From: Cytobacillus oceanisediminis 2691
Lineage (GTDB): Bacteria > Bacillota > Bacilli > Bacillales > Cytobacillaceae
Length of the DNA stretch: 64,000 nucleotides
Assembly (NCBI RefSeq): GCF_000294775.2
Contig: NZ_CP015506.1
Span: 2,083,501-2,147,500 of the forward strand
Reading direction: 5' to 3'
The notes below the pieces were generated by a model that saw only the letters and a list, made by a program, of their open reading frames with translations, was not told where the DNA came from and searched no databases. The stretch's first letter is position 1. Every line of letters begins with the position of its first letter. The position numbers and the translations under genes were made by a program. This document shows positions 1 through 64,000 of the stretch, in pieces.

Positions 1-416
1 TTAAATTCTTCATCGGTTATGATGCCAGCTGCTTTAAGATCTGCAAACTTTTTTAATTCATCTGCACCTGAAGATACAGGAGAAGATCCACTTTCTAATT
101 TATCTTGATAAGATTCAATAAGTTCTTTTGCTTTTAGAAATTCCTCATACTGTTTCTTTGTATCAAAAGTGATTGTATTTTCATCTTTTACCACATCAGT
201 CATTTTTCTTCCCTTTTGTTCTGATGAACCTGAGAAAGCAAATTGTATAAATCCTACAGTTAAGCCTGGCTTTTTCACTTGAATCCCCGTAATAGACTTA
301 ATACGTATTTCCTTTTCTCCCTTTCCACCACCAAAAATACGACCGAACTTCAAAATAACCTTAGATGGTGTAACTGTTAATGTACCGTTCTTTCCTTTTA
401 AAACTAAATCACTCAT
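1..416 (-). CDS. DUF4429/SHOCT domain protein, C-terminus cut by window edge
   Basis: Reading the minus strand from the ATG at 416 gives an open frame of 138 codons that runs off the left edge, so the stop lies outside. The N-terminal part (MSDLVLKGKNGTLTV...) resembles DUF4429, a PH-like fold of unknown function found in Firmicutes. After a serine/glycine linker, the last visible residues (ADELKKFADLKAAGIITDEEF) match a SHOCT motif, a short C-terminal oligomerisation helix pair. It is probably a cytoplasmic small-regulator or membrane-associated protein; the function is not known. It is transcribed in the same direction as the XRE gene at 507-707. Confidence 0.7.
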   Translation of the reverse strand, partial: MSDLVLKGKNGTLTVTPSKVILKFGRIFGGGKGEKEIRIKSITGIQVKKPGLTVGFIQFAFSGSSEQKGRKMTDVVKDENTITFDTKKQYEEFLKAKELIESYQDKLESGSSPVSSGADELKKFADLKAAGIITDEEF

Positions 417-506
417 TCCAAATCCCCCTCATTAATCCTTATATTTTCTAATTTAATTATATACGAGATTTGATTTATAAAGTTTCATTTTTTTCCAATT
501 TAGTAA

Positions 507-707
507 TTATTTTCGCTCATATAGATCATCTACTTTAACACCCAATAAATCAGCTAATATGAACGCTTTATCCAAGGGAGGATAGGATCTTCCAGCTAAC
601 CAATTAGACAATTGTGTAGGTGTAATTCCGATTTTTTTTGCTACGTATTTTTTCATTAATCCTCTTTCCTCAATCCAATAGCCGATTTTACATTCCATAC
701 TAGCCAT
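507..707 (-). CDS. XRE-family helix-turn-helix regulator
   Basis: This 66-residue protein is almost entirely one Cro/CI-type HTH domain: helix 2-3 region VAKKIGITPTQLSNWLAGRSYPP followed by the typical DKAFILADLLGVKVDDLYE tail. An SD-like GAGGTG lies six bases before the ATG at 707; a second ATG four codons in is possible. It is transcribed away from the cassette starting at 1043, the usual arrangement of an element repressor and the operon it controls. A TTGTACAA palindrome at 739-746 lies just upstream and could be its operator. That it represses the cassette is inferred from position only. Confidence 0.8.
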   Translation of the reverse strand: MASMECKIGYWIEERGLMKKYVAKKIGITPTQLSNWLAGRSYPPLDKAFILADLLGVKVDDLYERK

Positions 708-738
708 ATAAACACCTCATGAAGGTATTCTCTCTATG

Positions 739-746
739 TTGTACAA
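739..746. promoter_or_regulatory. TTGTACAA palindrome, candidate operator of the XRE gene
   Basis: A perfect 8-bp palindrome lies 32 bases upstream of the XRE start. A related half-site, AGTACAAG, occurs near 790. Small XRE repressors commonly bind such short dyads in the divergent region; binding here is inferred. Confidence 0.35.
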
Positions 747-836
747 ACCCTTTCAAAATAAAAATGAATTTTAATCAAAAAAAATTTGGAGTACAAGATA
801 ACTTTTCAGCATTTGCCCATATAGATATTTTAACTA

Positions 837-914
837 GCAAATATATCAGTAAATACATTTACAAATATAGCAATAAATATATCTGCTAAATGTTTATATC
901 CAAATATATTTCTA
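837..914. repeat. AT-rich short repeats (AAATATAT family) upstream of the orphan cassette
   Basis: Within the 335-base stretch without a gene (708-1042), copies of AAATATAT-type words recur (near 839, 874 and 902), interleaved with AAATACA and AAATATAG, giving an extremely AT-rich block. This could be an operator array, a DNA-unwinding region or simply AT-rich spacer. No clean period is visible by eye. Confidence 0.3.
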
Positions 915-971
915 CCGTGTCCATCCATTAATAATAAACAATTTTAAAAAACATTTAGAGAGACATGTGAC

Positions 972-1015
972 CGGGAAGGAAGGAGAGGGGGCACGGGGGG
1001 GGGAGAGGAAGGAAA
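972..1015 (+). other. G-rich polypurine tract
   Basis: About 44 bases are almost purely G and A on the plus strand, with G runs of 3, 4-5 and 9 separated by GGAAGGA-type purines, interrupted only by two C bases. Such a tract directly beside an AT-rich block is unusual for this genome and could form a G-quadruplex or triplex. It lies upstream of the first cassette gene at 1043. Confidence 0.45.
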
Positions 1016-1042
1016 CCAATTTTAATTAAGGGAGAGAGATAA

Positions 1043-1153
1043 ATGATAAAATTTGTCCTTATCGGTAGTTACATTGTTCATAAAATTTATTGGAAACATG
1101 CTAATAAAAAGGTGTTAATTTCATGGAATAGCTTTTTTAAGGATGTGGCTTAG
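1043..1153 (+). CDS. 36-aa peptide, first gene of the orphan cassette
   Basis: A short frame begins with ATG after a GGGAGAGAG ribosome-binding site and encodes MIKFVLIGSYIVHKIYW... with a hydrophobic N-terminus and a basic tail. Its TAG stop is immediately followed by the ATG of the next gene, which suggests translational coupling. No family is recognised. Support is the good SD and the exact abutment with the next gene. Confidence 0.5.
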   Translation: MIKFVLIGSYIVHKIYWKHANKKVLISWNSFFKDVA

Positions 1154-1531
1154 ATGAGAGGAACAGCTTATCCAATTATTGCAGATAAACTAAAAACTAA
1201 GTATGAAAGCTTTAAATGGAATCAGCATGAACCAGGTATGGATGTTTTCACCGATCTTAATAAAGTAAAAACTTATTGTGGAAACTTTGGAGATTCAGTT
1301 CAGGAAACGACTTGTTGGTTAGACACGTTTAATTGGAGCATTATGAAACAAACAAAGCTTTCTGAAGATATATACCAGTTTATCTCCCATAGATCAGGTA
1401 TCGTAAGAAGGTCAATTGATAATGAAGTTGAGAATTTTCATATCAATTGGGAAGCACTCGATCCAATAAAAGATACTGTCCTTGAGCAATTCAAGAAAGG
1501 AGTATTTAACTTTATTGATCTAATGATTTAG
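1154..1531 (+). CDS. Conserved 125-aa protein of the FtsK/RRF cassette
   Basis: The function is unknown. The protein is soluble and acidic, and it resembles the 125-aa product at 17722-18099 in the prophage: the best shared block is IYQFISHRSGIVRRS against IYRLISHRVGIVKDS, and both precede a small membrane protein and an FtsK-like ATPase. The size and position recall the helicase-processivity protein HelP that precedes ConQ and NicK in ICEBs1, but no sequence relation to HelP is claimed. The start follows directly on the stop of the 36-aa peptide. Confidence 0.75.
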   Translation: MRGTAYPIIADKLKTKYESFKWNQHEPGMDVFTDLNKVKTYCGNFGDSVQETTCWLDTFNWSIMKQTKLSEDIYQFISHRSGIVRRSIDNEVENFHINWEALDPIKDTVLEQFKKGVFNFIDLMI

Positions 1532-1545
1532 GGAGGGTTAAGCAA

Positions 1546-1890
1546 ATGATACTTGCAGCAAAGAAAAAAGAGGTATTTACGGTGAGTGAGTTTTTAGCCC
1601 GTCAGCCAAAAGAACCTACTCAAAGTAATACACCTCATATTCCATTGTATGGTTACATGGGACTTGATACAACTTCAAGAAGCTTTTTTAGTGAATATGA
1701 TTTCAATACACCTTACTATATAGTTTTTGGAATTGCGGGAGTCCTTTTGGTATCAACCTTAATTGAAAATGTTTTTGTTGCTCATGGTAATCCTCGAAAA
1801 GCTGAACAGGTTAAAGCATTTACTCAATTTGCAATGCCAGTTGTATTTTACATCTTCCTTGCTGTAGGGATATTTAAAGTATTTCTATAA
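1546..1890 (+). CDS. Small membrane protein of the FtsK/RRF cassette
   Basis: This 114-residue protein has about 55 polar residues followed by two hydrophobic helices (about residues 58-74, YYIVFGIAGVLLVSTL, and 94-113, MPVVFYIFLAVGIFKVF). It is preceded by a GGGAGGG-type SD. In the prophage the equivalent slot (18118-18306) is a 62-aa protein with two membrane helices. A membrane partner of the ATPase encoded next is a reasonable inference, with no direct evidence. Confidence 0.7.
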   Translation: MILAAKKKEVFTVSEFLARQPKEPTQSNTPHIPLYGYMGLDTTSRSFFSEYDFNTPYYIVFGIAGVLLVSTLIENVFVAHGNPRKAEQVKAFTQFAMPVVFYIFLAVGIFKVFL

Positions 1891-1901
1891 GAGGTGGTCG
1901 A

Positions 1902-3131
1902 ATGTTCTCTTTGAAGGATTATCTGTATAAACAAAAAGTAAAATCAAAATTATTGGACTGTTTTAGATCTGCAGAAATTTATTTCACAGCAAAGGCTGGC
2001 AATAGAACAGTATATATTTATCCAAGAATCCATTCTGTGAAATACAAAACAAATGAAAAATTCACAGAGGTTGTATTTACATTGCTCAATGGGATGAATC
2101 CTCATGATTTAATGATAAAGAAAAGGTATGTACTAGAGCAGTATTTTGGGAAATCCATTGATTTACCAGGGGATTTAAAGAAGTTTGTGCTCAATATTTA
2201 CGATAAACCTTTGAAACCGGATCTAATTTATAAGTTTGAAGATATTCTGCCTTATTTACACACTGTCGAGAAGAAAAAAGGCAAAGTAGTTAAAATACCA
2301 TTAGAAATGCCAGTTGTTGTAGGTAAAAAGAAAAATGGAAGATTTTTAGTATTAGATATGCTAGAACTTCCTCATGTGATTATCCAAGGGACTACTGGAT
2401 CAGGTAAAAGTTCAGCCATAAGAGTTATTCTTACTACTTTGATTAAGTATAAACGACCAGAGGAGTTAGACATTTACTGTATAGATGGTAAACGTGCTGA
2501 ATTTGGGCTATTTAAGAAGGTGGAACACGTTCAAAAGGTTGTTTACTCAAACAAAGACGCTAGGAAAGTATTAAAAGATGTTACAAAAATGATGTATCAA
2601 AGGGAAGAATTGCTTGATACGTTTGATGTTCCTCATGTTAATGATTTACCGACGGAGCATAAACAGAAGTATATACTTGTTGCTGTTGATGAATTTATTG
2701 AATACCTGGATGACAAGGAATTAATGAGCGATATAATCAAAATTTCATCGAAAGGCAGAGCTGTAGGAATATTCTTATTAGCATCTGCGCAAAGAATGGA
2801 TGCAGATGTTATGGATACAAAAGCAAGAGGAAATTTCAATATTAGAATGAGCTTCAGAGCAGTCGATAAAACAAATGCTATGCTGCTTGGTACTCAGGGA
2901 GCAGAAAAGATTAAACGTGAAGAAAAAGGCAGATTAATTTTAAATTCTGGTGAAATTGAAGAATTACAATCCCCTCATTTGACCTATGACAAAGCAAGGA
3001 ATTTGCTGAATCCTTATATGGTTTCTAAAAGCAATATAAAAGATGTAACAGAGGTTCAGGGTGAGCCATCGTCTGATATTTGTGAAGTCCTAAATGAACC
3101 TCACAAAAATGACTTAGACTTATTTCTGTAG
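1902..3131 (+). CDS. FtsK/SpoIIIE-type DNA translocase (coupling-protein-like ATPase)
   Basis: This 409-residue protein has an FtsK/SpoIIIE ATPase core: Walker A GTTGSGKSS at about 163-171 and Walker B ILVAVDEF ending near 264, followed by a sensor region (SAQRMDADVMDTKARGNFNIRMSFR) typical of ConQ/TcpA-like and FtsK-like proteins. It lacks the N-terminal membrane domain and the C-terminal gamma domain of chromosomal FtsK. It is homologous to the prophage protein at 18303-19457. It likely pumps or channels element DNA; whether for replication, packaging or transfer is unknown. It sits between the membrane protein and the replication-relaxation gene. Confidence 0.85.
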   Translation: MFSLKDYLYKQKVKSKLLDCFRSAEIYFTAKAGNRTVYIYPRIHSVKYKTNEKFTEVVFTLLNGMNPHDLMIKKRYVLEQYFGKSIDLPGDLKKFVLNIYDKPLKPDLIYKFEDILPYLHTVEKKKGKVVKIPLEMPVVVGKKKNGRFLVLDMLELPHVIIQGTTGSGKSSAIRVILTTLIKYKRPEELDIYCIDGKRAEFGLFKKVEHVQKVVYSNKDARKVLKDVTKMMYQREELLDTFDVPHVNDLPTEHKQKYILVAVDEFIEYLDDKELMSDIIKISSKGRAVGIFLLASAQRMDADVMDTKARGNFNIRMSFRAVDKTNAMLLGTQGAEKIKREEKGRLILNSGEIEELQSPHLTYDKARNLLNPYMVSKSNIKDVTEVQGEPSSDICEVLNEPHKNDLDLFL

Positions 3132-3143
3132 GAGGATAACAAC

Positions 3144-3851
3144 ATGAGAAAACGTGATATGGATATCCTTTATTCATTAGAAAAGTTTAAATGTCTTGAA
3201 CGGGATCAAATAGCTGCTTTGCATTTTTCAAATAACAAGAATCCTATTGTTTCAGTCAACAGGGTTCTGAAAAGGCTCCGAATGGATGGATATGTTTTGG
3301 TGAATACAAACAGATCATTTAAACCCTATATATATTTCTACAATCCCTCCCCAATTAAATTAGACTCACAGAAAATTGATCATTATTTGATGATTGCTCA
3401 AGGTTATATAGATATGAGTAGGTATTCCAAAGTTGAAGATTACAAAATTGAACCTAAAATAGAACACGCTGATTTTATCCCAGATGTTGCTTGTAAATGG
3501 TTAGGAAATGAGTGGTTCTTAGAGTTTCAGAACAGCACATATACAATTAAACAGCTTTATGCCAAGTTGGATAAGTATAAGGAATATCTTGATAAAGGGT
3601 ATTGGAATAATCAAAGAGTGCTTATTATAGGTAAAACAAATCTTAAATTAGATGCTGATGATTATCCCTTTAAAGTTAAGCAGATTAGGAGCATTGAAGA
3701 CCTGAGTGAGACTATTCAGCAATTCAAGGAAATGAAGTATCAGGAGTTTAAGGGTAAGGTTAAGGAAGAAGCTGATGCGACTGTATCAAAGCCTAATGCA
3801 TTCTCTGAGAGCTATAAAAGTAAGGACGGAGTAATTAAGTTTGTATTTTAA
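3144..3851 (+). CDS. Replication-relaxation family protein (Replic_Relax)
   Basis: This 235-residue protein has an N-terminal winged-helix segment (MRKRDMDILYSLEKFKCLERDQIAALHF, two stretches) followed by a domain with the motif WFLEFQNSTYTIKQL. Members of Replic_Relax (PF13814) are encoded by plasmids, ICEs and some phages and have been proposed to act in plasmid relaxation or replication. The prophage copy at 19447-20088 has the same layout (ADIFAVFRKTPFFIEVQKTLYSEKQ). The E-x-Q core and preceding acidic residue recall a nuclease-like fold, which is inference. It is the last gene of the orphan operon. Confidence 0.8.
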   Translation: MRKRDMDILYSLEKFKCLERDQIAALHFSNNKNPIVSVNRVLKRLRMDGYVLVNTNRSFKPYIYFYNPSPIKLDSQKIDHYLMIAQGYIDMSRYSKVEDYKIEPKIEHADFIPDVACKWLGNEWFLEFQNSTYTIKQLYAKLDKYKEYLDKGYWNNQRVLIIGKTNLKLDADDYPFKVKQIRSIEDLSETIQQFKEMKYQEFKGKVKEEADATVSKPNAFSESYKSKDGVIKFVF

Positions 3852-3888
3852 ATGGTTATATTAAATTATTTTATATTGACTGATAATT

Positions 3889-3917
3889 TTGACAAAGTTA
3901 ATATTTGCCCGTATAAT
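3889..3917 (+). promoter_or_regulatory. Consensus sigma-A promoter before the excisionase-like gene
   Basis: TTGACA at 3889-3894, a 17-base spacer and TATAAT at 3912-3917 match the vegetative consensus exactly. The next gene begins 49 bases after the -10 box. An unregulated perfect promoter is rare, so an overlapping repressor site is likely. Confidence 0.75.
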
Positions 3918-3965
3918 AACCAAAGTGTTCTTAAGGACATGAAAAGACAACTATGAGGTGCAAAA

Positions 3966-4157
3966 TTGATAACAACACAGATCAACAGAGAAGAATTACC
4001 CGAAGCATTAACTCCGAGGCATATTCAAGAAATATTACAAATAGGGAAAAAGCAAACATATGAGATGATGGAGAATCCACCATTTCATGTAGTTAAAGTT
4101 GGCAGGTTATACAAAATATCTAAGAAAGCATTTTTTAAGTGGTTTGACGGAGAGTGA
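3966..4157 (+). CDS. Excisionase-like HTH_17 DNA-binding protein (orphan)
   Basis: This 63-residue protein has the MerR-like helix-turn-helix of phage and ICE excisionases: LTPRHIQEILQIGKKQTYEMM, then VVKVGRLYKISKKAFFKWF. The start is TTG, five bases after GAGGTG. It is related in pattern to the tandem pair at 16363-16736 in the prophage. No integrase follows, so either the recombinase gene was lost or the protein acts in trans. It is driven by its own consensus promoter and not by the upstream operon. Confidence 0.75.
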   Translation: MITTQINREELPEALTPRHIQEILQIGKKQTYEMMENPPFHVVKVGRLYKISKKAFFKWFDGE

Positions 4158-4391
4158 GGATTATTCCTTGCTCTTTTTTGGTTCTGAATGGTTCGAAGGG
4201 TGGTTTCGAAAAGAATCGGAAGTAGGTTCTGAACTGTTAGGAAGGTAAAACTAGTTTCTTCTATAATATAAGAATGTTAAACCGGAGTTTAAAAGTATGG
4301 TAGACATATTAGTAGATTAATGGTATATTTTTCTCAATAGAAAAAAGTGATTAGTTAACGTACATAAATCCTTATATATCAACGTTTTTGA
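4158..4391. other. Intergenic region with no gene seen
   Basis: This is part of a 443-base stretch (4158-4600) with no convincing gene. It contains imperfect repeats of a GGTTCTGAA word (near 4170 and 4224), which could be recombination or excisionase sites left by the orphan element. I see no tRNA, no integrase fragment and no clear promoter. Confidence 0.3.
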
Positions 4392-4490
4392 GTGTCTTAT
4401 AATGAAGCCATCTCAGAAGAAGATCAACCAAATGATGAATGCCATGAACAAGCAGACTGGCAAGTAATCAGGGACAAGCATCCCATCTGA
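4392..4490 (+). pseudogene. Possible 3' remnant of a host gene ahead of its terminator
   Basis: A 32-codon frame (VSYNEAISEEDQPNDECHE... ending WQVIRDKHPI) has protein-like composition but no ribosome-binding site, follows an in-frame stop, and is immediately followed by a terminator-like hairpin. This is what the tail of a truncated host gene would look like at the edge of an inserted element. The parent family is not recognised, and it may be chance. Confidence 0.25.
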
Positions 4491-4530
4491 AACCACTTTT
4501 CTGTTACAATACAAGGAAGGTGGTTTTTTA
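4490..4530 (+). terminator. Rho-independent terminator
   Basis: AAACCACTTTTC pairs with GGAAGGTGGTTT (about 12 pairs including G-T) around a loop of about 14 bases, followed by a T run. Confidence 0.55.
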
Positions 4531-4600
4531 TATCCAAAATGAAACCTTCTTTGAAACAGAGCGTATTTATACTATGACAAATCATGAAAGGAACGAGCAA

Positions 4601-5041
4601 ATGAAAAAAGTAATTCTTATAGGGCTCCTTACCGTTTCCATGTTATTAAGCGGCTGTTCCGTTCTGGGAGAAGTGAATAATTCCATTGACTATGTTAATG
4701 AAGCGACTGAGCATATCAATACATTAAGCGACTTTGCTGAAGAGGCGCCGCAAATGATTCAGGAGGCGGCAGCGGATCCGGCATTAAAGCAGGAACTTGA
4801 AGACAGATTGACGACACTTAAGCAGGAAGTTGAAGAGTTTATCGCCCTTCAGGATATCCCGACGCTGGCAGAGGGTGTTCATCAGGAGCTGGTTACACAG
4901 AATGAAGCGCTTCTGGCTGAGATCAATAAAGTATTGGAGAACGGCAGCCTAGCATTGGATCAGCTGGAGAACTCAGAGCTATTCACTACCATTAATGAAG
5001 CAACAAGCCTGATCAACCGAATAGAAGCATTAGGGCAATAA
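4601..5041 (+). CDS. DUF6376-type lipoprotein
   Basis: This 146-residue protein starts with a lipoprotein signal: MKKVILIGLLTVSMLLSGC, with the lipobox LLSGC placing the modified cysteine at residue 19. The mature part is acidic and helical (VNNSIDYVNEATEHINTLSDFA, two stretches) and ends NRIEALGQ, as in DUF6376 proteins of Bacillus. It is anchored to the outer face of the membrane; the function is unknown. The frame is open upstream to about 4520, but the ATG at 4601 gives the signal peptide and has AAAGGA eight bases before it. It appears monocistronic and ends at a terminator. Confidence 0.85.
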   Translation: MKKVILIGLLTVSMLLSGCSVLGEVNNSIDYVNEATEHINTLSDFAEEAPQMIQEAAADPALKQELEDRLTTLKQEVEEFIALQDIPTLAEGVHQELVTQNEALLAEINKVLENGSLALDQLENSELFTTINEATSLINRIEALGQ

Positions 5042-5064
5042 AGCATCCAAAGGGGTGCTTTTTT
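5041..5064 (+). terminator. Rho-independent terminator
   Basis: AAGCATCC pairs with GGGTGCTT around a short loop, followed directly by six T bases. It overlaps the last base of the lipoprotein stop codon. Confidence 0.8.
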
Positions 5065-5147
5065 CTTGCGAGAAAAAATCTTCCTTATTTTCTCAATATT
5101 TGATAAACTATTTAAGCTATTATGTTTCGAATTTCGGAGGATGGGGT

Positions 5148-6896
5148 ATGAAGGTTTTTTTTGATTTGATGTGGTTTTTTAAGCAGGAGAAAAAGGCTTA
5201 TGTAAACGGGATTATTCTGCTGTTATTTGTGGCAATGCTTCAGCTGGTTCCGCCAAAGGTGGTCGGCATTGTGGTCGACTCGATTAAAAATGGCGAGCTG
5301 ACTGCAAAAGCCTTATTAATGTGGATAGGAATACTTGCTGTTACAGCCCTCATGATGTATGTGCTCCGCTATTATTGGCGCATCATGATTTTTGGATCAG
5401 CGGTTAAGCTGTCCAAACTCCTGCGCAACAGGCTTTATCAGCATTTTACGAATATGTCACAGTCCTTCTACCAGAAAAAGCGGGTGGGGGACTTGATGGC
5501 CCATGCAACAAATGATCTGCAGGCGATTCAGCAGACGGCAGGAGCGGGGGTCCTCACATTTGTCGATTCACTGGCGACAGGCGGGTTCGTTATCATCGCC
5601 ATGGCGACAACAATCAGCTGGAAGCTTACACTTATCAGTCTGATTCCGATGCCGTTCATGGCACTTTTGACAAGCTGGTATGGAACACTTCTTCATAAAC
5701 GGTTCCACAAAGCACAGGAGGCTTTTTCTTCACTAAATGACAAAACTCAGGAAAGTGTTTCAGGAATTAAAGTGATTAAGACATTCGGCCAGGAAAAAGA
5801 AGATATTGAAGATTTCCGCAGGCAGTCTGAAGATGTAGTGCAAAAAAACATTTCTGTTGCACGTGTTGATTCTTTGTTTGATCCGACGATCAGCATTATT
5901 GTAGGGATCTCTTTCTTCCTATCTATTGCATTTGGATCAAGATATGTGATTGCAGGAGAGCTGACAATCGGGCAGCTGGTTTCATTTACTACCTATCTAG
6001 GTCTCCTTATTTGGCCCATGCTCGCATTTGGCTGGCTGTTCAACATTGTTGAGAGAGGCCGCGCCTCCTATGATCGAGTCTCTGTGCTTCTAGCAGAAGA
6101 AATCGATATTAAGGATGATGAGACTGGCATCAATGAAGTTCCTAGCGGAGATATTGAGTACAGGATTGAGGAGTTCGCCTATCCGGGTGAACAGGAAGCG
6201 CTTCTTAAGGATATTCATTTTAGGCTGGAAAGAGGAGAGACTCTCGGCATAGCAGGTAAAACGGGTGCGGGCAAAACCACACTGCTGAAGCTATTGATCC
6301 GTGAGTTTGAAGACTATAAAGGGGAAATTCTTTTTGCCGGACATCCTATTAACCGCTATAAAATCGATAAGCTGAGGGAAGCAGTTGGCTATGTCCCGCA
6401 GGAGCACTTCCTGTTCTCGGCCACCGTTGCTGAAAATATAGCTTTCACGAGACCGGATGCAGACCTTGAAGATATTTATACGGCGGCGAAACTGGCCAAT
6501 ATCCATGAAGATATTCTCGAATTCACAGATGGCTATAAAACCGTTGTGGGTGAAAGAGGGGTCTCTCTTTCCGGAGGACAGAAGCAGCGTATTTCTATTG
6601 CACGAGCCCTTCTGGTGAAACCGGAGGTATTGATTTTGGATGATTCCCTTTCTGCCGTTGATGCGAAAACGGAGGAAGCGATTCTCACTTCATTGCGTGG
6701 TGAGCGGGCAGGCAAGACAACGATCATAACCGCTCACAGGCTGAGCGCCATTCAGCACGCGAATCTGATATTGGTGCTGGATGAAGGGAAAATTGTTCAG
6801 CGGGGTTCACATGATGAACTGATGGCTGAAGAAGGCTGGTATAAGAATATGTATCTGCGCCAGCAGCTGGAAGAGCTTGTGGAGCATGGGGGATAA
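5148..6896 (+). CDS. bmrC: Heterodimeric ABC multidrug exporter half, BmrC/YheI-like
   Basis: This 582-residue protein is a type IV ABC exporter half: six membrane helices over about residues 1-310, then a nucleotide-binding domain with Walker A GIAGKTGAGKTT, signature LSGGQ and Walker B VLILDDSLSAVD. The residue after Walker B is Asp instead of the catalytic Glu, the degenerate half-site expected for BmrC of the BmrCD pair. The ATG at 5148 has GGAGG eight bases upstream; the frame is open earlier but lacks an SD. The next gene encodes the partner, beginning four bases after the stop. The family exports drugs; the substrate here is unknown. Confidence 0.85.
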   Translation: MKVFFDLMWFFKQEKKAYVNGIILLLFVAMLQLVPPKVVGIVVDSIKNGELTAKALLMWIGILAVTALMMYVLRYYWRIMIFGSAVKLSKLLRNRLYQHFTNMSQSFYQKKRVGDLMAHATNDLQAIQQTAGAGVLTFVDSLATGGFVIIAMATTISWKLTLISLIPMPFMALLTSWYGTLLHKRFHKAQEAFSSLNDKTQESVSGIKVIKTFGQEKEDIEDFRRQSEDVVQKNISVARVDSLFDPTISIIVGISFFLSIAFGSRYVIAGELTIGQLVSFTTYLGLLIWPMLAFGWLFNIVERGRASYDRVSVLLAEEIDIKDDETGINEVPSGDIEYRIEEFAYPGEQEALLKDIHFRLERGETLGIAGKTGAGKTTLLKLLIREFEDYKGEILFAGHPINRYKIDKLREAVGYVPQEHFLFSATVAENIAFTRPDADLEDIYTAAKLANIHEDILEFTDGYKTVVGERGVSLSGGQKQRISIARALLVKPEVLILDDSLSAVDAKTEEAILTSLRGERAGKTTIITAHRLSAIQHANLILVLDEGKIVQRGSHDELMAEEGWYKNMYLRQQLEELVEHGG

Positions 6897-6900
6897 GACG

Positions 6901-8694
6901 ATGGAAAAGACACCGATTATGAAGGGGAAAGAGCAGCGGAAGGTCCTTTTCCGGCTGCTTTCCTATACAAAACCGCATAAGAAAACAATCATACTTGCCT
7001 TCAGTCTGCTTCTGTTAACGACGATTGGAGACATACTGGGGCCGATTCTTGTCAAAATTTTTATCGACGATTATTTAACACCAAGGAACCTGGTTTTCGA
7101 GCCGTTATTTGCTCTTGGTGCAGCATATCTGGGCATTCAGATCATGAATGTGCTGGTATCCTATTTTCAGCTGCTGAAATTTCAGGAAATTGCCCTTAAA
7201 ATCATTCAGCAGCTGCGTGTGGATGTCTTTTCAAAAGTTCAGTCACTGGGCTTGAAATACTTTGATAAAACGCCTGCCGGAAGCATTGTATCCGGGGTTA
7301 CCAATGATACAGAGGCGATTAAAGATATGTTTGTCAGTGTCCTGGTTACCTTTATTCAGGGTGCCTTCCTTTTGACAGGGATCTTTGTGGCGATGTTTAT
7401 CCTGAATGTGAAGCTGGCTTTATTCTGCCTGGTGATTCTCCCGATTCTTTTTATGATCATTCGTACGTACCGTAAATACAGTTCTGTATTTTATAAGGAC
7501 TTAAGGGAAAGACTGAGCCAGCTGAATGCAAAGCTGAGTGAATCACTGCAGGGAATGTCCATCATACAAGTTTTCAGGCAGGAAAAAAGGCTGCGGAAGG
7601 AATTTGGTGATATCAATGAGCAGCATTACCAAGCAGGTATGCGCAATATCAAAATGGATGGATTGCTGTTAAGGCCGGCCATTGACCTTGTGTATGTTCT
7701 GGCACTTATTATTGTATTGAGCTTCTTTGGTATTTCTTCTTTTAACAGTCCGATCGAAATCGGTGTGCTGTATGCCTTTGTCAGTTATCTGGACCGCTTT
7801 TTTGAGCCTGTGAATCAGATCATGATGAGGCTTTCCATGTATCAGCAGGCAATCATTGCGGCTTCAAGAGCGTTTGCGCTGCTGGACGAAAAGGAGCTTG
7901 CTCCGGCACAGGAGGATAAACTTTCTGATAGAATTAAGGAGGGAGAGATTGAGTTCAGGAACCTCAGCTTCTCCTATGACGGCAAACGGGATGTGTTGAA
8001 AAATATTTCCTTTACAGCCAAGCCGGGTGAAACCGTTGCCCTGGTTGGACATACCGGAAGCGGCAAGAGCTCAATCATTAATATAATGATGCGATTCTAT
8101 GAATATGAGCGCGGTGATATTTTCATTGACGGAAAAAGCATTAAGTCTTATCCAGCGGAAGAATTGCGCATGAAGATGGGGCTCGTCCTACAGGATCCTT
8201 TCCTATTTTACGGGACGATTAAAGATAACATCAGACTTCATAATGAGAAAATGACAGATGTCGAGATTAAAGCTGCAGCTCAGTTTGTTCAGGCCCATAC
8301 ATTCATAGAAAAGCTTGACGACGGATATGAGCATGCGGTAGTTGAGCGCGGCTCGACTTTTTCGAGCGGGCAAAGACAGCTTATTGCCTTTGCAAGAACG
8401 ATTGCTGCCAATCCGAAAATTCTTGTGCTCGATGAAGCAACAGCCAATATTGATACAGAAACAGAGGAAGCGATTCAAACCGCACTGGAAAAAATGCGGA
8501 AGGGCCGGACGACGATTGCGATTGCTCATCGATTGTCTACGATACAGGATGCAGAATTGATTCTCGTTCTTCATCAGGGGGAAATAGTAGAAAGAGGAAC
8601 GCATCAGGAATTGCTTGCAAAGCGGGGCTTGTATCATAAAATGTATCTGCTGCAGAATGGGTCTGCTGAAAAAGTGGAGGATGCAGTAGGGTAA
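6901..8694 (+). CDS. bmrD: Heterodimeric ABC multidrug exporter half, BmrD/YheH-like
   Basis: This 597-residue partner of the preceding gene has six membrane helices and an NBD with Walker A VGHTGSGKSS, signature FSSGQ and Walker B ILVLDEATANID. It keeps the catalytic Glu but has a degenerate signature (SSGQ for SGGQ), complementary to the partner, so one competent and one degenerate ATP site are formed. It lacks the extra insertion of B. subtilis YheH and so is nearer in length to YfiC. The ATG at 6901 follows GGGGG by eight bases; TTG 6877 and ATG 6886 are alternatives that overlap the upstream gene. The operon ends at a strong hairpin. Confidence 0.83.
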   Translation: MEKTPIMKGKEQRKVLFRLLSYTKPHKKTIILAFSLLLLTTIGDILGPILVKIFIDDYLTPRNLVFEPLFALGAAYLGIQIMNVLVSYFQLLKFQEIALKIIQQLRVDVFSKVQSLGLKYFDKTPAGSIVSGVTNDTEAIKDMFVSVLVTFIQGAFLLTGIFVAMFILNVKLALFCLVILPILFMIIRTYRKYSSVFYKDLRERLSQLNAKLSESLQGMSIIQVFRQEKRLRKEFGDINEQHYQAGMRNIKMDGLLLRPAIDLVYVLALIIVLSFFGISSFNSPIEIGVLYAFVSYLDRFFEPVNQIMMRLSMYQQAIIAASRAFALLDEKELAPAQEDKLSDRIKEGEIEFRNLSFSYDGKRDVLKNISFTAKPGETVALVGHTGSGKSSIINIMMRFYEYERGDIFIDGKSIKSYPAEELRMKMGLVLQDPFLFYGTIKDNIRLHNEKMTDVEIKAAAQFVQAHTFIEKLDDGYEHAVVERGSTFSSGQRQLIAFARTIAANPKILVLDEATANIDTETEEAIQTALEKMRKGRTTIAIAHRLSTIQDAELILVLHQGEIVERGTHQELLAKRGLYHKMYLLQNGSAEKVEDAVG

Positions 8695-8697
8695 TAG

Positions 8698-8727
8698 AAA
8701 AGACGTGTGAATGGCCACACGTCTTTT
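8698..8727. terminator. Bidirectional terminator between bmrD-like and the MBL hydrolase
   Basis: AAAAGACGTGTG and CACACGTCTTTT form a 12-bp perfect stem with a six-base loop. A and T runs on either side let it serve both convergent genes. Confidence 0.9.
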
Positions 8728-8733
8728 CATCTC

Positions 8734-9495
8734 TTAAAAGGAGTAGGATTCTCCATCTTCAGGCACTAATAGTTGATCGGAAAAGCCTTTGTCTTTACTA
8801 TAACTTTTTAACTCTTCCTTTGATAGTGTCCAATGGTTGACTGCCTCCATATGGACAGAAATAATCCTGGCATCCGGGGCAGCTTTGGAAACTTCATAAA
8901 TATCCTCTTTCCCCATAACAAGCGAGCCGCCTTCAAGAAACTGGTTATCTCCGCCATTTACAACAATGACTTCAGGGCTGTGTGTTTCAATAACTTCCTG
9001 AACAGCATCATACCAAACTGTATCACCTGCTACATAAAGTGTTTTTTCACTGTGGTGTTTGAAGACCACTCCACAAACGAGACCGGCCATTTTTAGAATT
9101 TCGCCCCTGCCATGTTCGCCCTTTGTTTTTATTAGTTGGATATCTTCAAAAACAGTATTCTCATGGAGGACTTCAATATTATTAAAACCAGCATTTTTTA
9201 CTTCAGCAGCATCTACTTCATTTTGCACAAACATGTTAATGTCCTCTGGCAATGCCTGTTTGGCTGCATCATCAAAGTGGTCTAAATGCAGGTGGGTAAC
9301 AATCACTGCATCCACATTATGAATAATTTCATCAATGGAGACTGGAAGCTCTGTTAAAGGATTGTATTCATCTTGTCTTAATGAATTTGGAAAAGGCGGG
9401 TAAGTCCCTTTTTCGGCTAAAAAGGGATCAATTAAAAACTTTATCCCTGCATAATTGACAACTAGTGTAGCGTTGCGGATTTGCTGTATATTCAT
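8734..9495 (-). CDS. Metallo-beta-lactamase-fold hydrolase (UlaG-like)
   Basis: This 253-residue protein has the metal-binding motif THLHLDHFD (about residues 67-75), a later VAGDTVW and a C-terminal SVHMEAVNHW, as in UlaG-like or L-ascorbate-6-phosphate-lactonase-like MBL hydrolases. It is cytoplasmic with no signal peptide; the substrate cannot be told. The ATG is preceded by AAGGAG nine bases away. It is divergent from the Lrp gene at 9614, and the shared region contains a dyad, so regulation by that Lrp protein is plausible. It ends on the shared bidirectional terminator. Confidence 0.85.
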   Translation of the reverse strand: MNIQQIRNATLVVNYAGIKFLIDPFLAEKGTYPPFPNSLRQDEYNPLTELPVSIDEIIHNVDAVIVTHLHLDHFDDAAKQALPEDINMFVQNEVDAAEVKNAGFNNIEVLHENTVFEDIQLIKTKGEHGRGEILKMAGLVCGVVFKHHSEKTLYVAGDTVWYDAVQEVIETHSPEVIVVNGGDNQFLEGGSLVMGKEDIYEVSKAAPDARIISVHMEAVNHWTLSKEELKSYSKDKGFSDQLLVPEDGESYSF

Positions 9496-9523
9496 ATAAA
9501 TGTACTCCTTTTCTTTGATTTAC

Positions 9524-9536
9524 GTATAGTTTATAC
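9524..9536. promoter_or_regulatory. Inverted repeat GTATAGTTTATAC in the divergent promoter region
   Basis: GTATA and TATAC flank three bases between the divergent MBL hydrolase and Lrp genes. Position and symmetry suggest an operator for the Lrp-type regulator; not tested. Confidence 0.4.
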
Positions 9537-9613
9537 TAAGACCCATTGGTACTTACATAGATAAAATCAAGTCTTTTTGCCGTTTAACTTGAAAAGTGAA
9601 AGGAGTTGAAAAA

Positions 9614-10021
9614 ATGCTGGATTACACGGATCAGCGTATTTTGGATGAACTCTCCAAAAACAGCCGGATCACCATGAAGGAGCTGGGGGAGAAAGTCCAT
9701 TTAACTGGCCAGGCAGCCGCATCAAGAGTGGCAAAATTAGAAGATCAGGGTGTAATTGAGGGATACACAATCAAAGTGAACCAGAAGAAATTAGGGTATT
9801 CCATCCATGCTTTTATTACGGTTATTACTCAAAGTATGAATCATCAGCCGTATCTGACCTTCGTAAAAACACAGCAGGAAATCATACATAATTTTAAAAT
9901 CAGCGGGGATGGCTGTTATATACTTGAATGCAAATTTCCGTCCAATGAGCGGTTAGATCAATTTTTAACAGATTTAAGTAAGCATGCAAATTATAAATTA
10001 TCGATTGTTATTAATAAATAA
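9614..10021 (+). CDS. Lrp/AsnC-family transcriptional regulator
   Basis: This 135-residue protein starts with the classical Lrp winged helix (DYTDQRILDELSKNSRITMK, then ASRVAKLEDQGVIEGYTIKV) and ends in an AsnC ligand-binding RAM domain. The ATG at 9614 has AAAGGAG nine bases upstream; a GTG at 9596 is in frame but sits upstream of the SD. It probably regulates the divergent hydrolase and itself in response to an amino acid or similar small molecule. A hairpin terminator follows. Confidence 0.9.
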   Translation: MLDYTDQRILDELSKNSRITMKELGEKVHLTGQAAASRVAKLEDQGVIEGYTIKVNQKKLGYSIHAFITVITQSMNHQPYLTFVKTQQEIIHNFKISGDGCYILECKFPSNERLDQFLTDLSKHANYKLSIVINK

Positions 10022-10049
10022 CTGCTTAAAACCAGAGGGATGGAATGTA

Positions 10050-10081
10050 AAAACAGCCTGCATAGGTTGCATGGCTGTTTT
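10050..10081. terminator. Terminator shared by the Lrp and Spo0E-like genes
   Basis: AAAACAGCC and GGCTGTTTT form a nine-bp stem whose loop contains a TGCA repeat. It lies between two convergent stops, directly abutting the Spo0E-like TAG. Confidence 0.75.
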
Positions 10082-10258
10082 CTAATGTGTCTGCACTTTT
10101 TTTATAAAGGTTCGGTTATATTCATTTAATAGGGCATCCAGTTCCTGGCTGTACCGGATTGCTGCGGCAGAGCTTAAGCCGCTTTTCATGGCCACTTGAA
10201 TTAACTCTGTTCTTTTTTGTTCAATCAATGTAAGCAGTTCCTGTTTACACATGGCCAA
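10082..10258 (-). CDS. Spo0E-like aspartyl-phosphate phosphatase
   Basis: This small frame encodes about 58 residues (MCKQELLTLIEQKRTELIQV... SAAAIRYSQELDALLNEYNR). The SQELD motif with the preceding helix is the signature of Spo0E, YisI and YnzD phosphatases, which dephosphorylate Spo0A-P and delay sporulation. A TTG at 10258 follows AGAGG by about five bases; an ATG at 10252 is the alternative start, giving 56 residues. This places the host among spore-formers. It is a single gene on the minus strand. Confidence 0.85.
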   Translation of the reverse strand: MAMCKQELLTLIEQKRTELIQVAMKSGLSSAAAIRYSQELDALLNEYNRTFIKKVQTH

Positions 10259-10598
10259 TAGTTCCTCTCTGATAATTTCTTATATGTAGGCTTTACTCTG
10301 CCAATTCGATTCCATGTCAAAAGCTGAAAGATAATAACAGAATTTGTTAAGTCCTATACTAGTATATCGAATAATGGTAATTAATTCAAAAGAAACTTGT
10401 TTTAAACTTTATTAACATTTACATTAAAAATACATGTTTTAGGTTGAAATCTAATATGAATTAATATAATAGCAGGTGGTTTACTCAGAAATGTGTGTAA
10501 TATTCGGGACACAAAATGTTCACATTCTATCCATTATCTTTTCTATATGGGATTTGTTAGAATGAAATGGGAATGAATGAGTATCAGGAGTTGTGACT
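10259..10598. other. Intergenic region upstream of ccdA and the Spo0E-like gene
   Basis: This 340-base divergent region is AT-rich. It contains TTGAAA at 10444 and TATAAT at 10465 (spacer only 15, so weak as a pair), and TAGAAT near 10558 just before ccdA. I see no further gene or RNA in it. Confidence 0.3.
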
Positions 10599-11306
10599 AT
10601 GACAGATTTGAATGTATTTATTGCATTAGGGGCAGGGTTTTTAAGCTTTGTATCGCCTTGCTGCCTGCCATTATATCCGGCGTTTTTATCGTATATTACC
10701 GGAATGTCTGTAGGGGAGATTAAAGAAGAGAATGCAATGCTGCAGAGAAGAAGCATGCTTCATACCCTATTCTTCCTGATCGGATTTTCGGCGATTTTTA
10801 TCGCAATTGGGTTTGGCACGACTTTGCTTGGCCAATTCTTTCAGCAATACCAGGATTTAATCAGGCAAATTGGCGCTATCTTTGTATTCATCTTTGGATT
10901 ATTGATCGTAGGTATCATTAAACCGGAATTTCTTATGAAGGAAAGGCGTTTTGAATTTAAGAACCGTCCATCTGGCCTTTTTGGCTCAGTTTTGATCGGA
11001 ATGGCCTTCGCAGCAGGCTGGACTCCGTGTACGGGTCCAATATTAGGGGCGGTGTGGTCATTAGCTGTCACAAATCCTAATTCTGCCATGGTTTACATGT
11101 TTGCCTATATTCTTGGCTTTGCTATTCCATTCTTTGTTCTCTCCTTCTTTATCGGAAAAATGCAATGGATCAGGCGAAACAGCGCCAAGATCATGAAAAT
11201 CGGCGGTGTTTTGATGATGATCATGGGTGTCGTCTTATTCTTTGACTGGATGACAAAAATAATCATATTCCTTTCACCGTTTTTTGGCGGATTTAGAGGT
11301 TTTTAA
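10599..11306 (+). CDS. ccdA: Cytochrome c biogenesis protein CcdA
   Basis: This 235-residue membrane protein has six hydrophobic helices and the two cysteine motifs of CcdA/DsbD-beta: [14 protein letters not shown] near the N-terminus and [10 protein letters not shown] in the fourth helix region. It carries electrons from cytoplasmic thioredoxin across the membrane to reduce apocytochrome c and other targets; in Bacillus it is needed for cytochrome c maturation and spore synthesis. The ATG at 10599 has AGGAG eight bases before it. It is followed by yneI and ccdC homologues, the same order as in B. subtilis. Confidence 0.93.
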
Positions 11307-11310
11307 AAGC

Positions 11311-11347
11311 AGGAGCACATTCAATTAGGGAATGTGCTCCTTTTTTT
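11311..11347 (+). terminator. Terminator after ccdA
   Basis: AGGAGCACATTC and GAATGTGCTCCT form a 12-bp stem with a seven-base loop followed by a long T run. Confidence 0.9.
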
Positions 11348-11585
11348 CTATAAGTAAAAAGGGCTATGCGATCTGGTCGAAATTTGTCATATTCTTTCAA
11401 TTGCTATTTATCTGATACTTCGATATATTGTAATATGTGTTCTTTGAGCGTGGAAGAGTGTTTTTCACAAAAGGAAATGAATTTCTTCCCCAAGATGTTT
11501 AATATTTGTTATTATGGGTATTTTTTACTATGATTATAGTATAATAGAGATATAGCTTCCAATGCACTACAAGGGGGAAACAGCG

Positions 11586-11945
11586 GTGGCGAGAATATTA
11601 ATAGTAGATGATGCAAAATTTATGAGGGTTACCCTTGGCAGCATTTTGAAAAAAGCAGACCACGAAATTGTGGGAGAAGGGGAAAACGGAAAAGAAGCCG
11701 TGAACCTATTCGAAAATCTGAAGCCTGATCTGGTGATGATGGATATCACAATGCCTGAAATGAGCGGACTTGAGGCTGTCAGGGAAATTAAGAGGGACAA
11801 CCCTAATGCAAAAGTAATCATGTGTTCAGCCATGGGCCAGCAGAAGGTAGTGGTTGAATCCATTGAAGCCGGCGCGAAAGACTTTATCATAAAACCATTT
11901 GATGAAGGCCGTGTATTAGAAGCAGTGAATCGGGTATTAAGCTAG
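11586..11945 (+). CDS. yneI: CheY-like single-domain response regulator (YneI/CcdB)
   Basis: This 119-residue protein is a lone receiver domain: acidic pocket IVDDAKF, phosphoacceptor VMMDITMP and conserved Lys in FIIKPF. It corresponds by order and length to B. subtilis yneI (ccdB), which lies between ccdA and ccdC but is not needed for cytochrome c maturation. The start is taken as GTG at 11586, nine bases after AAGGGGG; an upstream ATG would overlap the SD. A TATAAT at 11540-11545 suggests its own promoter. The target of the phosphosignal is unknown. Confidence 0.9.
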   Translation: MARILIVDDAKFMRVTLGSILKKADHEIVGEGENGKEAVNLFENLKPDLVMMDITMPEMSGLEAVREIKRDNPNAKVIMCSAMGQQKVVVESIEAGAKDFIIKPFDEGRVLEAVNRVLS

Positions 11946-12012
11946 GAGCTGACTCAGGGTACCCTGGACATACGGATGTGTCCGGGTATCAGCTGAAGTG
12001 GCTTTTTTTAAT
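11946..12012 (+). other. Long imperfect hairpin between yneI and ccdC
   Basis: The stretch around 11958-11990 folds into nested pairs (GGTACCC-GGACA with TGTCC-GGGTATC), and a T7 run follows some 20 bases later. It may be a terminator or an attenuator for ccdC; it is not a textbook terminator. Confidence 0.4.
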
Positions 12013-12097
12013 GAACTTTTATCCTTCTGAGTACCTAAATCAAGCCTATTAAGATATAATATGGGTAGTAATCAAATGAAATAGAGGATGAAATCGA

Positions 12098-12586
12098 ATG
12101 GACTTTGTATTAATTTCATCAATCGGTGCCGTTTTTATGGCGATCTTCGTGATGTTCATCCGCATGAAGGCTGCAAAAAAGCCGGCTTCCGCCAAGAAAA
12201 TCATCTTGCCGCCGATTTTTATGAGCACTGGTGCTCTTATGTTTGTCGTTCCTTATTTTCGCGTAACGTCAATGGAGATCTTAGAAGCAGCCACAGTTGG
12301 AATGCTGTTTTCCATCCTATTAATTAAGACTTCTTCCTTTGAAATCAGAGACAGCGACATTTACCTGAAGCGTTCCAAAGCTTTCGCTTTTATATTGATA
12401 GGATTGCTTGTTATCCGGATTATTGGTAAAATGGTCCTTAGCTCAACGATTGATTATGGTCAGCTGAGCGGCATGTTTTGGATTCTCGCGTTTTCAATGA
12501 TCTTACCGTGGAGGATAGCGATGTATATGAATTTTCGGAAGCTTCATCAGGAGCTGCATGGATCGGGGAATCCGAAAACAACTTGA
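12098..12586 (+). CDS. ccdC: CcdC/YneJ family membrane protein
   Basis: This 162-residue protein has about five hydrophobic helices (for example DFVLISSIGAVFMAIFVMFI, and later AFAFILIGLLVIRIIGKMV) with basic loops. Length, helix pattern and position downstream of ccdA and yneI match CcdC (YneJ), a poorly understood accessory protein of the Bacillus ccd locus. The ATG follows GAGGATG. It is terminated by a GC-rich hairpin shared with the convergent DinB gene. Confidence 0.87.
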   Translation: MDFVLISSIGAVFMAIFVMFIRMKAAKKPASAKKIILPPIFMSTGALMFVVPYFRVTSMEILEAATVGMLFSILLIKTSSFEIRDSDIYLKRSKAFAFILIGLLVIRIIGKMVLSSTIDYGQLSGMFWILAFSMILPWRIAMYMNFRKLHQELHGSGNPKTT

Positions 12587-12593
12587 TAGAATG

Positions 12594-12626
12594 AAAGCCG
12601 CCGGGCATTTCGCTCGGCGGCTTTTT
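12594..12626. terminator. GC-rich bidirectional terminator
   Basis: AAAGCCGCCGGGC pairs with GCTCGGCGGCTTT around a five-base loop and is followed by T5, between the convergent ccdC and DinB genes. Confidence 0.9.
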
Positions 12627-12636
12627 GCGTTTGCGA

Positions 12637-13131
12637 TTAATGTACTCCATTCTTAGGGTCCCAAAGTCCATACATTTTCCGTATTTCGACGATCTGTCCG
12701 ATATGATAGGCGTTGTGGATGGTTAGGTTGGAAATGACAGACGACCAGGGTTCAAATGGTTCTTTATAAGCGGATAAGAGAAGCTTTTCTTCACTGCATT
12801 CTTCCAGGGCTTTGATCCACTCAGACAATACGTTTTGAAGAGCTTTTATGGCAGACTGCCAATCCTCTTCCGTAAAGGATTCATTGGTGCTGAATGTTTC
12901 GTCATTGGCGATATGGGTTTGGGAGAGCGGCAATTCTTTGAATCTTGTTAGATACCGGTCATTCCAGAAGGTAAGGTGGGTGATGATCTGCCAGACCGAA
13001 TTGGCGGTTCCAGACTTGAATGATGCTTCTTTTGCTGATAGTCCTTCTATGGCAGCGGATAAAGGGACAAACCAATTGGGCTGGTCTAGGCAGGCGGATA
13101 GTTGTTTTAATAAGACTTCTTTTGTGGTCAT
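12637..13131 (-). CDS. DinB/YfiT-superfamily protein
   Basis: This 164-residue four-helix-bundle protein has the spaced histidines of DinB proteins: WQIITHLTFWNDR (about 47-59) and a later HNAYHIGQI (about 138-146), which bind a metal ion. Many Bacillus members act as thiol-dependent S-transferases or are damage-inducible; the precise role here is unknown. The start has AAAGGAG seven bases before the ATG. It lies between ccdC and yneK and is transcribed against ccdC. Confidence 0.85.
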   Translation of the reverse strand: MTTKEVLLKQLSACLDQPNWFVPLSAAIEGLSAKEASFKSGTANSVWQIITHLTFWNDRYLTRFKELPLSQTHIANDETFSTNESFTEEDWQSAIKALQNVLSEWIKALEECSEEKLLLSAYKEPFEPWSSVISNLTIHNAYHIGQIVEIRKMYGLWDPKNGVH

Positions 13132-13277
13132 TGGATTTCTCCTTTTTGGAAAGAGTACTCTTCATTTCTATTCATTAGATATTCAGACTATCCTATTTAA
13201 TTTCAAGAATTGAATTAAGCATGTGTGGCTTTTAAAAGCCCGTATAATAAAAAACCATTCCGATGATACGAAATGGC

Positions 13278-13703
13278 CTAAAATAAGTGCTCGTATGGAG
13301 TCATATTTATCTGTTTTTCCGTCAATTTCTTGCGGAGAAATTTGTGATCTCTTTTTGGAGTGGCTAAAATATAGCCGCGAATCAGGAGGTCCTGATCGAT
13401 TTGTGCTGCCTTTTCCTTTAGGGCAAGTTCGCCGATTTTGCCGGCTATTTTCATTCTTGCTACATCTCTGAATAGCTCCGGCACTGGACTTACTAGATCC
13501 TCAAGCAGATCTTTTTCCTTCTGCTGCCATAGATGGCGTGTTTCATTGACGTAATGCTCTTCCCAATCCAAATCCGATTTGCCATCTTCTTTCGGCATGC
13601 GCTTTAAGAATTTACGGAACATAAAAAAGCCGCCGATCGCGAAGAAAGAAATCAAAACAACAACCCAAAACAATATAAAATACATAAACCAGCCTTCTAG
13701 CAT
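13278..13703 (-). CDS. yneK: YneK-like DUF2621 membrane protein
   Basis: This 141-residue protein has one N-terminal membrane helix (about residues 7-28, YFILFWVVVLISFFAIGG) and a conserved cytoplasmic part containing DWEEHYVNETRHLW and RGYILATPKRDHKFL. It matches YneK, which is found near yneJ in B. subtilis. The ATG at 13703 is preceded by AGGTG; GTG 13712 is an alternative. The function is unknown. It is the last host gene before selC. Confidence 0.87.
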   Translation of the reverse strand: MLEGWFMYFILFWVVVLISFFAIGGFFMFRKFLKRMPKEDGKSDLDWEEHYVNETRHLWQQKEKDLLEDLVSPVPELFRDVARMKIAGKIGELALKEKAAQIDQDLLIRGYILATPKRDHKFLRKKLTEKQINMTPYEHLF

Positions 13704-13782
13704 TTCCTTCACCTACACACATATTTTCCTGTCTTTATTATAAGCCTTGTGCCGCGATACGACAAGAAAGGAAGCATTAGTC

Positions 13783-13811
13783 TTGAAAACAGCACCATTT
13801 GCCCTTATAAT
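13783..13811 (+). promoter_or_regulatory. selC promoter
   Basis: TTGAAA at 13783-13788, a spacer of 17 and TATAAT at 13806-13811, with the tRNA 5' end 16 bases after the -10 box. The phage insertion does not disturb it. Confidence 0.8.
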
Positions 13812-13826
13812 AGGAAGAGTCTTTAC

Positions 13827-13923
13827 GGGGCTGATTGGGGTGCTGGTGCCCTCCACGGTCTTCAAAACCGCTTGTGACCACCGTGTGTGGTCAGCTGGGT
13901 TCGATTCCCAGGCGGTCCCGCCA
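13827..13923 (+). tRNA. selC: tRNA-Sec (selenocysteine, anticodon UCA)
   Basis: The 97-base gene has the tRNA-Sec hallmarks: anticodon loop CTTCAAA giving UCA between GGT/ACC stems, a long variable arm TGACCAC/GTGGTCA (seven bp), a four-base D loop (TGGT), T arm CTGGG-TTCGATT-CCCAG, an extended eight-position acceptor stem (GGGGCTGA with GCGGTCCC; the last pair is a mismatch) and encoded GCCA. It decodes in-frame UGA with SelB. The 3' 69 bases are shared with the copy at 51603-51671, so this gene is a host 5' part joined to a phage-supplied 3' part and remains complete. Confidence 0.9.
13855..13923 (+). repeat. attL core repeat (69 bp, inside selC)
   Basis: Identical to 51603-51671 from ACGGTCTTC through the terminal CCA. 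The bases flanking the identity differ on both sides (C/A before, T/A after). The crossover lies within the repeat, most likely at the anticodon or T arm as for other tRNA-targeting tyrosine integrases. Confidence 0.92.
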
Positions 13924-14040
13924 TTACGCTATTTATCCGGACTTTGTATCCGGTGATTGATACGATGACCTACACGGTTTTCGCCCGGTCTAACGAAAGA
14001 CCGTAAACGACCGGAAGGGAAGACCGTATTAATAGTCGAT
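13924..14040. promoter_or_regulatory. Left attachment arm with candidate integrase/excisionase sites
   Basis: Between the core and the integrase gene there are short repeats, such as AAGACCGTA near 14005 and AAGACCGTAT near 14022, and the word TGACCTAC at 13966-13973, which recurs at 51583-51590 beside attR. Such repeats are typical of arm-type integrase sites; assignment is inference. Confidence 0.45.
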
Positions 14041-14089
14041 ATAAACCGTTTGTCCTCTTACGCAGATTATTGCGGAAGGGGATTTTTTT

Positions 14090-15043
14090 ATGCGCAAAGG
14101 AAACCTACGAAGATTTAACCGCAAGAAAACGATTGAGATACCGATGACCATAACGGAAATGTTCGAGGAATTTATGATCGTTAAAAAGGGCGAAGGCTTG
14201 ACGAAAAGAACCATTAAGGAGCACTACGCCCATTTCGGCTATTTTAAGGACTACATAAACCGTGAGATTGTTGCGGAAGAGATGACAACGGAGCTCTTTG
14301 TCGGTTGGATAACGCACATGATTGAAGAATTGGACTACGCGCCTGCAACGGTTAATATCCGCGTCCGTACAATGCGGACATTTTTGCGGTATTGCTATGA
14401 GGAAAAGGCGTGGATTAGTGAGCCGATTCATAGACGCTTCAAGCCGATTAAAGCGCCAGTTGACGTTGTAGAGTCTTTAACGCCGGAAGAGTTTCGGAGG
14501 TTAATCGGAGCCATTGACGATACTACTTATAGTGGATTTCGTACGAAGGTCGTAGCCTTTACCTTGCTTGACACAATGGTTCGTGTTTGCGAACTGGTCG
14601 ACATTAAGAGGCAAAATGTTGACTTTAAGACGCTGACAATTCGCTTGGAGGCTGCGGACACAAAGACCCGGCAAGGTAGATACGTGCCTATCAGCGCAAG
14701 AACAGCGAAGTTATTAAGCGAATACATGGCTGAGACCTCAGACTTTGCGAATGATTACGTATTTCTGTCTTACGAAGGAGAAAGGATTAGCGAGCATACT
14801 GTCCGTGATAATCTGCGCCTTTATGGGCAGGTTGCGAAAATAACAAATAAACGTGTAAGCCCGCACACACTAAGGCATACGGGCGCTCTTTTCTATATTC
14901 TTAACGGCGGTGATCCGTTTAGTTTGCAAAAGATACTCGGCCATTCTCACATGAATATGGTCAGGCGATATGTGCAGATGACAAACATGGACGTGCGTAA
15001 CCAGCATAGCGTTCATTCACCGTTAAATTTCGTATTCAAATAA
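14090..15043 (+). CDS. int: Tyrosine recombinase (prophage integrase)
   Basis: This 317-residue protein has a SAM-like N-terminal core-binding domain and a C-terminal catalytic domain with the full set: Arg165 (MVRVCEL), His259 and Arg262 (HTLRH), His285 (LGHSH) and the nucleophile Tyr294 (RRYVQM). The ATG is preceded by GAAGGGG. It lies 166 bases inside attL and reads inward, the standard position for an integrase of a tRNA-targeting prophage. It would catalyse integration at selC and, with an excisionase from 16363-16736, excision. Confidence 0.95.
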   Translation: MRKGNLRRFNRKKTIEIPMTITEMFEEFMIVKKGEGLTKRTIKEHYAHFGYFKDYINREIVAEEMTTELFVGWITHMIEELDYAPATVNIRVRTMRTFLRYCYEEKAWISEPIHRRFKPIKAPVDVVESLTPEEFRRLIGAIDDTTYSGFRTKVVAFTLLDTMVRVCELVDIKRQNVDFKTLTIRLEAADTKTRQGRYVPISARTAKLLSEYMAETSDFANDYVFLSYEGERISEHTVRDNLRLYGQVAKITNKRVSPHTLRHTGALFYILNGGDPFSLQKILGHSHMNMVRRYVQMTNMDVRNQHSVHSPLNFVFK

Positions 15044-15054
15044 AAAACAAAAAA

Positions 15055-15175
15055 AGAGCGCCGACTGCGGGAACAGTCGAACACCCTACGTTAAAATCAC
15101 TAACTATATTGTATCGAAAAAAAGCGTGCTAGTCAACGCTTATTTAAGTATGCATATTTTTGGGTTAGGCGCTCT
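15055..15175 (+). ncRNA. Candidate structured RNA (three-way junction) after int
   Basis: AGAGCGCC at 15055-15062 pairs perfectly with GGCGCTCT at 15168-15175. Inside lie hairpin GACTG/CAGTC (15063-15078), a four-bp helix ACCC/GGGT (15083-15086 with 15162-15165) and hairpin AGCGT/ACGCT (15123-15140). The next gene's SD starts just downstream. It could be a cis-regulatory leader of 15196-15939, a small RNA, or a DNA-level origin structure. No family is recognised. Confidence 0.45.
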
Positions 15176-15195
15176 CTAAACGGGGAGAGTCCGCA

Positions 15196-15939
15196 ATGAA
15201 ACGAATAGATATAGTGGCTTCGGAAGCTGCTTTCGAAACGCTCGGAACCTTCGAAACGCTCGAAGGGCTTAACGAAGCAGTCCGGGAATATAAGTGTAAA
15301 TTTAAGGAAATGCTTTCAAATACGGAAATTAGCGTCCTTAATATCCTCCACAGATACTCAGCTAAGTATAAGGGCGTTAGTTTCCTATGCAAAAATACAA
15401 TCGGCAAGCTTGTCGGCAAGTCCAGGCGCACAATCATCCGTGTATGCCAGCGTTTAGAAGAGTTAGGGATCATCCGCCAATACGCAATGAAACGGGCAAG
15501 CGATATGCAGCAGACGTCTAATGCTATCGTTATATTGCCGACCAAATGCGACGATGTCGTCGTAAATGAACAGCTTGTCACACAAGAGCCTGCGGATAAT
15601 GTCACACCAAGAAAACCACTTCCGTCTAAAACAAATACTAATACTAAAGAACGTACGGCCAAGCCGGCATGGATTCCGCAAGCATTCTTTGCTTTATTAG
15701 ATTCGCATATTCATAGCGTCAAAGAGATCGAGGAATACTGGCGGTCTGTTTACGCAATTACATACCGCATGAACCTCGCGCAAGAGGAACGGACAGTAAT
15801 CGGCATAGAAGCGTTCTTTGCTATGAAATCAAAGCGCAAGCAATTGCGGAAGCCTATTGCGTATTTTACTGGCGCGGTTAAACGGCTGGCTAAACAGCGG
15901 CATGTAACCGTATTGTTTAATGACGTATTTAAGGGCTAG
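15196..15939 (+). CDS. Winged-helix DNA-binding protein (HTH_36-like)
   Basis: This 247-residue protein has a central winged helix-turn-helix (SNTEISVLNILHRYSAKYKG, then NTIGKLVGKSRRTIIRVCQRL and EELGIIRQY), as found in plasmid and phage replication initiators and in DnaD-associated proteins. A Thr/Lys-rich linker separates it from a basic C-terminal part ending LAKQRHVTVLFNDVFKG. The SD is GGGGAGAG. It follows the folded intergenic element directly. A role in replication initiation or transcription is likely, but which one cannot be told. Confidence 0.7.
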   Translation: MKRIDIVASEAAFETLGTFETLEGLNEAVREYKCKFKEMLSNTEISVLNILHRYSAKYKGVSFLCKNTIGKLVGKSRRTIIRVCQRLEELGIIRQYAMKRASDMQQTSNAIVILPTKCDDVVVNEQLVTQEPADNVTPRKPLPSKTNTNTKERTAKPAWIPQAFFALLDSHIHSVKEIEEYWRSVYAITYRMNLAQEERTVIGIEAFFAMKSKRKQLRKPIAYFTGAVKRLAKQRHVTVLFNDVFKG

Positions 15940-16040
15940 GTAAAGCGAATTAATAACGAATAAAGACGCTAAAAAAGAATCATAGACGGAGTTTACACGC
16001 TTTCGACTTCGGATAATTTGAAACAAAGGAGGTTTAAGCA

Positions 16041-16334
16041 ATGTCAGAATATCCGAAGCCAAAAATAATGATACATATGGCAGGTTCAAGACCTGTTATG
16101 AAAGTTCAAAAGAGAATTGCTGATAATTGGCGAAGATTGCCCTACCAAAAGTTAATAAAGGTCGGCCATACCAGTATCTTTATTCACTCAAACCTAGGGT
16201 TATTCAGCGATGAGCAGCGTAAGGAGTGGTTCAGGATTGCATTAGAGAAAAAGCATCCTGCGCTTATGGGTTTAGAAAGAACCGTACAGAAAATACATCC
16301 GAATAAGAAAGTGAAGATAGTGATTAGTGATTAA
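16041..16334 (+). CDS. Hypothetical phage protein (97 aa)
   Basis: This small basic protein begins MSEYPKPKIMIHMAGSRPVM and ends KVKIVISD. It has no recognisable domain or membrane segment. It is well supported as a gene by AAAGGAGG nine bases before the ATG. It lies upstream of the tandem excisionase-like genes and is more AT-rich than the surrounding early genes. Confidence 0.6.
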   Translation: MSEYPKPKIMIHMAGSRPVMKVQKRIADNWRRLPYQKLIKVGHTSIFIHSNLGLFSDEQRKEWFRIALEKKHPALMGLERTVQKIHPNKKVKIVISD

Positions 16335-16362
16335 GAGAAAGGAATCTTTAGGAGGTGGTAGC

Positions 16363-16551
16363 GTGAGCAAGCTGGAAGATAACGAAAAAGTGATGCTTGA
16401 CGCTAAAGACATAATGAGGTTGACTGGCGTAGGAAGAGATAAGGCATACGGCTTGTTACATAGTAAGCAATTTCCGGTGAAAATGATCGGTAGGAGGCGT
16501 ATGGTACATAAGGATGTATTTAATGATTGGTTAAAGGGCAAGGAGGTTTAA
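16363..16551 (+). CDS. Excisionase-like HTH_17 protein, copy 1
   Basis: This 62-residue protein has the MerR-like HTH of excisionases: MLDAKDIMRLTGVGRDKAYG followed by FPVKMIGRRRMVHKDVFNDWLKG. The start is GTG at 16363, six bases after GGAGGTGG. The next gene encodes a close paralogue only two bases after its stop. Excisionase or integrase directionality factor is the likely role; a transcriptional role is possible. Confidence 0.78.
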   Translation: MSKLEDNEKVMLDAKDIMRLTGVGRDKAYGLLHSKQFPVKMIGRRRMVHKDVFNDWLKGKEV

Positions 16552-16553
16552 AT

Positions 16554-16736
16554 ATGTGCGAAAAAATGATGCTTGATGTTAACGATATAATGAAACTCAC
16601 TGGTATCGGGAAAAATAAAGCTTATGGGCTACTTCAAAGTAAGCAATTCCCTGTAAAAATGATTGGCAAAAAGAGGTTAGTACATAAAGATATATTCAAC
16701 GATTGGCTAAAGGGTAAGGAGTATAAGGTTCGTTGA
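16554..16736 (+). CDS. Excisionase-like HTH_17 protein, copy 2
   Basis: This 60-residue paralogue of the preceding protein has MLDVNDIMKLTGIGKNKAYG and FPVKMIGKKRLVHKDIFNDW, nearly residue-for-residue the same HTH. The SD AAGGAGG lies inside the last codons of copy 1, so the two are coupled. Lysine-for-arginine changes dominate the differences, which points to a tandem duplication followed by drift. The pair may form a heterodimer or recognise two arm sites. Confidence 0.78.
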   Translation: MCEKMMLDVNDIMKLTGIGKNKAYGLLQSKQFPVKMIGKKRLVHKDIFNDWLKGKEYKVR

Positions 16737-16739
16737 GCC

Positions 16740-16841
16740 TTATTTCTTCTTCTTTTTAAATTCTTTTGCTATCCTTATCAACGCCGGCTTTACTGCCTCG
16801 TAAAATTTTCTCATTGCTTCCTCAGAAGGTCCTTTGCTCAT
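16740..16841 (-). CDS. 33-aa basic peptide, reverse-strand cargo operon
   Basis: The frame MSKGPSEEAMRKFYEAVKPA... ends in a KEFKKKKK tail. It has AAGGGGG seven bases before the ATG and lies 23 bases after the nuclease-like gene at 16865-17272 in the same orientation. It is a predicted amphipathic helix with a strongly basic end. No family is recognised. Its conserved-looking SD and tight spacing argue that it is real. Confidence 0.55.
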   Translation of the reverse strand: MSKGPSEEAMRKFYEAVKPALIRIAKEFKKKKK

Positions 16842-16864
16842 ATCTAATCCCCCTTTCGCGCCTC

Positions 16865-17272
16865 CTAATTATTAGCCTCTTTATTAATTCTATATAAAAC
16901 TTTTGATAATTCCTGGTTAATTTGTCGACCACTAAATCGTAAAACGTGCCATCCGTTCTTTCTCAAAAAAGCGTTTTTACGTCTATCGTGCGCTTTTTGT
17001 GCAGGAGAGCTATGGAATGCTTTACCGTCACATTCTATAGCTAATTTAAGTGTTGGGATGGCTAAGTCGATGGAATATCTTCCGCAAGGTACTTGCGTTC
17101 TTACAACGTAGCCCTGAGATACTAATGCATCATACAAAATTCGTTCGATTGGGCTCTGGCATCTAATTCTTTCAGCTGCAACAGGAGATAATATAGGATC
17201 ACTGGGTTTGTGGAATAAATATGCTAAAAAACCAGCGATCAAAATGCCTATAAAAACGATATACTCGACCAT
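16865..17272 (-). CDS. Membrane-anchored DUF559/restriction-like endonuclease domain protein
   Basis: This 135-residue protein has one N-terminal membrane helix (about 4-20, YIVFIGILIAGFLAYLF) then a PD-(D/E)XK-like domain of the DUF559/Vsr type: SPIERILYDAL, then RYSIDLAIPTLKLAIECDGK and a final GWHVLRFSG. The SD GGGAGGTG lies before the ATG at 17272. It is transcribed against the lytic genes from a region shared with the XRE gene, so it is probably expressed in the lysogen. A nuclease tethered at the membrane could act on incoming DNA; this is inference. Confidence 0.75.
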   Translation of the reverse strand: MVEYIVFIGILIAGFLAYLFHKPSDPILSPVAAERIRCQSPIERILYDALVSQGYVVRTQVPCGRYSIDLAIPTLKLAIECDGKAFHSSPAQKAHDRRKNAFLRKNGWHVLRFSGRQINQELSKVLYRINKEANN

Positions 17273-17335
17273 AAATTGCACCTCCCTAAAAGGAATTATT
17301 GCCAAAATGGAGAAATATTAGGCGAGGTGATAGAG

Positions 17336-17566
17336 ATGGCTGTCAAAAATACTTTAAAGGAATACCGGCACGACAACCGAATGAATCAGACGGAGTTTGC
17401 CGCCTTCCTCGGCATTAGCCACGATCAATATAATCGATATGAGCGCAACAAACGGCAGCCAACGCTGGAAATTGCGCTGAAGATAAGCGACAAGCTAGGC
17501 CGTCCAGTTAACGATATATTTTACGCAGAGGACGAGCCGTCTGCTACTCCGGCAGAAAATATGTAG
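17336..17566 (+). CDS. XRE-family regulator (Cro/CI-like)
   Basis: This 76-residue HTH_3 protein has FAAFLGISHDQYNRYERNKR as helix-turn-helix and the usual LEIALKISDKLGRPVNDIFY tail. The SD GCGAGGTG precedes the ATG at 17336. It is divergent from the nuclease-like gene across 63 bases and lies directly before the FtsK/RRF cassette, mirroring the XRE gene beside the orphan cassette at 507-707. It probably controls one or both sides. Confidence 0.85.
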   Translation: MAVKNTLKEYRHDNRMNQTEFAAFLGISHDQYNRYERNKRQPTLEIALKISDKLGRPVNDIFYAEDEPSATPAENM

Positions 17567-17578
17567 GTACAGGCAACT

Positions 17579-17626
17579 TTACCGCAGTAATGACATAGGT
17601 TATAGCGTAAGTAGCATTACCGCAGT
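17579..17626. repeat. Direct repeats TTACCGCAGT upstream of the cassette
   Basis: TTACCGCAGT occurs at 17579-17588 and 17617-17626, 38 bases apart, and an inverted partial copy (GGTAATGCG) lies near 17644, between the XRE gene and the cassette. Candidate operators or iterons. Confidence 0.4.
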
Positions 17627-17721
17627 TTAGTCGGTTTGAACTGTCAGGTAATGCGAAAATAAAAATCTGTTAAGAAAGGAGCGAAGTGAGAGCTGAGCGA
17701 CAGACTTAAGGAGGTATCGCT

Positions 17722-18099
17722 ATGATTGTCAAAATTAACGGCGTCCCAACGGACTATGATCGGATTCATCAAATTATCGTAGACAATTCGTACGACTCTA
17801 TCGGAGAAGCTGTCGCGGATAAAGTAAAGACCGCTATCCACGATACGGAATGGTATCAGCATACCAGCGACTTTAACGTTTTTCGTGACTACGATGCAGT
17901 CGATAACCTTTGCGGCGATAACGCTATTTGCTGGATGGATGCGGTTAATCGATCCGTAATGGAAACGACAGAGCCTACGAAAATGATTTACCGGCTTATT
18001 TCACATCGAGTTGGCATCGTTAAAGACTCTTTCGCAAAAAACTTTTGGCCTGAAGAGTTTGATTGGGAATTGGTGCTCGATTGCATCTTATGGTTTTAA
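17722..18099 (+). CDS. Conserved 125-aa protein of the FtsK/RRF cassette (prophage copy)
   Basis: This soluble protein has the same length as the product at 1154-1531. The clearest shared block is IYRLISHRVGIVKDSF. The first 25 residues (MIVKINGVPTDYDRI...) are not shared. It follows AAGGAGG and starts the prophage cassette. The function is unknown, but its linkage to an FtsK-like ATPase and a replication-relaxation protein holds in both loci, suggesting that it works with them. Confidence 0.75.
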   Translation: MIVKINGVPTDYDRIHQIIVDNSYDSIGEAVADKVKTAIHDTEWYQHTSDFNVFRDYDAVDNLCGDNAICWMDAVNRSVMETTEPTKMIYRLISHRVGIVKDSFAKNFWPEEFDWELVLDCILWF

Positions 18100-18117
18100 C
18101 AAAGGGAGGAATTTCGC

Positions 18118-18306
18118 ATGTTATTTACACCAACGTTATTACTGGCCGGAGGAGCTACGATAGTCCTGGCCGCATTAGACAAGACGCTGGAAGGCTACGG
18201 ATTCGGGGCGCTTGGCACAATCTTGCGCATAGCCCTGCCGATAGCCGCCTTTGCTGCCGGTATTTACTTCATTGAAACTAATGCAATTATCGGGTGGCTC
18301 CGATGA
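18118..18306 (+). CDS. Small two-helix membrane protein of the cassette
   Basis: This 62-residue protein is almost wholly hydrophobic, with two predicted membrane helices (about 4-20 and 32-52). The SD GGGAGG precedes the ATG. It overlaps the FtsK-like gene by four bases (ATGA), so the two are translationally coupled. It occupies the same slot as the 114-aa membrane protein at 1546-1890, although sequence similarity is not obvious. A membrane anchor for the ATPase is a fair inference. Confidence 0.7.
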   Translation: MLFTPTLLLAGGATIVLAALDKTLEGYGFGALGTILRIALPIAAFAAGIYFIETNAIIGWLR

Positions 18307-19457
18307 ACTGGCGCGAGTCCTGGGCGAAATTGCAGACCCGTCAGCGCCTTGTGAAAGCATTTAAAGCAGCCGAACTTTATCTCGGCGACATCGAGCGTCC
18401 TACATTCCCGAAAATACATTCCACTACTATATCCGCAGACTCTACCGCCATTACCTTCACTTTGCCAAACGGCCTGGACCCGAAACTCCTAACGAAAAAC
18501 CTTTATGTATTCCAGCAACACTTCGGAAAGAATATCCGCCTGGATGGAGATATTAAACGGTTTACGCTGATGATTAATAAAAATAGTCTGCCGCGAAAAC
18601 TTACCTATTCATACGGGTCGACGTCGACTCAACTAGCTGACTATGATATGCCGATCCTCTGCGGAAAAGATTCAGCCGGCAACTACATGGTCTATGACGC
18701 AATATCCGAGCCGAACTGTCTTATCTCCGGTGAGCCAGGCGCAGGCAAGTCGACTCAGCTCCGGAGTATCCTATCGACATTAATTCAGACCAAGACGCCG
18801 GATGAGTTGCAGATATTCCTTGGCGACCTTAAGATGAGCGAGTTCTTTCTGTTTAAAGGCGTCCAGCACGTTAAGAGTGTCTGCGTCTATGCGGAAGATA
18901 TGGCCGTCATGCTGGCCTATTTGCACGGCGAAATGAAGCGTCGGGGCGAGCTCCTTAATAAATACGGCGTTACACATATTAATAAGTTGCCGAAAAAGCC
19001 TCCGTATATTCTGCTGTGTATCGACGAGTTCGTAATGATAATGGACGATAAGCAGATGAAAAAGCAAATCGTGCAGCTTGTGGCGCTTGGCCGTGCGTTA
19101 GGTATCTATTGCATCTTATCGCTTCAGAGGCCGTCACACGATATTCTCGATACTAAAATTCGTGGATTGCTTACTGTGCGTATGGGATTCCGAACGACTG
19201 ACCTATCGAATAGCCGGATCATTGGGACGCCTGGAAGTGAGCGCATAAGCAAGGAAACGCCGGGACGCTTTCTTATTAAACGGGACGAATTGACGGAGCT
19301 TCAAGCGCCTTACTTAACGGAAGAGAAGGCTGAGGAATTGCTAGCGCCACATAAGGCGGACGGCTGGACGGATATGTTTGCCGGAGTGAACCGGACAGCA
19401 AATTCCACGACGTCGGGGGTTTTAACAGAAAGCGATGTGTTTAACGATGTTAACTAA
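18303..19457 (+). CDS. FtsK/SpoIIIE-type DNA translocase (prophage copy)
   Basis: This 384-residue ATPase has Walker A GEPGAGKST at about 143-151, Walker B LLCIDEF near 241 and a conserved SLQRPSHDILDTKIRGLLTVRMGFR-type sensor region (residues spread over about 278-302). It aligns along its length with the orphan ATPase at 1902-3131 (for example LFKGVQHVKSV against LFKKVEHVQKV). There is no N-terminal membrane domain. It may drive replication, segregation or transfer of phage DNA; packaging has a separate terminase. Confidence 0.85.
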   Translation: MNWRESWAKLQTRQRLVKAFKAAELYLGDIERPTFPKIHSTTISADSTAITFTLPNGLDPKLLTKNLYVFQQHFGKNIRLDGDIKRFTLMINKNSLPRKLTYSYGSTSTQLADYDMPILCGKDSAGNYMVYDAISEPNCLISGEPGAGKSTQLRSILSTLIQTKTPDELQIFLGDLKMSEFFLFKGVQHVKSVCVYAEDMAVMLAYLHGEMKRRGELLNKYGVTHINKLPKKPPYILLCIDEFVMIMDDKQMKKQIVQLVALGRALGIYCILSLQRPSHDILDTKIRGLLTVRMGFRTTDLSNSRIIGTPGSERISKETPGRFLIKRDELTELQAPYLTEEKAEELLAPHKADGWTDMFAGVNRTANSTTSGVLTESDVFNDVN

Positions 19458-20088
19458 GCGTGATAAAGCAATAATAAACGATTTAAATAGATTTCGCGTG
19501 ATGGATCGGAACAGCGTGGCGGAGCTCCATTTCGCTAATTTAAAGAATCCAATTAGCGCAGCGAACACGGTGCTCCTCCGGTTATTGCGTGAAGGCCAGA
19601 TACAGCGCACAACCGCAACTATTCCGTATTGCTATTACGGTCCGGAACTTACTATAAAGAAGAATTCCGCAAAGATAGGCCACTGGCTCGCGATTCTCAA
19701 CGTATATAAGGAAATGCGGAAGCAAGGGCCGGTCGAAACGTTCCAGGTCGAGCCAAAGTACGGAAGCAAGGGCGTAGCTGAGCCGGACATATTTGCCGTA
19801 TTTAGAAAAACGCCTTTCTTTATCGAAGTGCAGAAGACACTATACTCCGAAAAGCAAATGGCGGAAAAGATGAATCGCTATGTAGACCTTTGCCGATCCG
19901 GTGTCATTCCGAAGCCGTTTCCGCATGTGTTAATCGTGAGTGAGCAGCGTTATGCAATAGATGGGGATTGGCCGTTTAAAGTATTTCAAGCGCAGACATT
20001 TTCGAGGTTTATGGAGGCGCTGAAACCGAAGCAAACGCCTCAGCCGGTTAGAGCCAAGGAAGGTGGTATTAGATATATTGTCAATTAA
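19447..20088 (+). CDS. Replication-relaxation family protein (prophage copy)
   Basis: This 213-residue protein begins MLTKRDKAIINDLNRFRVMD with a winged helix, then VAEPDIFAVFRKTPFFIEVQ. It matches the orphan copy at 3144-3851 in order and motifs. The ATG at 19447 overlaps the FtsK-like stop by 11 bases; an in-frame ATG at 19435 is the alternative. The gene is convergent with the membrane-protein gene at 20091, with two bases between the stops. It is probably a replication or relaxation factor acting on phage DNA. Confidence 0.8.
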   Translation: MLTKRDKAIINDLNRFRVMDRNSVAELHFANLKNPISAANTVLLRLLREGQIQRTTATIPYCYYGPELTIKKNSAKIGHWLAILNVYKEMRKQGPVETFQVEPKYGSKGVAEPDIFAVFRKTPFFIEVQKTLYSEKQMAEKMNRYVDLCRSGVIPKPFPHVLIVSEQRYAIDGDWPFKVFQAQTFSRFMEALKPKQTPQPVRAKEGGIRYIVN

Positions 20089-20090
20089 AT

Positions 20091-20558
20091 TTATAATAAG
20101 TAGGGTTTGTCTGGAAGTTTTACTTTTTCTTCAGTTTTACCCAATCTATTATCAATTGCTACTTTCATAAGTTTATATTCAAGTAATAGAGTGACTTGAT
20201 TCTTTCTAGGGGATTTGCAAGTAATAATATCTTGTTTTCCACTTTTGTTGTTAAATGCAATAGTTAATTCACCGAAAATTCTATTTGAATAAGTCGACCA
20301 ACCAGTGCGGACCCGCTGATTCCATTCATAATACTCTACTTTTGTAATTTTATTAATTGGAATTATGGCTAAGTTATTTATTGTTAATTCGTCATTGGCA
20401 ACAAGTAAAGTGGAAAGTTTATCAGATTCTATTCCTTCAGCTCCATGAACATAACCGTATGTACTGATTTTTCCTTCTGGGGATGTTTGATATTTTGTTA
20501 TTCTCCTACCAATAATAACGATTGCCACAGCTAATAAAATGCAGACGATAATAAACAA
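20091..20558 (-). CDS. Membrane-anchored protein of unknown function
   Basis: This 155-residue protein has one N-terminal membrane helix (IIVCILLAVAIVIIG, about 3-17) and a soluble beta-rich part with INKITKVEYYEWNQRVRTGW. The start is TTG with AAGGAGATGG upstream. It is AT-rich compared with the flanking cassette and sits on the reverse strand downstream of the repressor-like gene, a typical slot for a superinfection-exclusion gene. That role is only a guess from location. Confidence 0.6.
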   Translation of the reverse strand: MFIIVCILLAVAIVIIGRRITKYQTSPEGKISTYGYVHGAEGIESDKLSTLLVANDELTINNLAIIPINKITKVEYYEWNQRVRTGWSTYSNRIFGELTIAFNNKSGKQDIITCKSPRKNQVTLLLEYKLMKVAIDNRLGKTEEKVKLPDKPYLL

Positions 20559-20597
20559 TAAACCATCTCCTTTTATCCCTAATTATACCAGATTATA

Positions 20598-20626
20598 TAA
20601 AAAAGAGGCGTCCGTTATTCGGCGCC
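20598..20626 (-). terminator. Minus-strand terminator after the repressor-like gene
   Basis: On the minus strand AGGCG-CCG pairs with CGG-CGCCT (one bulge), followed by T6. It overlaps the stop codon of the gene at 20615-20887. Confidence 0.65.
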
Positions 20627-20887
20627 TTTTTCTGTGAGTTTAAATACGAATACATCATTTACGTCATATCTTCTTGTCTTCCCTTGTTCTAATGCAATAC
20701 GATTTAAAGCATTGATAACAGCTGTCAAAGTGTCGAACTGAATGGCCTTGGCTTTTCCGTTGACTAAATCTCCAATTGTCGCTGGCCTTACCTTTGATTC
20801 CACTGCCAAGAAGTTTTTTGTGATTTGTAATTCTTCTAAGGTGTCTCCAAGAGTAGTAACAATAGCGTTTTCCTTAATTACCTTCAT
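20615..20887 (-). CDS. HTH repressor-like protein, candidate lysogeny regulator
   Basis: This 90-residue protein has an HTH_26/XRE-like core (NFLAVESKVRPATIGDLVNG followed by IQFDTLTAVINALNRIALEQ). The ATG at 20887 follows GGAGGG. It is transcribed leftwards, divergent from the early gene block beginning at 21045, with a promoter and repeated AATAGTAAAAC words between them. This is the most CI-like arrangement in the element. Confidence 0.75.
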   Translation of the reverse strand: MKVIKENAIVTTLGDTLEELQITKNFLAVESKVRPATIGDLVNGKAKAIQFDTLTAVINALNRIALEQGKTRRYDVNDVFVFKLTEKGAE

Positions 20888-20930
20888 AGAAAATCCCTCC
20901 GTTAAGTCCATTATAAAACAAAATAACGAT

Positions 20931-21010
20931 AATAGTAAAACTTTTTTAGTGAAAACTATTGCAATTGGGAAATTAATGTATTATATTTAGTTTAACTTAA
21001 ATAGTAAAAC
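20931..21010. promoter_or_regulatory. Early promoter flanked by AATAGTAAAAC repeats (candidate genetic switch)
   Basis: AATAGTAAAAC occurs at 20931-20941 and 21000-21010, and an inverted look-alike (GTGAAAACTATT) lies at about 20949-20960. Between them a rightward promoter TTGCAA (20959-20964), spacer 17, TATATT (20982-20987) can be read. The layout fits operators for the HTH protein at 20615-20887 controlling rightward early transcription. Confidence 0.6.
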
Positions 21011-21044
21011 GATTTAAGTAATACAATCTAGGAGGTGTACAGGC

Positions 21045-21164
21045 ATGGGTTATTTATTCGCGGTTTTCTACTTTGCTCTTGCGGGGCTGACAGTGTTTTC
21101 GATGTACTTCATAGCACCGACTTGGATGCAAGAAGAAATTAGTGAATACATTTCAAACATCTGA
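21045..21164 (+). CDS. 39-aa small membrane protein
   Basis: MGYLFAVFYFALAGLTVFSM is one strong membrane helix, followed by an acidic tail ending EEISEYISNI. GGAGGTG lies seven bases before the ATG, and the stop is followed within two bases by the SD of the next gene. It is the first gene of the rightward early operon. The function is unknown. Confidence 0.6.
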   Translation: MGYLFAVFYFALAGLTVFSMYFIAPTWMQEEISEYISNI

Positions 21165-21178
21165 AGGAGGAGAAAGTA

Positions 21179-21484
21179 ATGGCTCGGTTTATCACTGCAA
21201 TATTTACAGCAGCAGACGATCAGGAATTCGGCGAAGTTAAGTCGAAAGTCATTTTGCTGGCTCCGGACCTAGTGCTTGAGAGGTTCGATAATGAGGCGAA
21301 TATATTCCGGTTAGATAAGCCGGTATCAGAATCGCAAGAGAAAGTCTATATTGACCGGTCAACTTGTGCGAGGTTTCAAGCGGACTTTCTGGCGGAAGAT
21401 AATCGAAGAGTCTTGGAGATAGGCTTCAAGTGGATTTCGGAAGCATCTTTCATGGACGTATTGCGAGAGTTTGCAAAAAAGTAA
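21179..21484 (+). CDS. Hypothetical early phage protein (101 aa)
   Basis: This acidic soluble protein (MARFITAIFTAADDQEFGEV... ending VLREFAKK) has no recognised domain. The SD GGAGGAGAAAG precedes the ATG. It lies in the early operon after the small membrane protein. The downstream gap contains the hairpin AGCCCAGCGGCGGGCTGG. Confidence 0.6.
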   Translation: MARFITAIFTAADDQEFGEVKSKVILLAPDLVLERFDNEANIFRLDKPVSESQEKVYIDRSTCARFQADFLAEDNRRVLEIGFKWISEASFMDVLREFAKK

Positions 21485-21548
21485 AAAGCCCAGCGGCGGG
21501 CTGGCCGACTGAGCTCAAAACAAAAACATTTTGGAGGTTAATTATACT

Positions 21549-21803
21549 ATGAAATTTAGAAAAGTGGTAGTAAAAGATATTTGGCAAGGAGAAGTTTGTG
21601 AGGAATATCCGGAAAAAGGCGTTTACTATGAGGAGCAGGGCATGGTAATCCGTTGCGACCAATGGGGTGCGGTTGAAGTTAATTACGCTAAGCCAGTCGA
21701 AGGTACAGACGTTGTACTTGTTGCGCAAGGTGCGGAAGACCTACATCTTGATAATGCGGATTTGTTTATCGAACTGCTAATGACCGGAGGTGCTACCGAA
21801 TGA
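21549..21803 (+). CDS. Hypothetical early phage protein, paralogue A
   Basis: This 84-residue acidic protein has a C-terminal block TDVVLVAQGAEDLHLDNADL followed by FIELLM. The next gene's product has a similar block (DVVIVDLDVNATDHLAENPT, then LLIDLIV), so the two look like diverged tandem duplicates. GGAGG lies 11 bases before the ATG. Its stop overlaps the next start (ATGA). Function unknown. Confidence 0.6.
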   Translation: MKFRKVVVKDIWQGEVCEEYPEKGVYYEEQGMVIRCDQWGAVEVNYAKPVEGTDVVLVAQGAEDLHLDNADLFIELLMTGGATE

Positions 21804-22057
21804 AAAAGATAACGGTACAATACCTGTTCGAAGGTGTAATCAATCAGCGTGATAACGAGTCGGGTGTGCTGTTCGGCGATAAAGTCCTAGTTACAGAGGA
21901 AGGTTTCGGTCTTTACCAGGCGGTAAAAACGGACAATCCTGACGTGGTTATCGTCGACCTGGACGTAAATGCCACGGATCATCTAGCGGAAAATCCAACG
22001 CTTCTGATCGATTTAATTGTATCTGACCCTGGCGGAGGTAGCTTCGTCCAAGCTTAA
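21800..22057 (+). CDS. Hypothetical early phage protein, paralogue B
   Basis: This 85-residue acidic protein begins MKKITVQYLFEGVINQRDNE. Its start lies in the ATGA overlap with paralogue A, so translation is coupled. The shared C-terminal pattern with its neighbour (VV[IL]V, HL, then a hydrophobic helix) suggests the same fold. Being small, acidic and early, it could be a DNA-mimic or inhibitor, but nothing in the sequence proves it. Confidence 0.6.
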   Translation: MKKITVQYLFEGVINQRDNESGVLFGDKVLVTEEGFGLYQAVKTDNPDVVIVDLDVNATDHLAENPTLLIDLIVSDPGGGSFVQA

Positions 22058-22155
22058 TATAGACGGTCTACGGCAATAGGCCACATACTTACTCCCCGGC
22101 GGCGGGCGGCAAACTGGAGGCAACGTCGGGTAATATTCGGAAGGGGAGAACGGAA

Positions 22156-22542
22156 ATGATAACAAATATTGCTGAGGAATGTTTTTATAGATTGCAAGAA
22201 TTGCACGCTTACGTTAAGGATTCACACGAAACTTTAAATCGGTTCCAAAGCGTTTTAGATAAGCAGTTGGCTCAGGCGTATCATGATATCGAACGCTCTG
22301 GAGAGTTCGATATGGCAGAAGGGAACAAACACGCTAAGAAGTTAAAAGAAATTCTGACTAACCGCCGTCTTGTAAAGGATGAGCTTGCGAGGCTGCAACC
22401 AGTGTATAACTTCTTGCGCCATGAAGTAGAGAAAACATCCGAGCAGTATCAGCGGGCCGTGAGAAGGTCGTATGAACTACGCCAGGAATTGAATGTAACG
22501 GAAGACCTCGGAAGGGTATACGCAGCATTCGGAGTGGAATAA
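22156..22542 (+). CDS. Coiled-coil hypothetical protein (128 aa)
   Basis: This protein is predicted to be nearly all helix, with heptad-like spacing (CFYRLQELHAYVKDSHETLN, then LRHEVEKTSEQYQRAVRRSY). The SD AAGGGGAG precedes the ATG. It is the last gene before a terminator and a 0.6-kb noncoding repeat region. Function unknown. Confidence 0.62.
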   Translation: MITNIAEECFYRLQELHAYVKDSHETLNRFQSVLDKQLAQAYHDIERSGEFDMAEGNKHAKKLKEILTNRRLVKDELARLQPVYNFLRHEVEKTSEQYQRAVRRSYELRQELNVTEDLGRVYAAFGVE

Positions 22543-22550
22543 TCGAGAGG

Positions 22551-22584
22551 CTCGATCGTACGGCAATACGGTCGGGTCTTTTTT
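22551..22584 (+). terminator. Terminator of the early operon
   Basis: CTCGATCGTA pairs with TACGGTCGGG (10 pairs with G-T) around CGGCAA, followed by TCTTTTTT. Confidence 0.75.
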
Positions 22585-22599
22585 GTCATGCGCAGCTTT

Positions 22600-23150
22600 A
22601 AATACTATCGGGTATTATTGGTTGAACCAATTTTCAAAATGGCGAGCGAATATCTTATGAGGAGTCTGAAAAAAGTTTGGCTGAATTATGTCCGAAAACG
22701 GTGACCATGACGGCATAGTAATTGTAAGGAGAAAAAGTGCGCGGATCTGCATTTTAAAGTGACATATTTGACGAGCGACAAAAAAGTTCCGGAAAAGGTG
22801 CGCGAATCCTGTGTCCTTTCGCGTCATACTTCCTAGGGAAACAAAAAACGAAGTTAATGTCCGAAAACGGTGCCTAGTGCGTCATACATTACGTAAGGGT
22901 GGGATGATATTTCGCTGAATATTACATTTATGTTACAAAAGGACAGAAATGCGCGATATTTTGCGCGAGTTCTACATGCTAATCCCTATTATAGGTAAAG
23001 GGGGTTAAAAAATCTGAGAAGGGAATGTCCGAAAGTGGATTTTCAAATGTATCATCTATTAGGTAAGGTGGGCGACTCTTCTTTCTAATCCGTATTATTT
23101 TTTTGAGGAGTTAAAGTCACCGTTTAAGACAAAAAACAAATTCGAGGAGG
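22600..23150. repeat. 0.55-kb noncoding region with repeated ATGTCCGAAAACGGTG words
   Basis: There is no convincing gene between 22543 and 23158. ATGTCCGAAAACGGTG occurs at 22688-22703 and 22857-22872, and a variant ATGTCCGAAAGTGG at 23025-23038; spacings are 169 and 168 bases. CGTCATAC recurs near 22823 and 22880. The regular spacing suggests degenerate tandem units of about 169 bp or a set of protein-binding sites. Origin, late regulatory region or RNA array are possible. Confidence 0.6.
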
Positions 23151-23158
23151 AAATTAAG

Positions 23159-23614
23159 ATGGCAAAAAGATATTACGAAGTGGTTGAGGTAAAAACAGGT
23201 GAGGCAATGGATTTCTTAATCTTGGATAAAGAGCAGTGTCCTGAAAGAGTAGCGATCATAATGAACCTGGGGGATGAATTCGAACTACGACGCGTGACTA
23301 AAACGGATAATTTAGTCGAAAAGCTTGCGGATTGGTACAACTTTTACCGAAGCGAGTCAATATCGTTGGAGCGAATCGGTTCTGTCGGAGTCGATAGCGG
23401 AATGTTGATGATTACGGACCCTTGCTACGTTAAAGAGGCTACTGATGAGAAATGCGAAGAAATCTATGAAGCTACTAAGGAAGAAGGAGCTGCGCAAATC
23501 CTAAATAGTTATGCGCTTGGATTTAATACGGCTTATGGCGACGGCATCTATGATGTTTACGCTAAGAAAGACGAGAATGGCCGTATCATTAAAGTTGAAA
23601 TCGTTATGGAGTAA
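23159..23614 (+). CDS. Conserved phage protein (DUF4241-like)
   Basis: This 151-residue protein has a C-terminal region with VGVDSGMLMITDPCYVKE and YGDGIYDVYAKKDENGRI, a pattern seen in DUF4241-like and other phage proteins of unknown role. The SD GGAGGAAAT precedes the ATG. It begins a new transcription segment after the repeat region. No catalytic role can be assigned. Confidence 0.62.
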   Translation: MAKRYYEVVEVKTGEAMDFLILDKEQCPERVAIIMNLGDEFELRRVTKTDNLVEKLADWYNFYRSESISLERIGSVGVDSGMLMITDPCYVKEATDEKCEEIYEATKEEGAAQILNSYALGFNTAYGDGIYDVYAKKDENGRIIKVEIVME

Positions 23615-23752
23615 TTACAATTAAATAAAAATTAATGTCCCACAAACTGGCCCTCCCGTGGTATTAGTAAGTGAAGGACGAAAAAGGACATAAAATATCA
23701 TGCGCTTGTCGGACTTTGATACCAACGAATAATCACAAAGGAGCTGTTACTT

Positions 23753-23971
23753 ATGGATAGCGAAACACTACGCCTTATCCGGGCGTCAAGCAACCTATCT
23801 ATCCGAGAATTTGCATCAAAAATAAACGTGAGCCATTCATTAATATCACGTATTGAAGGAGGTGATCGCCGGCTGACGGATAGAGTAAAACGAAAAGTTA
23901 TCGAGACTTTTGGGCTGACGGAGGAAAAGCTTGTCGTAATTAAGCTACTAATCAACGAAATTAAAAATTAA
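23753..23971 (+). CDS. XRE-family HTH protein
   Basis: This 72-residue single HTH domain protein has FASKINVSHSLISRIEGGDR, as in SinR/Xre-like proteins. AAAGGAG precedes the ATG. It lies 12 bases before the antirepressor gene, which suggests that the two work together in induction control. It may be a Cro-type or auxiliary repressor. Confidence 0.82.
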   Translation: MDSETLRLIRASSNLSIREFASKINVSHSLISRIEGGDRRLTDRVKRKVIETFGLTEEKLVVIKLLINEIKN

Positions 23972-23983
23972 GGGGGAGTTAAA

Positions 23984-24730
23984 TTGAATCAAGTACAAAA
24001 GTTATTTAATTATAATGAAAACCCTATTCGCACGGTAGTTTTTAATGGTGAACCACATTTTATTGCCAAAGACGTTTGCGAAGTGTTGGGGCTGACCAAC
24101 CCCACAATGGCCTTGCAAAAATTAGACGAAGACGAACGGGCTAAATTTAACTTAGGTCGTCAAGGTGAAACGAATATAGTTAACGAATACGGACTTTACA
24201 ATTTAATTCTTACCAGCAGAAAACCGGAAGCTAAACAGTTCAAGCGCTGGGTTACGCATGAAGTTCTTCCAACAATTCGCAAACACGGCGCATATATGGA
24301 CGAAAACGTGCTTGTAAATGCCATTAGTAACCCGGACTTTATGATTGGATTGCTTGAAAATTTAAAGGTAGAACGTAAAGCCCGTGAGCTACTTGAGCAC
24401 AGAGTAGCTGAGGATAGACCCAAATTAACGTATTACGATACGATTCTTGCTTCTGAAAATGCAGTAAACATTTCACAAATCGCGGAAGATTATGGGATGA
24501 GTGGCGCGGCTTTAAATAAGATTTTAAATGAGGAAAGAGTTCAATACCGGCTTGGAGGACAGTGGTTATTGTACAGTAAATATAAAAACAAGGGGTACAC
24601 CAAGTCGAAAACATTTTCTGTAGGTGACGGTAATGCTAAACAACATACTCAATGGACTCAAAAAGGAAGGTTATTCATTCATGAGCTTTTAACTGAGAGA
24701 GGTATTTTATCGTTGTATGACCGTCTTTGA
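23984..24730 (+). CDS. BRO-N/KilAC-type phage antirepressor
   Basis: This 248-residue protein has an N-terminal BRO domain (TVVFNGEPHFIAKDVCEVLG, then FKRWVTHEVLPTIRKHGAYM) and a C-terminal KilAC antirepressor domain (ENAVNISQIAEDYGMSGAAL, then LGGQWLLYSKY and TQKGRLFIHELL). Such proteins bind or displace phage repressors during induction. The start is TTG after AGGGGGAG. It is followed by a hairpin. Confidence 0.9.
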   Translation: MNQVQKLFNYNENPIRTVVFNGEPHFIAKDVCEVLGLTNPTMALQKLDEDERAKFNLGRQGETNIVNEYGLYNLILTSRKPEAKQFKRWVTHEVLPTIRKHGAYMDENVLVNAISNPDFMIGLLENLKVERKARELLEHRVAEDRPKLTYYDTILASENAVNISQIAEDYGMSGAALNKILNEERVQYRLGGQWLLYSKYKNKGYTKSKTFSVGDGNAKQHTQWTQKGRLFIHELLTERGILSLYDRL

Positions 24731-24734
24731 AATA

Positions 24735-24770
24735 AAATAGCCTGATGCGCCAACATCAAGCTTATTATTT
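24735..24770 (+). terminator. Possible terminator after the antirepressor
   Basis: AAATAGCCTGATG pairs with CATCAAGCTTATT with one bulge and one wobble; a short T run follows. Confidence 0.45.
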
Positions 24771-24868
24771 TGCGCCCAATATCGGGAGCGTCGATATATT
24801 TATCCAATTATATTATACTTCGTTCCCCGATAAAAGGCAAGCTAAACTAACAAAACGGGGGGATTTTA

Positions 24869-26113
24869 ATGGAAACTGAAAAGAGGTTAAGGTTATTTGA
24901 AGAAGTTTTATTCGAATTAAAGAACCGGAGTACGGAGCATACTTTTGTCCCGAGGCATCCGAAACTTAAACGGACAATCCTTAGTCTTATTACGGCATTA
25001 TCTCGTAAGGGAAGTTTTGAGGAGAGAGAATTATACAACTCCGCCGTGACCATAGCTTGGGAAGTCCTTGGTAGCTTTTCGCTGGCGGAAGATGTAGATT
25101 GGGACGAAGTCATCTCCGGAGAGGATAAGTTAAATCTCAACCGAATAGTAAAGGCGATAGTAAGGAAAATCGAGCACGAGTTGCCCGCCATTGCTAATCC
25201 GAACACACGGCGCCTGTATGATCCGGAAACTGGCGGTAAAGTATTCGTCACAGTTAATTTTGAATCGCTCGACCGTCCTTTATACGACGAGGCAGGTGAC
25301 GTTGTTGGTTCGCTAGTTGAAGAAGTTTCGGAGTCTTTCTTTGCGCCTAGTTTCACCTACGCTAAAAATCCGTTTCTTGAGTGGTTTCGCAATAACCGCC
25401 ACGAATTTCTAACCGCCAGGCAAAATGAATTTATTGACGGCCTTTCAACCGGCTTGCTGAAAAAAGACTCCGATTATATTGACGATAACGACTTCGAAAA
25501 GCTGGCCGGCATGAAAACGCATGACCTCGACCGAATCAAGAAGCGAATTAAAGAACGAACGTTGAAAGCCTGGGAGGAACAACGGAGAGAAATGCCGGAA
25601 TTAACTAGACGAGGCTCTTACCTTGCGAGGCAAATAACGGAGTGGAAAGCGTTTCTTGAGCTGGCGGATTCCGACGAGCAATTAAGTAGTCAAAACGCGA
25701 GATTGTCCGAGTGGATTCGTTCCCGTGAATTTGCCGTGGATTTCGTGTATGATGCGCTCGATCATGACATATCGGCAACAAAAGGATTTGTGGCTTATTT
25801 AAAGGACGAAACTAAAGAAATAGCTCCAACGTCGTTATACGAAATTTATGTGTTAGTTGTTGCTGAAGTTGAGCGATTGGCTGGTGAATTGGCACGAATA
25901 AGCAGGGGAACACTGGAGAAGTCACCGGATCAGGAGTTGAGAGACGTTAACGCTAAGAGGCGCCGTGACTACAAGGAGTTCACTCAAGAACAGCCTTGCT
26001 ACTGGTATGATGCGAACGGTGAATTAATGCGTGTGTTTAAATCAAATTTAAAAGAATACAAGATAATGGACCTTAACGCGTTCGGTCATTTAACAGATAA
26101 AAGAGATTTTTAG
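24869..26113 (+). CDS. Sigma-70-like phage protein (414 aa)
   Basis: The N-terminal part resembles sigma region 2 (ELYNSAVTIAWEVLGSF and LNLNRIVKAIVRKIEHEL). The linker FESLDRPLYDEAGDVVGSLV is the SLDxPxxDExG pattern typical between sigma regions, and FLTARQNEFIDGL followed by HDLDRIKKRIKERTLKAWEE reads as region 4. About 190 further residues form a helical C-terminal extension not seen in ordinary sigma factors. It lies upstream of the replication and late genes, so a late-gene sigma or appropriator is plausible. The SD is ACGGGGGGA. Confidence 0.7.
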   Translation: METEKRLRLFEEVLFELKNRSTEHTFVPRHPKLKRTILSLITALSRKGSFEERELYNSAVTIAWEVLGSFSLAEDVDWDEVISGEDKLNLNRIVKAIVRKIEHELPAIANPNTRRLYDPETGGKVFVTVNFESLDRPLYDEAGDVVGSLVEEVSESFFAPSFTYAKNPFLEWFRNNRHEFLTARQNEFIDGLSTGLLKKDSDYIDDNDFEKLAGMKTHDLDRIKKRIKERTLKAWEEQRREMPELTRRGSYLARQITEWKAFLELADSDEQLSSQNARLSEWIRSREFAVDFVYDALDHDISATKGFVAYLKDETKEIAPTSLYEIYVLVVAEVERLAGELARISRGTLEKSPDQELRDVNAKRRRDYKEFTQEQPCYWYDANGELMRVFKSNLKEYKIMDLNAFGHLTDKRDF

Positions 26114-26245
26114 TCTCTAAGTAAATTTAGACATAGATATTCAATTTAAATTATAACTGACACTTATTCAATAGTCAATCTATAGAAATACCTAATTTAT
26201 GGCGTAATTAGTAGTGAGGGGAGCGTTGCAACAGGTACTATCTCG

Positions 26246-26294
26246 ACCCGAGTTTGGCGATGCTCTCCACTGATTATGCCAGTCGGGTTTTTTA
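26246..26294 (+). terminator. Terminator with long imperfect stem
   Basis: ACCCGA pairs with TCGGGT and inner GGC with GCC around a long loop, followed by T6 at 26288-26293. It lies 25 bases before the next gene. Confidence 0.55.
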
Positions 26295-26317
26295 ATTTGA
26301 AAGGAGCGAGGCTAAAC

Positions 26318-26950
26318 ATGTCAGAGTGGACAAAAGATTCTCTGCGAAAACAATTATTTGAACTAATGTCCGATGGAAAGAAAGTAAATCCGCAAAGTGT
26401 TGGTAACATCGAGGGCTTTTACAGTGCAGCCAAGAAACTCTATGGCACGTACGAAGAGTTTTTACTCGAACACGGCCTTAATCCTGCGGTCTGTTTCCAT
26501 CGAAATCGAAACTTAAATTCTATTAAAAGCGCTACGGGCCTTCTTTTTGAGGAGGTCCTTGGCGATATATTAGCTGAATTAAAGCTCAACGTGATCCAAG
26601 AAACAGTAAACGGCTGCCGACCGGACTTTATCGTCAGAACCCCCGTAAGTGAAAAGTGGATTGACGCAAAGTTAACGGAACTAACAGCGTTAAGGTCAAA
26701 GTCAATAAGTAAATACGTTGGCCACTGCGATAAGTTAATTCTCGTTTATCTGATCGGTGATGACAAGGACTACAACATTACCGATAAAGTGCGTGTTGTT
26801 TCCGTTAATAAATTCATAGATATGCTAACCAGCGACGAATCTAAAGAGGCTTACCGCAAACGGCTTAAGTTGATCGTGAAGATTGCGGACGCTGCCGACA
26901 AAGAGATAAAGGATTTTGGCGAGACAGTTGATTATGCGGAGGTAGTTTGA
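26318..26950 (+). CDS. PD-(D/E)XK-like nuclease protein
   Basis: This 210-residue protein has a central motif CRPDFIVRTP followed by WIDAKLTELTALRS and LILVYLIGDD, the D-x(n)-D-x-K arrangement of PD-(D/E)XK nucleases (D in RPDF, D and K in IDAK). The N-terminal 80 residues look like a DNA-binding repeat domain (NPQSVGNIEGFYSAAKKLYG). The ATG at 26318 follows AAAGGAG at 12 bases. It is perhaps a phage recombination or host-DNA-degrading nuclease; not proven. Confidence 0.65.
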   Translation: MSEWTKDSLRKQLFELMSDGKKVNPQSVGNIEGFYSAAKKLYGTYEEFLLEHGLNPAVCFHRNRNLNSIKSATGLLFEEVLGDILAELKLNVIQETVNGCRPDFIVRTPVSEKWIDAKLTELTALRSKSISKYVGHCDKLILVYLIGDDKDYNITDKVRVVSVNKFIDMLTSDESKEAYRKRLKLIVKIADAADKEIKDFGETVDYAEVV

Positions 26951-27130
26951 ATGGAGAATAGATTTTTCTACTGTTATTCGCCGGTATTGTACCGGTTTTT
27001 ACGGGAGTCGGGCGTTAAGTATATTTGTACCGGACTGAACGAGTCAACTATGCGTCAGTTCTGGCAGTTCGAACGAAACGATAAGCTGAACGATCTTTTA
27101 ACGGAGTATGCCGGTAACAAGCCGGCTTAA
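26951..27130 (+). CDS. DUF5659-like small phage protein
   Basis: The 59-residue frame MENRFFYCYSPVLYRFLRES... VKYICTGLNEST...FWQFERNDKL begins one base after the stop of the nuclease-like gene. The YSPVLYRFL and TMRQFWQF blocks recall DUF5659 proteins of Firmicutes phages. It is translationally coupled to the upstream gene. Function unknown. Confidence 0.6.
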   Translation: MENRFFYCYSPVLYRFLRESGVKYICTGLNESTMRQFWQFERNDKLNDLLTEYAGNKPA

Positions 27131-27164
27131 GCTCCGCCTTTATGTTGAAGGGAGATAAGCGAAA

Positions 27165-27626
27165 ATGAGCGAAAGGTTTAAGCAACTGGCGCAAGAAGCT
27201 GCGCAAAGAAAAGCGTACAGCCTTCGGGACGACAACGGCCTGTCTGGCTACGCAACTATTCCACACGACATGTATCGCCGCCTGGTTCCTCTCGCAAGGG
27301 AATACGAAAAAGGCAACGCGGACATCGTGCTGGTTTATACGTACTTACTGTCGAACGTGAACGGCCAGCGAGATAACGACCGTTATATGAGCGCATTTAC
27401 TTCCGTCGAGCGTATCGCAGCTGATACCGGCATCGGACGCAACAGGATAGCGAAACTGTCCAACGTGCTTGAGGCGGTTGGTTTGCTGAAGACTGCGTAT
27501 GATTATACGTCAAACAAGCGTGACAAGCTTTACTTTCCGATGTACTATTCCGCGTTGACTGACGAGCAGATACGGCACAATCTCGATGTGTTATACGGTA
27601 AAGATTCGTTAATCACCGTAGAGTGA
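27165..27626 (+). CDS. Winged-helix replication initiator-like protein
   Basis: This 153-residue protein has a replication-initiator-type winged helix (FTSVERIAADTGIGRNRIAK, then LSNVLEAVGLLKTAYDY). Its stop codon lies within the first of three 24-bp iterons that continue downstream. Coupling of an initiator gene with its own iterons is the classic arrangement of theta-type origins in phages and plasmids. The SD GAAGGGAG precedes the ATG. The role is inferred from the HTH and the repeats. Confidence 0.72.
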   Translation: MSERFKQLAQEAAQRKAYSLRDDNGLSGYATIPHDMYRRLVPLAREYEKGNADIVLVYTYLLSNVNGQRDNDRYMSAFTSVERIAADTGIGRNRIAKLSNVLEAVGLLKTAYDYTSNKRDKLYFPMYYSALTDEQIRHNLDVLYGKDSLITVE

Positions 27627-27725
27627 ATTAGGTCAATCACTGTAGAGTGACTTAGCTAAATCACCGTAGAGTGACGGTAATAAGAACAAACGTAATAAAA
27701 ACAAACGTAATAAAAACAAACAAAA
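27612..27725. repeat. Iteron array and AT-rich region, candidate prophage replication origin
   Basis: ATCACYGTAGAGTGA occurs at 27612-27626, 27636-27650 and 27660-27674, an exact 24-bp period; each unit contains a TCAC/GTGA dyad. It is followed by 15-bp repeats of AAACAAACGTAATAA (27683-27712 plus a partial third), which are highly AT-rich. Iterons beside an AT-rich unwinding element and an initiator gene are the normal parts of an origin. Confidence 0.7.
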
Positions 27726-27901
27726 CATTGCGCCACTAGAAAATCACTAGTGTCGCTGCCATCTTTTAATAAAAGATATTTGCGCAAAAAGAATATGCGA
27801 TATAGATACTAATACCTTATTGCATGAAAGATTATTCGAAGAAGAAAAGAAGAAGATAAGCGTCCAGCCGGCGCCATTTTAATTTAAAGGGGAAATGATA
27901 A
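27627..27901. other. Noncoding stretch downstream of the iterons
   Basis: Besides the iterons it holds a hairpin CACTAG/CTAGTG (27733-27751) and a palindromic ATCTTTT/AAAAGAT near 27761-27778. I find no further gene. Confidence 0.4.
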
Positions 27902-28198
27902 ATGACTAGATTTGATATTGAAAAGCCGACTAAACCAGTAACCGACTTCACACGTAGACCAGCTAAGGTTGTGAAGGATACGCAGAGAAATAAATATATT
28001 ATCGAACTTGATTACTTGCCGGAAGTTTTACTTGTATCGGATTTGCAAGGCTCTGGGGACGATATGACACTTTACACTGAAGTTTTATTTCAGGGAGAAC
28101 GACCAAGGTACTACGAGATAGACGCAAACTATTCCTTTGAAAATAAGAAAGTGGATGACGTAGATATTAAATTGAAAGCCGCACCAAAAAAGAACTAA
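27902..28198 (+). CDS. Hypothetical phage protein (98 aa)
   Basis: This soluble, mixed-charge protein (MTRFDIEKPTKPVTDFTRRP... ending KAAPKKN) is predicted to be beta-rich in the middle. GGGGAAATGAT precedes the ATG. It lies directly before the small terminase, so it may belong to the packaging operon. No family is recognised. Confidence 0.6.
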   Translation: MTRFDIEKPTKPVTDFTRRPAKVVKDTQRNKYIIELDYLPEVLLVSDLQGSGDDMTLYTEVLFQGERPRYYEIDANYSFENKKVDDVDIKLKAAPKKN

Positions 28199-28213
28199 GA
28201 AGGAGGTAATACG

Positions 28214-28609
28214 ATGGCACTCAAATCACTCGGCGCCGAACACTACAAGGCTATCGGGCTACTCGCGGTTCCAAAACGCGGAGGCAAGTCTTACGATGAG
28301 ATTGCCGCAGAGTGTGGCGTACATGTTAATACGCTATACAATTGGCGCAAAGACCCGTTATTCGAACGTGAATATAAGCGAGAGATTGTCCGTGCATCTG
28401 CCGATAAGTTGCCGGAGATATTCGCTGCAATACCACAACACATCATCAAGGACGGAAATGCCGCCTTATTTAAAACGCTACTGCAGGCGAATGACATGCT
28501 GACAGACCGTGTAGAGGTTAACGCAGAGATTAAGTCGGACAAGGACATTGACGCTATCAAGGCGAAGCTTGCCCGTTATCGTGGCGTTTCCACAACCGAG
28601 CAGGAATGA
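28214..28609 (+). CDS. Small terminase subunit-like protein (phBC6A51-type HTH)
   Basis: This 131-residue protein has an N-terminal helix-turn-helix (SYDEIAAECGVHVNTLYNWR) followed by helical oligomerisation segments (ADKLPEIFAAIPQHIIKDGN), as in the phBC6A51 HTH family that acts as TerS in Bacillus phages. It would recognise the pac or cos site and load TerL. The SD AGAAGGAGG precedes the ATG. It is separated from TerL by a reversed recombinase gene. Confidence 0.8.
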   Translation: MALKSLGAEHYKAIGLLAVPKRGGKSYDEIAAECGVHVNTLYNWRKDPLFEREYKREIVRASADKLPEIFAAIPQHIIKDGNAALFKTLLQANDMLTDRVEVNAEIKSDKDIDAIKAKLARYRGVSTTEQE

Positions 28610-28743
28610 CGCTTATATAATAGAAAGAACTAGGGTGCGCTTGTCCTGGCGTATGTGAATCGGTGTGGATTTGCGCTATTTCATCGGCTGCGGCTGCCTG
28701 ACGTGTGCCTGCCCGGGATTTTTTCAAAACAAAAAGCCGTCCG

Positions 28744-29457
28744 TCATAATATCGGATCAGCTTCGAGGTTGCCAAGGTATAAGTCTTCTCGGTCCAGGGC
28801 GCGCTTGACTTGCATTTGCGTGAAGTGCTTGCCGTCCTGAGTCGTATGGCCTTCGTCGTTAAGCCGGTCAGCAACGGATTGCAGCGACAGCCCTTCAGCG
28901 CGTAAAGCGAAGAGTCTACGGACTGTATCGACTTTATCAGCGTTGATGTGCAGGCGTTTGCTGCCTTTCTCTGCGGTATAACCTAACGGCGCCCTGCCGC
29001 CAGCGAAGCCGCCTTGCTTGCGTTTGTACTCTCTCGCAGTGGCTAATCGTTGGGCGATACGTTGCTTTTCGAATTCAGCGAACGCCCCCATCATCTGACG
29101 CATAAGAGCCATCTCCGGCGTACTACCGTTGAAGGGCTCACGCACCGACTCGAGCTCTACGCCCTTGACTGCCAGCTCCTTCTCGATGAACAGTTGGCCG
29201 TATAGATCACGGCTTATGCGATCGTATTTAGGAACGATTACCTTTGCGAAATCCTTTGCGGCCGATAGCATTCGGTTAAGCTCCGGACGGTCGAGCGTGG
29301 AGCCAGAGATACCTTCATCGACATACACGTCAAGCAGGTCATATCCCTTTGCGCGGCAGTAGCTCTCAAGCTCCTCGCGTTGTACAGGTAGCCCGAACTT
29401 ATCTTCGCTAGCTTGTTCAGAGGTTGAAACGCGAATATAACCGACAACTTTAACCAT
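28744..29457 (-). CDS. Serine recombinase (resolvase/invertase type)
   Basis: This 237-residue protein has an N-terminal resolvase catalytic domain with the nucleophile Ser in VGYIRVSTSEQ, then the conserved VPKYDRISRDLYGQLFIEKE region and FAEFEKQRIAQRLATARE, and a C-terminal recombinase/HTH part. It is the only gene on the reverse strand in the packaging block, lying between the small terminase and TerL. It may be a selfish insertion, a DNA invertase or a multimer resolvase; the tyrosine integrase is the more likely agent of integration. Confidence 0.9.
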   Translation of the reverse strand: MVKVVGYIRVSTSEQASEDKFGLPVQREELESYCRAKGYDLLDVYVDEGISGSTLDRPELNRMLSAAKDFAKVIVPKYDRISRDLYGQLFIEKELAVKGVELESVREPFNGSTPEMALMRQMMGAFAEFEKQRIAQRLATAREYKRKQGGFAGGRAPLGYTAEKGSKRLHINADKVDTVRRLFALRAEGLSLQSVADRLNDEGHTTQDGKHFTQMQVKRALDREDLYLGNLEADPIL

Positions 29458-29750
29458 ACTTAATCAACAACCTTTCGTTATGAAAAACGTTTGTTAAAAG
29501 AAACGTTATTTATTAAGTTAATTGTATTTCATTTCCATAACGATTGCAATAATAAAGAGTTATTTTTTCAGACCCCCAGCCAAGGGGTCAGGCCCAATAT
29601 TTTTGAGAATTAAGTGTCGAACAAATCCGAGCGTCAGAAAAACGCTTTGACTTTACTTAACTAAAGCGGACTCTTACCGAATGCCTAACAGTAGGAATGA
29701 AGGTGAAAACGCCTCTCTCGTCGAACTATTGGACGAAAGGAGGTGCGACA
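29458..29750. other. Noncoding region with recombinase-site-like repeats
   Basis: Repeated AACGTT words (near 29485 and 29502) and CGTTATGAAAAACG lie just upstream of the serine recombinase start, as expected for res or operator sites. A GACCCC/GGGGTC hairpin lies at 29571-29589. Confidence 0.35.
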
Positions 29751-30017
29751 GTGATTGATAAGTCAAAAGTATTAACAGCGCGACTGGTCATCTTCAATTG
29801 CATTATGGAAGGTGAGCACGCCGACCCAGAGAAATGCGACGTTACGCCTGAGGAGTTTATAGAAATAGTCCAAGGTATGGACGAAGATCGCTTAATCAGG
29901 AATGTAGCGTATAGCAAAGACGGTAGAGGGAAAGCGTTGATCGCATTCCTTAACACGGCAGAAATCACGCCAAAAGGTGAAGCTTACATCGACGAACTAA
30001 TACGAAAACATAGCTAA
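29751..30017 (+). CDS. YjcQ-like winged-helix protein
   Basis: This 88-residue protein has the pattern of YjcQ family winged helices: VLTARLVIFNCIMEGEHADP, CDVTPEEFIEIVQGM, then a C-terminal ITPKGEAYIDELI. The start is GTG with AAAGGAGGTG upstream. It lies between the serine recombinase and TerL. It is probably DNA-binding; the role is unknown. Confidence 0.65.
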   Translation: MIDKSKVLTARLVIFNCIMEGEHADPEKCDVTPEEFIEIVQGMDEDRLIRNVAYSKDGRGKALIAFLNTAEITPKGEAYIDELIRKHS

Positions 30018-30081
30018 CGGAAAAGGCAATCGATTAATTTCGGTTGTCTTTTTTTAATTCCACGGAAAGGAGGCGGTCACT

Positions 30082-31860
30082 ATCGCATGGGTTAACGACA
30101 GATGGCTGACACGGCAGCAAAGGGCAGAACTGATCGAAGTGCAATCCGAACTTGTTTCCGAAATGCTCGCCAGGGACGCGTCCGGCACATTAACGGAAGC
30201 TGAGTACGTGGAGCTGGACGAATTGTTAGACGACCTGGGACGTCTTAAGCGCATCCATCGAGCGGAAGATGACCTCCTTTACTTTGCGTTAGAGTACTTT
30301 TCGGAGCGTTTCAACCCGGACAACTCCGGTAATTGGGACGGCTTTGAACTTGAGTCGGCCGAAGACGGGCCGCAATTCCACAAAGAGATTTGCGAAAGTA
30401 TTGACGAGGTATCAAACGTTACTAAGAATGCAAAAATTGTTCGAGCAGCGCCTCGTTCGCATGGTAAGTCGTCGTATTTATCCAAGGCGGCACCGTTGCG
30501 CGAAGTCTGTTATCGAAAACGTAAATATATAATCCTTATCTCTGAAACGCCGTCAGTTTCCGAGCCTAACTTGGAATGGCTGGCGACACAGCTAAAGAGT
30601 AACGAAAAGTTGCGCCGTGATTTTGGTCCTTTGCTATCGCCGAAACAGCAAATGAACCCGAAAGATAATACGACTTCCTTTATCGCATGGGAGCCGGAAG
30701 CAAATGGCGGACAAAAATTGCTGACGATGGTTCAAGCAGCCTCTACCGGCCAGGCATTGCGCGGTCGTAACTGGAACGGCGTGCGTCCGGATTTGGTAAT
30801 CGGGGACGACCTCGAAGACATCAAGACCAACGCGGCCACAAAAGAGCAGCGTGACAAACTGAAGGACTGGTTTTCTCAGACGGTAATGCCACTCGGCGAT
30901 GCAAAAGGTGAGAAGACAGCCTTTATCGTAATGGGAACGGTCGTTCATGAGGCAAGCTTGCTTAATGAACTACTAAATAAGCGCGCAGACTTCAAGTCGG
31001 AGAAATATAAGGCGCTAATAGAAGATCCGGATCGCATGGATCTATGGGACGAGTGCAAGTCGATTTACTTGAGCGACCAAATCCCGATTAATGAACGTGA
31101 GATAAAGGCGCGAGAGTTCTACGAGGCCAACAAAGCGGATATGGACGCCGGTGCCGTAGTTTTATGGCCGGAAGTTCAGCCGTTATGGAAGTTATTGACG
31201 TGGAAATGGGCGAACGGATCAAAAGCCTTTAACACGGAGTATCAGAACGAGCCCCGTGACGAAGAGAGCGCCATTTTCCATCCGGAATCATTCCGTTATT
31301 ATGACGAGTCGGACCTCTTCGACGAAAACGGCCGTCCGTTGCCGTTAGATTATTACGCTTTTTGGGACGTCGCTGCCGGCAAGTCTTCCCGAGCTGACTA
31401 TAACGCAATCATAACGGTCGCCAGAAATCGCAGAACCGGCATTATTTATATAATCGATGCTTGGGCGAAAAAGTGTCCGGCACATATTGCGCTAGATATG
31501 GCGGTAACGAAGATAAAAGAGTTCGGCCACAGCGTCTTTGCGGTCGAAACAATTGGCGTCGGCCATGACATGTATCGTCAGTTGCGCGAAAGGCTTGCGA
31601 AAGAGCGCGTATATGGTACGAAGCTGAAGCCGATTGCTCACCACGGAGCTAAAAAAGAAAAACGTATAGAAGCCTTGGAGCCGTTATGTGAAAGCGGCTT
31701 TTTGCGTTTCATGAAGCATCATAGCTTACTGCTTGAACAACTCGAACAGTTTCCGAGCGGTCAGCACGATGACTTAGCCGATGCTTGTGCTGGTGTTGTC
31801 GATTTAATTGGCGCAGGCCGAACGCGTCGCAGTTATAGAACGAAGCCAGAAGGTTTGTAA
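30082..31860 (+). CDS. terL: Large terminase subunit (TerL), apparent AUC start
   Basis: TerL is the packaging motor and headful/cos nuclease. The ATPase part has a Walker A-like RAAPRSHGKSS and the nuclease part has FWDVAAGKSSRADYNAI and PSGQHDDLADACAGVV. The only good SD (AAAGGAGG, 30066-30073) is eight bases before an in-frame ATC at 30082, which gives 592 residues beginning (M)AWVNDRWLTRQQRAEL. The first standard start codon, GTG at 30139, has no SD and would shorten the protein by 19 residues. No other in-frame ATG, GTG or TTG lies between the upstream stop (30055) and 30139. Confidence 0.85.
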   Translation: MAWVNDRWLTRQQRAELIEVQSELVSEMLARDASGTLTEAEYVELDELLDDLGRLKRIHRAEDDLLYFALEYFSERFNPDNSGNWDGFELESAEDGPQFHKEICESIDEVSNVTKNAKIVRAAPRSHGKSSYLSKAAPLREVCYRKRKYIILISETPSVSEPNLEWLATQLKSNEKLRRDFGPLLSPKQQMNPKDNTTSFIAWEPEANGGQKLLTMVQAASTGQALRGRNWNGVRPDLVIGDDLEDIKTNAATKEQRDKLKDWFSQTVMPLGDAKGEKTAFIVMGTVVHEASLLNELLNKRADFKSEKYKALIEDPDRMDLWDECKSIYLSDQIPINEREIKAREFYEANKADMDAGAVVLWPEVQPLWKLLTWKWANGSKAFNTEYQNEPRDEESAIFHPESFRYYDESDLFDENGRPLPLDYYAFWDVAAGKSSRADYNAIITVARNRRTGIIYIIDAWAKKCPAHIALDMAVTKIKEFGHSVFAVETIGVGHDMYRQLRERLAKERVYGTKLKPIAHHGAKKEKRIEALEPLCESGFLRFMKHHSLLLEQLEQFPSGQHDDLADACAGVVDLIGAGRTRRSYRTKPEGL

Positions 31861-31875
31861 ATAGGAGGTGCGCAT

Positions 31876-33339
31876 TTGAGTCTATTTAATAAAGGTGAAT
31901 ACTTTCCGCCGGAATCTCATTTAGAGCGAATCGAGCGGTATCGTAAAAATAAACAAATTATTAAAGGTAATCACGATTTAATTTTCAATAACTTTCCGGA
32001 TCATCGGCAGCAGTTAGTATATATCGCTTCCAACTTGCCGGGAACCTTAGCGAAAAAATCAGCCGACTTCTTATTCGGCGAGACACCGGTCTTTAGTGCA
32101 GGTAAGGATGACTCTTCCGAAGAACAAAAGGCCATTGAGCGCCTAGTAGAAGAAAACGATTTGCATATCACAAACTACGAATCTGCATACGGCAATGCCT
32201 ACCGTGGGGATTCGTTTTATAAAATTCGCTGGGGTCAGCGTTACGGCGGACTTTTACCGGAATCAGCCGATCCTTTCCGAGTTTTTATTGAAGCGCAAAA
32301 AGCTGAGTACGTAATTCCAGAAACATTGTCCGGCGATAGCTCATCAATTTACGCTTATCACATTGCGCGGCCAGTCGTTATTGAAGGGACAGGAGACGAA
32401 GAGTGGGTGCTGAACGTTGAATCTCATTATCCAGGCCGTATTGAATACTCGAAGTATAAAATCAGACCGTTTCGCCACTCAAGCTACGAGAATGCTGTCA
32501 TCGAATGGAAAATCGAAGATGAAATCGTTAGTGAGAGACGAACAGTTGATACTGGAGTATCATTTCACCTTATCGTACACGTTCCAAACACATCTACGGA
32601 TGATTCGTGGGAAGGCATAGACGATATTAGCGAGAACGAATCCATTTTCGCAGAAATCGATAACCGTCTGAGTAAAATTGCGGAGATTCTTGATAAACAT
32701 TCCGATCCTGCGATGGCCGTACCTCATGGAACGCTAGGAGAAGACGAAAAAGGGAATCCAATATTCCACGCAGGCCGTGATAAAATCTTCGAGGTTATGG
32801 ATAAGTCAGAACTAATCCCTCAATACATTACCTGGAACGGTCAACTTGATGCTGCGTTTAAAGAGTTGGAGTTATTGCTGGATCATCTGCTTATTGTTTC
32901 GGAATTACCTCCGGTCGCTTTAGGTAAAGGAGACAGCGGAACTTCCGGAGCATCTGGCTACGCAATTAAATGGCGCATGAACTCACTTCTTGCAAAGATT
33001 AACCGGAAACGTCAGTACTACAATAAAGGCCTTAAGCATGTTCTGCTAGTTGCGCAAATGTTGGAACACGCAAAATCTGATAAAAAACCAAGTTATAAAA
33101 TTACGGTTCCTAAAATCAGATTTAAAGACGGTCTTCCAGACGATGAAATGGAACAAGCGAATATCGCTCAAATCCGTACTGGCGGCAAGGCTACGCAATC
33201 ACAACTTAGCGCAATCATGGATATTCACGGATTTACTGAAGAGCAAGCGCGTATCGAACTTAAACGTATCCAAGAGGAAGAAAAGGCGGAAAGTTTCGTT
33301 GAATCTTCCGTTTTTAATGAGGATGGGGGCGGTGAATAA
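31876..33339 (+). CDS. Portal protein (SPP1 gp6-like)
   Basis: This 487-residue protein follows TerL and has portal features: an N-terminal region IASNLPGTLAKKSADFLFGE, then SELPPVALGKGDSGTSGASG and a long helical C-terminus with NRKRQYYNKGLKHVLLVAQM. It forms the dodecameric DNA gate at a capsid vertex. The start is TTG after AGGAGGTG. Its stop overlaps the next start (TAATG). Confidence 0.87.
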   Translation: MSLFNKGEYFPPESHLERIERYRKNKQIIKGNHDLIFNNFPDHRQQLVYIASNLPGTLAKKSADFLFGETPVFSAGKDDSSEEQKAIERLVEENDLHITNYESAYGNAYRGDSFYKIRWGQRYGGLLPESADPFRVFIEAQKAEYVIPETLSGDSSSIYAYHIARPVVIEGTGDEEWVLNVESHYPGRIEYSKYKIRPFRHSSYENAVIEWKIEDEIVSERRTVDTGVSFHLIVHVPNTSTDDSWEGIDDISENESIFAEIDNRLSKIAEILDKHSDPAMAVPHGTLGEDEKGNPIFHAGRDKIFEVMDKSELIPQYITWNGQLDAAFKELELLLDHLLIVSELPPVALGKGDSGTSGASGYAIKWRMNSLLAKINRKRQYYNKGLKHVLLVAQMLEHAKSDKKPSYKITVPKIRFKDGLPDDEMEQANIAQIRTGGKATQSQLSAIMDIHGFTEEQARIELKRIQEEEKAESFVESSVFNEDGGGE

Positions 33340-34169
33340 TGCCGCAAATACCGACGCCGGAATACGATTACGACGTTAAACGCTTAGTCAAGGCTTACCA
33401 AGACGCCATCGACCGTATCTTGCAGCAACTTTATCGAATGGACTTGTCGGAGTTCTCGCGTGCCAATCAATTAGCCGTCTTGAAGTCGATCGGCGAGATT
33501 ATTACCGAACTAAACGAGGAAGCCGGCCTGTTTGCGAAAGAAAGTCTTGAAAAGGCGGCAAAAGACGGAGTGGTTAGCGCCATTGTCTCGCTTGGTGTAG
33601 TCGAAACAGTAGCGGAAGCAGAGGCAATCGTCACGTTCAACCGTGTAAATAAGACACTTGTGCAAGCGGCCATTGCGGATACACAGGCGGATTTGTTGGC
33701 GGTAACACAAAACGTCGATAAAAAAGTCCGTTCAACCGTTCGTAAGGTTAGTGCGGAAGTAATGCGCAACAATCTAACGCAAGGAATTAACGCCACGGCC
33801 ACTTTGCGCCGGGATATCGTTAAAGAATTGCGGACTCAACTCGGTGAAAGCGTGAATACCGGCATTATCGATGCTGCCGGACGCCGATGGAAGCCGACTA
33901 CGTACGTTGACATGCTCGTTCGTACAAAAATGATGGAGGCTCATAAAGAAGCTACCATTAACGAGGCTTTGGGCCGAGACGTACATTACGGTGTTATTAG
34001 CCGTCACGGTGCTAAGGACGCGTGCAGAAATTGGGAAGGTAAAGTCGTCAAACTTACGAGGGATGCCGAAGGAGACTATCCTTATGTCGGCGATCTACCA
34101 CGAAAAGAAATCTTCCATCCATTCTGCAAGCATTTAATTAGTCCTATTCGCAGGCCTGACCGCATTTGA
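33339..34169 (+). CDS. Minor head protein (SPP1 gp7/Mu gpF-like)
   Basis: This 276-residue protein has a helical N-terminal part and a C-terminal Mu-F-like domain, with YVDMLVRTKMMEAHKEAT, DACRNWEGKVVKLT and a final HPFCKHLISP. It assists head morphogenesis and DNA ejection in SPP1-type phages. The start overlaps the portal stop by one base. The C-terminal Cys/His pair may bind metal. Confidence 0.85.
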   Translation: MPQIPTPEYDYDVKRLVKAYQDAIDRILQQLYRMDLSEFSRANQLAVLKSIGEIITELNEEAGLFAKESLEKAAKDGVVSAIVSLGVVETVAEAEAIVTFNRVNKTLVQAAIADTQADLLAVTQNVDKKVRSTVRKVSAEVMRNNLTQGINATATLRRDIVKELRTQLGESVNTGIIDAAGRRWKPTTYVDMLVRTKMMEAHKEATINEALGRDVHYGVISRHGAKDACRNWEGKVVKLTRDAEGDYPYVGDLPRKEIFHPFCKHLISPIRRPDRI

Positions 34170-34245
34170 CCTGGCGAATGTCATAAAAAGTCGCAAAAAT
34201 TTCGAGGCGTTGCTCGCTAAAAACGAAAAAAAGGAGAAATGGACA

Positions 34246-34833
34246 ATGAAAAAACTATTACCTTTGAATTTACAGTTATTCGCTGAAGACAATAACCCGT
34301 CTGACGAGACGAAAAAACCGGACGAGAACAAAGAGCACATGATTCCTAAATCAAGATTTGACGAAGTGAATCAGCGTTATAAGGATATTCAAGCTAAGAT
34401 GGATCAGTTCCTTGCAGAGAAAGCAGACGCAGAAAAAAAATCGCAAGAAGAACAAGGAAAGTTCCAGGAGTTATATGAATCAACTTCAAAAGAATTCAGC
34501 GAAGTAAAATCGCAATTCGAAAGCGTGCAGAATCGCGCAAAAGAATTGGAGGGCGTAGTTAATTCATTACTTGAAAGCAAGTTAAAAGGAATTCCGGAAG
34601 AGTTTCATGACTTGATTCCCGGAAATCTTACGCCAGAAGGTAAACTCGATTGGATCAATAAAGCCGAAGAAAAAGGACTGTTCGGTAAGCAACCGCAACA
34701 ACCTGTCGGCGAGATGACTAATGGCGGCGAGTATAACGGTATTACTAAAGATCAGTTCGCAAAGATGACTTATCCGGAAAGAAATAAGCTTTTCTCTTCA
34801 AATCCAGACTTATACAAGAAATTAAGTAGGTAG
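34246..34833 (+). CDS. Capsid scaffold protein (DUF4355-like)
   Basis: This 195-residue protein begins MKKLLPLNLQLFAEDNNP, the LQLFAE motif typical of Firmicutes scaffolds, then a long charged coiled coil (about 45-115) and a Gln/Gly-rich tail. It acts as internal scaffold for procapsid assembly. The ATG at 34246 has AAGGAG upstream. It immediately precedes the major capsid gene. Confidence 0.87.
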   Translation: MKKLLPLNLQLFAEDNNPSDETKKPDENKEHMIPKSRFDEVNQRYKDIQAKMDQFLAEKADAEKKSQEEQGKFQELYESTSKEFSEVKSQFESVQNRAKELEGVVNSLLESKLKGIPEEFHDLIPGNLTPEGKLDWINKAEEKGLFGKQPQQPVGEMTNGGEYNGITKDQFAKMTYPERNKLFSSNPDLYKKLSR

Positions 34834-34900
34834 CAAATAGCTATCTGCTTTTTTATTTTCAAAAAAAAAATAATAACAAATTTTAAGGAGTGTTTTATCA

Positions 34901-35707
34901 ATGGCACAAACAAAATTAGCAAACCTAGTAAACCCTCAAGTTATGGCAGATATGATTTCTGCATCCCTACCAAACAAGATTAAATTCGCACCACTAGCTC
35001 GTCTTGATGATACTTTAGTTGGTCAAGCTGGCGACACTGTAACAATCCCTAAATTCAGCTACATCGGAGATGCTGACGATTTAACAGAAGGCGTAGCAAT
35101 GGGAACTGTTGTACTTTCTGCAACTACTCAGTCTGCGACAATCAAGCAAGCTGGTAAAGCAGTCGAAATCACAGATAAAGCTGCACTTGCAGGTTACGGT
35201 GATCCGGTTGGTGAAGCCGAAAGACAACTAGAAGATTCTATTGCTGCTAAAGTTGACAAGGATCTAGTTACTGCCCTTAACGGCGCTACGCTACTTCATG
35301 ACAACGCATTAGCGGTTATTTCTTATGATGCTATCGTTGATGCAGTTGATAAATTCGAAGAGGAAGATGATGAGCAAAAAATCCTTTTCATCCACCCACT
35401 TCAAAAAGGCACTTTACGTAAGGACCCTAAATTCATTGAGAACGTTCCTAACGCTTTCATGACTGGAGTTATCGGTGAAATCGCAGGCTGCCAAGTTGTT
35501 GCTTCTAAGAAAGTTCCTAACAACGCAGGAGTTTACACTAACTTCATCGTTAAGCCTGGCGCACTAGCAATCTACCTTAAGAAAGATGTTGAGGTTGAAA
35601 GCCAGCGTGACATCCTTGCAAAAACTACTGTTATCTCTGCTGACGAGCATTATGTTGCTGTTCTAGAAAACGATGCTAAAGCAGTTAGAGTTACTAACAA
35701 AGCCTAA
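34901..35707 (+). CDS. Major capsid protein (N4-gp56 family)
   Basis: This 268-residue protein has the HK97-like fold pattern of N4-gp56-type capsids (VTIPKFSYIGDADDLTEGVA, then AGKAVEITDKAALAGYGDPV and a C-terminal ISADEHYVAVLENDAKAVRV). It forms the icosahedral shell. TAAGGAG precedes the ATG. Codon use is visibly more biased towards common codons than in the neighbours, as expected for the most abundant virion protein. Confidence 0.9.
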   Translation: MAQTKLANLVNPQVMADMISASLPNKIKFAPLARLDDTLVGQAGDTVTIPKFSYIGDADDLTEGVAMGTVVLSATTQSATIKQAGKAVEITDKAALAGYGDPVGEAERQLEDSIAAKVDKDLVTALNGATLLHDNALAVISYDAIVDAVDKFEEEDDEQKILFIHPLQKGTLRKDPKFIENVPNAFMTGVIGEIAGCQVVASKKVPNNAGVYTNFIVKPGALAIYLKKDVEVESQRDILAKTTVISADEHYVAVLENDAKAVRVTNKA

Positions 35708-35726
35708 TAAGTAGAGGAGTGTTTTT

Positions 35727-35843
35727 ATGCTACTGAGACGGCATAGAGAAAGACCTGCGGTAAACCAGTCGCAGGAACCAAAGCAAAAACCGAAACAAAA
35801 GGCGGAGGAAAAGCCACGGAAAGCTAAAGCCTCCGGTAAATAA
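35727..35843 (+). CDS. 38-aa lysine-rich phage peptide
   Basis: MLLRRHRERPAVNQSQEPKQ is followed by a run rich in Lys, Pro and Glu, ending KASGK. GAGGAGTG precedes the ATG and the stop is 17 bases before the next gene. Similar short basic proteins occur after capsid genes in Bacillus phages; function unknown. Confidence 0.55.
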   Translation: MLLRRHRERPAVNQSQEPKQKPKQKAEEKPRKAKASGK

Positions 35844-35860
35844 TTACGGAGGTGTTTTCG

Positions 35861-36244
35861 ATGGCATTATCTATAACTGATGCTGACGTTTATATTTCGG
35901 CCAATGTATTAGATATCGACGACTGGATGGACGCAGATGAATCGCGCAAACAGCGGTTATTAAATGTTGCAAACAGGACGTTGGTTAACCGGTATAGCAA
36001 TTACGTTATACCGGACAACGCCGTATATGAATTTGCGGCTAGACTGTCCGTCTTATTCAACGATACGAACAAAATGCAGCAATATGGCGTTAAGCAGTTT
36101 TCGATGAAGGGTATTTCGATGGCGTTTGACGGAAAGGTTTCGGACGATTACAGCGTGTTTATTCCGGCGAATGTTTTAACAATGATCGGCGAAGCCAATG
36201 GCGTTGTATTGTCCGCCCGTCGTATCGGAAGGTCGGTGCGTTAA
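35861..36244 (+). CDS. Head-tail connector protein (DUF3199/YqbG-like)
   Basis: This 127-residue helical adaptor (SITDADVYISANVLDIDDWM, then ADESRKQRLLNVANRTLVNR) matches YqbG/gp15-like connectors that bind the portal. The ATG at 35861 has GGAGGTG upstream. It lies in the usual slot after the capsid gene and overlaps the next start (TAATG). Confidence 0.78.
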   Translation: MALSITDADVYISANVLDIDDWMDADESRKQRLLNVANRTLVNRYSNYVIPDNAVYEFAARLSVLFNDTNKMQQYGVKQFSMKGISMAFDGKVSDDYSVFIPANVLTMIGEANGVVLSARRIGRSVR

Positions 36245-36564
36245 TGGCGCTGATACCTTTAAAGCAAATCGTTACAGTTATTCGTCAAGGTGAAGTTGAC
36301 CGGTGGGGTAATCCCGTGACGCCAGTGCAACGAATCCCGTTAAAGTGTCGCGTCGATGATACTAGCCAAAAGGTGCAAAATTCGATTGGCGACGAGGTTG
36401 TTGCCGGTATGGAAATTACGCTTGATAAGCTGGCCGATATACGCTATTCCGATCAATTGGAATATATCAACGAATTGAATATAACCGTCAAAAGTACACC
36501 AATCAAAATCGAAATTGTCCGTGCGCTAAACGGTAAGCCAATCCTAACGGTGGTGTATGCGTAA
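36244..36564 (+). CDS. Head closure/head-tail joining protein
   Basis: This 106-residue small beta-barrel protein (IPLKQIVTVIRQGEVDRWGN, then PTQRIPLKCRVDDT-like region) of the gp16/YqbH type closes the filled head. It overlaps both neighbours by one base (TAATG). Assignment rests on size, order and a weak motif match. Confidence 0.7.
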   Translation: MALIPLKQIVTVIRQGEVDRWGNPVTPVQRIPLKCRVDDTSQKVQNSIGDEVVAGMEITLDKLADIRYSDQLEYINELNITVKSTPIKIEIVRALNGKPILTVVYA

Positions 36565-36974
36565 TGGCTAGAAATGTATCTATGAACATTACGGACTTCC
36601 AGCGGCTTTTATTACGCTCGCCTGAGATTGCTTCAAGAGGGACTCGGAGGGCTTTGAACGACATTAAAGACGATTGGGTATTAAAATCCCGGGATGTAGC
36701 GCCGTTAGATTCAAGCAATTTACGCCGACAAATTAGCGGAGAGATTGCGTCACAGGGACGGGATGAACACGAAATCATCATTACCGCAAATGCGAGTACT
36801 GATAACTTTAACTACGGTTATTATATCCATGAACAAGATGCCGGCGGTAAAAGATTACGTCTTCCTGGTGTTGAGAAGAAATTTTTAGACAAACCGGCCG
36901 AGATGAGAGAAAGTGATTGGCTGAAGTGGATCGAGGAAGAAGTTGAAGAAGAGCTGTCGAGAGGGGGATGGTAG
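36564..36974 (+). CDS. Tail completion/neck protein (HK97 gp10-like)
   Basis: This 136-residue protein has a helical N-terminus (LLLRSPEIASRGTRRALNDI) and a beta part with DNFNYGYYIHEQDAGGKR, as in HK97 gp10-like and YqbI-like proteins. It completes the neck before tail attachment. It overlaps the next gene by seven bases. Confidence 0.75.
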   Translation: MARNVSMNITDFQRLLLRSPEIASRGTRRALNDIKDDWVLKSRDVAPLDSSNLRRQISGEIASQGRDEHEIIITANASTDNFNYGYYIHEQDAGGKRLRLPGVEKKFLDKPAEMRESDWLKWIEEEVEEELSRGGW

Positions 36975-37429
36975 ACGTGGGGAACTTACAGTTAGAAATT
37001 CAGAGTATTGCAGACTTTGTTGAGCCAGAAATACCGAATATAGAGTTTCATTTACAACACATGCCTGAGACATATGAAACTAACGAAATATCTATTGAAC
37101 TAGTGCAAAGTAAGCCAGCCACCGAAACAGCCTACCACTATCGTATTAACCGCACCTTCCAACTTGTTTACTTCGGTACCAGCAAATTAGATTGCATGTC
37201 TAAAATGCAAATCATTGAGCGAAAGCTTTGCGACAAGCAATTAATACCTCTAGGCCAAACAGGGCGTTATCTTCGGATAGCGTCTTTTTCATTGTCACAA
37301 GCGTTTAGAACCGAAACAACCGGCGTTTGCGCCATTATCGGAATGCTCGAAGCAGAAATCCGTGAGGCAAGGACGCAAGTTATACACGAAAAAATTAACG
37401 TTGTCGATACTTCGACGACTGTAAATTAG
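36968..37429 (+). CDS. Tail terminator-like protein (YqbJ/XkdJ position)
   Basis: This 153-residue protein (NLQLEIQSIADFVEPEIPNI, then YRINRTFQLVYFGTSKLDCM) lies directly before the sheath gene, where PBSX-like phages encode the tail terminator. An ATG at 36968 follows AGGGGG almost without spacing; GTG at 36977 is an alternative start. Function is inferred from position and size. Confidence 0.7.
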   Translation: MVDVGNLQLEIQSIADFVEPEIPNIEFHLQHMPETYETNEISIELVQSKPATETAYHYRINRTFQLVYFGTSKLDCMSKMQIIERKLCDKQLIPLGQTGRYLRIASFSLSQAFRTETTGVCAIIGMLEAEIREARTQVIHEKINVVDTSTTVN

Positions 37430-37447
37430 CGAAAAGGAGACGATTAT

Positions 37448-38494
37448 ATGGCGTTTCAACAATGGAACCCGACTTCTTTGCCGATAAGGCCGGGTTTATA
37501 TACAAATTTTGAAGAGACAGCAAATTCTCAAATTAGCGGAGGCGCTCGTGGAATCGTAGCCATCCCGTTAGAGACTTACAGCGGCACTGCGGTTGCTAAA
37601 AAGTTCTATACCGTCGAAAAAGAGGCCGATGCAGTCGAGCTATTTGGCGCAGCGAACATTCAATCGATTAAATTCGCCCTTATGGGTGGTGCTAAAGAAG
37701 TCCTTGTCTATACGATGCCATCTAGCGCATTATCTGCCGATTATATTGAAATGCGGGAAGCATTCGAAGCACGTCCGTTTAATGTATTCGTATTTGACGG
37801 TGAAGTAGATGCGGCAGAGCAAGACGCCACAGTAGCGTGGTTGGACACTAACCGTACGGAAAAGAAGCATTTTATGTTTGTTGCAGGCGGAAGTGCTGCC
37901 GATGACCAAGACGCGTCCGTTGGTAATGCGCGCTCAGCTAGATTTAACGATGAAGCTGTCGTTAACCTTATCACAGGCGTAACGATTAACGGCGTGGACT
38001 ACTCAAGCGGCCAATATGCGGCTTTTATCGCAGGATTAATCGCCGGTACCTCAATTAATCGCTCAATCACTTACACTGAAGTGTCTGTGGCGGACGTAAC
38101 TAAGCGTCTTCGTAATAGCGAAATTACTGCTGCACTTCAAGCTGGCTCACTTGTGCTAGTAAACGACGGTGAAAAGGTTAAGGTCGAGCAAGGGCTTACT
38201 ACTGCAAAGAAAAAAATTCGTGCAATCCGTGCTAGACAAGCGATCGCTACTGATATCGAAAAGACTGCCCGTGATTCTTACATCGGGAAGTTAGATAACA
38301 ACATCGACGGCCAAGTCGCATTGATAACAGCGATTAAAAAGTACCTTGAGACGTTAGAAGACAACAACGTTTTGACAGGACCTGCTGTAGTGCTCGATCC
38401 TCAACGCGAATCTGTTGGTGACCAGGTGTTTCTATCAATATCATTCACAGAAATCGACTCTATGGAGCGTATTTTCCTAACTATTAACGTTTAA
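37448..38494 (+). CDS. xkdK: Contractile tail sheath protein (XkdK-like)
   Basis: This 348-residue protein begins with RPGLYTNFEETANSQISGGA, the usual sheath N-terminus, and ends with a conserved C-terminal domain (IGKLDNNIDGQVALITAIKK, then DQVFLSISFTEIDSMERIFL). It forms the contractile sheath, so the phage is a myovirus. AAAAGGAG precedes the ATG. It is shorter than PBSX XkdK, fitting a reduced middle domain. Confidence 0.9.
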   Translation: MAFQQWNPTSLPIRPGLYTNFEETANSQISGGARGIVAIPLETYSGTAVAKKFYTVEKEADAVELFGAANIQSIKFALMGGAKEVLVYTMPSSALSADYIEMREAFEARPFNVFVFDGEVDAAEQDATVAWLDTNRTEKKHFMFVAGGSAADDQDASVGNARSARFNDEAVVNLITGVTINGVDYSSGQYAAFIAGLIAGTSINRSITYTEVSVADVTKRLRNSEITAALQAGSLVLVNDGEKVKVEQGLTTAKKKIRAIRARQAIATDIEKTARDSYIGKLDNNIDGQVALITAIKKYLETLEDNNVLTGPAVVLDPQRESVGDQVFLSISFTEIDSMERIFLTINV

Positions 38495-38513
38495 TCGAAA
38501 AGGGGCGATATAA

Positions 38514-38951
38514 ATGGCTTTAGATGCTTCACGTACTATTAACGGCTCGTATGGCGAAATATGGCACGAAGGCGAATGGGTAACTAACACTCAATCTGCC
38601 GAAGCTTTAGTTGAAATTAATAAAGAAGAAATCAATCGCAGCGGAACTCGCTGGGTTGGACATAAAGTAACAAGCCTAACGGGCACTGGTAACATTACGG
38701 GCTATAAAGTAACTTCCAAATTCACTAAACTAATCGGCTCTGTTGCAGACGATAGAAAAGCTCCGTATGTTACAGAACTTATTTTCAAACTTGACGATCC
38801 CGAGGCTTTTGGTGCTGAGCGCGTCCGTCTAAAGGGTGTTCAGTTCGACCAAATTCCACTAAGCAGCTTTGAAGTAAACTCAATCGTTGAAGAAGAACTT
38901 CCTTTCACATTTAGCGGCTACGAACTATTAGACGAAATTGTTGCAGGGTAA
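38514..38951 (+). CDS. xkdM: Tail tube protein (XkdM-like)
   Basis: This 145-residue beta-barrel protein (SRTINGSYGEIWHEGEWVTN, then NRSGTRWVGHKVTSLTGTGN) is typical of XkdM tube subunits. It follows the sheath gene as in PBSX. AGGGGCG precedes the ATG. A small hairpin-like ATCCTGGCGGCC region separates it from the chaperone gene. Confidence 0.9.
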   Translation: MALDASRTINGSYGEIWHEGEWVTNTQSAEALVEINKEEINRSGTRWVGHKVTSLTGTGNITGYKVTSKFTKLIGSVADDRKAPYVTELIFKLDDPEAFGAERVRLKGVQFDQIPLSSFEVNSIVEEELPFTFSGYELLDEIVAG

Positions 38952-39013
38952 TATCCTGGCGGCCTTAACCGGTCGCCTTTTTAAATTCGAACATAACCGA
39001 GAGGATGATATAA

Positions 39014-39418
39014 ATGGCTAACACGTCACAAGATGTGCTTTCAGCTTTTCTAACCGCCGAAATCAAAGTGGAGAAACCTGTATCAATTCCACGTTTAGGC
39101 GTTGAGTTAATAGTTAAGGCGTTGGATGGAAAGACAATCGGCAAGATTAACGAACAGTCTACGCATTATGTCGTACGTGGCTCTAAACGCGAGCCTCAGC
39201 TTGATGAGCAGAAATTTGGCGGCCTCTTAATCGCATCTGCATGCACGAATATTAGCTTTGGCGATCCTCAAATGCTTGAGCGTTACAGCGCATCTGATGC
39301 AGGAGATTGTGTCCAAAAAGCGTTACTTGCCGGTGAGATGGCGAAATTAACAAAAGAAATAATGAAGATTAGCGGTTTTGAGGACTTCAACGATCAGATA
39401 GAAGAAGCAAAAAACTAA
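39014..39418 (+). CDS. xkdN: Tail assembly chaperone, zero-frame product (XkdN-like)
   Basis: This 134-residue protein corresponds to XkdN and to gpG of lambda. It lies between tube and tape-measure genes. Its last codons are GCA AAA AAC TAA, so the stop directly follows a slippery heptamer A AAA AAC. It likely binds the tape measure during tail assembly. The shorter product is expected to exceed the frameshifted one. Confidence 0.85.
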   Translation: MANTSQDVLSAFLTAEIKVEKPVSIPRLGVELIVKALDGKTIGKINEQSTHYVVRGSKREPQLDEQKFGGLLIASACTNISFGDPQMLERYSASDAGDCVQKALLAGEMAKLTKEIMKISGFEDFNDQIEEAKN

Positions 39419-39588
39419 TAAAAGGTGGCGGTGAGGCGGCGATACTGCACGCCATATTTCAACGTCACCACATTCCTCCAGATGAATTATTCCAAAAGGA
39501 ACAACGACATCGGGCCTTTATTTACGCGTCTATGGAAGTTCAGATTGACGAAGAAGAAAAGGCACGTAAAAAGCAAGAAAGGAGGTAG
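39014..39588 (+). CDS. Tail assembly chaperone, -1 frameshift fusion product
   Basis: If ribosomes slip by -1 on A AAA AAC (39409-39415), translation passes the TAA and continues for 57 codons (LIKGGGEAAILHAIFQRHHI, then PPDELFQKEQRHRAFIYASM and a charged end) to TAG at 39586-39588, giving 191 residues. The extension has no start codon or SD of its own and resembles the T part of gpGT-type fusions and DUF-type chaperone tails. The stop is immediately followed by the tape-measure start region. Confidence 0.8.
39409..39415 (+). promoter_or_regulatory. Slippery site A-AAA-AAC for -1 programmed frameshifting
   Basis: The heptamer fits the X-XXY-YYZ rule and is among the most efficient bacterial -1 sites. 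The zero-frame stop follows at once, and the -1 frame is open for 57 codons. GGTGGCGGTGAGGCGGCG follows and may contribute structure. Confidence 0.8.
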
Positions 39589-39594
39589 TTGCGA

Positions 39595-41328
39595 TTGGCT
39601 TACAATTTAGCAGCCACATTAAGTGTTAACATCACTCAATTTTCGCAAGGCATGCAGAATGCGGCAGGACATTTAAATCAACTATCCCAAAGCGTTAATA
39701 ATGTCGACAGTAATACGTCAGGATTGTCGGGAACATTAAAAACGCTTGGCGGCGCGATAGCGGGATACTTCGCAGTGGATAAAATAAAAAGCTTTACGAC
39801 CGGAATGGTTGAAGCTGCGGCGGAAGCTCAAGCAATGGCTGCGCAGTTTGACCAAGTTTTCGGTGCGGATGCCGGAGAAGCTCGTGGCGTCATTGAGAAT
39901 TTAGGTAAAGATTTCGGAATGGTATCGAATCGAATCAAACCTGCCATGACGCAAATGACGAGTATGTTTAAAGGCCTCGGCTTAGAAACCGGCGAGGCGA
40001 TGGACCAGGCGATGAGTGCCGTAACATTAGTAGCTGACGCGGCGGCTTTCTACGATAAGTCTTTCGAGGATGCAAACGCCTCCCTTAACTCGTTTATTAA
40101 AGGGAACTACGAGGGCGGTGAGTCCATCGGTTTATTCGCTAACGAAACTCAACTTGCGGCGTGGGCGAGTAAGAACTTATCGGTAGATTGGAAAAAGCTA
40201 AACGAAGCCGGTAAGCAGACAGCACGTTTGCAATTCGCTCAATCAATGCAGGAAGCGGCAGGAGCTACAGGTCAGGCGGCGCGTGAGTCCAACTCATATT
40301 CTAACCAACTAGGAAACTTAAAGCAGACCTGGACGGATACGATGGCATTACTTGGTGAGCCGTTATTGGAGCCTGCAATCAACGGATTAAAGTCGCTAGC
40401 TGAACGACTTCGAGAAGTAGATACCGGTAGAATTATTAGCGGATTCCAGACGTTCGGCAGTTATATGAGTGAAACCTTTATGCCAGTCCTTAACGATTTT
40501 AAATCGATTGGCCAGTCTATGTGGACCGGATTTACGAATATTGGCGGCTTAGACGCAATGAAACTCGTACTTGAAGGCATTAAAACCGGATTATCATGGA
40601 TAAAAGACAATTCAGTCGTCATAACAGCTGGAGTTTTAGGTCTTGTAGGTGCACTCGCCACCTTCAAAACTCTTACGACTATCAGCGCAGCAATTGGCGT
40701 CTTTAATACGTTGTTGGCAGCGTTTAGGACCGGTACGTTAATGGCAACGTTAGCGCAGTACGGACTAAATACGGCTATGTTGGCGAATCCTATCGCATGG
40801 GTGGCGGTTGCAATCGGTGCTCTTATTGCGATTGGAGTTCTTCTTTGGAAAAACTGGGACACAGTTAAAGAAAAGGCACAAGCGCTGTGGGAAGTAACGA
40901 AATTTGTATTCGGAAAGATTTACGAATGGGGCTCTCAGAAAATCCAGCCTGTCGTCGACTTCTTCAAGCGCTTAGCTGACAAGTTTAACGATTTCAAGTC
41001 TGCGATTACCAATTTTAAGATGCCTGAATGGGTTTCTTCTATTGGCGGAAAGATTAGCGGTGCGGTTGGTAAAGTTAGAGGATTTTTAGACGGATCTCAC
41101 TCTGGCGGTTTGTCATATGTACCAAAGAATAATTACGTTGCGAATCTCCATAGGGGCGAGGCAGTCTTAACAAAATCAGAAGCTGATCAATGGCGGAACG
41201 GCCGCGGAGGCAACACGGTCCAGTTTGGCGACATTCATATAAACGGCGGAAGCACAACTGCCGAAACAGTTGACGAGTTAATGCGTGAGATTGCTAGACG
41301 AGTAGACGCTACGGGAGGGTTGATGTAA
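39595..41328 (+). CDS. Tail tape measure protein
   Basis: This 577-residue protein has a coiled-coil N-terminus (ITQFSQGMQNAAGHLNQLSQ), a central hydrophobic block with several membrane-like helices (about 340-425, including VVITAGVLGLVGALATF and AIGALIAIGVLLW) and the typical C-terminal YVPKNNYVANLHRGEAVLT motif. It sets tail length; by the usual 0.15 nm per residue a tail of under 100 nm is expected. The TTG at 39595 has AGGAGG nine bases before it; a TTG at 39589 is also in frame. Confidence 0.9.
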   Translation: MAYNLAATLSVNITQFSQGMQNAAGHLNQLSQSVNNVDSNTSGLSGTLKTLGGAIAGYFAVDKIKSFTTGMVEAAAEAQAMAAQFDQVFGADAGEARGVIENLGKDFGMVSNRIKPAMTQMTSMFKGLGLETGEAMDQAMSAVTLVADAAAFYDKSFEDANASLNSFIKGNYEGGESIGLFANETQLAAWASKNLSVDWKKLNEAGKQTARLQFAQSMQEAAGATGQAARESNSYSNQLGNLKQTWTDTMALLGEPLLEPAINGLKSLAERLREVDTGRIISGFQTFGSYMSETFMPVLNDFKSIGQSMWTGFTNIGGLDAMKLVLEGIKTGLSWIKDNSVVITAGVLGLVGALATFKTLTTISAAIGVFNTLLAAFRTGTLMATLAQYGLNTAMLANPIAWVAVAIGALIAIGVLLWKNWDTVKEKAQALWEVTKFVFGKIYEWGSQKIQPVVDFFKRLADKFNDFKSAITNFKMPEWVSSIGGKISGAVGKVRGFLDGSHSGGLSYVPKNNYVANLHRGEAVLTKSEADQWRNGRGGNTVQFGDIHINGGSTTAETVDELMREIARRVDATGGLM

Positions 41329-41330
41329 CG

Positions 41331-41987
41331 ATGGGCGCAATCCAATTTTGGCTAAGTCAAGGAAATACGCGGTTCCAATTACCGGTTAATCCGGAGTCGT
41401 TGCGTATAAACTCCCCGTTCGGATACGAAGATGTCAGCGTCACAGGCCTCGGTGAATATTCGGTGCCTCATGAGCGAGGTCTTAAGGAATTCTCGCTAGG
41501 CTCCTTCTTTCCTGCGGAATACAATCCCGTATACTGCGAAACTACTCAACTACTTCGGCCGTCTGATTACGTCAATCACCTGGAGAAATGGCGTGATTCC
41601 CGGAAGCCTTTCCGATTAACCGTTACTGGCACGAACATTAACATATTGGTGACGTTGCGTGCGTTTTCTTATGACGTTGAGAGGGCTGGACATATTGGAG
41701 ATGTATTTTTCGAAATGTCGCTTAAGGAACATCGAGAAATAAAAGTCCGAACTACTAAGCTAGTTAAAAATAAAGCCCCGGTGAAGAGATCTCCAAGTCG
41801 ACCTGCAGCTTCAAAGCCACCAGCACCGAAAACTTATACCGTAAGAAGCGGAGATTCACTATGGAAGATTTCTGCGAAGTATTACGGGAGTGGTGTGAAA
41901 TGGCGTACGATTTATAACGCAAACAAAAAGGTCATCGGTAAGAATCCGCATCTAATTTATCAAGGGCAAAAGTTGGTGATTCCGTAA
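41331..41987 (+). CDS. xkdP: LysM-containing tail/baseplate protein (XkdP-like)
   Basis: This 218-residue protein has an N-terminal baseplate region (LPVNPESLRINSPFGYEDVS) and a C-terminal LysM (YTVRSGDSLWKISAKYYGSG, ending LIYQGQKLVIP) joined by a Pro/Ser/Lys linker. It is equivalent to XkdP and gp53-like proteins; LysM binds peptidoglycan or inner baseplate. It starts two bases after the tape measure and overlaps the next start by one base. Confidence 0.88.
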   Translation: MGAIQFWLSQGNTRFQLPVNPESLRINSPFGYEDVSVTGLGEYSVPHERGLKEFSLGSFFPAEYNPVYCETTQLLRPSDYVNHLEKWRDSRKPFRLTVTGTNINILVTLRAFSYDVERAGHIGDVFFEMSLKEHREIKVRTTKLVKNKAPVKRSPSRPAASKPPAPKTYTVRSGDSLWKISAKYYGSGVKWRTIYNANKKVIGKNPHLIYQGQKLVIP

Positions 41988-42985
41988 TGGCAATCAGCGT
42001 TCAGTATATTGCTAATGGAAAGACGACTCATTTGGAAGAAATCGTAACATCTGTCATTTGGTCCGGTTCGGTTATGGACGGCATTAGAAAGCTTGAAGTT
42101 TCGCTTGCCAATACGGTGGATGGCCGTAAGCGAGCCGTTTCAATACGCGAAGGTGGAGAAATCCGGTTCTATAAGGATAATAAAGAATTGTTCCGAGGAA
42201 TCGTCTTCCTTTACGACATTAGAGCAAACGGAGAGCAATCAATAACTGCTTACGATGAATTCGTCTACCTGACGAAGAACCAGGAATCACGCAAATTTAC
42301 CGGCATGACAGCTTCACAAATAATGAAGAGGCTCTGTAGTGACTTCGACATCCCTGTCGGCACTATCGCTAATACGGGCTACGTCATTCCGAAGTTAATA
42401 ATGGAAGATAGATCGCTGAAAGAGATTATTGTAACCGCATTGACCCTAACGAAGAAACAAACGGGCAAGCGGTTTTTTGTTTACTCACAAAACGGTCGAA
42501 TGTACCTCTCAGAGCGGAAAACAATGGCTCGTAAGTGGATCATTGAGAATGGTGTAAACCTTATAGACGCCTCGTATTCTGTCTCTATGGAGGATTTGCG
42601 TACTCAGGTAAAAGTTATTGGCGGCGACGAGAAGAATCCAATCATCTCAACGTTGAAAAATAACACGCTTACGAAACTATACGGCACGATGCAACATATC
42701 GAAGAATCCTCAGAGGCAAAGACGAAATCACAGGTCGAGCAGTTAGCGAAACAGTTGCTAAAGGACCTCGGAAACCTTTCGGACGAAGCGTCGATCGAGG
42801 CTATCGGAATTGATGACGTTGTTGCCGGTTCAGCGGTTTATGTAATCGAAGCTATGACCGGTCTAAAAGGCGGTTATTACGTTTCTACTGACAGCCACAG
42901 GTTCGAAGGTGGAAATCACACCATGTCATTAACGCTAACGGCCACGGATGAACTTCCAGAATTAGAATATCAACCACCTGCGTAA
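41987..42985 (+). CDS. xkdQ: Baseplate hub protein (XkdQ/YqbQ-like)
   Basis: This 332-residue hub protein (VIWSGSVMDGIRKLEVSLAN, then FVYLTKNQESRKFTGMTASQ and a C-terminal beta part GGYYVSTDSHRFEGGNHTMS) corresponds to XkdQ, which forms the cell-puncturing hub with the spike. It overlaps XkdP by one base (TAATG). Order and length fit the PBSX baseplate block. Confidence 0.85.
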   Translation: MAISVQYIANGKTTHLEEIVTSVIWSGSVMDGIRKLEVSLANTVDGRKRAVSIREGGEIRFYKDNKELFRGIVFLYDIRANGEQSITAYDEFVYLTKNQESRKFTGMTASQIMKRLCSDFDIPVGTIANTGYVIPKLIMEDRSLKEIIVTALTLTKKQTGKRFFVYSQNGRMYLSERKTMARKWIIENGVNLIDASYSVSMEDLRTQVKVIGGDEKNPIISTLKNNTLTKLYGTMQHIEESSEAKTKSQVEQLAKQLLKDLGNLSDEASIEAIGIDDVVAGSAVYVIEAMTGLKGGYYVSTDSHRFEGGNHTMSLTLTATDELPELEYQPPA

Positions 42986-42998
42986 AGGAGCGATTTAA

Positions 42999-43322
42999 AT
43001 GTTCGAAAGGACAGACGGTGACGGTGCGGGACAGCTTGCGTTTGTTATACGTAAGTACGGTTACAACAAAGACATCGATTTGCAATTTGCGACCGTTACT
43101 GCGCCATTACCAGGTATAAAAATTAAGTTAGATAAAAGCGGTCTTGAGCTCGATAGTTCTGACGTTATAGTGTCGCATACCTTAACGGAACACACTCGTA
43201 AGTTAGTTATCGACGGCGTTGAAAAGACAGTTACAGTTCGGACAGCACTTAAGGCGAACGACCGAGTTGCTGTCCTCTCAATGGACCAAGTTTATTTCAT
43301 ATCAGACAAGGTGGTGGAGTAA
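42999..43322 (+). CDS. xkdR: Baseplate protein (XkdR-like, DUF2577)
   Basis: This 107-residue beta-rich protein (FVIRKYGYNKDIDLQFATVT, then ALKANDRVAVLSMDQVYFIS) corresponds to XkdR/DUF2577, a likely spike or OB-fold component at the baseplate centre. AAAGGAG precedes the ATG. Its stop abuts the next start. Confidence 0.83.
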   Translation: MFERTDGDGAGQLAFVIRKYGYNKDIDLQFATVTAPLPGIKIKLDKSGLELDSSDVIVSHTLTEHTRKLVIDGVEKTVTVRTALKANDRVAVLSMDQVYFISDKVVE

Positions 43323-43739
43323 TTGGCATTAAGTCCACTGCAACAAAATGAAGAGCTAGAATTACCTATTGATGAATCATTAATACCAGCAGCACCTTCC
43401 AAAACATACGCGCTTGGTACCGAAACAATCGGCGGATTTATCGACGACGAAGCGGCACTGCGTCAGTTTATTGCGAAGGCGGTCCGGACGGCTCGTTATC
43501 GATTTTTAATATATACAGACGATTACGGGTGCGAGCTTGACTCTTTAATCGGAGACGACCTTTCGCCTGAGTTGCTGCAGTCGGAAATTCCGCGCATCCT
43601 TCGCGAGGCTCTAATATATGATGACCGCATCCAGGACGTGGTTAATTTCGAAATCACTCGCGAGAGCGACAAGCTTTACGTAAATTTTAGCGTGATTACA
43701 ACGGACGGAACGAACATAACCGAGGAGGTGACGTTTTAA
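43323..43739 (+). CDS. xkdS: Baseplate wedge protein (XkdS-like, DUF2634)
   Basis: This 138-residue protein has the gp25-like pattern TYALGTETIGGFIDDEAALR and YRFLIYTDDYGCELDSLIGD found in DUF2634/XkdS. It is the baseplate wedge and sheath initiator. The start is TTG directly after the previous stop, with GGTGGAG upstream. It overlaps the baseplate J gene by one base. Confidence 0.87.
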   Translation: MALSPLQQNEELELPIDESLIPAAPSKTYALGTETIGGFIDDEAALRQFIAKAVRTARYRFLIYTDDYGCELDSLIGDDLSPELLQSEIPRILREALIYDDRIQDVVNFEITRESDKLYVNFSVITTDGTNITEEVTF

Positions 43740-44800
43740 TGGCGCAATATGAAAATGAAACAAATGACGTAATTTTGCAGCGGATGCTAGAGCGGATTGC
43801 CGACGATGTTGACACACGGGAAGGCTCAGTCGTTTGGGATATGTTATCGCCTGCATCGCTAGAACTGGCGCAAGCTTATCTCGAATTAGACAATGCGCTT
43901 ACCTTCGGATTTGCAACGGAAGAGACACCGTCTAATTTCCTCGATCTGCGAACGGCCGAACTCGGCGTAACACGTAAGCCGGCTGTCAAAGCGGTCGGTC
44001 AAGTCACATTCACCGGCACGGACGGCATTATTGTTGCTGCAGGTACGCGCGTCAGTACAGACGAAGCTGAGCCGGTGTATTTCGTTACTACTGCGGATGG
44101 CACAATTAACGGCGGAACAGTGACGGTTGCAGCTGAAGCAGAGGTCGCAGGCTCAGCCGGAAACGTAGCCCAAGGTCGAATCGCCATTGCGCTGGGAGAT
44201 GTGTCTGGCGTAACGGCAGTAAGTAATGCGGAATCATTTGACGGGGGTACAGACTCGGAGTCGGATGAATCTTTACTTGCGCGTTATTACGATAAAGTAC
44301 GTAAGCCCGCAACGTCAGGTAACGCACATCACTACGAGCAATGGGCGAAAGAAGTTGCCGGAGTGGGCGATGCGAAAGTTTATCCGTTAGCAAACGGGCC
44401 AGGAACGGTCAAGGTCGTATTGCTTGACGTAGAAAAGACGGCGCCACCGACCAACATCGTAACTGACGCGGCAACTTATATCGAGAGTGTACGGCCAATC
44501 GGAGCAACAGTAGAAGTAGTAGGCGCAACTGAAACTGTGGTAAACGTGTCAGCAACCTTGACGCTTTCTGAGGGGGCGACCGTTGAAGAAGCGCGGAATG
44601 AGTTTGAATCGATATTGCAAGATTACCTAAAGACGCTTGCCTTCATTGACCCGATCGTACGTTACTCGAAGATTGCGAGTTTGTTGCTCGACGTAACAGT
44701 TGTGCTCGACTACGCAAATCTAACGGTCAATGCCGGTACAGCTAACGTAACTATTGCAGACGGCGCGGTGGCTGTTGTCGGGACGGTGAGTTTCGCATGA
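43739..44800 (+). CDS. xkdT: Baseplate J protein (XkdT-like)
   Basis: This 353-residue protein is of the baseplate J/gp47 family: MLERIADDVDTREGSVVWDM at the start, FDGGTDSESDESLLARYYDK in the middle and a beta-rich C-terminus. It forms the wedge ring that links the hub to the fibres. It overlaps XkdS by one and XkdU by four bases. Confidence 0.9.
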   Translation: MAQYENETNDVILQRMLERIADDVDTREGSVVWDMLSPASLELAQAYLELDNALTFGFATEETPSNFLDLRTAELGVTRKPAVKAVGQVTFTGTDGIIVAAGTRVSTDEAEPVYFVTTADGTINGGTVTVAAEAEVAGSAGNVAQGRIAIALGDVSGVTAVSNAESFDGGTDSESDESLLARYYDKVRKPATSGNAHHYEQWAKEVAGVGDAKVYPLANGPGTVKVVLLDVEKTAPPTNIVTDAATYIESVRPIGATVEVVGATETVVNVSATLTLSEGATVEEARNEFESILQDYLKTLAFIDPIVRYSKIASLLLDVTVVLDYANLTVNAGTANVTIADGAVAVVGTVSFA

Positions 44801-45384
44801 AGTTTCTCGGAACAGAATTAACGCGGAACATCGAACGCGATATGTTCGATTACATGCCGAAAGAATATGAGGATTACCGGGAGTCACGCGCCATTATACA
44901 ATCGGAAGCTGCGGAATTTGAGTCGCTTAACGCGCAGATTACAGATGTTCTAGCGCAATTCTTTATCGACACGGCGACCTGGGGGCTTGCGAATTGGGAG
45001 CAGCTGGTTGACGTACCTACCGATCCGACCAAACCGTTAAATCAGCGAAGAAGCGTAATAAAGTCGAAACTGCGCGGTATCGGAACGGTATCAGTTTCGC
45101 TCATCAAGAACGTGGCGGAATCATATGCAAACGGAGAAGTTGATGTCGTGGAAGAGTCGGCGAACTTTACCATCCGTATTAAATTTGTCAGTACGCTTGG
45201 CGTTCCGGAGAATCTTGCGGATATCCAAAAGGCTATTACCGATATTATTCCGGCGCACCTTGCGATTAATTTTGAATTTACGTACGTGCTTTATAGCCAA
45301 CTGGAAGCCAAATACGCGGACTATAATGCGGTAGTGGCGAGCGGTTTGACTTACGAGCAAATACTAACTGACGGAGGTGCTTAA
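44797..45384 (+). CDS. xkdU: Baseplate protein (XkdU-like, DUF2313)
   Basis: This 195-residue protein (DMFDYMPKEYEDYRESRAII, then PTDPTKPLNQRRSVIKSKLR) is of the XkdU/YmfQ/DUF2313 type, which completes the wedge and connects to the tail fibre. ATGA overlap with baseplate J. Its stop overlaps the fibre gene start by one base. Confidence 0.87.
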   Translation: MKFLGTELTRNIERDMFDYMPKEYEDYRESRAIIQSEAAEFESLNAQITDVLAQFFIDTATWGLANWEQLVDVPTDPTKPLNQRRSVIKSKLRGIGTVSVSLIKNVAESYANGEVDVVEESANFTIRIKFVSTLGVPENLADIQKAITDIIPAHLAINFEFTYVLYSQLEAKYADYNAVVASGLTYEQILTDGGA

Positions 45385-46118
45385 TGAGTACACCAAATTT
45401 AAATCTACCAAAGATAAGCGGAAATATGAGTGCAGACGTTGTGCGTGATATGAATGCGTTGGCCGATGCTGTTGATTCAAACGCGGCTAATGCGGCTGAC
45501 GTTGAATCACAATTGGCGGAGAAGGTGCCATATGTAGGGATGGATAAAGCCTTAGATATGAACGGAAATGAATTGCTGAATATTTACCGGGCGAATTTCC
45601 TTTCTGGCACAATGAAGCTGTTCGGAAATTCTTCTACGGATAAACTCCAGATTTCTATATACGATGCCATAGGCAATTATCTGGATTATGTCATGACTAT
45701 GAGTAAGACAGGAATCATGACCTTGCCGAGGAATCCTATTGTAAGGACCATCCGTAGTAGCACTTTATCTGTATCGAGTGGCGTTGACACCCGTATAACC
45801 TTTGACAACCCTACCGAAGACAGACAAGGAGAAATGACTAATCAGAGATTTACACCGAAGGAGAACGGAATTTATTTACTGAGGTTGACCCTAAATTGGT
45901 CAGGCAGTGTAAACGGTCATATTTATGTCAAGCCGATCAGCGTTAATACGGGAAGTGTCATCAATCTCATATATGCAGGACACACAGACCGAGTATGTAC
46001 GGGCATTGCTACTTTAAACCTTCCAGCTAACACGCCAATCGAATTCTATGTTCATCACTCAGGTAGTCAAGCCTATACTCTGAACACCTGTTATATGGAT
46101 ATTGTCAAAGTGGCTTAA
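45384..46118 (+). CDS. Short tail fibre/receptor-binding protein with C1q-like end
   Basis: This 244-residue protein has an N-terminal helical part that fits the baseplate (SADVVRDMNALADAVDSNAA), a short shaft, and a C-terminal jelly-roll-like domain (TRITFDNPTEDRQGEMTNQR, then GIYLLRLTLNWSGSVNGHIY, ending LNTCYMDIVKVA) resembling C1q/TNF-type heads of phage fibres. It likely binds the host surface. It is short for a fibre and its 3' half looks less GC-rich than the baseplate genes, as for exchanged host-range modules. Confidence 0.75.
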   Translation: MSTPNLNLPKISGNMSADVVRDMNALADAVDSNAANAADVESQLAEKVPYVGMDKALDMNGNELLNIYRANFLSGTMKLFGNSSTDKLQISIYDAIGNYLDYVMTMSKTGIMTLPRNPIVRTIRSSTLSVSSGVDTRITFDNPTEDRQGEMTNQRFTPKENGIYLLRLTLNWSGSVNGHIYVKPISVNTGSVINLIYAGHTDRVCTGIATLNLPANTPIEFYVHHSGSQAYTLNTCYMDIVKVA

Positions 46119-46132
46119 AAGGAGGATTTTAC

Positions 46133-46366
46133 ATGTTAAATTCTGTTTTAAAGAGATATCCCTCTCTTACACCTAACGATGTGGTTTTAAGGGATGACGG
46201 AGAAGGAGTTTATGTTCATTATTGGAATTCACAAGAACCCCAACCGACTATATCCGAATTATTAGCCTGGCAAAAGGAAGATGAAGAACTACCTAAACAA
46301 CCAACGGACCAGGACCGTATTGTCGCTTTAGAAGAAGCTTTACTACTACTAATGTTGGAGGGTTAA
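46133..46366 (+). CDS. XkdW-like tail protein
   Basis: This 77-residue acidic protein (MLNSVLKRYPSLTPNDVVLR, then YVHYWNSQEPQPTISELLAW) has the pattern of XkdW/DUF2977-like proteins encoded after tail fibres. AAAGGAGG precedes the ATG. It probably acts as a fibre chaperone or attachment factor. Confidence 0.7.
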   Translation: MLNSVLKRYPSLTPNDVVLRDDGEGVYVHYWNSQEPQPTISELLAWQKEDEELPKQPTDQDRIVALEEALLLLMLEG

Positions 46367-46369
46367 CTA

Positions 46370-46510
46370 ATGTATTCATTTTTGTTAAATATGTGGATTA
46401 TGAATAAAGTTGATGAAACTTACTTGCAGGGGCAGATTCAAAAATCACGGATTACACAACAAGAGTATGAAATGATTGTCGCTACACCTCAATTAACTGA
46501 AGAACAGTAA
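46370..46510 (+). CDS. xkdX: XkdX family small protein
   Basis: This 46-residue protein (MYSFLLNMWIMNKVDETYLQ, ending IVATPQLTEEQ) matches XkdX, a short conserved protein of PBSX-like phages with pattern W...G.I....Y. GGAGGG lies within the end of the previous gene. It ends the tail module. Confidence 0.8.
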   Translation: MYSFLLNMWIMNKVDETYLQGQIQKSRITQQEYEMIVATPQLTEEQ

Positions 46511-46577
46511 GAAGATGATATAGCGGCCATATATTTGGTCGCCTTTTCTTTATACTAGCGGAAGGGAGGACGTAAAA

Positions 46578-46853
46578 ATGGAACCGGAAGTACTCAAGTA
46601 TTTTATTACGCAAGGCCCATTCGCGCTTCTGTTCATTTGGCTTTTATTGCGGTCGGAAAAGAGGAACGAACAGCGTGAGACTGACTATCGTAACGAAATT
46701 AGCGAAATGCGTAACGAAATGAAAACCGAACGTGATGAATGGCGAGACGAGCGTTCACTTTGGACAGAGACGCTAAGCAAGTTCAGCGAAAAGTACGATG
46801 TTGTTATAGATGAGTTGCGGGACATTAAGCGGAAATTAGGGGGTGGACATTAA
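46578..46853 (+). CDS. BhlA/UviB-type holin-like protein
   Basis: This 91-residue protein has one N-terminal membrane helix (GPFALLFIWLLLRSEK, about 13-28) and a long charged coiled coil, as in BhlA of B. licheniformis/pumilus phages, which acts as a holin or bacteriocin-like lysis protein. GGGAGGACG precedes the ATG. It overlaps the amidase start by one base. Confidence 0.85.
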   Translation: MEPEVLKYFITQGPFALLFIWLLLRSEKRNEQRETDYRNEISEMRNEMKTERDEWRDERSLWTETLSKFSEKYDVVIDELRDIKRKLGGGH

Positions 46854-47620
46854 TGTCATTTCATTTTCAGAAACTGCCGAAGTTTAAAAACTTACGCGGA
46901 AAGACGAAGCATAACGGCTGGTATAAAGTTTATAGCCCGTCTGTTAAAACGGACATAGCGATTCACCACTCGTTAACTAAAACGGGAAACTCTGCGGCAT
47001 TTGCTAATTATCATGTAGGAACGTTAGGGTGGCCGGAAGTTGCATATCACTTCGTTATCTTGAAAGACGGTACGATCGAATGGAATCACGACTTGGGCGT
47101 CCTGAGCTATCACGTAGGAGATTCAAATAAATTTTCGGTAGGCATTTGCTTAGTCGGAGATTTTCGCACGGAGGAACCTACGGATGAACAAAAATTATCG
47201 CTGTATCTACTTCATGAAGCGCTAAAGAAGGATTTACCGAATTACAAATGTACACGCGGTCATAATGAATTCCCTGGATACGCGTGGAAACAATGTCCGG
47301 TGTTTAATTATAAAGCGGTTATTGCGAAGAAACCAGTTGCACAAGCGTCGAAACCGGCGCCAAAACCGAAGGAGGACGATGACATGCTCGAAAAAGCTAT
47401 CGTTATTAATGCGTTTCCGGACTTTGCTATTGCGGAGGTATTAGCGGCCAGAATCAAAGCGCCAATTTATACACGCAGCGCATTACCAGCCGGAAAAGTT
47501 GCGAAAGAACTCTACGTTGTAGGAGGTACAAAGGACGGCCTACAAGCGGACAAAATCGTCGCGTTAACCGGTAAAGACCGTTTTGAAGTTGCCGAAAATG
47601 TGGCGAAGTTTTTAAAATAA
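46853..47620 (+). CDS. N-acetylmuramoyl-L-alanine amidase (endolysin)
   Basis: This 255-residue protein has an Amidase_2 catalytic domain (about 30-150): the zinc His in DIAIHHSLT, VAYHFVILKDGTIEW and TRGHNEFPGYAWKQCPV, where H and C complete the zinc site. A Pro/Lys linker leads to a C-terminal domain (ALTGKDRFEVAENVAKFL) like a cell-wall-binding repeat 2. There is no signal peptide, so export depends on the holin. It is flanked by two small membrane-protein genes. Confidence 0.92.
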   Translation: MSFHFQKLPKFKNLRGKTKHNGWYKVYSPSVKTDIAIHHSLTKTGNSAAFANYHVGTLGWPEVAYHFVILKDGTIEWNHDLGVLSYHVGDSNKFSVGICLVGDFRTEEPTDEQKLSLYLLHEALKKDLPNYKCTRGHNEFPGYAWKQCPVFNYKAVIAKKPVAQASKPAPKPKEDDDMLEKAIVINAFPDFAIAEVLAARIKAPIYTRSALPAGKVAKELYVVGGTKDGLQADKIVALTGKDRFEVAENVAKFLK

Positions 47621-47639
47621 CGGAAAGGGTGAGCGAATA

Positions 47640-47819
47640 ATGTTTGACAGAATTAAGTTTGAATACGTGTTTGCTTTCGTTATCGTGACGGTGATTTCCG
47701 TAGCGTTGTTTGTATTTCGCGAAAATAACGACGTTGTAAACCAGCTAATCGTTGCGCTGATTGGCGCGCTTTCTTCAATAACTGCGTTCTTTTTCGCTAA
47801 GCATAATCCGAACAAGTAA
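47640..47819 (+). CDS. Second small holin-like membrane protein (59 aa)
   Basis: MFDRIKFEYVFAFVIVTVIS begins a protein with two predicted membrane helices (about 9-25 and 36-52) and a short basic tail (FFAKHNPNK). GGAAAGGG precedes the ATG. Located just after the endolysin, it is probably a second holin or antiholin. It is not recognised by family. Confidence 0.65.
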   Translation: MFDRIKFEYVFAFVIVTVISVALFVFRENNDVVNQLIVALIGALSSITAFFFAKHNPNK

Positions 47820-47880
47820 CGAAATTATTTGCGATGGTCATGCGAAATTTAGAATCTTTCGTAGGGCTATTGCGTACATA

Positions 47881-47911
47881 TTGAAACCTTTTTTAAAAAT
47901 TCCCGTATAAT
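47881..47911 (+). promoter_or_regulatory. Promoter for the cargo gene at 47942
   Basis: TTGAAA at 47881-47886 and TATAAT at 47906-47911 (spacer 19); a second TATAAT lies at 47919-47924. A separate promoter after the lysis block fits expression in the lysogen. Confidence 0.45.
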
Positions 47912-47941
47912 TGGATTATATATAATAGGTAGGTGAAATTT

Positions 47942-48568
47942 ATGTTTGATTTCATTAAGAGCGTAGCTGAAAAGCTTTTAGATTATGATACTAATATAAC
48001 AGACTACGAAAAGATGGAAAATAAATATAAAATTAATCGAAAGAAATTAATTCTAATAGCCTTTTCGCTTTTAGTATTAATAAGTTTTAACTCGGCAATT
48101 TCATTCTTCCTCACACATGATTTTGCAGGTTTTCATGGACATTTCACAGTTGGAACTTTATTAGTATTACTTGTCGCTGTATTTATTTTCCGTCAGAATC
48201 ATATCCAAAAAGTAGCGATGTTTATTGGGTATATTATCCTTCCGGTGTTTATCTCAATTTCACTGATAAAGGTATACTATGAAGGTTTTAATATCATTAA
48301 CTTATGTGTTTCTATCTTTTTGATCTCTTTTATGTTATTGATGTATAGCTCTGCATATATGTTTGTTAGAGATAAATTTACAATGGGGGAACCGGTTGAA
48401 TTAACTTTTATAATTGCGGATAAAGACCCTTTAAAAGCTAAACTAATTTCTATCACTAAAAGCGGTGATTACATAATCAAGATAGACGGAGAAGAGGATC
48501 AAGAGATTTTACTAATTAAAGATCATATTTTGCAGATTATTTACAAAAAAGCAAGTGAACAATCCTAG
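47942..48568 (+). CDS. Multispanning membrane protein, prophage cargo
   Basis: This 208-residue protein has about four membrane helices over residues 38-142 (LILIAFSLLVLISFN, LLVLLVAVFIF, VAMFIGYIILPVFISI, VSIFLISFMLLMYSSA) between an acidic N-terminus and a C-terminal cytoplasmic domain ending KKASEQS. It is AT-rich compared with the lysis genes and has its own promoter. No family is recognised. A superinfection-exclusion role is possible given the location, but unproven. Confidence 0.6.
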   Translation: MFDFIKSVAEKLLDYDTNITDYEKMENKYKINRKKLILIAFSLLVLISFNSAISFFLTHDFAGFHGHFTVGTLLVLLVAVFIFRQNHIQKVAMFIGYIILPVFISISLIKVYYEGFNIINLCVSIFLISFMLLMYSSAYMFVRDKFTMGEPVELTFIIADKDPLKAKLISITKSGDYIIKIDGEEDQEILLIKDHILQIIYKKASEQS

Positions 48569-48605
48569 GAAAATGGTATAATACGGTAAAAAGGCGGTGT
48601 TTATT

Positions 48606-49022
48606 ATGGGCTTCTTTAAAGACGCGATGAAAAAGCGCATTGCACTTGACGTATTAGCAGGCGGTAATAATCTAACTAATAAACAACTAAGCGTGCCGGT
48701 AAGTAAGGCGGTATTAATACAAGGAGATCAGCGTGGTCACGTAACTATCCAAGTACCTTTCGCTTCTAAGTCTCAGTTTATCCTCGACGGAATAGAGTGG
48801 GAAGAATCCGCAACTCGAAGTGCTGGCAAAGCAGCTGTTGGTGCCATTGTTGGCTCTCTCGCTGGTCCAGTCGGAACTATTGCTGGTGCTGCAATCGGCG
48901 GACGCAAGAAGGACAATTCAAAAGCCTTCGTATATTTAATTAATCCGGAGACAAACGCGGAAGTTACAATCCATATTCGCTGCGACCAAAAGACTTATAC
49001 AGAAATTTCTTCCATGATCTGA
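48606..49022 (+). CDS. Glycine-zipper protein of unknown function
   Basis: This 138-residue protein has a central glycine zipper (AAVGAIVGSLAGPVGTIAGA) able to insert in membranes, flanked by soluble parts (VLIQGDQRGHVTIQVPFASK and FVYLINPETNAEVTIHIRCD). The ATG follows AAAGGCGGTG. It ends at a hairpin shared with the convergent DUF2441-like gene. Confidence 0.6.
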   Translation: MGFFKDAMKKRIALDVLAGGNNLTNKQLSVPVSKAVLIQGDQRGHVTIQVPFASKSQFILDGIEWEESATRSAGKAAVGAIVGSLAGPVGTIAGAAIGGRKKDNSKAFVYLINPETNAEVTIHIRCDQKTYTEISSMI

Positions 49023-49030
49023 TGGAATTA

Positions 49031-49063
49031 AATGCCCCAGCAAAGTTCTGTTAGGGCATTTTT
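49031..49063. terminator. Terminator between convergent cargo genes
   Basis: ATGCCC pairs with GGGCAT around a 16-base loop with inner pairing, followed by T5; A/T runs flank both sides. Confidence 0.6.
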
Positions 49064-49065
49064 CT

Positions 49066-49611
49066 TTATTTTTGAACAATATCACCGGTTTCCGAAAGTA
49101 TTTCTAAAACCTTGAACTTACCCTCAAATAAATTCTCCTCAACAGAATCTCCGGGCTCTGCTCCCCAATAATCTTTGGCTTTTCCCTCAAGTTCTTTTAT
49201 GTTTCTAAAGTTTTCTGGTCTAATGTGCAAGTGCGATTCGTCAGTACTGAATACTTTGCCTGTTAATTCAAGTAAAATAAACTGACGATCAACATCTAAT
49301 TGGGTTTTCCAGTAAATAATATCTTCAGCCTTTTTCATTGGCACGACCCACAAACATGTTTGTCGGGAAGGTAATTCAGGGAAAAGCTTGCTACGAATAT
49401 CTTCGAAAACATATTCTCTTAGCATCTTTAGTCCAATCCCCATATCGTACATTCCAGGCTCTTGGTTCTCGTGCAGGTATCTATAATATGGATTGAACCC
49501 TTGGTCAACTCCTGCTGTTCCTTCAAAACCTACTTTGAAGGGAGATGTCTTCTTCCACTCAGCGAATGATTGAATATGTACAAAAATTTCTTTATTTACC
49601 TCTCTTAGCAC
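49066..49611 (-). CDS. DUF2441-like protein, reverse-strand cargo
   Basis: This 181-residue protein has a conserved-looking core EYVFEDIRSKLFPELPSRQT followed by CLWVVPMKKAEDIIYWKTQL and LELTGKVFSTDESHLH, the E..R..PSR..C....W pattern I associate with DUF2441. No catalytic function is known. It is encoded against the late genes close to attR, the usual location of lysogenic-conversion genes. The SD is weak. Confidence 0.55.
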   Translation of the reverse strand: MLREVNKEIFVHIQSFAEWKKTSPFKVGFEGTAGVDQGFNPYYRYLHENQEPGMYDMGIGLKMLREYVFEDIRSKLFPELPSRQTCLWVVPMKKAEDIIYWKTQLDVDRQFILLELTGKVFSTDESHLHIRPENFRNIKELEGKAKDYWGAEPGDSVEENLFEGKFKVLEILSETGDIVQK

Positions 49612-49732
49612 TAATTCACACCTCGATGTTTTTTAATCTTATTGTATTTGAATATTTTCCAGCAGTCTACTAATCTATGGAAACGAATACGCAGCTAGTT
49701 CCGTGGTAAAATTAAAGGCGAGGTGAATTACG

Positions 49733-50548
49733 TTGTTCATATCGCCAATGCTATTACAAAAATCGGAGGAGCCGTTCGACAATTCGGACTATATTACCGA
49801 ATTGAAGCTCGACGGCATCCGCTTAATATATTCCGTAGACACAGCCGGCAAAGTCCGCCTGTATTCGCGACACAATAATGAGATAACCGCAAAGTTTCCG
49901 GAGCTGCACTCGCTCGACCTTCCGCCCGGTACCGTGCTTGATGGTGAGTTGATCGTAACTGACAGTGCAGGCAAGCCGGACTTTGAAGCGATGATGAGTC
50001 GGTTTCAGTCGAGCAAATCGACCGCGCCTGTTAGTTTCGTAGTTTTTGACGTCCTTCAGCGCGAAGGCGAGCGCGTAACTGGCATGTCGTTGCTTGAGCG
50101 TAAGGAATTGCTTGCGGACTTGGTGCCGACTGACTCTGGCTTGCTTTCGAAAGTTCAGTTCGTCGAAGGCCACGGTGCTGCTTATTACAACGCTGTGCAG
50201 GCGCAAGGACTTGAAGGCATCGTCTTGAAGCGAAAAGACTCCCGATACCAGGTCGGCAAGCGATCGGACGCGTGGCTGAAGGTGATTAACTACCAATACG
50301 CCGATGTTTACGTTACTGGATACCGTACAAAGGAGTTCGGATGGTTGCTCGCTGATGACGGAAAGTACCTCGGCGTAATGGAGCTCGGTGTGCCTCCGCA
50401 TGCAAGAGCGAAGGTTTACCGGGCTGAGGTCCGCGAAGAAACGGCTGACTTTGCGTATTTGGCTGATCCGGTTAAATGTCGTGTTAAATTTCGTAATTAT
50501 ACCAAGGCGGGCTTGTTGCGTCTGCCTAGTTTCGTAGAGTGGGTTTAA
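49733..50548 (+). CDS. ligB: ATP-dependent DNA ligase (LigB/YoqV-like)
   Basis: This 271-residue minimal ligase has adenylation motif I KLDGIR with Lys25, motif III-like FVVFDVL, motif IV LEGIVLKR and motif V WLKV, then an OB-fold. The length is close to YoqV of SPbeta (270). It seals nicks with ATP whereas the host uses an NAD ligase. The start is TTG after GGCGAGGTG. Location after the lysis genes suggests an accessory role, perhaps in genome circularisation. Confidence 0.9.
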   Translation: MFISPMLLQKSEEPFDNSDYITELKLDGIRLIYSVDTAGKVRLYSRHNNEITAKFPELHSLDLPPGTVLDGELIVTDSAGKPDFEAMMSRFQSSKSTAPVSFVVFDVLQREGERVTGMSLLERKELLADLVPTDSGLLSKVQFVEGHGAAYYNAVQAQGLEGIVLKRKDSRYQVGKRSDAWLKVINYQYADVYVTGYRTKEFGWLLADDGKYLGVMELGVPPHARAKVYRAEVREETADFAYLADPVKCRVKFRNYTKAGLLRLPSFVEWV

Positions 50549-50637
50549 TCGCCCGCTCTTTTTTCTTTTACTGCATTTTAAATGCTGTTAATATATGGAT
50601 AGTATAGTTGGAATCTTTAAATAGAGGGAGGTAAATG

Positions 50638-51024
50638 ATGTTTTCAATTACAAAGGCAGACGAGTTGGTAAAATCAATTCCTTATTCAATAAATGTTAAA
50701 AATAACCGGAAAGATGGTTTTACTGTCTTTTTAAATCCTTACTTAAAAAAAGAATGGATGATGGTAGTAACAGCAGAAGATCATTTATTTGTAGTTATTA
50801 ATGTATTAAAAGATGACATTGATTTAATGGAAATCTCAAGTATTACTAAAATCCCTATTAAGAAAAGAGGAAAAACTTGTTTAAATTTAAATAAAAATTG
50901 TGATCACATTAGGTTAAGGATTTATGAGGATGATGATATATTTGATTTTAGTGGCCCTCAATTTAAAGAATTTATATTGATACTAAAAAGCTCTTATGAA
51001 AAAAGTGGATGGGTCGCAATATAG
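50638..51024 (+). CDS. Hypothetical AT-rich cargo protein (128 aa)
   Basis: This protein (MFSITKADELVKSIPYSINV... ending SSYEKSGWVAI) is soluble with alternating beta strands. GGGAGG lies six bases before ATG 50638; ATG 50635 is also possible. It is far more AT-rich than the ligase and YolD-like neighbours, suggesting recent acquisition. No family is recognised. Confidence 0.6.
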   Translation: MFSITKADELVKSIPYSINVKNNRKDGFTVFLNPYLKKEWMMVVTAEDHLFVVINVLKDDIDLMEISSITKIPIKKRGKTCLNLNKNCDHIRLRIYEDDDIFDFSGPQFKEFILILKSSYEKSGWVAI

Positions 51025-51124
51025 CGGCTCTATTTTTTTTGTAGATAAAAGAACGTATGTTCGGTTATAATGATGATAACAATAAACGGCCTAAGTTAAA
51101 TTTAGCCGTAAGGAGTTGATCGTT

Positions 51125-51469
51125 ATGGCAATCCGCGATAGAGGCAAGATGAAGTGGCAAGGCGCATTTTTCATGCCTGAGCACGTAAAGATGCTGCGAG
51201 AGATCGAGCGAGATATGATGCGGATGCAAATGCCGTTACTGGACGAATATCAAATCGAGGAAATGGAGCGGCAAGTCTGCGAGGCGATGGAGTTTGCGCA
51301 GCAGGTAAAGTTAACCGTTTGGCGCGACGGATTCACTTACGATGAAATAGGGCGCGTGCATTACCTGGAGCCGATACATAAGGAAGTTCGGCTGAAAACG
51401 GAGCTGGGAACGATCAGTCGGATTAAATTTGCGGACATTATTAACGTAGAAATTATAGACAAGGCTTGA
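51125..51469 (+). CDS. YolD-like protein
   Basis: This 114-residue protein begins MAIRDRGKMKWQGAFFMPEH and has VWRDGFTYDEIGRVHYLEPI and the final IKFADIINVEI, typical of YolD. YolD partners the UvrX/YqjW Y-family polymerase in Bacillus prophages, but no polymerase gene is present in the window. The ATG follows AAGGAG. It is the last gene before attR. Confidence 0.85.
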   Translation: MAIRDRGKMKWQGAFFMPEHVKMLREIERDMMRMQMPLLDEYQIEEMERQVCEAMEFAQQVKLTVWRDGFTYDEIGRVHYLEPIHKEVRLKTELGTISRIKFADIINVEIIDKA

Positions 51470-51539
51470 CCCTTTCGCCTATAATGAAACCGTAAGAGAC
51501 GAACGGAAACCATATCGACAAATAGGCGAAGACTGTGTA

Positions 51540-51602
51540 TGCGGGTGATTGACCGTTGACCTTATCGGTTGATTGAACGGATTGACCTACCGAAAATACA
51601 TA
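51540..51602. promoter_or_regulatory. Right attachment arm with repeated GATTGACC-type words
   Basis: GATTGACC (51548), GATTGAAC (51571) and GATTGACC (51580) occur within 40 bases next to the core, plus TGACCTAC shared with the left arm. Likely arm-type integrase and excisionase sites. Confidence 0.5.
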
Positions 51603-51671
51603 ACGGTCTTCAAAACCGCTTGTGACCACCGTGTGTGGTCAGCTGGGTTCGATTCCCAGGCGGTCCCGCCA
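51603..51671 (+). repeat. attR core repeat (partial tRNA-Sec)
   Basis: This is an identical copy of 13855-13923: anticodon arm, variable arm, T arm, acceptor 3' strand and CCA. The tRNA 5' part is missing, so this copy is non-functional. It marks the right prophage boundary. Confidence 0.92.
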
Positions 51672-51687
51672 AATATACATATAATTG

Positions 51688-51716
51688 CCGCATAGTGGGA
51701 TGCTGTGCGGTTTTTT
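51688..51716 (+). terminator. Original selC terminator, displaced by the prophage
   Basis: CCGCATAG pairs with CTGTGCGG (eight bp with one G-T) around TGGGATG, followed by T6, 17 bases after the attR core. In the uninterrupted chromosome it would lie directly downstream of selC. Confidence 0.75.
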
Positions 51717-51865
51717 GTGCCTATCTATATGTGATAAAACATATTAAATAATTGTTTGCGTAATCTATGCATTGTGAGGATGCGTTGATGATAGACTTAA
51801 GATAGTTAAAAGGGCCTGTTGCTATAAAGACCAGTGGCCACTTTAAAATAGGAGGAAGTAAGTTG

Positions 51866-52360
51866 ATGGATAGTAATGATATATTAATCCGATTAAGATA
51901 TGCGTTAGAAATCAAAAATAGTGAAATGTCAGAGATCTTTAAACTTGGAGGAGTAGAAGTGTCCGTACCTGATGTAGTAAAGATCCTGAAAAAGTCAGAT
52001 GATGAAGAAGAGAATGGCAGCCAAATAAAATTGACAAATAATATGTTAAATTCATTTTTGAATGGCTTCATTATTTATAAAAGAGGTAAACAAGAGCCAA
52101 AATCAGGTCAAAATAATACGCCAGAACCATCCAAAGAAAATACTGCAAATGTAAACAATATCCTTTTAAAGAAAATCAAAATTGCCTTATCTTTAACAAC
52201 AGAGGACATGATAGATGTATTCAAAAAAGCCGGATTAAACGTATCAAAAGGAGAACTCGGAGCGTTTTTAAGAAAAGAGGGACATAAAAATTATAAAGTA
52301 TGCTTAGACAATTTTGCCAGAAACTTCTTAAAAGGTCTAGCGATCAAGTATAGGAGTTAA
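51866..52360 (+). CDS. DUF1456 family protein (YehS-like)
   Basis: This 164-residue protein has two copies of the DUF1456 unit: SNDILIRLRYALEIKNSEMS with FLNGFIIYKRGK, and NNILLKKIKIALSLTTEDMI with FLKGLAIKYRS, as in E. coli YehS. Function unknown. AGGAGG precedes the start; a TTG at 51863 is three bases earlier. It is the first host gene after the prophage. Confidence 0.9.
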   Translation: MDSNDILIRLRYALEIKNSEMSEIFKLGGVEVSVPDVVKILKKSDDEEENGSQIKLTNNMLNSFLNGFIIYKRGKQEPKSGQNNTPEPSKENTANVNNILLKKIKIALSLTTEDMIDVFKKAGLNVSKGELGAFLRKEGHKNYKVCLDNFARNFLKGLAIKYRS

Positions 52361-52485
52361 GGAAGAAAAGAATTGGAGTGATACATATAAAAATAGCCTA
52401 TAAAGCAAAGCTGTCTGAGATTATTTAAAAAGTTAATAGTACATCAAAATTAATTTAACTTTAGAAAGTATAAATGGACTCCGCC

Positions 52486-52536
52486 AAAATTAAAAACGAG
52501 CCTCAGAAATGGTTGAGGAGGCTCGTTTTTAATTTT
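52486..52536. terminator. Strong bidirectional terminator
   Basis: AAAATTAAAAACGAGCCTC and its exact complement form a 19-bp stem with a 13-base loop. It lies between the convergent DUF1456 and WYL genes. Confidence 0.9.
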
Positions 52537-52615
52537 AGTGCTTGACCAGGTATGCGTTAATCGGTAAATGACTGCGGGAAAGGCGCTGATCATCTAGTAA
52601 ACCTTTTTTCTCTGC

Positions 52616-53584
52616 TTATTCCTCATACTCTTTATATAGATTAACAACACTCTCCGCCATTTCCCCCACACTTTTCCTAAGCGAAACAGGACTTACAATT
52701 TTAATCTGATCCCCAAACCCAAGTATATACTCCCTTGCCTCTTGTTCAGTATCAAAGCAAAGACTTGCTGAAATCCATCCATCATCCTTAGGGCTATCCA
52801 TGTGCATCACCTGTACAAATCGCCCAGTAAAATTAATCCGCTGAATAATGGACGGAGACATCTCCACTTCTACCTCAAACCGAGGCAGACTGCTAATGAA
52901 TTTCTGCTTCGATTCCTGCCAATAGCCTGAGAGATCAAAGTCATTCGGTCTGCTGAAGTTCTCATTAATCAATTCGGCATCCAATATTCTTGAAACACGA
53001 TAGCTTTTTATCTTCTCATCAGAAGCAGCTATGAGATACCAAGTGTTCCCTTTAGCGACCAGACCTAATGGATCAACAATTCTGTCGCTCGTTTGTTTAC
53101 CTGCCTTCTCGTATTGAATTTGAAGTTTTTTTTCTTCCCATACCGCCTGCTGGACTATTCCAAATGACTTCATTTCCCGTGGTGTTTGTCTCCACGTGCT
53201 GGTGTCTATATGAATCCGATTGGAAATGTCTTTAACATCCTTTTTCAGGGGAGCAGGAATGGCCGCGAGGAGTTTCTGGCGTGCTTCTTTCCATTCCTCA
53301 CTGATTCCAAGGTCCGCAAGATGCTCGAAAGAAGGGGATAGAAGCAGTGTTTTGATTTCATCTGCTTTTAAACCTGTAAGATTTGTTCTGTATTTTTCAA
53401 GCAGTTTCCATCCGCCAAATTTTCCGCGTTCAGCAAGGACAGGAATGCCTGCAGCACTTAATGCTTCCATATCCCGGTGTATGGTCCGCTCTGTTACCTC
53501 CAATTCTTTTGCCAATTCCCTTGTGGTCATTCTTTCGTTATTTTGAAGCAATAATAATATAGAAATGAGTCTGTCTGCCCGCAT
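52616..53584 (-). CDS. HTH/WYL-domain transcriptional regulator (YafY-like)
   Basis: This 322-residue protein has an N-terminal DeoR-type HTH (MTTRELAKELEVTERTIHRD) and a WYL ligand-sensing domain (GLVAKGNTWYLIAASDEKIK, then SYRVSRILDAEL), plus a C-terminal WCX extension. The ATG at 53584 follows AGGAG by eight bases; GTG 53593 is an alternative. It is divergent from the SDR gene, and a perfect palindrome in the gap suggests direct control. Confidence 0.9.
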   Translation of the reverse strand: MRADRLISILLLLQNNERMTTRELAKELEVTERTIHRDMEALSAAGIPVLAERGKFGGWKLLEKYRTNLTGLKADEIKTLLLSPSFEHLADLGISEEWKEARQKLLAAIPAPLKKDVKDISNRIHIDTSTWRQTPREMKSFGIVQQAVWEEKKLQIQYEKAGKQTSDRIVDPLGLVAKGNTWYLIAASDEKIKSYRVSRILDAELINENFSRPNDFDLSGYWQESKQKFISSLPRFEVEVEMSPSIIQRINFTGRFVQVMHMDSPKDDGWISASLCFDTEQEAREYILGFGDQIKIVSPVSLRKSVGEMAESVVNLYKEYEE

Positions 53585-53618
53585 TCTGTTCACTCCTGGA
53601 CAATAAAAATGTTAAATA

Positions 53619-53633
53619 TGACATTAGATGTCA
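53619..53633. promoter_or_regulatory. Perfect 15-bp palindrome, candidate WYL operator
   Basis: TGACATTAGATGTCA lies between the divergent WYL regulator and SDR genes, flanked by AATGTT/AACATT. Location and symmetry fit an operator controlling both. Confidence 0.6.
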
Positions 53634-53681
53634 ACATTAATGATTATAGTATAGATATAACACAAAAGGGGGCAGATAGGA

Positions 53682-54593
53682 ATGATATCATTAAATGGCA
53701 AGGTAGCATTGGTAGCCGGAGGAACAAGGGGAGCTGGCCGCGGCATTGCCATGGAACTGGGAGCTGCAGGTGCGACTGTGTATGTTACAGGCCGTACGAC
53801 ACGAAATCAGATGTCGGAATATGGCCGCAAGGAAACCATTGAAGAAACAGCTGAATTAGTCAGCGTACTTGGCGGTAAAGGTATTGCTGTCCAAGTGGAT
53901 CATCTGATACCTGATCAGGTGCAGTCATTGATTGAAAGAATTGAGAAAGAACAGGGGAGGCTGGATATCCTCGTCAATGATATATGGGGAAGCGAAAATT
54001 TGATGGAATGGGATATTCCTGTCTGGGAGCATTCCCTGGAGAAGGGGATGAGAATGCTTCGTCTGGCGATTGATACGCATATTATCACAAGTCATTATGC
54101 CCTCCCGCTCCTGATCAAAAATAAAGGCGGATTAGTTGCCGAAATCACAGACGGAACAGAGGAGTACAATCTAAATCGTTACCGTCTGTCTCTATTCTAT
54201 GATTTGGCTAAAAGCTCGGTTATCCGGATGGCCAAAGCGTTGGCACATGAACTTGCTCCTTATGATTGCACAGCGGTTGCTGTTTCACCCGGCTGGATGC
54301 GTTCGGAAATCATGCTGGAGGTGTTTGGGGTAACAGAGGAGAACTGGAGAGATGCTGCCGTTAAGGAGCCTCATTTTGTGATCTCTGAAACACCAAGGTA
54401 TATAGGAAGAGCGATTAGTGCCATTGCAAAAGATCCAGATAAAAAACGGTTAAACGGCGGCTCCTATTCCAGTGGCCAGCTGGCTAAAATGTACAACTTT
54501 CAAGATCTGGACGGTTCGCAGCCGGATGCCTTCAGATATCTGGTGGAGGTCCAGGAGGCGGGGAAACCGGCAAATGCTGAGGGATATAGATAG
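53682..54593 (+). CDS. Short-chain dehydrogenase/reductase
   Basis: This 303-residue SDR has the NAD(P)-binding VAGGTRGAGRGIAME with TGRTTR just after (NADP preference is likely) and the active-site region NLNRYRLSLFYDLAKSSVIR, in which Tyr and Lys sit in the usual relation (Y-x3-K-like). A long C-terminal tail ends NAEGYR. The substrate is unknown. GGGGGCAGATAGGA precedes the ATG. It is divergent from the WYL regulator. Confidence 0.87.
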   Translation: MISLNGKVALVAGGTRGAGRGIAMELGAAGATVYVTGRTTRNQMSEYGRKETIEETAELVSVLGGKGIAVQVDHLIPDQVQSLIERIEKEQGRLDILVNDIWGSENLMEWDIPVWEHSLEKGMRMLRLAIDTHIITSHYALPLLIKNKGGLVAEITDGTEEYNLNRYRLSLFYDLAKSSVIRMAKALAHELAPYDCTAVAVSPGWMRSEIMLEVFGVTEENWRDAAVKEPHFVISETPRYIGRAISAIAKDPDKKRLNGGSYSSGQLAKMYNFQDLDGSQPDAFRYLVEVQEAGKPANAEGYR

Positions 54594-54604
54594 CTTTTCA
54601 TTGG

Positions 54605-54642
54605 AAAACTCCTTTGCAGAACTTCTGCAAAAGGAGTTTTTT
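54605..54642 (+). terminator. Terminator after the SDR gene
   Basis: AAAACTCCTTT pairs with AAAGGAGTTTT, with an inner GCAGA/TCTGC helix, followed by a T run. Confidence 0.9.
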
Positions 54643-54753
54643 AATATGTCTAAGGGAACACGATTTTCTTATCCAAATTTTGGTGAATAATATCGCTTTA
54701 ATCGTTATAATAAAGCCAGGTATATAAATAATTAGGCATATATAGAGGGGAGA

Positions 54754-56829
54754 ATGGTCTTGATCATCCCAGTAAAAAATAATCCCATTTTACCAGTGAC
54801 GATTAGAGTAAAAGACATAGAATCCATCGTTAACTGGTTCGAACAGCATCAGCGATCCTTATATGCAATTGGCTGGTCCTATCTTGGGAATCAACGCAAG
54901 ATAGAGGAGCTTTTTTATCTGGCCATTTTACAGGTGCATAAGGAGCTGCCTAGGTTTAAAAGCAGCACATCTTTCGAAATATGGGTTTTATCTATTTTTA
55001 TCCATATCTGCAGGGAACTTTCTCTTAATAAAAGTTTACAAGCTTCGGAGGAAAGTGATTCCCATCAAAAGATATTTCATGAATTTCAAAAGTTAATAGA
55101 GAAGGAAAGAGAAGTACTAGGTTTAACATACATAAGAGGACTTTCAAAGGACGAAAAAGCACAGCTTCTTCAGGTTTCTTCCGAACAGGTTAAGGAGCTT
55201 TTATTATCAGGACTTCAGTCACTCAGAAACGGAATGGGATATGGAGAGCACTATCACGGCTGTAATGAGTACCAAAAGCTTTACGTTGATTATCTGGAGA
55301 GAAACCTCGAACGGCCAGCAAAAATTGATTTTGAAATGCATATCTATCATTGCCAGGACTGCCAGGAGGATTTAGCAGCCTTACAGGAAGTTATGGTGGG
55401 CTTTACTGAAGCGATTGAGAAATTCCGTGTACCTGATGGTTTTATTGGAAATATCAAAGAACGAGTTGCACAAAGGGAAAGGCATATTCAGCAAAAGAAC
55501 AATAAACGTAAAAGAAATGGCATAATTGCCGCAAGTATATTCGTTCTAGCCATTTTTGCAGGGATTTTTTCAGGTGTCTTTTCAAAGCTTTATTACACCT
55601 GGACAGAAGAAAATCAGGAGCTGCGTGCCTTTCTGCAGGAGGATGTGGGTGAAAGGCTGAACCTGGAAGCAGAAAGTGGTGGGGTGAAAATAAAGATTAA
55701 GAGTGCGATTGCCGATGATACTCAGACCCTTATTTTTTATGAGATAGAAGATTCAAAAGAAAACAATCAATATATGATTAACATTGATGATGGCGTTTTT
55801 ATAGAGAACGAACGGGAGATCATGGTGGCAAACACCTTTCCAAGGTACTTCCCTCCTGATACTGAGATGGAGCTTAATAATAAGGAAAAGAACATATATC
55901 ATGGGAAGATAAGCCTTAGGCCGCTGAAAGAGGATACAGGTAAAGTTAAACTCAAAATAAATAAGGTTATGAAATTAAAACGTAACCCCTCTGATTCCTA
56001 CGTGAATATGGTGCCGGAAGAAGGGGAATGGAATTTTGAAATTCCTGTCACCAAAAAGCCATCCACCGAATATGCGTTAAATGAAAAAATCGAACTTGAG
56101 GGAGTTCCGGTTCGGCTGGATAAACTGATCCTTGCTCCAACAGCGACAATTCTGCAATATAGCATAAATAATGAACAGCCAGCGAAGCGAATTGAAATTA
56201 TTAATTTTAATGATCTTGAAGTTAACAATAAATTTTTGAAAGCTGATCTATATGGAAATTCTTATGTGCATAATCAGCCAGACATAAATTGGAGCATTTT
56301 CCAGGCGAATTTTGAACCTCTTTTTGAAAAAGAAACAAATGAGGTTAAGGTTCAATTTGGCAGTGTGTATTTATCAATTGAAGATCATAAAACAATTAAA
56401 CTTGATGCTTCCAAGGAATACCCTCAAACCTTTAAATATGCAGGCAGCACCATCACCATTAATAAGGTGGAAATAGGTCAGCCGTCCACAGTTATCTTCA
56501 GTAATCATGAAATTAAGAACCGAGCGTATGAATCGCTTCATTACTTTATTGAGACTGAGCAAGGGGAAAATTCAATGGAGGGAGACTATGAAGGAGTCAT
56601 TGTTGATAAAAATGGGAAAGAATATGATATGAATAAAATCACAACAAAAATTTACGAAGAAATGGAACAGCCCCGCCACTTCTTTACTGTTCAAAGCGTG
56701 AAATTACCTGGTAATAAAGTAATTCCTAAAAGCTTAGATATTACAGGATATAATACTACTAAATATTTGGATGATGTAGTAGAGGTTGAGACAGAGCTTA
56801 TTGTAAAAGATAAAGCAGGAACCCAATAA
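54754..56829 (+). CDS. ECF sigma-like/anti-sigma membrane fusion protein (DUF4179-like)
   Basis: This 691-residue protein combines three parts. Residues about 25-165 resemble an ECF sigma factor: LYAIGWSYLGNQRKIEELFY and FEIWVLSIFIHICRELS as region 2, EREVLGLTYIRGLSKDEKAQ as region 4. A zinc-binding anti-sigma motif HxxxCxxC follows (His196, Cys200, Cys203). A membrane helix at about 257-276 leads to a large extracellular part (DUF4179 and DUF5643-like beta domains, with ITLEGVPVRLDKLI-type segments). Starts: ATG 54754 or TTG 54760 after GAGGGG. A membrane-tethered sigma with its own anti-sigma is unusual. Confidence 0.78.
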   Translation: MVLIIPVKNNPILPVTIRVKDIESIVNWFEQHQRSLYAIGWSYLGNQRKIEELFYLAILQVHKELPRFKSSTSFEIWVLSIFIHICRELSLNKSLQASEESDSHQKIFHEFQKLIEKEREVLGLTYIRGLSKDEKAQLLQVSSEQVKELLLSGLQSLRNGMGYGEHYHGCNEYQKLYVDYLERNLERPAKIDFEMHIYHCQDCQEDLAALQEVMVGFTEAIEKFRVPDGFIGNIKERVAQRERHIQQKNNKRKRNGIIAASIFVLAIFAGIFSGVFSKLYYTWTEENQELRAFLQEDVGERLNLEAESGGVKIKIKSAIADDTQTLIFYEIEDSKENNQYMINIDDGVFIENEREIMVANTFPRYFPPDTEMELNNKEKNIYHGKISLRPLKEDTGKVKLKINKVMKLKRNPSDSYVNMVPEEGEWNFEIPVTKKPSTEYALNEKIELEGVPVRLDKLILAPTATILQYSINNEQPAKRIEIINFNDLEVNNKFLKADLYGNSYVHNQPDINWSIFQANFEPLFEKETNEVKVQFGSVYLSIEDHKTIKLDASKEYPQTFKYAGSTITINKVEIGQPSTVIFSNHEIKNRAYESLHYFIETEQGENSMEGDYEGVIVDKNGKEYDMNKITTKIYEEMEQPRHFFTVQSVKLPGNKVIPKSLDITGYNTTKYLDDVVEVETELIVKDKAGTQ

Positions 56830-56887
56830 GGGTTGCCTGCTTTTTTACTTCACCAAAATGGAAACTATTGCAAAATACGTGTGTATA

Positions 56888-56908
56888 GTGTATATATAGT
56901 ATATACAC
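56888..56908. promoter_or_regulatory. Dyad operator for the GntR/YtrA-type regulator
   Basis: GTGTATA and TATACAC flank seven bases just upstream of the GntR-ABC operon, and a further partial GTGTATA precedes it at 56881. YtrA-type regulators bind such AT-rich dyads in their own promoters. Confidence 0.65.
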
Positions 56909-56988
56909 AATATATTAGGGTGTGAAATAATAACTTTGATCCAAATGTAACAATAATAATGGCACTTATTTCGAGATGAGGGATTGGC

Positions 56989-57360
56989 ATGCAAATCATT
57001 ATTTCCAACAGTTCAAAGGAGCCGATTTATGAACAAATTACGAATCAAATTAAATCGTCTATTTTAGCAGGTGATCTGCAAGAGGGTACTGCATTGCCTT
57101 CCATACGTCAACTTGCAAAAGATCTGCAAATTAGTGTAATAACGACAAAGCGTGCCTACGAGGAATTGGAGAAGGCGGGCTTTATCTATTCCATTGTGGG
57201 AAAAGGTTCTTTTGTCGCAGAGCAAAATCTAGAGGTAATTAGAGAGAAAAAACTGAAGGTCATTGAAGAGCAGCTGAGTGCAGTCATTACCAATAGCAGA
57301 GAAATTGGCCTGACTTTCGATGAACTGCAGGAATTGATGAAGATTTTATATGAGGAGTGA
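56989..57360 (+). CDS. GntR-family regulator, YtrA subfamily
   Basis: This 123-residue protein has a GntR winged helix (PIYEQITNQIKSSILAGDLQ, then LPSIRQLAKDLQISVITTKR and GFIYSIVGKGSFVAEQN) with only a short C-terminal dimerisation helix, which defines the YtrA subfamily. These repress adjacent ABC-transporter operons. Its stop is near the SD of the ATPase gene. The dyad at 56888-56908 is the likely operator. Confidence 0.9.
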   Translation: MQIIISNSSKEPIYEQITNQIKSSILAGDLQEGTALPSIRQLAKDLQISVITTKRAYEELEKAGFIYSIVGKGSFVAEQNLEVIREKKLKVIEEQLSAVITNSREIGLTFDELQELMKILYEE

Positions 57361-57364
57361 GAAG

Positions 57365-58231
57365 ATGGAAAATGTAGTGGAGTTAAAAAATGTAACGAAA
57401 CATTTCAAAGATTTTTCAGTTAAAAATATTGATTTGCAAGTGAAGCAAGGCTTTATAACAGGGTTTATCGGGGCAAATGGGGCTGGTAAGTCGACTACCA
57501 TCAAAATGATGATGAATCTGTTAAAGCCGGATGCCGGGGAAATAAACATTTTTGGGCTGGATTACAAGAATCATGAGAAGGCGATCAAGGAGCGCCTTGG
57601 TTTTGTGTACGATGGAAATGTATTTTTTGAAGGACTGAACTTAAGAGATATCAAACGTATTGTAGCACCAGCCTACAAACACTGGGATGATGAACTGTTT
57701 GATCAATACATTGAAACATTCGGATTGCCTCTTAATAAAGCAATTAAAACCTTCTCAAAAGGAATGCAAATGAAGGCATCCTTAGCAATAGCACTTTCAC
57801 ATCGGGCGGAGCTGATTATTATGGATGAGCCAACAGCAGGTTTGGACCCCATTTTTAGACGCGAGCTGCTGGATCTTTTACAGGAATTGATGATCGATGG
57901 CAGCCGTACCATTTTCTTCTCTACGCATATTACAACAGATTTAGATCGGATTGCAGATTATATAGCTTTTATGCAGGGTGGGAAACTGGTTTTTAATCAG
58001 TCCATTCACGACATAGCTGAAAACTATGCACTTGTTAAAGGCGGATTGGACCTCCTGGATCGAGACACGGAAAAAGACTTTGTCCATATTCATCGTGCAC
58101 CAACGGGATTCCAGGCCTTAACTGCCAATGTCAATGCGGTGAAAAATACGTTCGGAAACACAGTTGTCATTGAACGCGCTTCTCTGGAAGATATTATGTA
58201 TTCCTTTAAAGGGGGCGTACACCATGTTTAA
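57365..58231 (+). CDS. ABC transporter ATP-binding protein
   Basis: This 288-residue ATPase has Walker A IGANGAGKST, a signature SKGMQMKASLAIAL (SKGM variant), Walker B LIIMDEPTAGLDP and switch His in FFSTHITTDLDRI. It belongs to the YtrB/PmtA-like group. AGGAG precedes the ATG at 57365, inside the end of the GntR gene. It overlaps the permease gene by eight bases. Confidence 0.92.
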   Translation: MENVVELKNVTKHFKDFSVKNIDLQVKQGFITGFIGANGAGKSTTIKMMMNLLKPDAGEINIFGLDYKNHEKAIKERLGFVYDGNVFFEGLNLRDIKRIVAPAYKHWDDELFDQYIETFGLPLNKAIKTFSKGMQMKASLAIALSHRAELIIMDEPTAGLDPIFRRELLDLLQELMIDGSRTIFFSTHITTDLDRIADYIAFMQGGKLVFNQSIHDIAENYALVKGGLDLLDRDTEKDFVHIHRAPTGFQALTANVNAVKNTFGNTVVIERASLEDIMYSFKGGVHHV

Positions 58232-58829
58232 TTTAATCAGACGTGATGTTATCCTCCAGAAAAGACAGCTGTTAATCTTTATTCCTTTTATCTTATTCTT
58301 TATTATAATGGGGGCTCAGCCTGCTCTAATTTTTCTGGTTGCCAGTATCTTCATTCCATTTAACACTTATGCTTATGATGAAAAAGCAGAGACCAATATA
58401 TTGTTAAATTCCTTGCCTTACACACGCAGGGAAATTATCGCATCGCGCTATCTTGGTGCACTCCTATATATGATTCTTTCAACTGGGATCGCAAGTTTGG
58501 CTTTGCTGGCTTTTAATAAACCTTTTTCCATTACTGATATTGCAATTGGCAGTGGCTTATTTTTATTATTTGCTGCGTTTACCTTCCCGTTATTTCATCT
58601 ATTTAAATCAGGCTATATTACTACTGTCGTTCTTATAAGTTTCCTGCTTTTAACATATCTAACTGGGCCTATTGTGTCGTTTATTAACGAAAACCTAACG
58701 GTGATTACAGATTTTATTTTCAGTCTATCCACCCAGCTTTTATATATGGGAGCAGCAGCTGTAATCTTAACTTTCTATGCGGTTTCCTGGGGAGTTACTA
58801 CAGTTATTTATCAGCGAAAAGCATTCTAA
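58224..58829 (+). CDS. ABC-2 type permease (PmtB-like)
   Basis: This 201-residue membrane protein has six hydrophobic helices (LLIFIPFILFFIIMG, ALIFLVASIFIPF, YLGALLYMILSTGIASLALL and others) and the conserved cytoplasmic NILLNSLPYTRREIIASRYL of ABC2_membrane_2 permeases. The GntR-ATPase-permease set is like one half of the staphylococcal Pmt exporter of amphipathic peptides; the substrate here is unknown. AGGGGGCG precedes the ATG at 58224. Confidence 0.87.
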   Translation: MFNLIRRDVILQKRQLLIFIPFILFFIIMGAQPALIFLVASIFIPFNTYAYDEKAETNILLNSLPYTRREIIASRYLGALLYMILSTGIASLALLAFNKPFSITDIAIGSGLFLLFAAFTFPLFHLFKSGYITTVVLISFLLLTYLTGPIVSFINENLTVITDFIFSLSTQLLYMGAAAVILTFYAVSWGVTTVIYQRKAF

Positions 58830-58854
58830 GTCCGAATATGGAGCGGGAGAAAAC

Positions 58855-58899
58855 AAGTGCCTGCCCCGGTTGGTTTTTAAAACTGGGGCAGGCACTTTT
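58855..58899. terminator. Long GC-rich hairpin terminator
   Basis: AAGTGCCTGCCCCGGTT pairs with AACTGGGGCAGGCACTT over 17 pairs around a nine-base loop, followed by a short T run. The GCCTGCC/GGCAGGC core recurs at 62249-62290. Confidence 0.8.
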
Positions 58900-58957
58900 G
58901 GAGATTTTTCTTACACACCGGTTTTTTCAATAAAAGGGGCAGGGAACTTATCATTTT

Positions 58958-59668
58958 TCATTTTCCTATCCTAAACACCATCGACGCCACCAATTCTTCC
59001 CGTATCTTCGTAATATGCCCCTCCATCAACTCCTTCGCTCTATCCCCATTCCCAGAGGCAATAGCCAGATAAATTTCCTTATGCTCTTCCATTGTATCCT
59101 CGTAACGAGAGGGATCCTTAAAGCGATGATTCTGTGTAGCCTTAATGGTATCTTCCATATGTCCTTTGAGGGTATGTATCAATTCAATGAAAATCGAATT
59201 ATGGGTAGCCTCGGCAATCCCAATGTGGAAGTCAAGGTCGGCTTTTAACCCTAACACCGGGTCTTGTTTGGACAGAGCCATATGATTCAAAGCTATACGC
59301 AGCTTCTCCAGGTCTACAGAAGTGGCTCTTTTGGCAGCAAGGAAGGAGGATTCGACTTCCAGTGCACGCCTGAGCTCCAGCATTTCATATACTAGCGGAT
59401 TTTCTACTTTGACAGCTGTGATGATTTCCTCTTTTCTTGAATGGACATCTGAGACTTTAACGTAGCTTCCGCCTCCCTGGCGGATATCGATGAGCCCGTT
59501 CAGTTCCATGGTTCTCAGGGCTTCTCTGATGGTTGTCCGGCTGACATTAAATTGGCCTGCCAATTCTCTTTCTGAAGGCAGTCTTTCACCCGGTTTGAGA
59601 GTTCCTCCTAAATAGCATTCTATAATTTTATCTACTAAAACCAGATAGGTCTTTTTTTTCTCCGACAT
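58958..59668 (-). CDS. FadR-subfamily GntR regulator (LldR/GlcC-like)
   Basis: This 236-residue protein has a GntR winged helix (LPSERELAGQFNVSRTTIRE, then MELNGLIDIRQGGGSYVKV) and an FCD ligand-binding domain with the metal residues spread over DLDFHIGIAEATHN and later EHKEIYLAI and EGHITKIREEL. It is divergent from the oxidase-BASS operon, so it probably senses a hydroxy acid such as lactate or glycolate. An ATG at 59704 would add 12 residues but has a weaker SD. Confidence 0.88.
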   Translation of the reverse strand: MSEKKKTYLVLVDKIIECYLGGTLKPGERLPSERELAGQFNVSRTTIREALRTMELNGLIDIRQGGGSYVKVSDVHSRKEEIITAVKVENPLVYEMLELRRALEVESSFLAAKRATSVDLEKLRIALNHMALSKQDPVLGLKADLDFHIGIAEATHNSIFIELIHTLKGHMEDTIKATQNHRFKDPSRYEDTMEEHKEIYLAIASGNGDRAKELMEGHITKIREELVASMVFRIGK

Positions 59669-59794
59669 TCCCCGTAACCTCTTTTCAAAATAGGCCTCAT
59701 TCACTTTTCTAAATGTAACAGACCTAAAATCTATTAATCAATAATGAAAAAATAATTAAATTAATAATTGAATTTTTCTGATAAGTTAGTATAA

Positions 59795-59837
59795 TTGACT
59801 TAACTTGTTGGACCAATTATACCATTGGTTTGACCAA
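59795..59837 (+). promoter_or_regulatory. glcD-like promoter with FadR/LldR-type operator
   Basis: TTGACT at 59795-59800 and TTATAC at 59818-59823 (spacer 17). TTGGTTTGACCAA (59825-59837) is a perfect TTGGT-N3-ACCAA palindrome, the TGGT-N3-ACCA form bound by LldR-type regulators, and TTGGACCAA at 59808-59816 overlaps the spacer. Repression by the divergent GntR is the likely outcome. Confidence 0.7.
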
Positions 59838-59867
59838 ATTTTCAGCAGAAGAAAGAAGGAGTATAGG

Positions 59868-61259
59868 ATGGAAACAGCTAGTATGAGCCTCGTACATGCT
59901 TTAAAGGAGGTTCTTTCTGAGCAGCAGGTAACAGAAAATCAGACAGTAAGAGAATTGCATGGAAGGGATGAATCCTACCATAAGGAGAGCCTTCCTGATA
60001 TTGTGGTTTTTCTTGAAACAGCCCAGCAGGTCAGTGAAGTTGTAAAGCTGGCAAACCAATATAAAGTTCCCATCGTTCCTTTTGGTCTGGGATCCAGTCT
60101 CGAGGGGCATGTCATACCTTACGAACATGGAATTACGATTGATTTTTCCTTAATGAATAAAATCCTCGAAGTGCGTGAAAATGATTTTCTTGTCCGTGTA
60201 CAGCCTGGTGTGACACGCACGCAGCTTAATAAGGAATTGAAAAAATATGGATTGTTTTTCTCTGTGGATCCGGGAGCGGATGCTACGCTTGGCGGAATGG
60301 CGGCAACCAATGCCAGCGGAACAACATCGGTCAAATATGGAGTCATGCGTGATCAGGTGCGTGATATGGAAGTGGTTCTGGCTGATGGGTCGATCATACA
60401 TACAGGAAATTTAGCTGCTAAATCTTCATCGGGATACCATTTGAATGGTTTATTTGTTGGTTCTGAGGGGACGCTTGGCTGCTTTACGGAATTGACATTA
60501 AGAGTATATGGAATTCCCGAGAATGTGATGGCTGCAAGAGCCTCATTTCCATCCTTGAACGATGCGGTTGAAGCGGTTGTATCCATATTACAGGCAGGTG
60601 TTCCGATTGCCAGGGTGGAGCTTGTCGATGAACCATCCATGAAGCAGGTGAACCTGTTCAGTGAAACAAACTATAACGAAAGTCCAACACTCTTTCTGGA
60701 ATTTCACGGCAATGAAGCCGGCTTGAAACAGGATGTCGCATTCACAAGAGAAATAGTTGAGGACCACCGTTGCCTCGATATTGAATTTGAAACAGATAAT
60801 GCCGCAAGAAATCGTTTGTGGGAGGCCCGGCATAACCTTGCTTATGCTTATATCCACGGCCATCCCGGTAAGAAAATGATGGTGACTGATGTATGCCTTC
60901 CGATTTCAGAACTTTCTGGCGCTATCAGCCATGCCAGGGAAGCGGTAGATTCACTGGGGCTTCCTGGAGGCATCGTCGGTCATGTGGGAGATGGAAATTA
61001 TCATACACTTCTCATGATTGATATGAGTAACCCGGATGAGGTGGCTAAGGCAGAAAAGTTCAATGAACAAATTGTCCTCTATGCTCTTGAGCGGGGCGGA
61101 ACATGCACAGGTGAGCATGGAGTGGGTGTAGGCAAGCAGAAATATCAGCAACAAGAACATGGGCAAGCCCTGCAAGTGATGGAAAAAATCAAACAGGCAC
61201 TCGATCCAGAAAACCTTTTTAATCCAAATAAAATCTTAAAGACTAAAGAAGGAGCGTGA
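59868..61259 (+). CDS. glcD: FAD-linked hydroxy-acid oxidase (GlcD/D-lactate dehydrogenase-like)
   Basis: This 463-residue flavoprotein has an FAD_binding_4 domain (PIVPFGLGSSLEGHVIPYEH, then SVDPGADATLGGMAATNASG and GLFVGSEGTLGCFTELTLRV) and an FAD-oxidase C domain (HVGDGNYHTLLMIDM and GTCTGEHGVGVGKQKY, metal-binding His/Glu). It oxidises glycolate, D-lactate or another D-2-hydroxy acid; the electron acceptor is unclear. The ATG at 59868 has AAGGAG upstream; an upstream in-frame start would overlap the operator. It is followed by a transporter gene four bases later. Confidence 0.9.
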   Translation: METASMSLVHALKEVLSEQQVTENQTVRELHGRDESYHKESLPDIVVFLETAQQVSEVVKLANQYKVPIVPFGLGSSLEGHVIPYEHGITIDFSLMNKILEVRENDFLVRVQPGVTRTQLNKELKKYGLFFSVDPGADATLGGMAATNASGTTSVKYGVMRDQVRDMEVVLADGSIIHTGNLAAKSSSGYHLNGLFVGSEGTLGCFTELTLRVYGIPENVMAARASFPSLNDAVEAVVSILQAGVPIARVELVDEPSMKQVNLFSETNYNESPTLFLEFHGNEAGLKQDVAFTREIVEDHRCLDIEFETDNAARNRLWEARHNLAYAYIHGHPGKKMMVTDVCLPISELSGAISHAREAVDSLGLPGGIVGHVGDGNYHTLLMIDMSNPDEVAKAEKFNEQIVLYALERGGTCTGEHGVGVGKQKYQQQEHGQALQVMEKIKQALDPENLFNPNKILKTKEGA

Positions 61260-61263
61260 TGAT

Positions 61264-62238
61264 ATGAAGGTATTAGAAGCGGTCAGTACCATTGCCGGAA
61301 AATATTTTGCCGTGTGGGTTATCTTAACATCGGTTATTGCCTTTATGTTTCCAGACCCATTTTTGGGATTGGGGGGCTATATCACCATCCTTCTCGGCGT
61401 CGTCATGTTTGGAATGGGGCTTACACTGAAGGCAGTCGATTTTAAAATCATCTTTACCAAACCACTGCCTGTGTTAATCGGAGTTTGTGCACAGTTCATC
61501 ATCATGCCGCTGGTCGCTTTCGTCATTGCAAAACTGTTGAATTTGCCGGCGGAATTGGCAGCAGGACTTGTTTTGCTTGGGTGTGTACCTGGGGGAACGG
61601 CTTCTAACGTTATGGTGTATCTGGCAAAGGGAAATGTACCGTTATCCATCGCTATGACTTCCGTTTCAACTCTATTGGCACCGATCATGACACCGCTCCT
61701 TCTCCTGATGCTTGCCGGCCAATGGATGCCGGTTGATGCTGTAGCCATGTTTATGTCTATTGTCCAGGTTATCATTGTACCGATTGTTCTAGGTCTGGCC
61801 ATCAAGAAATTCTTCCCTGTGGCCGTTGAAAAAAGCTTAACTATATTACCGCTTATTTCGGTAGCAGCTATTATCACAATTGTAGCTGCAGTCGTTTCAG
61901 GCAATTCAGCAACCATTGCCGCATCTGGGCTTCTGATTTTTACAGCCGTCATGCTTCACAATGGATTCGGACTCCTGCTTGGCTATTTTTCAGGAAAAGT
62001 GCTTGGGCAGGATGAAGTAAACCGAAGAGCGATTGCCATTGAAGTTGGAATGCAGAACTCCGGTTTAGGTGTTGCACTTGCAACTGCACACTTTGGTCCA
62101 TTGGCAGCACTTCCAAGTGTGCTGGCAGCTGCCTGGCATAACATTTCAGGGCCGATTCTTGCGACTTATTGGTCGAAGAAACCTGCTGTAAAAAGTGAAG
62201 CAGAAACGGCAGTTAAGCCAGTTGAAGTGAAGCTATAG
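61264..62238 (+). CDS. Bile acid:sodium symporter family (BASS) transporter
   Basis: This 324-residue protein has nine to ten membrane helices and BASS motifs LLGCVPGGTASNVMVYLAKG and ALATAHFGPLAALPSVLAA, with EVGMQNSGLG between them. Relatives include PanS and YocS (pantoate and organic anions). Co-transcription with a hydroxy-acid oxidase suggests that it imports that oxidase's substrate. The SD AAGAAGGAG lies inside the end of the oxidase gene. Confidence 0.9.
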   Translation: MKVLEAVSTIAGKYFAVWVILTSVIAFMFPDPFLGLGGYITILLGVVMFGMGLTLKAVDFKIIFTKPLPVLIGVCAQFIIMPLVAFVIAKLLNLPAELAAGLVLLGCVPGGTASNVMVYLAKGNVPLSIAMTSVSTLLAPIMTPLLLLMLAGQWMPVDAVAMFMSIVQVIIVPIVLGLAIKKFFPVAVEKSLTILPLISVAAIITIVAAVVSGNSATIAASGLLIFTAVMLHNGFGLLLGYFSGKVLGQDEVNRRAIAIEVGMQNSGLGVALATAHFGPLAALPSVLAAAWHNISGPILATYWSKKPAVKSEAETAVKPVEVKL

Positions 62239-62248
62239 GTATGGATTT

Positions 62249-62290
62249 AGGTGTCTGGCCCTTAAAGATTAAGAGGGCAGGCACCTTTTT
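62249..62290 (+). terminator. Terminator of the oxidase-BASS operon
   Basis: AGGTGTCTGGCCCT pairs with AGGGCAGGCACCT (one bulge) and is followed by T6. It shares the GGGCAGGCAC core with the hairpin at 58855-58899. Confidence 0.8.
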
Positions 62291-62329
62291 TGTACCTATC
62301 GAAAACAATCTAAATAGTTTTATAGGCTA

Positions 62330-62358
62330 TTGACAACGTTTACAAATAATACTAGAAT
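62330..62358 (+). promoter_or_regulatory. glpT promoter overlapped by a CcpA cre box
   Basis: TTGACA (62330-62335), spacer 17, TAGAAT (62353-62358). TGACAACGTTTACA at 62331-62344 matches the cre consensus TGWAANCGNTNWCA at all but one position and covers the -35 box, so glucose repression by CcpA is expected. Confidence 0.75.
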
Positions 62359-62384
62359 TGTGACATAACAAGTTAACTATGGTG

Positions 62385-62460
62385 GAGAAACGGAGAACCC
62401 ATGCTTTTTTGCACTTCCATTCCTGGAAGTGTTATTAAAGTATGGGTTTTGTTTTTTTAG
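62385..62460 (+). promoter_or_regulatory. GlpP-type antitermination leader of glpT
   Basis: In the leader, AACCCATGC (62396-62404) pairs with GTATGGGTT (62440-62448), enclosing an inner CACTTCC/GGAAGTG hairpin, and is followed by TTGTTTTTTT. This is a terminator placed 42 bases before the gene. B. subtilis glp leaders have such terminators read through by GlpP with glycerol-3-phosphate. GlpP dependence is inferred. Confidence 0.7.
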
Positions 62461-62501
62461 CAGTTAATATTGTTGTCAAATCTATCTTAGGGGGAACCTA
62501 A

Positions 62502-63869
62502 ATGTTTAAACTGTTTAAGCCTGCTCCCCCAATTGAAAGATTGCCTGAAGAACAAATTGATTCTGAGTATAAAAAACTTAGATTTCAAGTATTTCTGGGA
62601 ATTTTCATTGGTTATGCAGCGTATTATTTGATCCGGAAAAACTTCTCACTGGCCATGCCTTACTTTATTGAAGAAGGTTTTTCCAAAACTGAACTTGGCT
62701 TTGCGCTATCTGCTATTTCTATTTCCTATGGCATCAGTAAATTTGTCATGGGGACCTTTTCAGACCGGAGCAATCCAAGGATGTTCCTGCCTGCAGGGTT
62801 AATTCTATCTGCTATTATTTCTTTATTAATGGGGTTTGTTCCTTTCTTTACTTCGTCTGTTGCTATTATGTTTATTATGCTTTTCTTAAATGGCTGGTTC
62901 CAGGGAATGGGCTGGCCGCCATCTGGCCGTGTTCTTGTACACTGGTTCAGCATCAATGAAAGAGGAAACAAAACAGCCATTTGGAATGTAGCCCATAATG
63001 TCGGCGGGGGGCTGATGGCACCTCTTGCCGTGGCGGGTGCAGCGATGTTCGCAGGCATAGCCGGAAGCTCTTCTTCAGGCTATGAAGGTGTATTTATATT
63101 ACCTGCACTTGTAGCTATTGTTGTTGCATTCATTGCCTACTTCCTCATTCGTGATACTCCTCAATCGGTTGGGCTGCCATCCATTGAAGAATATCGCAAT
63201 GATTATCCAAGTAAAACCAAGAAAACTTTTGAAACAGAATTAACAACAAAAGAAATTCTTTTCAAGTATGTATTAAATAATAAATGGGTTTGGGCCATTG
63301 CTATTGCAAACATTTTCGTTTATTTCGTCCGCTATGGTGTACTGGACTGGGCACCAACTTATTTGAGCGAAGAAAAAGGGTTCGATATGAGCAAGTCCAG
63401 CGTAGCCTATTTTCTATATGAGTGGGCGGGTATACCAGGAACACTATTATGCGGCTGGATCTCAGATAAGTTTTTCAAAGGGCGCCGTGGTCCTGCAGGC
63501 TTTGTGTTTATGCTGGGAGTATTGATCGCTGTTCTTGTTTACTGGTTTAATCCTGCAGGAAATCCAACGATCGATATGATTTGTTTGATTGCGATCGGTT
63601 TCCTTATTTATGGACCGGTAATGTTAATCGGCCTTCAGGCACTTGATTTCGTTCCTAAAAAGGCTGCCGGAACTGCAGCAGGATTAACTGGATTGTTTGG
63701 TTACCTCGGAGGTACTGTAACAGCTAATGCGTTAATGGGTGTTATCGTAGATGCATCTGGATGGGATGCAGGATTTATGCTGTTAACCGCATCTTGTGTC
63801 CTTGCAGCCATCATATTCGCTGTAACGTGGAATGTCCGTGGTCAAGAAGTAGTTAAAAATCAGCATTAA
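62502..63869 (+). CDS. glpT: Glycerol-3-phosphate transporter GlpT
   Basis: This 455-residue MFS antiporter exchanges glycerol-3-phosphate for phosphate. It shows 12 membrane helices and GlpT motifs such as [40 protein letters not shown] and [17 protein letters not shown], with Arg in the N-terminal YLIRKNF that binds phosphate. It also lets fosfomycin enter cells in related bacteria. It is monocistronic, controlled by a cre box and leader terminator. Confidence 0.95.
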
Positions 63870-63872
63870 GAT

Positions 63873-63911
63873 AAAAAAGAAAGTGTCTAATCATTTGGCA
63901 CTTTCTTTTTT
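63873..63911. terminator. Terminator after glpT
   Basis: AAAAAAGAAAGTG pairs with CACTTTCTTTTTT over 13 pairs around a 13-base loop; the 3' arm ends in a T run. Confidence 0.85.
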
Positions 63912-64000
63912 TATGCTCAAAAATGCGTTAAAAGGTAAATGAACTAAGGTAATAAGCATCTTTCTCTTAAAAGAAATCCTCTTTGTAAAATTATCTTGAC

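Follow-up and report, generated by a model that had tools for sequence, protein, structure and literature searches.

Close to the start of the window analysed here (64,000 nucleotides of Cytobacillus oceanisediminis 2691, contig NZ_CP015506.1), a compact gene cassette encodes an FtsK-type DNA translocase and a 'replication-relaxation' (RR) protein. A preliminary description, made from the letters of the window, remarked on the lack of an integrase, capsid or terminase and called the cassette an orphan, either a satellite borrowing functions from the neighbouring prophage (P2) or a relic of a second, related element. To what element does the cassette belong, and what might it do? Its genes, and the attachment site to their right, are as follows.

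507..707, minus strand: repressor-like gene of XRE/Cro type, 66 aa, transcribed away from the cassette (HTH_3 1.1e-11; sub-threshold RstR-family match)
1154..1531, plus strand: 125-aa accessory protein, an optional module part (homologues upstream of FtsK elsewhere)
1546..1890, plus strand: small membrane protein (114 aa), proposed motor anchor (hydrophobic ORF directly before FtsK)
1902..3131, plus strand: FtsK/TcpA-type DNA translocase (409 aa; FtsK_SpoIIIE 3.9e-26)
3144..3851, plus strand: RR protein, MOBC-type relaxase candidate (PF13814 6.8e-16)
3966..4157, plus strand: excisionase-like HTH gene (HTH_17 1.1e-5 and TIGR01764 6.2e-4, both under curated cut-offs)
4402..4476, no strand: attR of prophage P1 (identical over 75 bp to attL, L023:6868-6942)

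The cassette within prophage P1

The cassette is the right-hand end of a full-length prophage, P1, which is truncated by the window edge. P1 measures 37,609 bp between exact 75-bp repeats; its attL sits in the 3' end of a UPF0154 gene, and the cassette lies just inside attR. No integrase ORF is among those listed for 507-4157; the tyrosine integrase of P1 is found far upstream of the window (L023:7128-8051), and the terminase small and large subunits, portal, prohead protease, capsid, PhageMin_Tail (tape-measure-like) protein, holin and amidase are likewise encoded before window base 1. The genes reported as lacking are thus all present in P1, and the cassette looked like an orphan because the window edge cuts off the rest of the prophage. 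An IMG/VR provirus contig of 37,030 bp was compared over its right-hand 10,256 bases, which are 100% identical to P1 and include the cassette.

Judged by its outer boundaries, this copy is no orphan, satellite or cassette borrowing from P2, and we dropped these readings: the cassette lies between the att repeats of a separately integrated prophage that has its own integrase and structural genes. An IME (integrase and relaxase, non-phage) is not what is seen, as capsid, terminase, portal and lysis genes lie within the same att-bounded element; nor is a phage satellite (own boundaries, incomplete structural set), since the cassette shares the P1 att repeats with the P1 structural genes. The suggestion of a second, related element holds up, with P1 as a second prophage beside P2, each with its own att repeats. 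The P2 features are the following.

13855..13923, no strand: attL of P2 (69-bp exact repeat, within the tRNA-Sec gene)
17722..18099, plus strand: 125-aa protein, P2 copy (alignment to the P1 copy)
18118..18306, plus strand: small membrane protein (62 aa), P2 copy (ORF list and hydrophobicity)
18294..19457, plus strand: FtsK-type translocase, P2 copy (Pfam and alignment to the P1 copy)
19435..20088, plus strand: RR protein, P2 copy (PF13814 26.5 bits, cut-off 25.3; alignment to the P1 copy)
51603..51671, no strand: attR of P2 (69-bp exact repeat)

Judged by pairwise alignment, proposed earlier as the check on which the duplication would stand or fall, window 1154-3851 is homologous to 17722-20088 in order and sequence. 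The ORFs lie where they had been placed, and homology was found for FtsK (37% identity over 371 columns, E 6e-85), RR (32%, E 1e-31) and the 125-aa protein (35%, E 4e-19); the excisionase-like HTH proteins share 24% identity (E 2e-7). The small membrane proteins gave no significant BLAST similarity between P1 and P2 and are alike in position and hydrophobic stretches only.

The encoded proteins and the DNA in front of them

The predicted model of P1 FtsK (pLDDT 91) has its best Foldseek matches, near full-length, to the FtsK motor and to TcpA (6o1z, TM 0.67/0.75), FtsK being equally close, and its sequence profile matches TcpA at about 5e-35. The Walker-type segment G163-S170 and the pair D263-E264 are invariant across 53 FtsK sequences. 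In 94 of 112 loci the ORF immediately before FtsK is hydrophobic, and 5 more loci have a hydrophobic stretch at the FtsK N-terminus instead, which suggests that the separate small membrane protein may anchor the motor.

The RR protein of P1 scores 59.4 bits against PF13814 (curated cut-off 25.3), compared with 26.5 for P2 RR, which the whole-genome PF13814 scan does not list, and 28.5 for a TraX-like protein of pTEF1. The last of these is the 'replication-relaxation family protein' of pTEF1, a pAD1-like plasmid. The predicted RR model (pLDDT 91.5) comprises a wHTH followed by an alpha-beta-beta-beta-alpha-beta arrangement and is read as a PD-(D/E)xK-like nuclease preceded by a winged helix; in RR, E103, D114, E127, Q129 and K141 are invariant wherever aligned. 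Foldseek against the PDB gave no RR match at E 0.001 or better, and the RR sequence profile gave zero PDB matches; the Foldseek matches, all of them weak, were to Bax1, Cdn1, BamHI, the nickase Nt.BspD6I and winged-helix proteins.

PF13814 is counted as a MobC relaxase family in a survey of streptococcal IMEs (PMC5357655), and MOBC relaxases are described as PD-(D/E)xK-related, with TraX having an N-terminal winged helix and binding direct repeats away from nic (PMC12857230). Direct comparison of RR with the TraX-like protein gave 10.9 bits (one of 300 shuffles reached 11.1) and an hhalign probability of 24%. TraX-type catalytic residues are D, E-x-E and K; in RR, D114 and E127 are conserved, the second acid is Q129 (E-x-Q) and the lysine is differently placed. 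As further yardsticks, the ORFs of the CloDF13 record contained no usable match for MobC, and pWCFS103 is typed MOBQ. The earlier remark on the absence of any known conjugative relaxase has to be amended, as RR passes the PF13814 cut-off. RR is not of the Rep_trans/NicK type. The proposed likeness to the helP-conQ-nicK core of ICEBs1 does not extend to the relaxase, PF02486 (Rep_trans) being absent from the Pfam matches of RR and from the whole genome, where PF12642 (TcpC) and PF02486 (MobT) both went without a match.

The 125-aa protein has 10 distinct members including the window's two, nine of them with known positions 519-794 bp upstream of FtsK, and no family in Pfam or NCBIfam. Of the 112 loci, 74 have an HTH gene of one BLAST cluster no further than 1.5 kb upstream, 72 of them on the minus strand.

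Between the repressor-like gene and the cassette lies a candidate control region.

815..835, plus strand: conserved block as it stands in P1 (GCCCATATAGATATTTTAACT), forming the left end of the control region (identified by eye from the closest relatives, L124/L125)
830..913, plus strand: seven degenerate 12-bp iterons (among periods 9-24, 12 fits best; z 4.1, 12 shuffles)
973..1015, plus strand: polypurine tract, 41 of 43 purines (run scan of the window)

The block model finds the conserved block in 77 of 110 loci; neither P1 nor P2 passes it, the P1 block scoring 1.0, below threshold. An exact 21-letter pattern of the block occurs on 12 viral contigs, every one of which carries the cassette. 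Within the block, CATANNNTA also fits a sigma-K -10 pattern; we keep a promoter as a possibility only, because the conserved bases extend past a -10 box. The P1 iterons are weaker by lag autocorrelation (z 2.1) and are not reported by Tandem Repeats Finder at score 30; the G011 copy, 91% identical to P1 and hence not independent, has the same 12-bp period (z 6.4). DNA upstream of the P2 copy holds no 12-bp array and no purine tract above threshold. Autocorrelation rises above z 3 at lag 12 in 27 of 104 loci and at lag 11 in 14 of 104, and 23 of 105 loci hold two or more copies of a TA(C/T)CAA(A/G)GTA-type motif; the remaining loci show none of these. A single iteron motif for all loci was rejected, and repeated k-mers upstream of 23 loci likewise yielded no common iteron. 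Outside the P1 tract, no 43-nt run in the window reaches 40 purines or 40 pyrimidines; the low score of the tract in the multi-locus purine scan (30 of 40) arises because that scan stopped 800 bp upstream of FtsK. No known RNA in the control region was matched by Rfam in 8 loci at the gathering threshold. The only two Rfam matches across those loci are group II intron parts in L106.

Distribution on phages and plasmids

The cassette is one member of a large module family on Bacillales phages and plasmids. The FtsK/RR pair was found at 112 non-redundant loci, usually with a small membrane protein ahead and often with a divergent repressor, and RR adjoins FtsK in 188 of 195 FtsK-profile matches. 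Over the 9 kb compared, phages 268TH007 and 268TH002 differ by a single segment of 2,525 bp, present in the former and absent from the latter. This segment encodes FtsK, RR, an HTH protein and one small protein, and each of its two junctions bears a 9-bp RBS-like sequence. By this difference the module is a discrete, optional unit, and the two phages form a natural with/without pair for it. Plasmid pLW1071, typed conjugative, bears the cassette without phage genes around it; 15-16-kb plasmids carry it too. Of 149 RR plasmids, MOB-suite classes 103 as non-mobilizable.

A mobilisation-like module and other readings

The earlier reading is probably right that DNA mobilisation is involved. We propose, with about an even chance of being correct, that the cassette is an optional, repressible unit that combines an oriT-like site with a MOBC-type relaxase and a coupling protein of FtsK/TcpA type split over two genes; binding, nicking and transfer are predicted. 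The repressor would keep the module silent; on expression, the RR winged helix would recognise the control region ahead of the genes and its nuclease domain would cut or nick there, like pAD1 TraX at oriT. The motor, held at the membrane by the separate small protein, would pump element DNA, a helper element would supply the mating channel, and the optional 125-aa protein may be an accessory factor.

Counting for this proposal are the att repeats, the 2,525-bp segment, the constant pair, the invariant residues, PF13814, the FtsK and TcpA matches, the membrane part that is either split off or fused, the cis DNA and pLW1071. Counting against it are the weak RR-TraX similarity, the E-x-Q variant and displaced lysine, the lack of a PDB match for RR at E 0.001 or better, the many plasmids typed non-mobilizable, the host genome without TcpC or MobT matches, the weak P1 and missing P2 iterons, the block-model failures and the pairing seen in streptococcal IMEs, where PF13814 relaxases accompany VirD4 and not TcpA (2 and 71 elements in two papers, PMC5357655 among them).

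Known systems resemble the module in part. MOBC systems (pAD1 TraX, CloDF13 MobC) would share with RR an above-cut-off PF13814 match, an N-terminal winged helix and a PD-(D/E)xK-like core, along with repeats in the cis region of many loci and an adjoining coupling-protein-type gene; they differ in their VirD4-type partner, whereas here the partner is FtsK/TcpA-type, the motif is E-x-Q, the carrier is a temperate phage and nicking is putative. TcpA-type proteins (pCW3; ConQ of ICEBs1) share an FtsK-like motor encoded directly upstream of a relaxase-like gene, but here most loci encode the membrane part on its own and the module is free of mating-channel genes. That gene order is described for IMEs and ICEs with TcpA (PMC5357655). 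Streptococcal IMEs, which have an integrase too, share the compact order of coupling protein, relaxase and excisionase, whereas here that order sits inside a prophage with capsid and lysis genes. Thermus TdtA-NurA (ICETh1) likewise pairs an FtsK-HerA-family pump with a nuclease on an integrated element with direct repeats; it differs in its NurA-type nuclease and HerA-like motor, and the account in PMC5365140 mentions no iteron array in the part concerned. The same source describes Streptomyces TraB/clt, one FtsK-like pump on a cis locus with 8-bp repeats. TraB reads its repeats with its own C-terminal HTH; in the P1-type module a separate RR would do so.

Of the other readings, replication or segregation is possible though rather improbable: RR would act at the iterons, either as an initiator or by binding a centromere, and the membrane motor would maintain or partition the excised circle in a phage-plasmid life style. 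Iteron arrays and G-rich polypurine tracts upstream are consistent with this, as are the PHROGs label of RR ('replication initiation protein'), nearby actin-like (17/112 loci) and ParA-like genes (15/112, named by eye), and the 15-16-kb plasmids, in which ten unannotated proteins scanned included no Rep family (one sub-threshold NikA-like match). However, SpaA1, GBSV1 and pLW1071 have separate replication or partition genes, and an essential replication module should not be missing, as it is from 268TH002. Phage exclusion, in which motor and nuclease would destroy incoming DNA at the membrane like HerA-nuclease systems, is unlikely. It would suit the pairing of an FtsK/HerA-type motor with a PD-(D/E)xK-like nuclease, the presence/absence polymorphism, the module's own repressor and the proximity of lysis genes, where cargo commonly sits (of 89 loci with at least 4 kb of upstream sequence, 58 have holin/endolysin clusters, so named by eye, no more than 6 kb away), but a cassette-specific DNA block and iterons are unexpected in a defence system. 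Identity with a known defence system is unsupported by PADLOC models: RR matches none at E 1, and FtsK matches SspH, mad8 and, for P1, HerA models (weakly, 9.5e-5 and 0.0029) through the ATPase region only.

Delivery into the forespore by a SpoIIIE-like pump is very unlikely. Among 398 genomes of the class, 14 are RR-positive and every one of these has a Spo0A_C match; the ten genera named for RR plasmid records (one further genus is unnamed) are spore-forming Bacillales; yet Spo0A_C occurs in 325 of the 398, so that 14 of 14 is expected by chance at about 0.06 and the association is not significant, and a nuclease partner would be unnecessary. Least probable for this copy is the independent satellite or mobilisable element of the preliminary description, to which the compact repressor-to-xis order and the phage-free pLW1071 cassette lend something, against its place within the P1 att repeats and the lack of an integrase ORF in 507-4157.

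Returning to mobilisation, a broader version can be offered tentatively, at somewhat less than even confidence: dozens of Bacillales temperate phages would carry a repressible, swappable conjugative-start module (oriT-like iteron site, MOBC-type relaxase, two-gene FtsK-type coupling protein), so that prophages could exit in virions or, mobilised, through the mating channel of a helper, and the cassette would pass between phage and plasmid forms. If the unit is a MOB module, the line between transduction and conjugation blurs for a class of prophages; among phage-plasmids of the E. coli phage P1 kind, a relaxase or oriT is reported in two only (PMC10879196). Records label these genes 'FtsK/SpoIIIE' and 'replication-relaxation', and the guesses in print for them or their relatives disagree, naming SOS and prophage induction (PMC9476937), DNA injection control (PMC3853050), plasmid replication (PMC9703825) and a partial transfer system (PMC8508797); together with the small membrane protein and the control DNA, both may now be viewed as one unit open to testing.

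Two prophages and one module

The preliminary description held that a cassette near the left end of the window duplicates a module of the neighbouring prophage. ORF calls confirmed the gene and repressor positions that it gave, with a second set at 17722-20088, and pairwise comparison bore out the duplication: the FtsK-type translocases (37% identity, E 6e-85), the 'replication-relaxation' (RR) proteins (32%, E 1e-31) and the 125-aa proteins (35%, E 4e-19) are homologous between the two sets. The excisionase-like HTH proteins of both cassettes are also related, at a weak level (24%, E 2e-7), and the same comparison found no homology between the small membrane proteins. Two separate prophages, P1 (cut by the window's left edge) and P2, bear diverged versions of one module.

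Features of P1 and P2 (window positions on the forward strand; L023 and L024 are stretches upstream of the window)
L023:7128-8051, tyrosine integrase gene of P1
L024:2778-3347 and 3375-4025, two ORFs of the P1 portal gene
830-913, seven 12-bp units, P1
973-1015, purine tract, P1
1154-3851, cassette of P1
4402-4476, 75-bp repeat, attR of P1
13827-13923, predicted selenocysteine tRNA gene
13855-13923 and 51603-51671, 69-bp repeat bordering P2
16327-16551 and 16527-16736, two similar, overlapping excisionase-like HTH ORFs, P2
16865-17305, DUF559/MTES_1575 nuclease-like gene near the P2 cassette
17722-20088, cassette of P2

The first cassette had also been described as an orphan lacking an integrase, and 40 kb upstream of the window (G000:C1:2083501-2147500 of the host genome) were retrieved to test this. 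Neither statement survived: the cassette lies within P1, with holin and amidase genes directly left of the window, PhageMin_Tail, capsid, protease, portal and terminase genes further upstream, and a tyrosine integrase. A 75-bp sequence just before that integrase has an exact second copy in the window, beginning 245 bases past the end of the excisionase-like gene that is the last of the cassette. A UPF0154 gene has this repeat at its 3' end; the two copies are therefore the attachment sites (attL and attR) of a prophage 37,609 bp long. IMG/VR lists a 37,030-bp provirus with the same cassette, and the right-hand 10 kb retrieved from it are identical to P1. P2 is bordered by a 69-bp repeat from its integration site, the predicted selenocysteine tRNA gene, to our knowledge an unusual target.

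The P1 portal gene is split in two, with one ORF for each half of the Phage_portal family, and P1 may therefore be defective. DUF559 genes, such as the one near the P2 cassette, also lie near cassettes on pLW1071, a B. weihaiensis plasmid and a Sutcliffiella plasmid.

Distribution and control DNA of the cassette

The cassette is a discrete, swappable unit. According to one study, two B. subtilis phages that are 96% identical differ mainly by a 2,525-bp segment with four genes: FtsK, RR, one for an HTH protein and one hypothetical (PMC9476937). The present comparison located the junctions. In 268TH002, the phage without the segment, the ribosome-binding sites of two HTH genes are joined via a 9-bp sequence, and the same sequence stands at both cassette ends in 268TH007.

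Twelve of 61 genomes, the host's own included, contain relatives of the cassette, as do phages GBSV1, SpaA1, 268TH007, phi18-2 and Bfsp1, the last a member of the Salasmaviridae. Among plasmids, the two RR queries matched 147 and 149 records and the FtsK query 647 at E 1e-5, many of the latter being other FtsK-type proteins. An RR gene adjoins the FtsK-profile match in 188 of 195 cases (199 loci), a proportion partly biased by the many loci fetched with RR as bait. Three of the seven exceptions (L003, L004, L006) are long FtsK/EssC-like host-chromosome genes; in L026 the stretch stops right after FtsK; and L119, L138 and L064, on two contigs and retrieved through an RR match or overlapping loci so retrieved, yielded no complete RR ORF. 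Removal of FtsK proteins 95% alike reduced 185 loci with the pair to 112: 93 on viral contigs, 9 taken from whole genomes, 8 in annotated records, 1 on a genome contig, and that of the window. In 74 of these the 1.5 kb upstream contain an HTH gene belonging to a single cluster, which in 72 is on the opposite strand. Where upstream coverage reached 4 kb or more (89 loci), a holin or endolysin cluster, named by eye from representatives, lies within 6 kb in 58. The 125-aa protein is an optional part of the module, because just 10 distinct members were found, both window copies counted.

The DNA upstream of the cassette genes contains three recurrent elements: a block, tandem repeats and a purine-rich tract. 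A conserved block, TTGGACAA..CATAGGCTATTAACACGAAAGC, scored above the 98th percentile of shuffled sequence in 77 of 110 loci, under a model whose iterative refitting favours matches and whose lowest scorers may be chance; its exact pattern, CATAGGCTAWTAACACRAAAG, occurred in 12 viral contigs, all 12 among those fetched for the cassette. Tandem repeats gave the highest mean z at lag 12 (lags 7-40 compared), with z > 3 in 27 of 104 loci; the corresponding numbers are 14 for lag 11, a single locus for each of lags 10 and 13, and 17 and 21 for lags 24 and 36. The TA(C/T)(C)AA-type motif TAYCAARRTA and its reverse were present in 103 copies versus 1-6 in shuffles (at least two in 23 of 105 loci). 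Tracts of at least 34 purines in 40 were found in 35 of 110 loci versus 4 for pyrimidines. The P1 control region includes seven units of 12 bp, for which two measures gave z 4.1 and only 2.1, and a purine tract (41 of 43) unique in the window, and no conserved block above threshold. In P2 no 12-bp array was detected, nor a block or purine tract above threshold, and Tandem Repeats Finder reported nothing in either control region.

The 16.6-kb circle pBac41 of Mangrovibacillus (L029) has no annotated head genes. It shares 7.5 kb (99.4%), lysis genes and cassette included, with that genome's chromosome and may be a mini-phage or an assembly effect. Two further plasmids of 16.4 and 15.2 kb (L032, L033) yielded no Rep family among ten unannotated proteins scanned. 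Group II intron domains lie downstream of the cassette in one locus (L106:8703-9002).

Motor, relaxase candidate and proposed function

In Foldseek the FtsK model (pLDDT 91) aligns nearly full length with two proteins, pCW3 TcpA and the motor of E. coli FtsK, and its sequence profile matches both (TcpA about 5e-35, FtsK 1.5e-39). A simple hydropathy test placed a hydrophobic ORF immediately before FtsK in 94 of 112 loci, and in five others (L057, L062, L067, L075, L104) the FtsK N-terminus has a hydrophobic stretch instead; 13 have neither, two of them cut by a contig end. We infer that the small membrane protein is a detached membrane anchor of the motor.

The RR model (pLDDT 91.5) comprises three helices and a wing, followed by a helix, three strands, a helix and a strand. 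Residues E103, D114, E127, Q129 and K141 are identical wherever the residue is present (110 or 111 of 112 sequences, with gaps in the remainder). The RR profile had no sequence match in the PDB, and the best Foldseek matches there, none at E 0.001 or better, included Bax1, BamHI, Nt.BspD6I and winged-helix proteins. The first three are PD-(D/E)xK nucleases. Both window RR proteins score above the Pfam cut-off for PF13814. Relaxases of this family are already known with VirD4 partners: two surveys describe a PF13814 relaxase, classed as MobC, with a VirD4 partner in 2 of 144 streptococcal IMEs (Coluzzi and co-workers, PMC5357655) and 71 S. suis IMEs that pair a PF13814 relaxase with VirD4 (PMC12479173), whereas the partner here is of FtsK/TcpA type. 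A 2025 review relates MOBC relaxases to PD-(D/E)xK endonucleases and gives pAD1 TraX an N-terminal winged helix and, at a distance of 70-120 bp from nic, five direct repeats to which it binds (PMC12857230). On pTEF1, typed MOBC, a 'replication-relaxation family protein' also above the PF13814 cut-off lies one small gene from a TraM-recognition-domain protein. This plasmid is pAD1-like. Counting against a MOBC/TraX type for RR are a weak match when the RR profile is compared directly with the pTEF1 protein and, in RR, a glutamine in place of the second catalytic acid of TraX.

Taken together, the components are consistent with a mobilisation module. The winged-helix nuclease of the PF13814 family would bind and nick a cis site, which contains repeats in many loci; an FtsK/TcpA-type pump, anchored in the membrane and kept under a repressor, would move the DNA; and a helper element would supply the mating channel. 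The strongest rival is that the cassette serves to replicate or segregate the circle after excision. A role in excluding other phages and delivery into the forespore are less supported; Spo0A_C is present in all 14 RR-positive genomes, which agrees with forespore delivery, but also in 325 of all 398 genomes examined. FtsK and RR genes have already been noted in genome announcements and surveys. No description of the unit with its control region was found in the portions of the literature searched, outside which most subscription papers lie, and this is no proof of novelty.

A profile search of the host genome gave no match to PF12642 or PF02486. On its second contig (387 kb) a VirD4/TraG-like match and a sub-threshold PF13814 match lie about 2 kb apart, and the region G000:C2:247179-282783, which spans both and one sub-threshold AAA_10 match, is perhaps a conjugation system.
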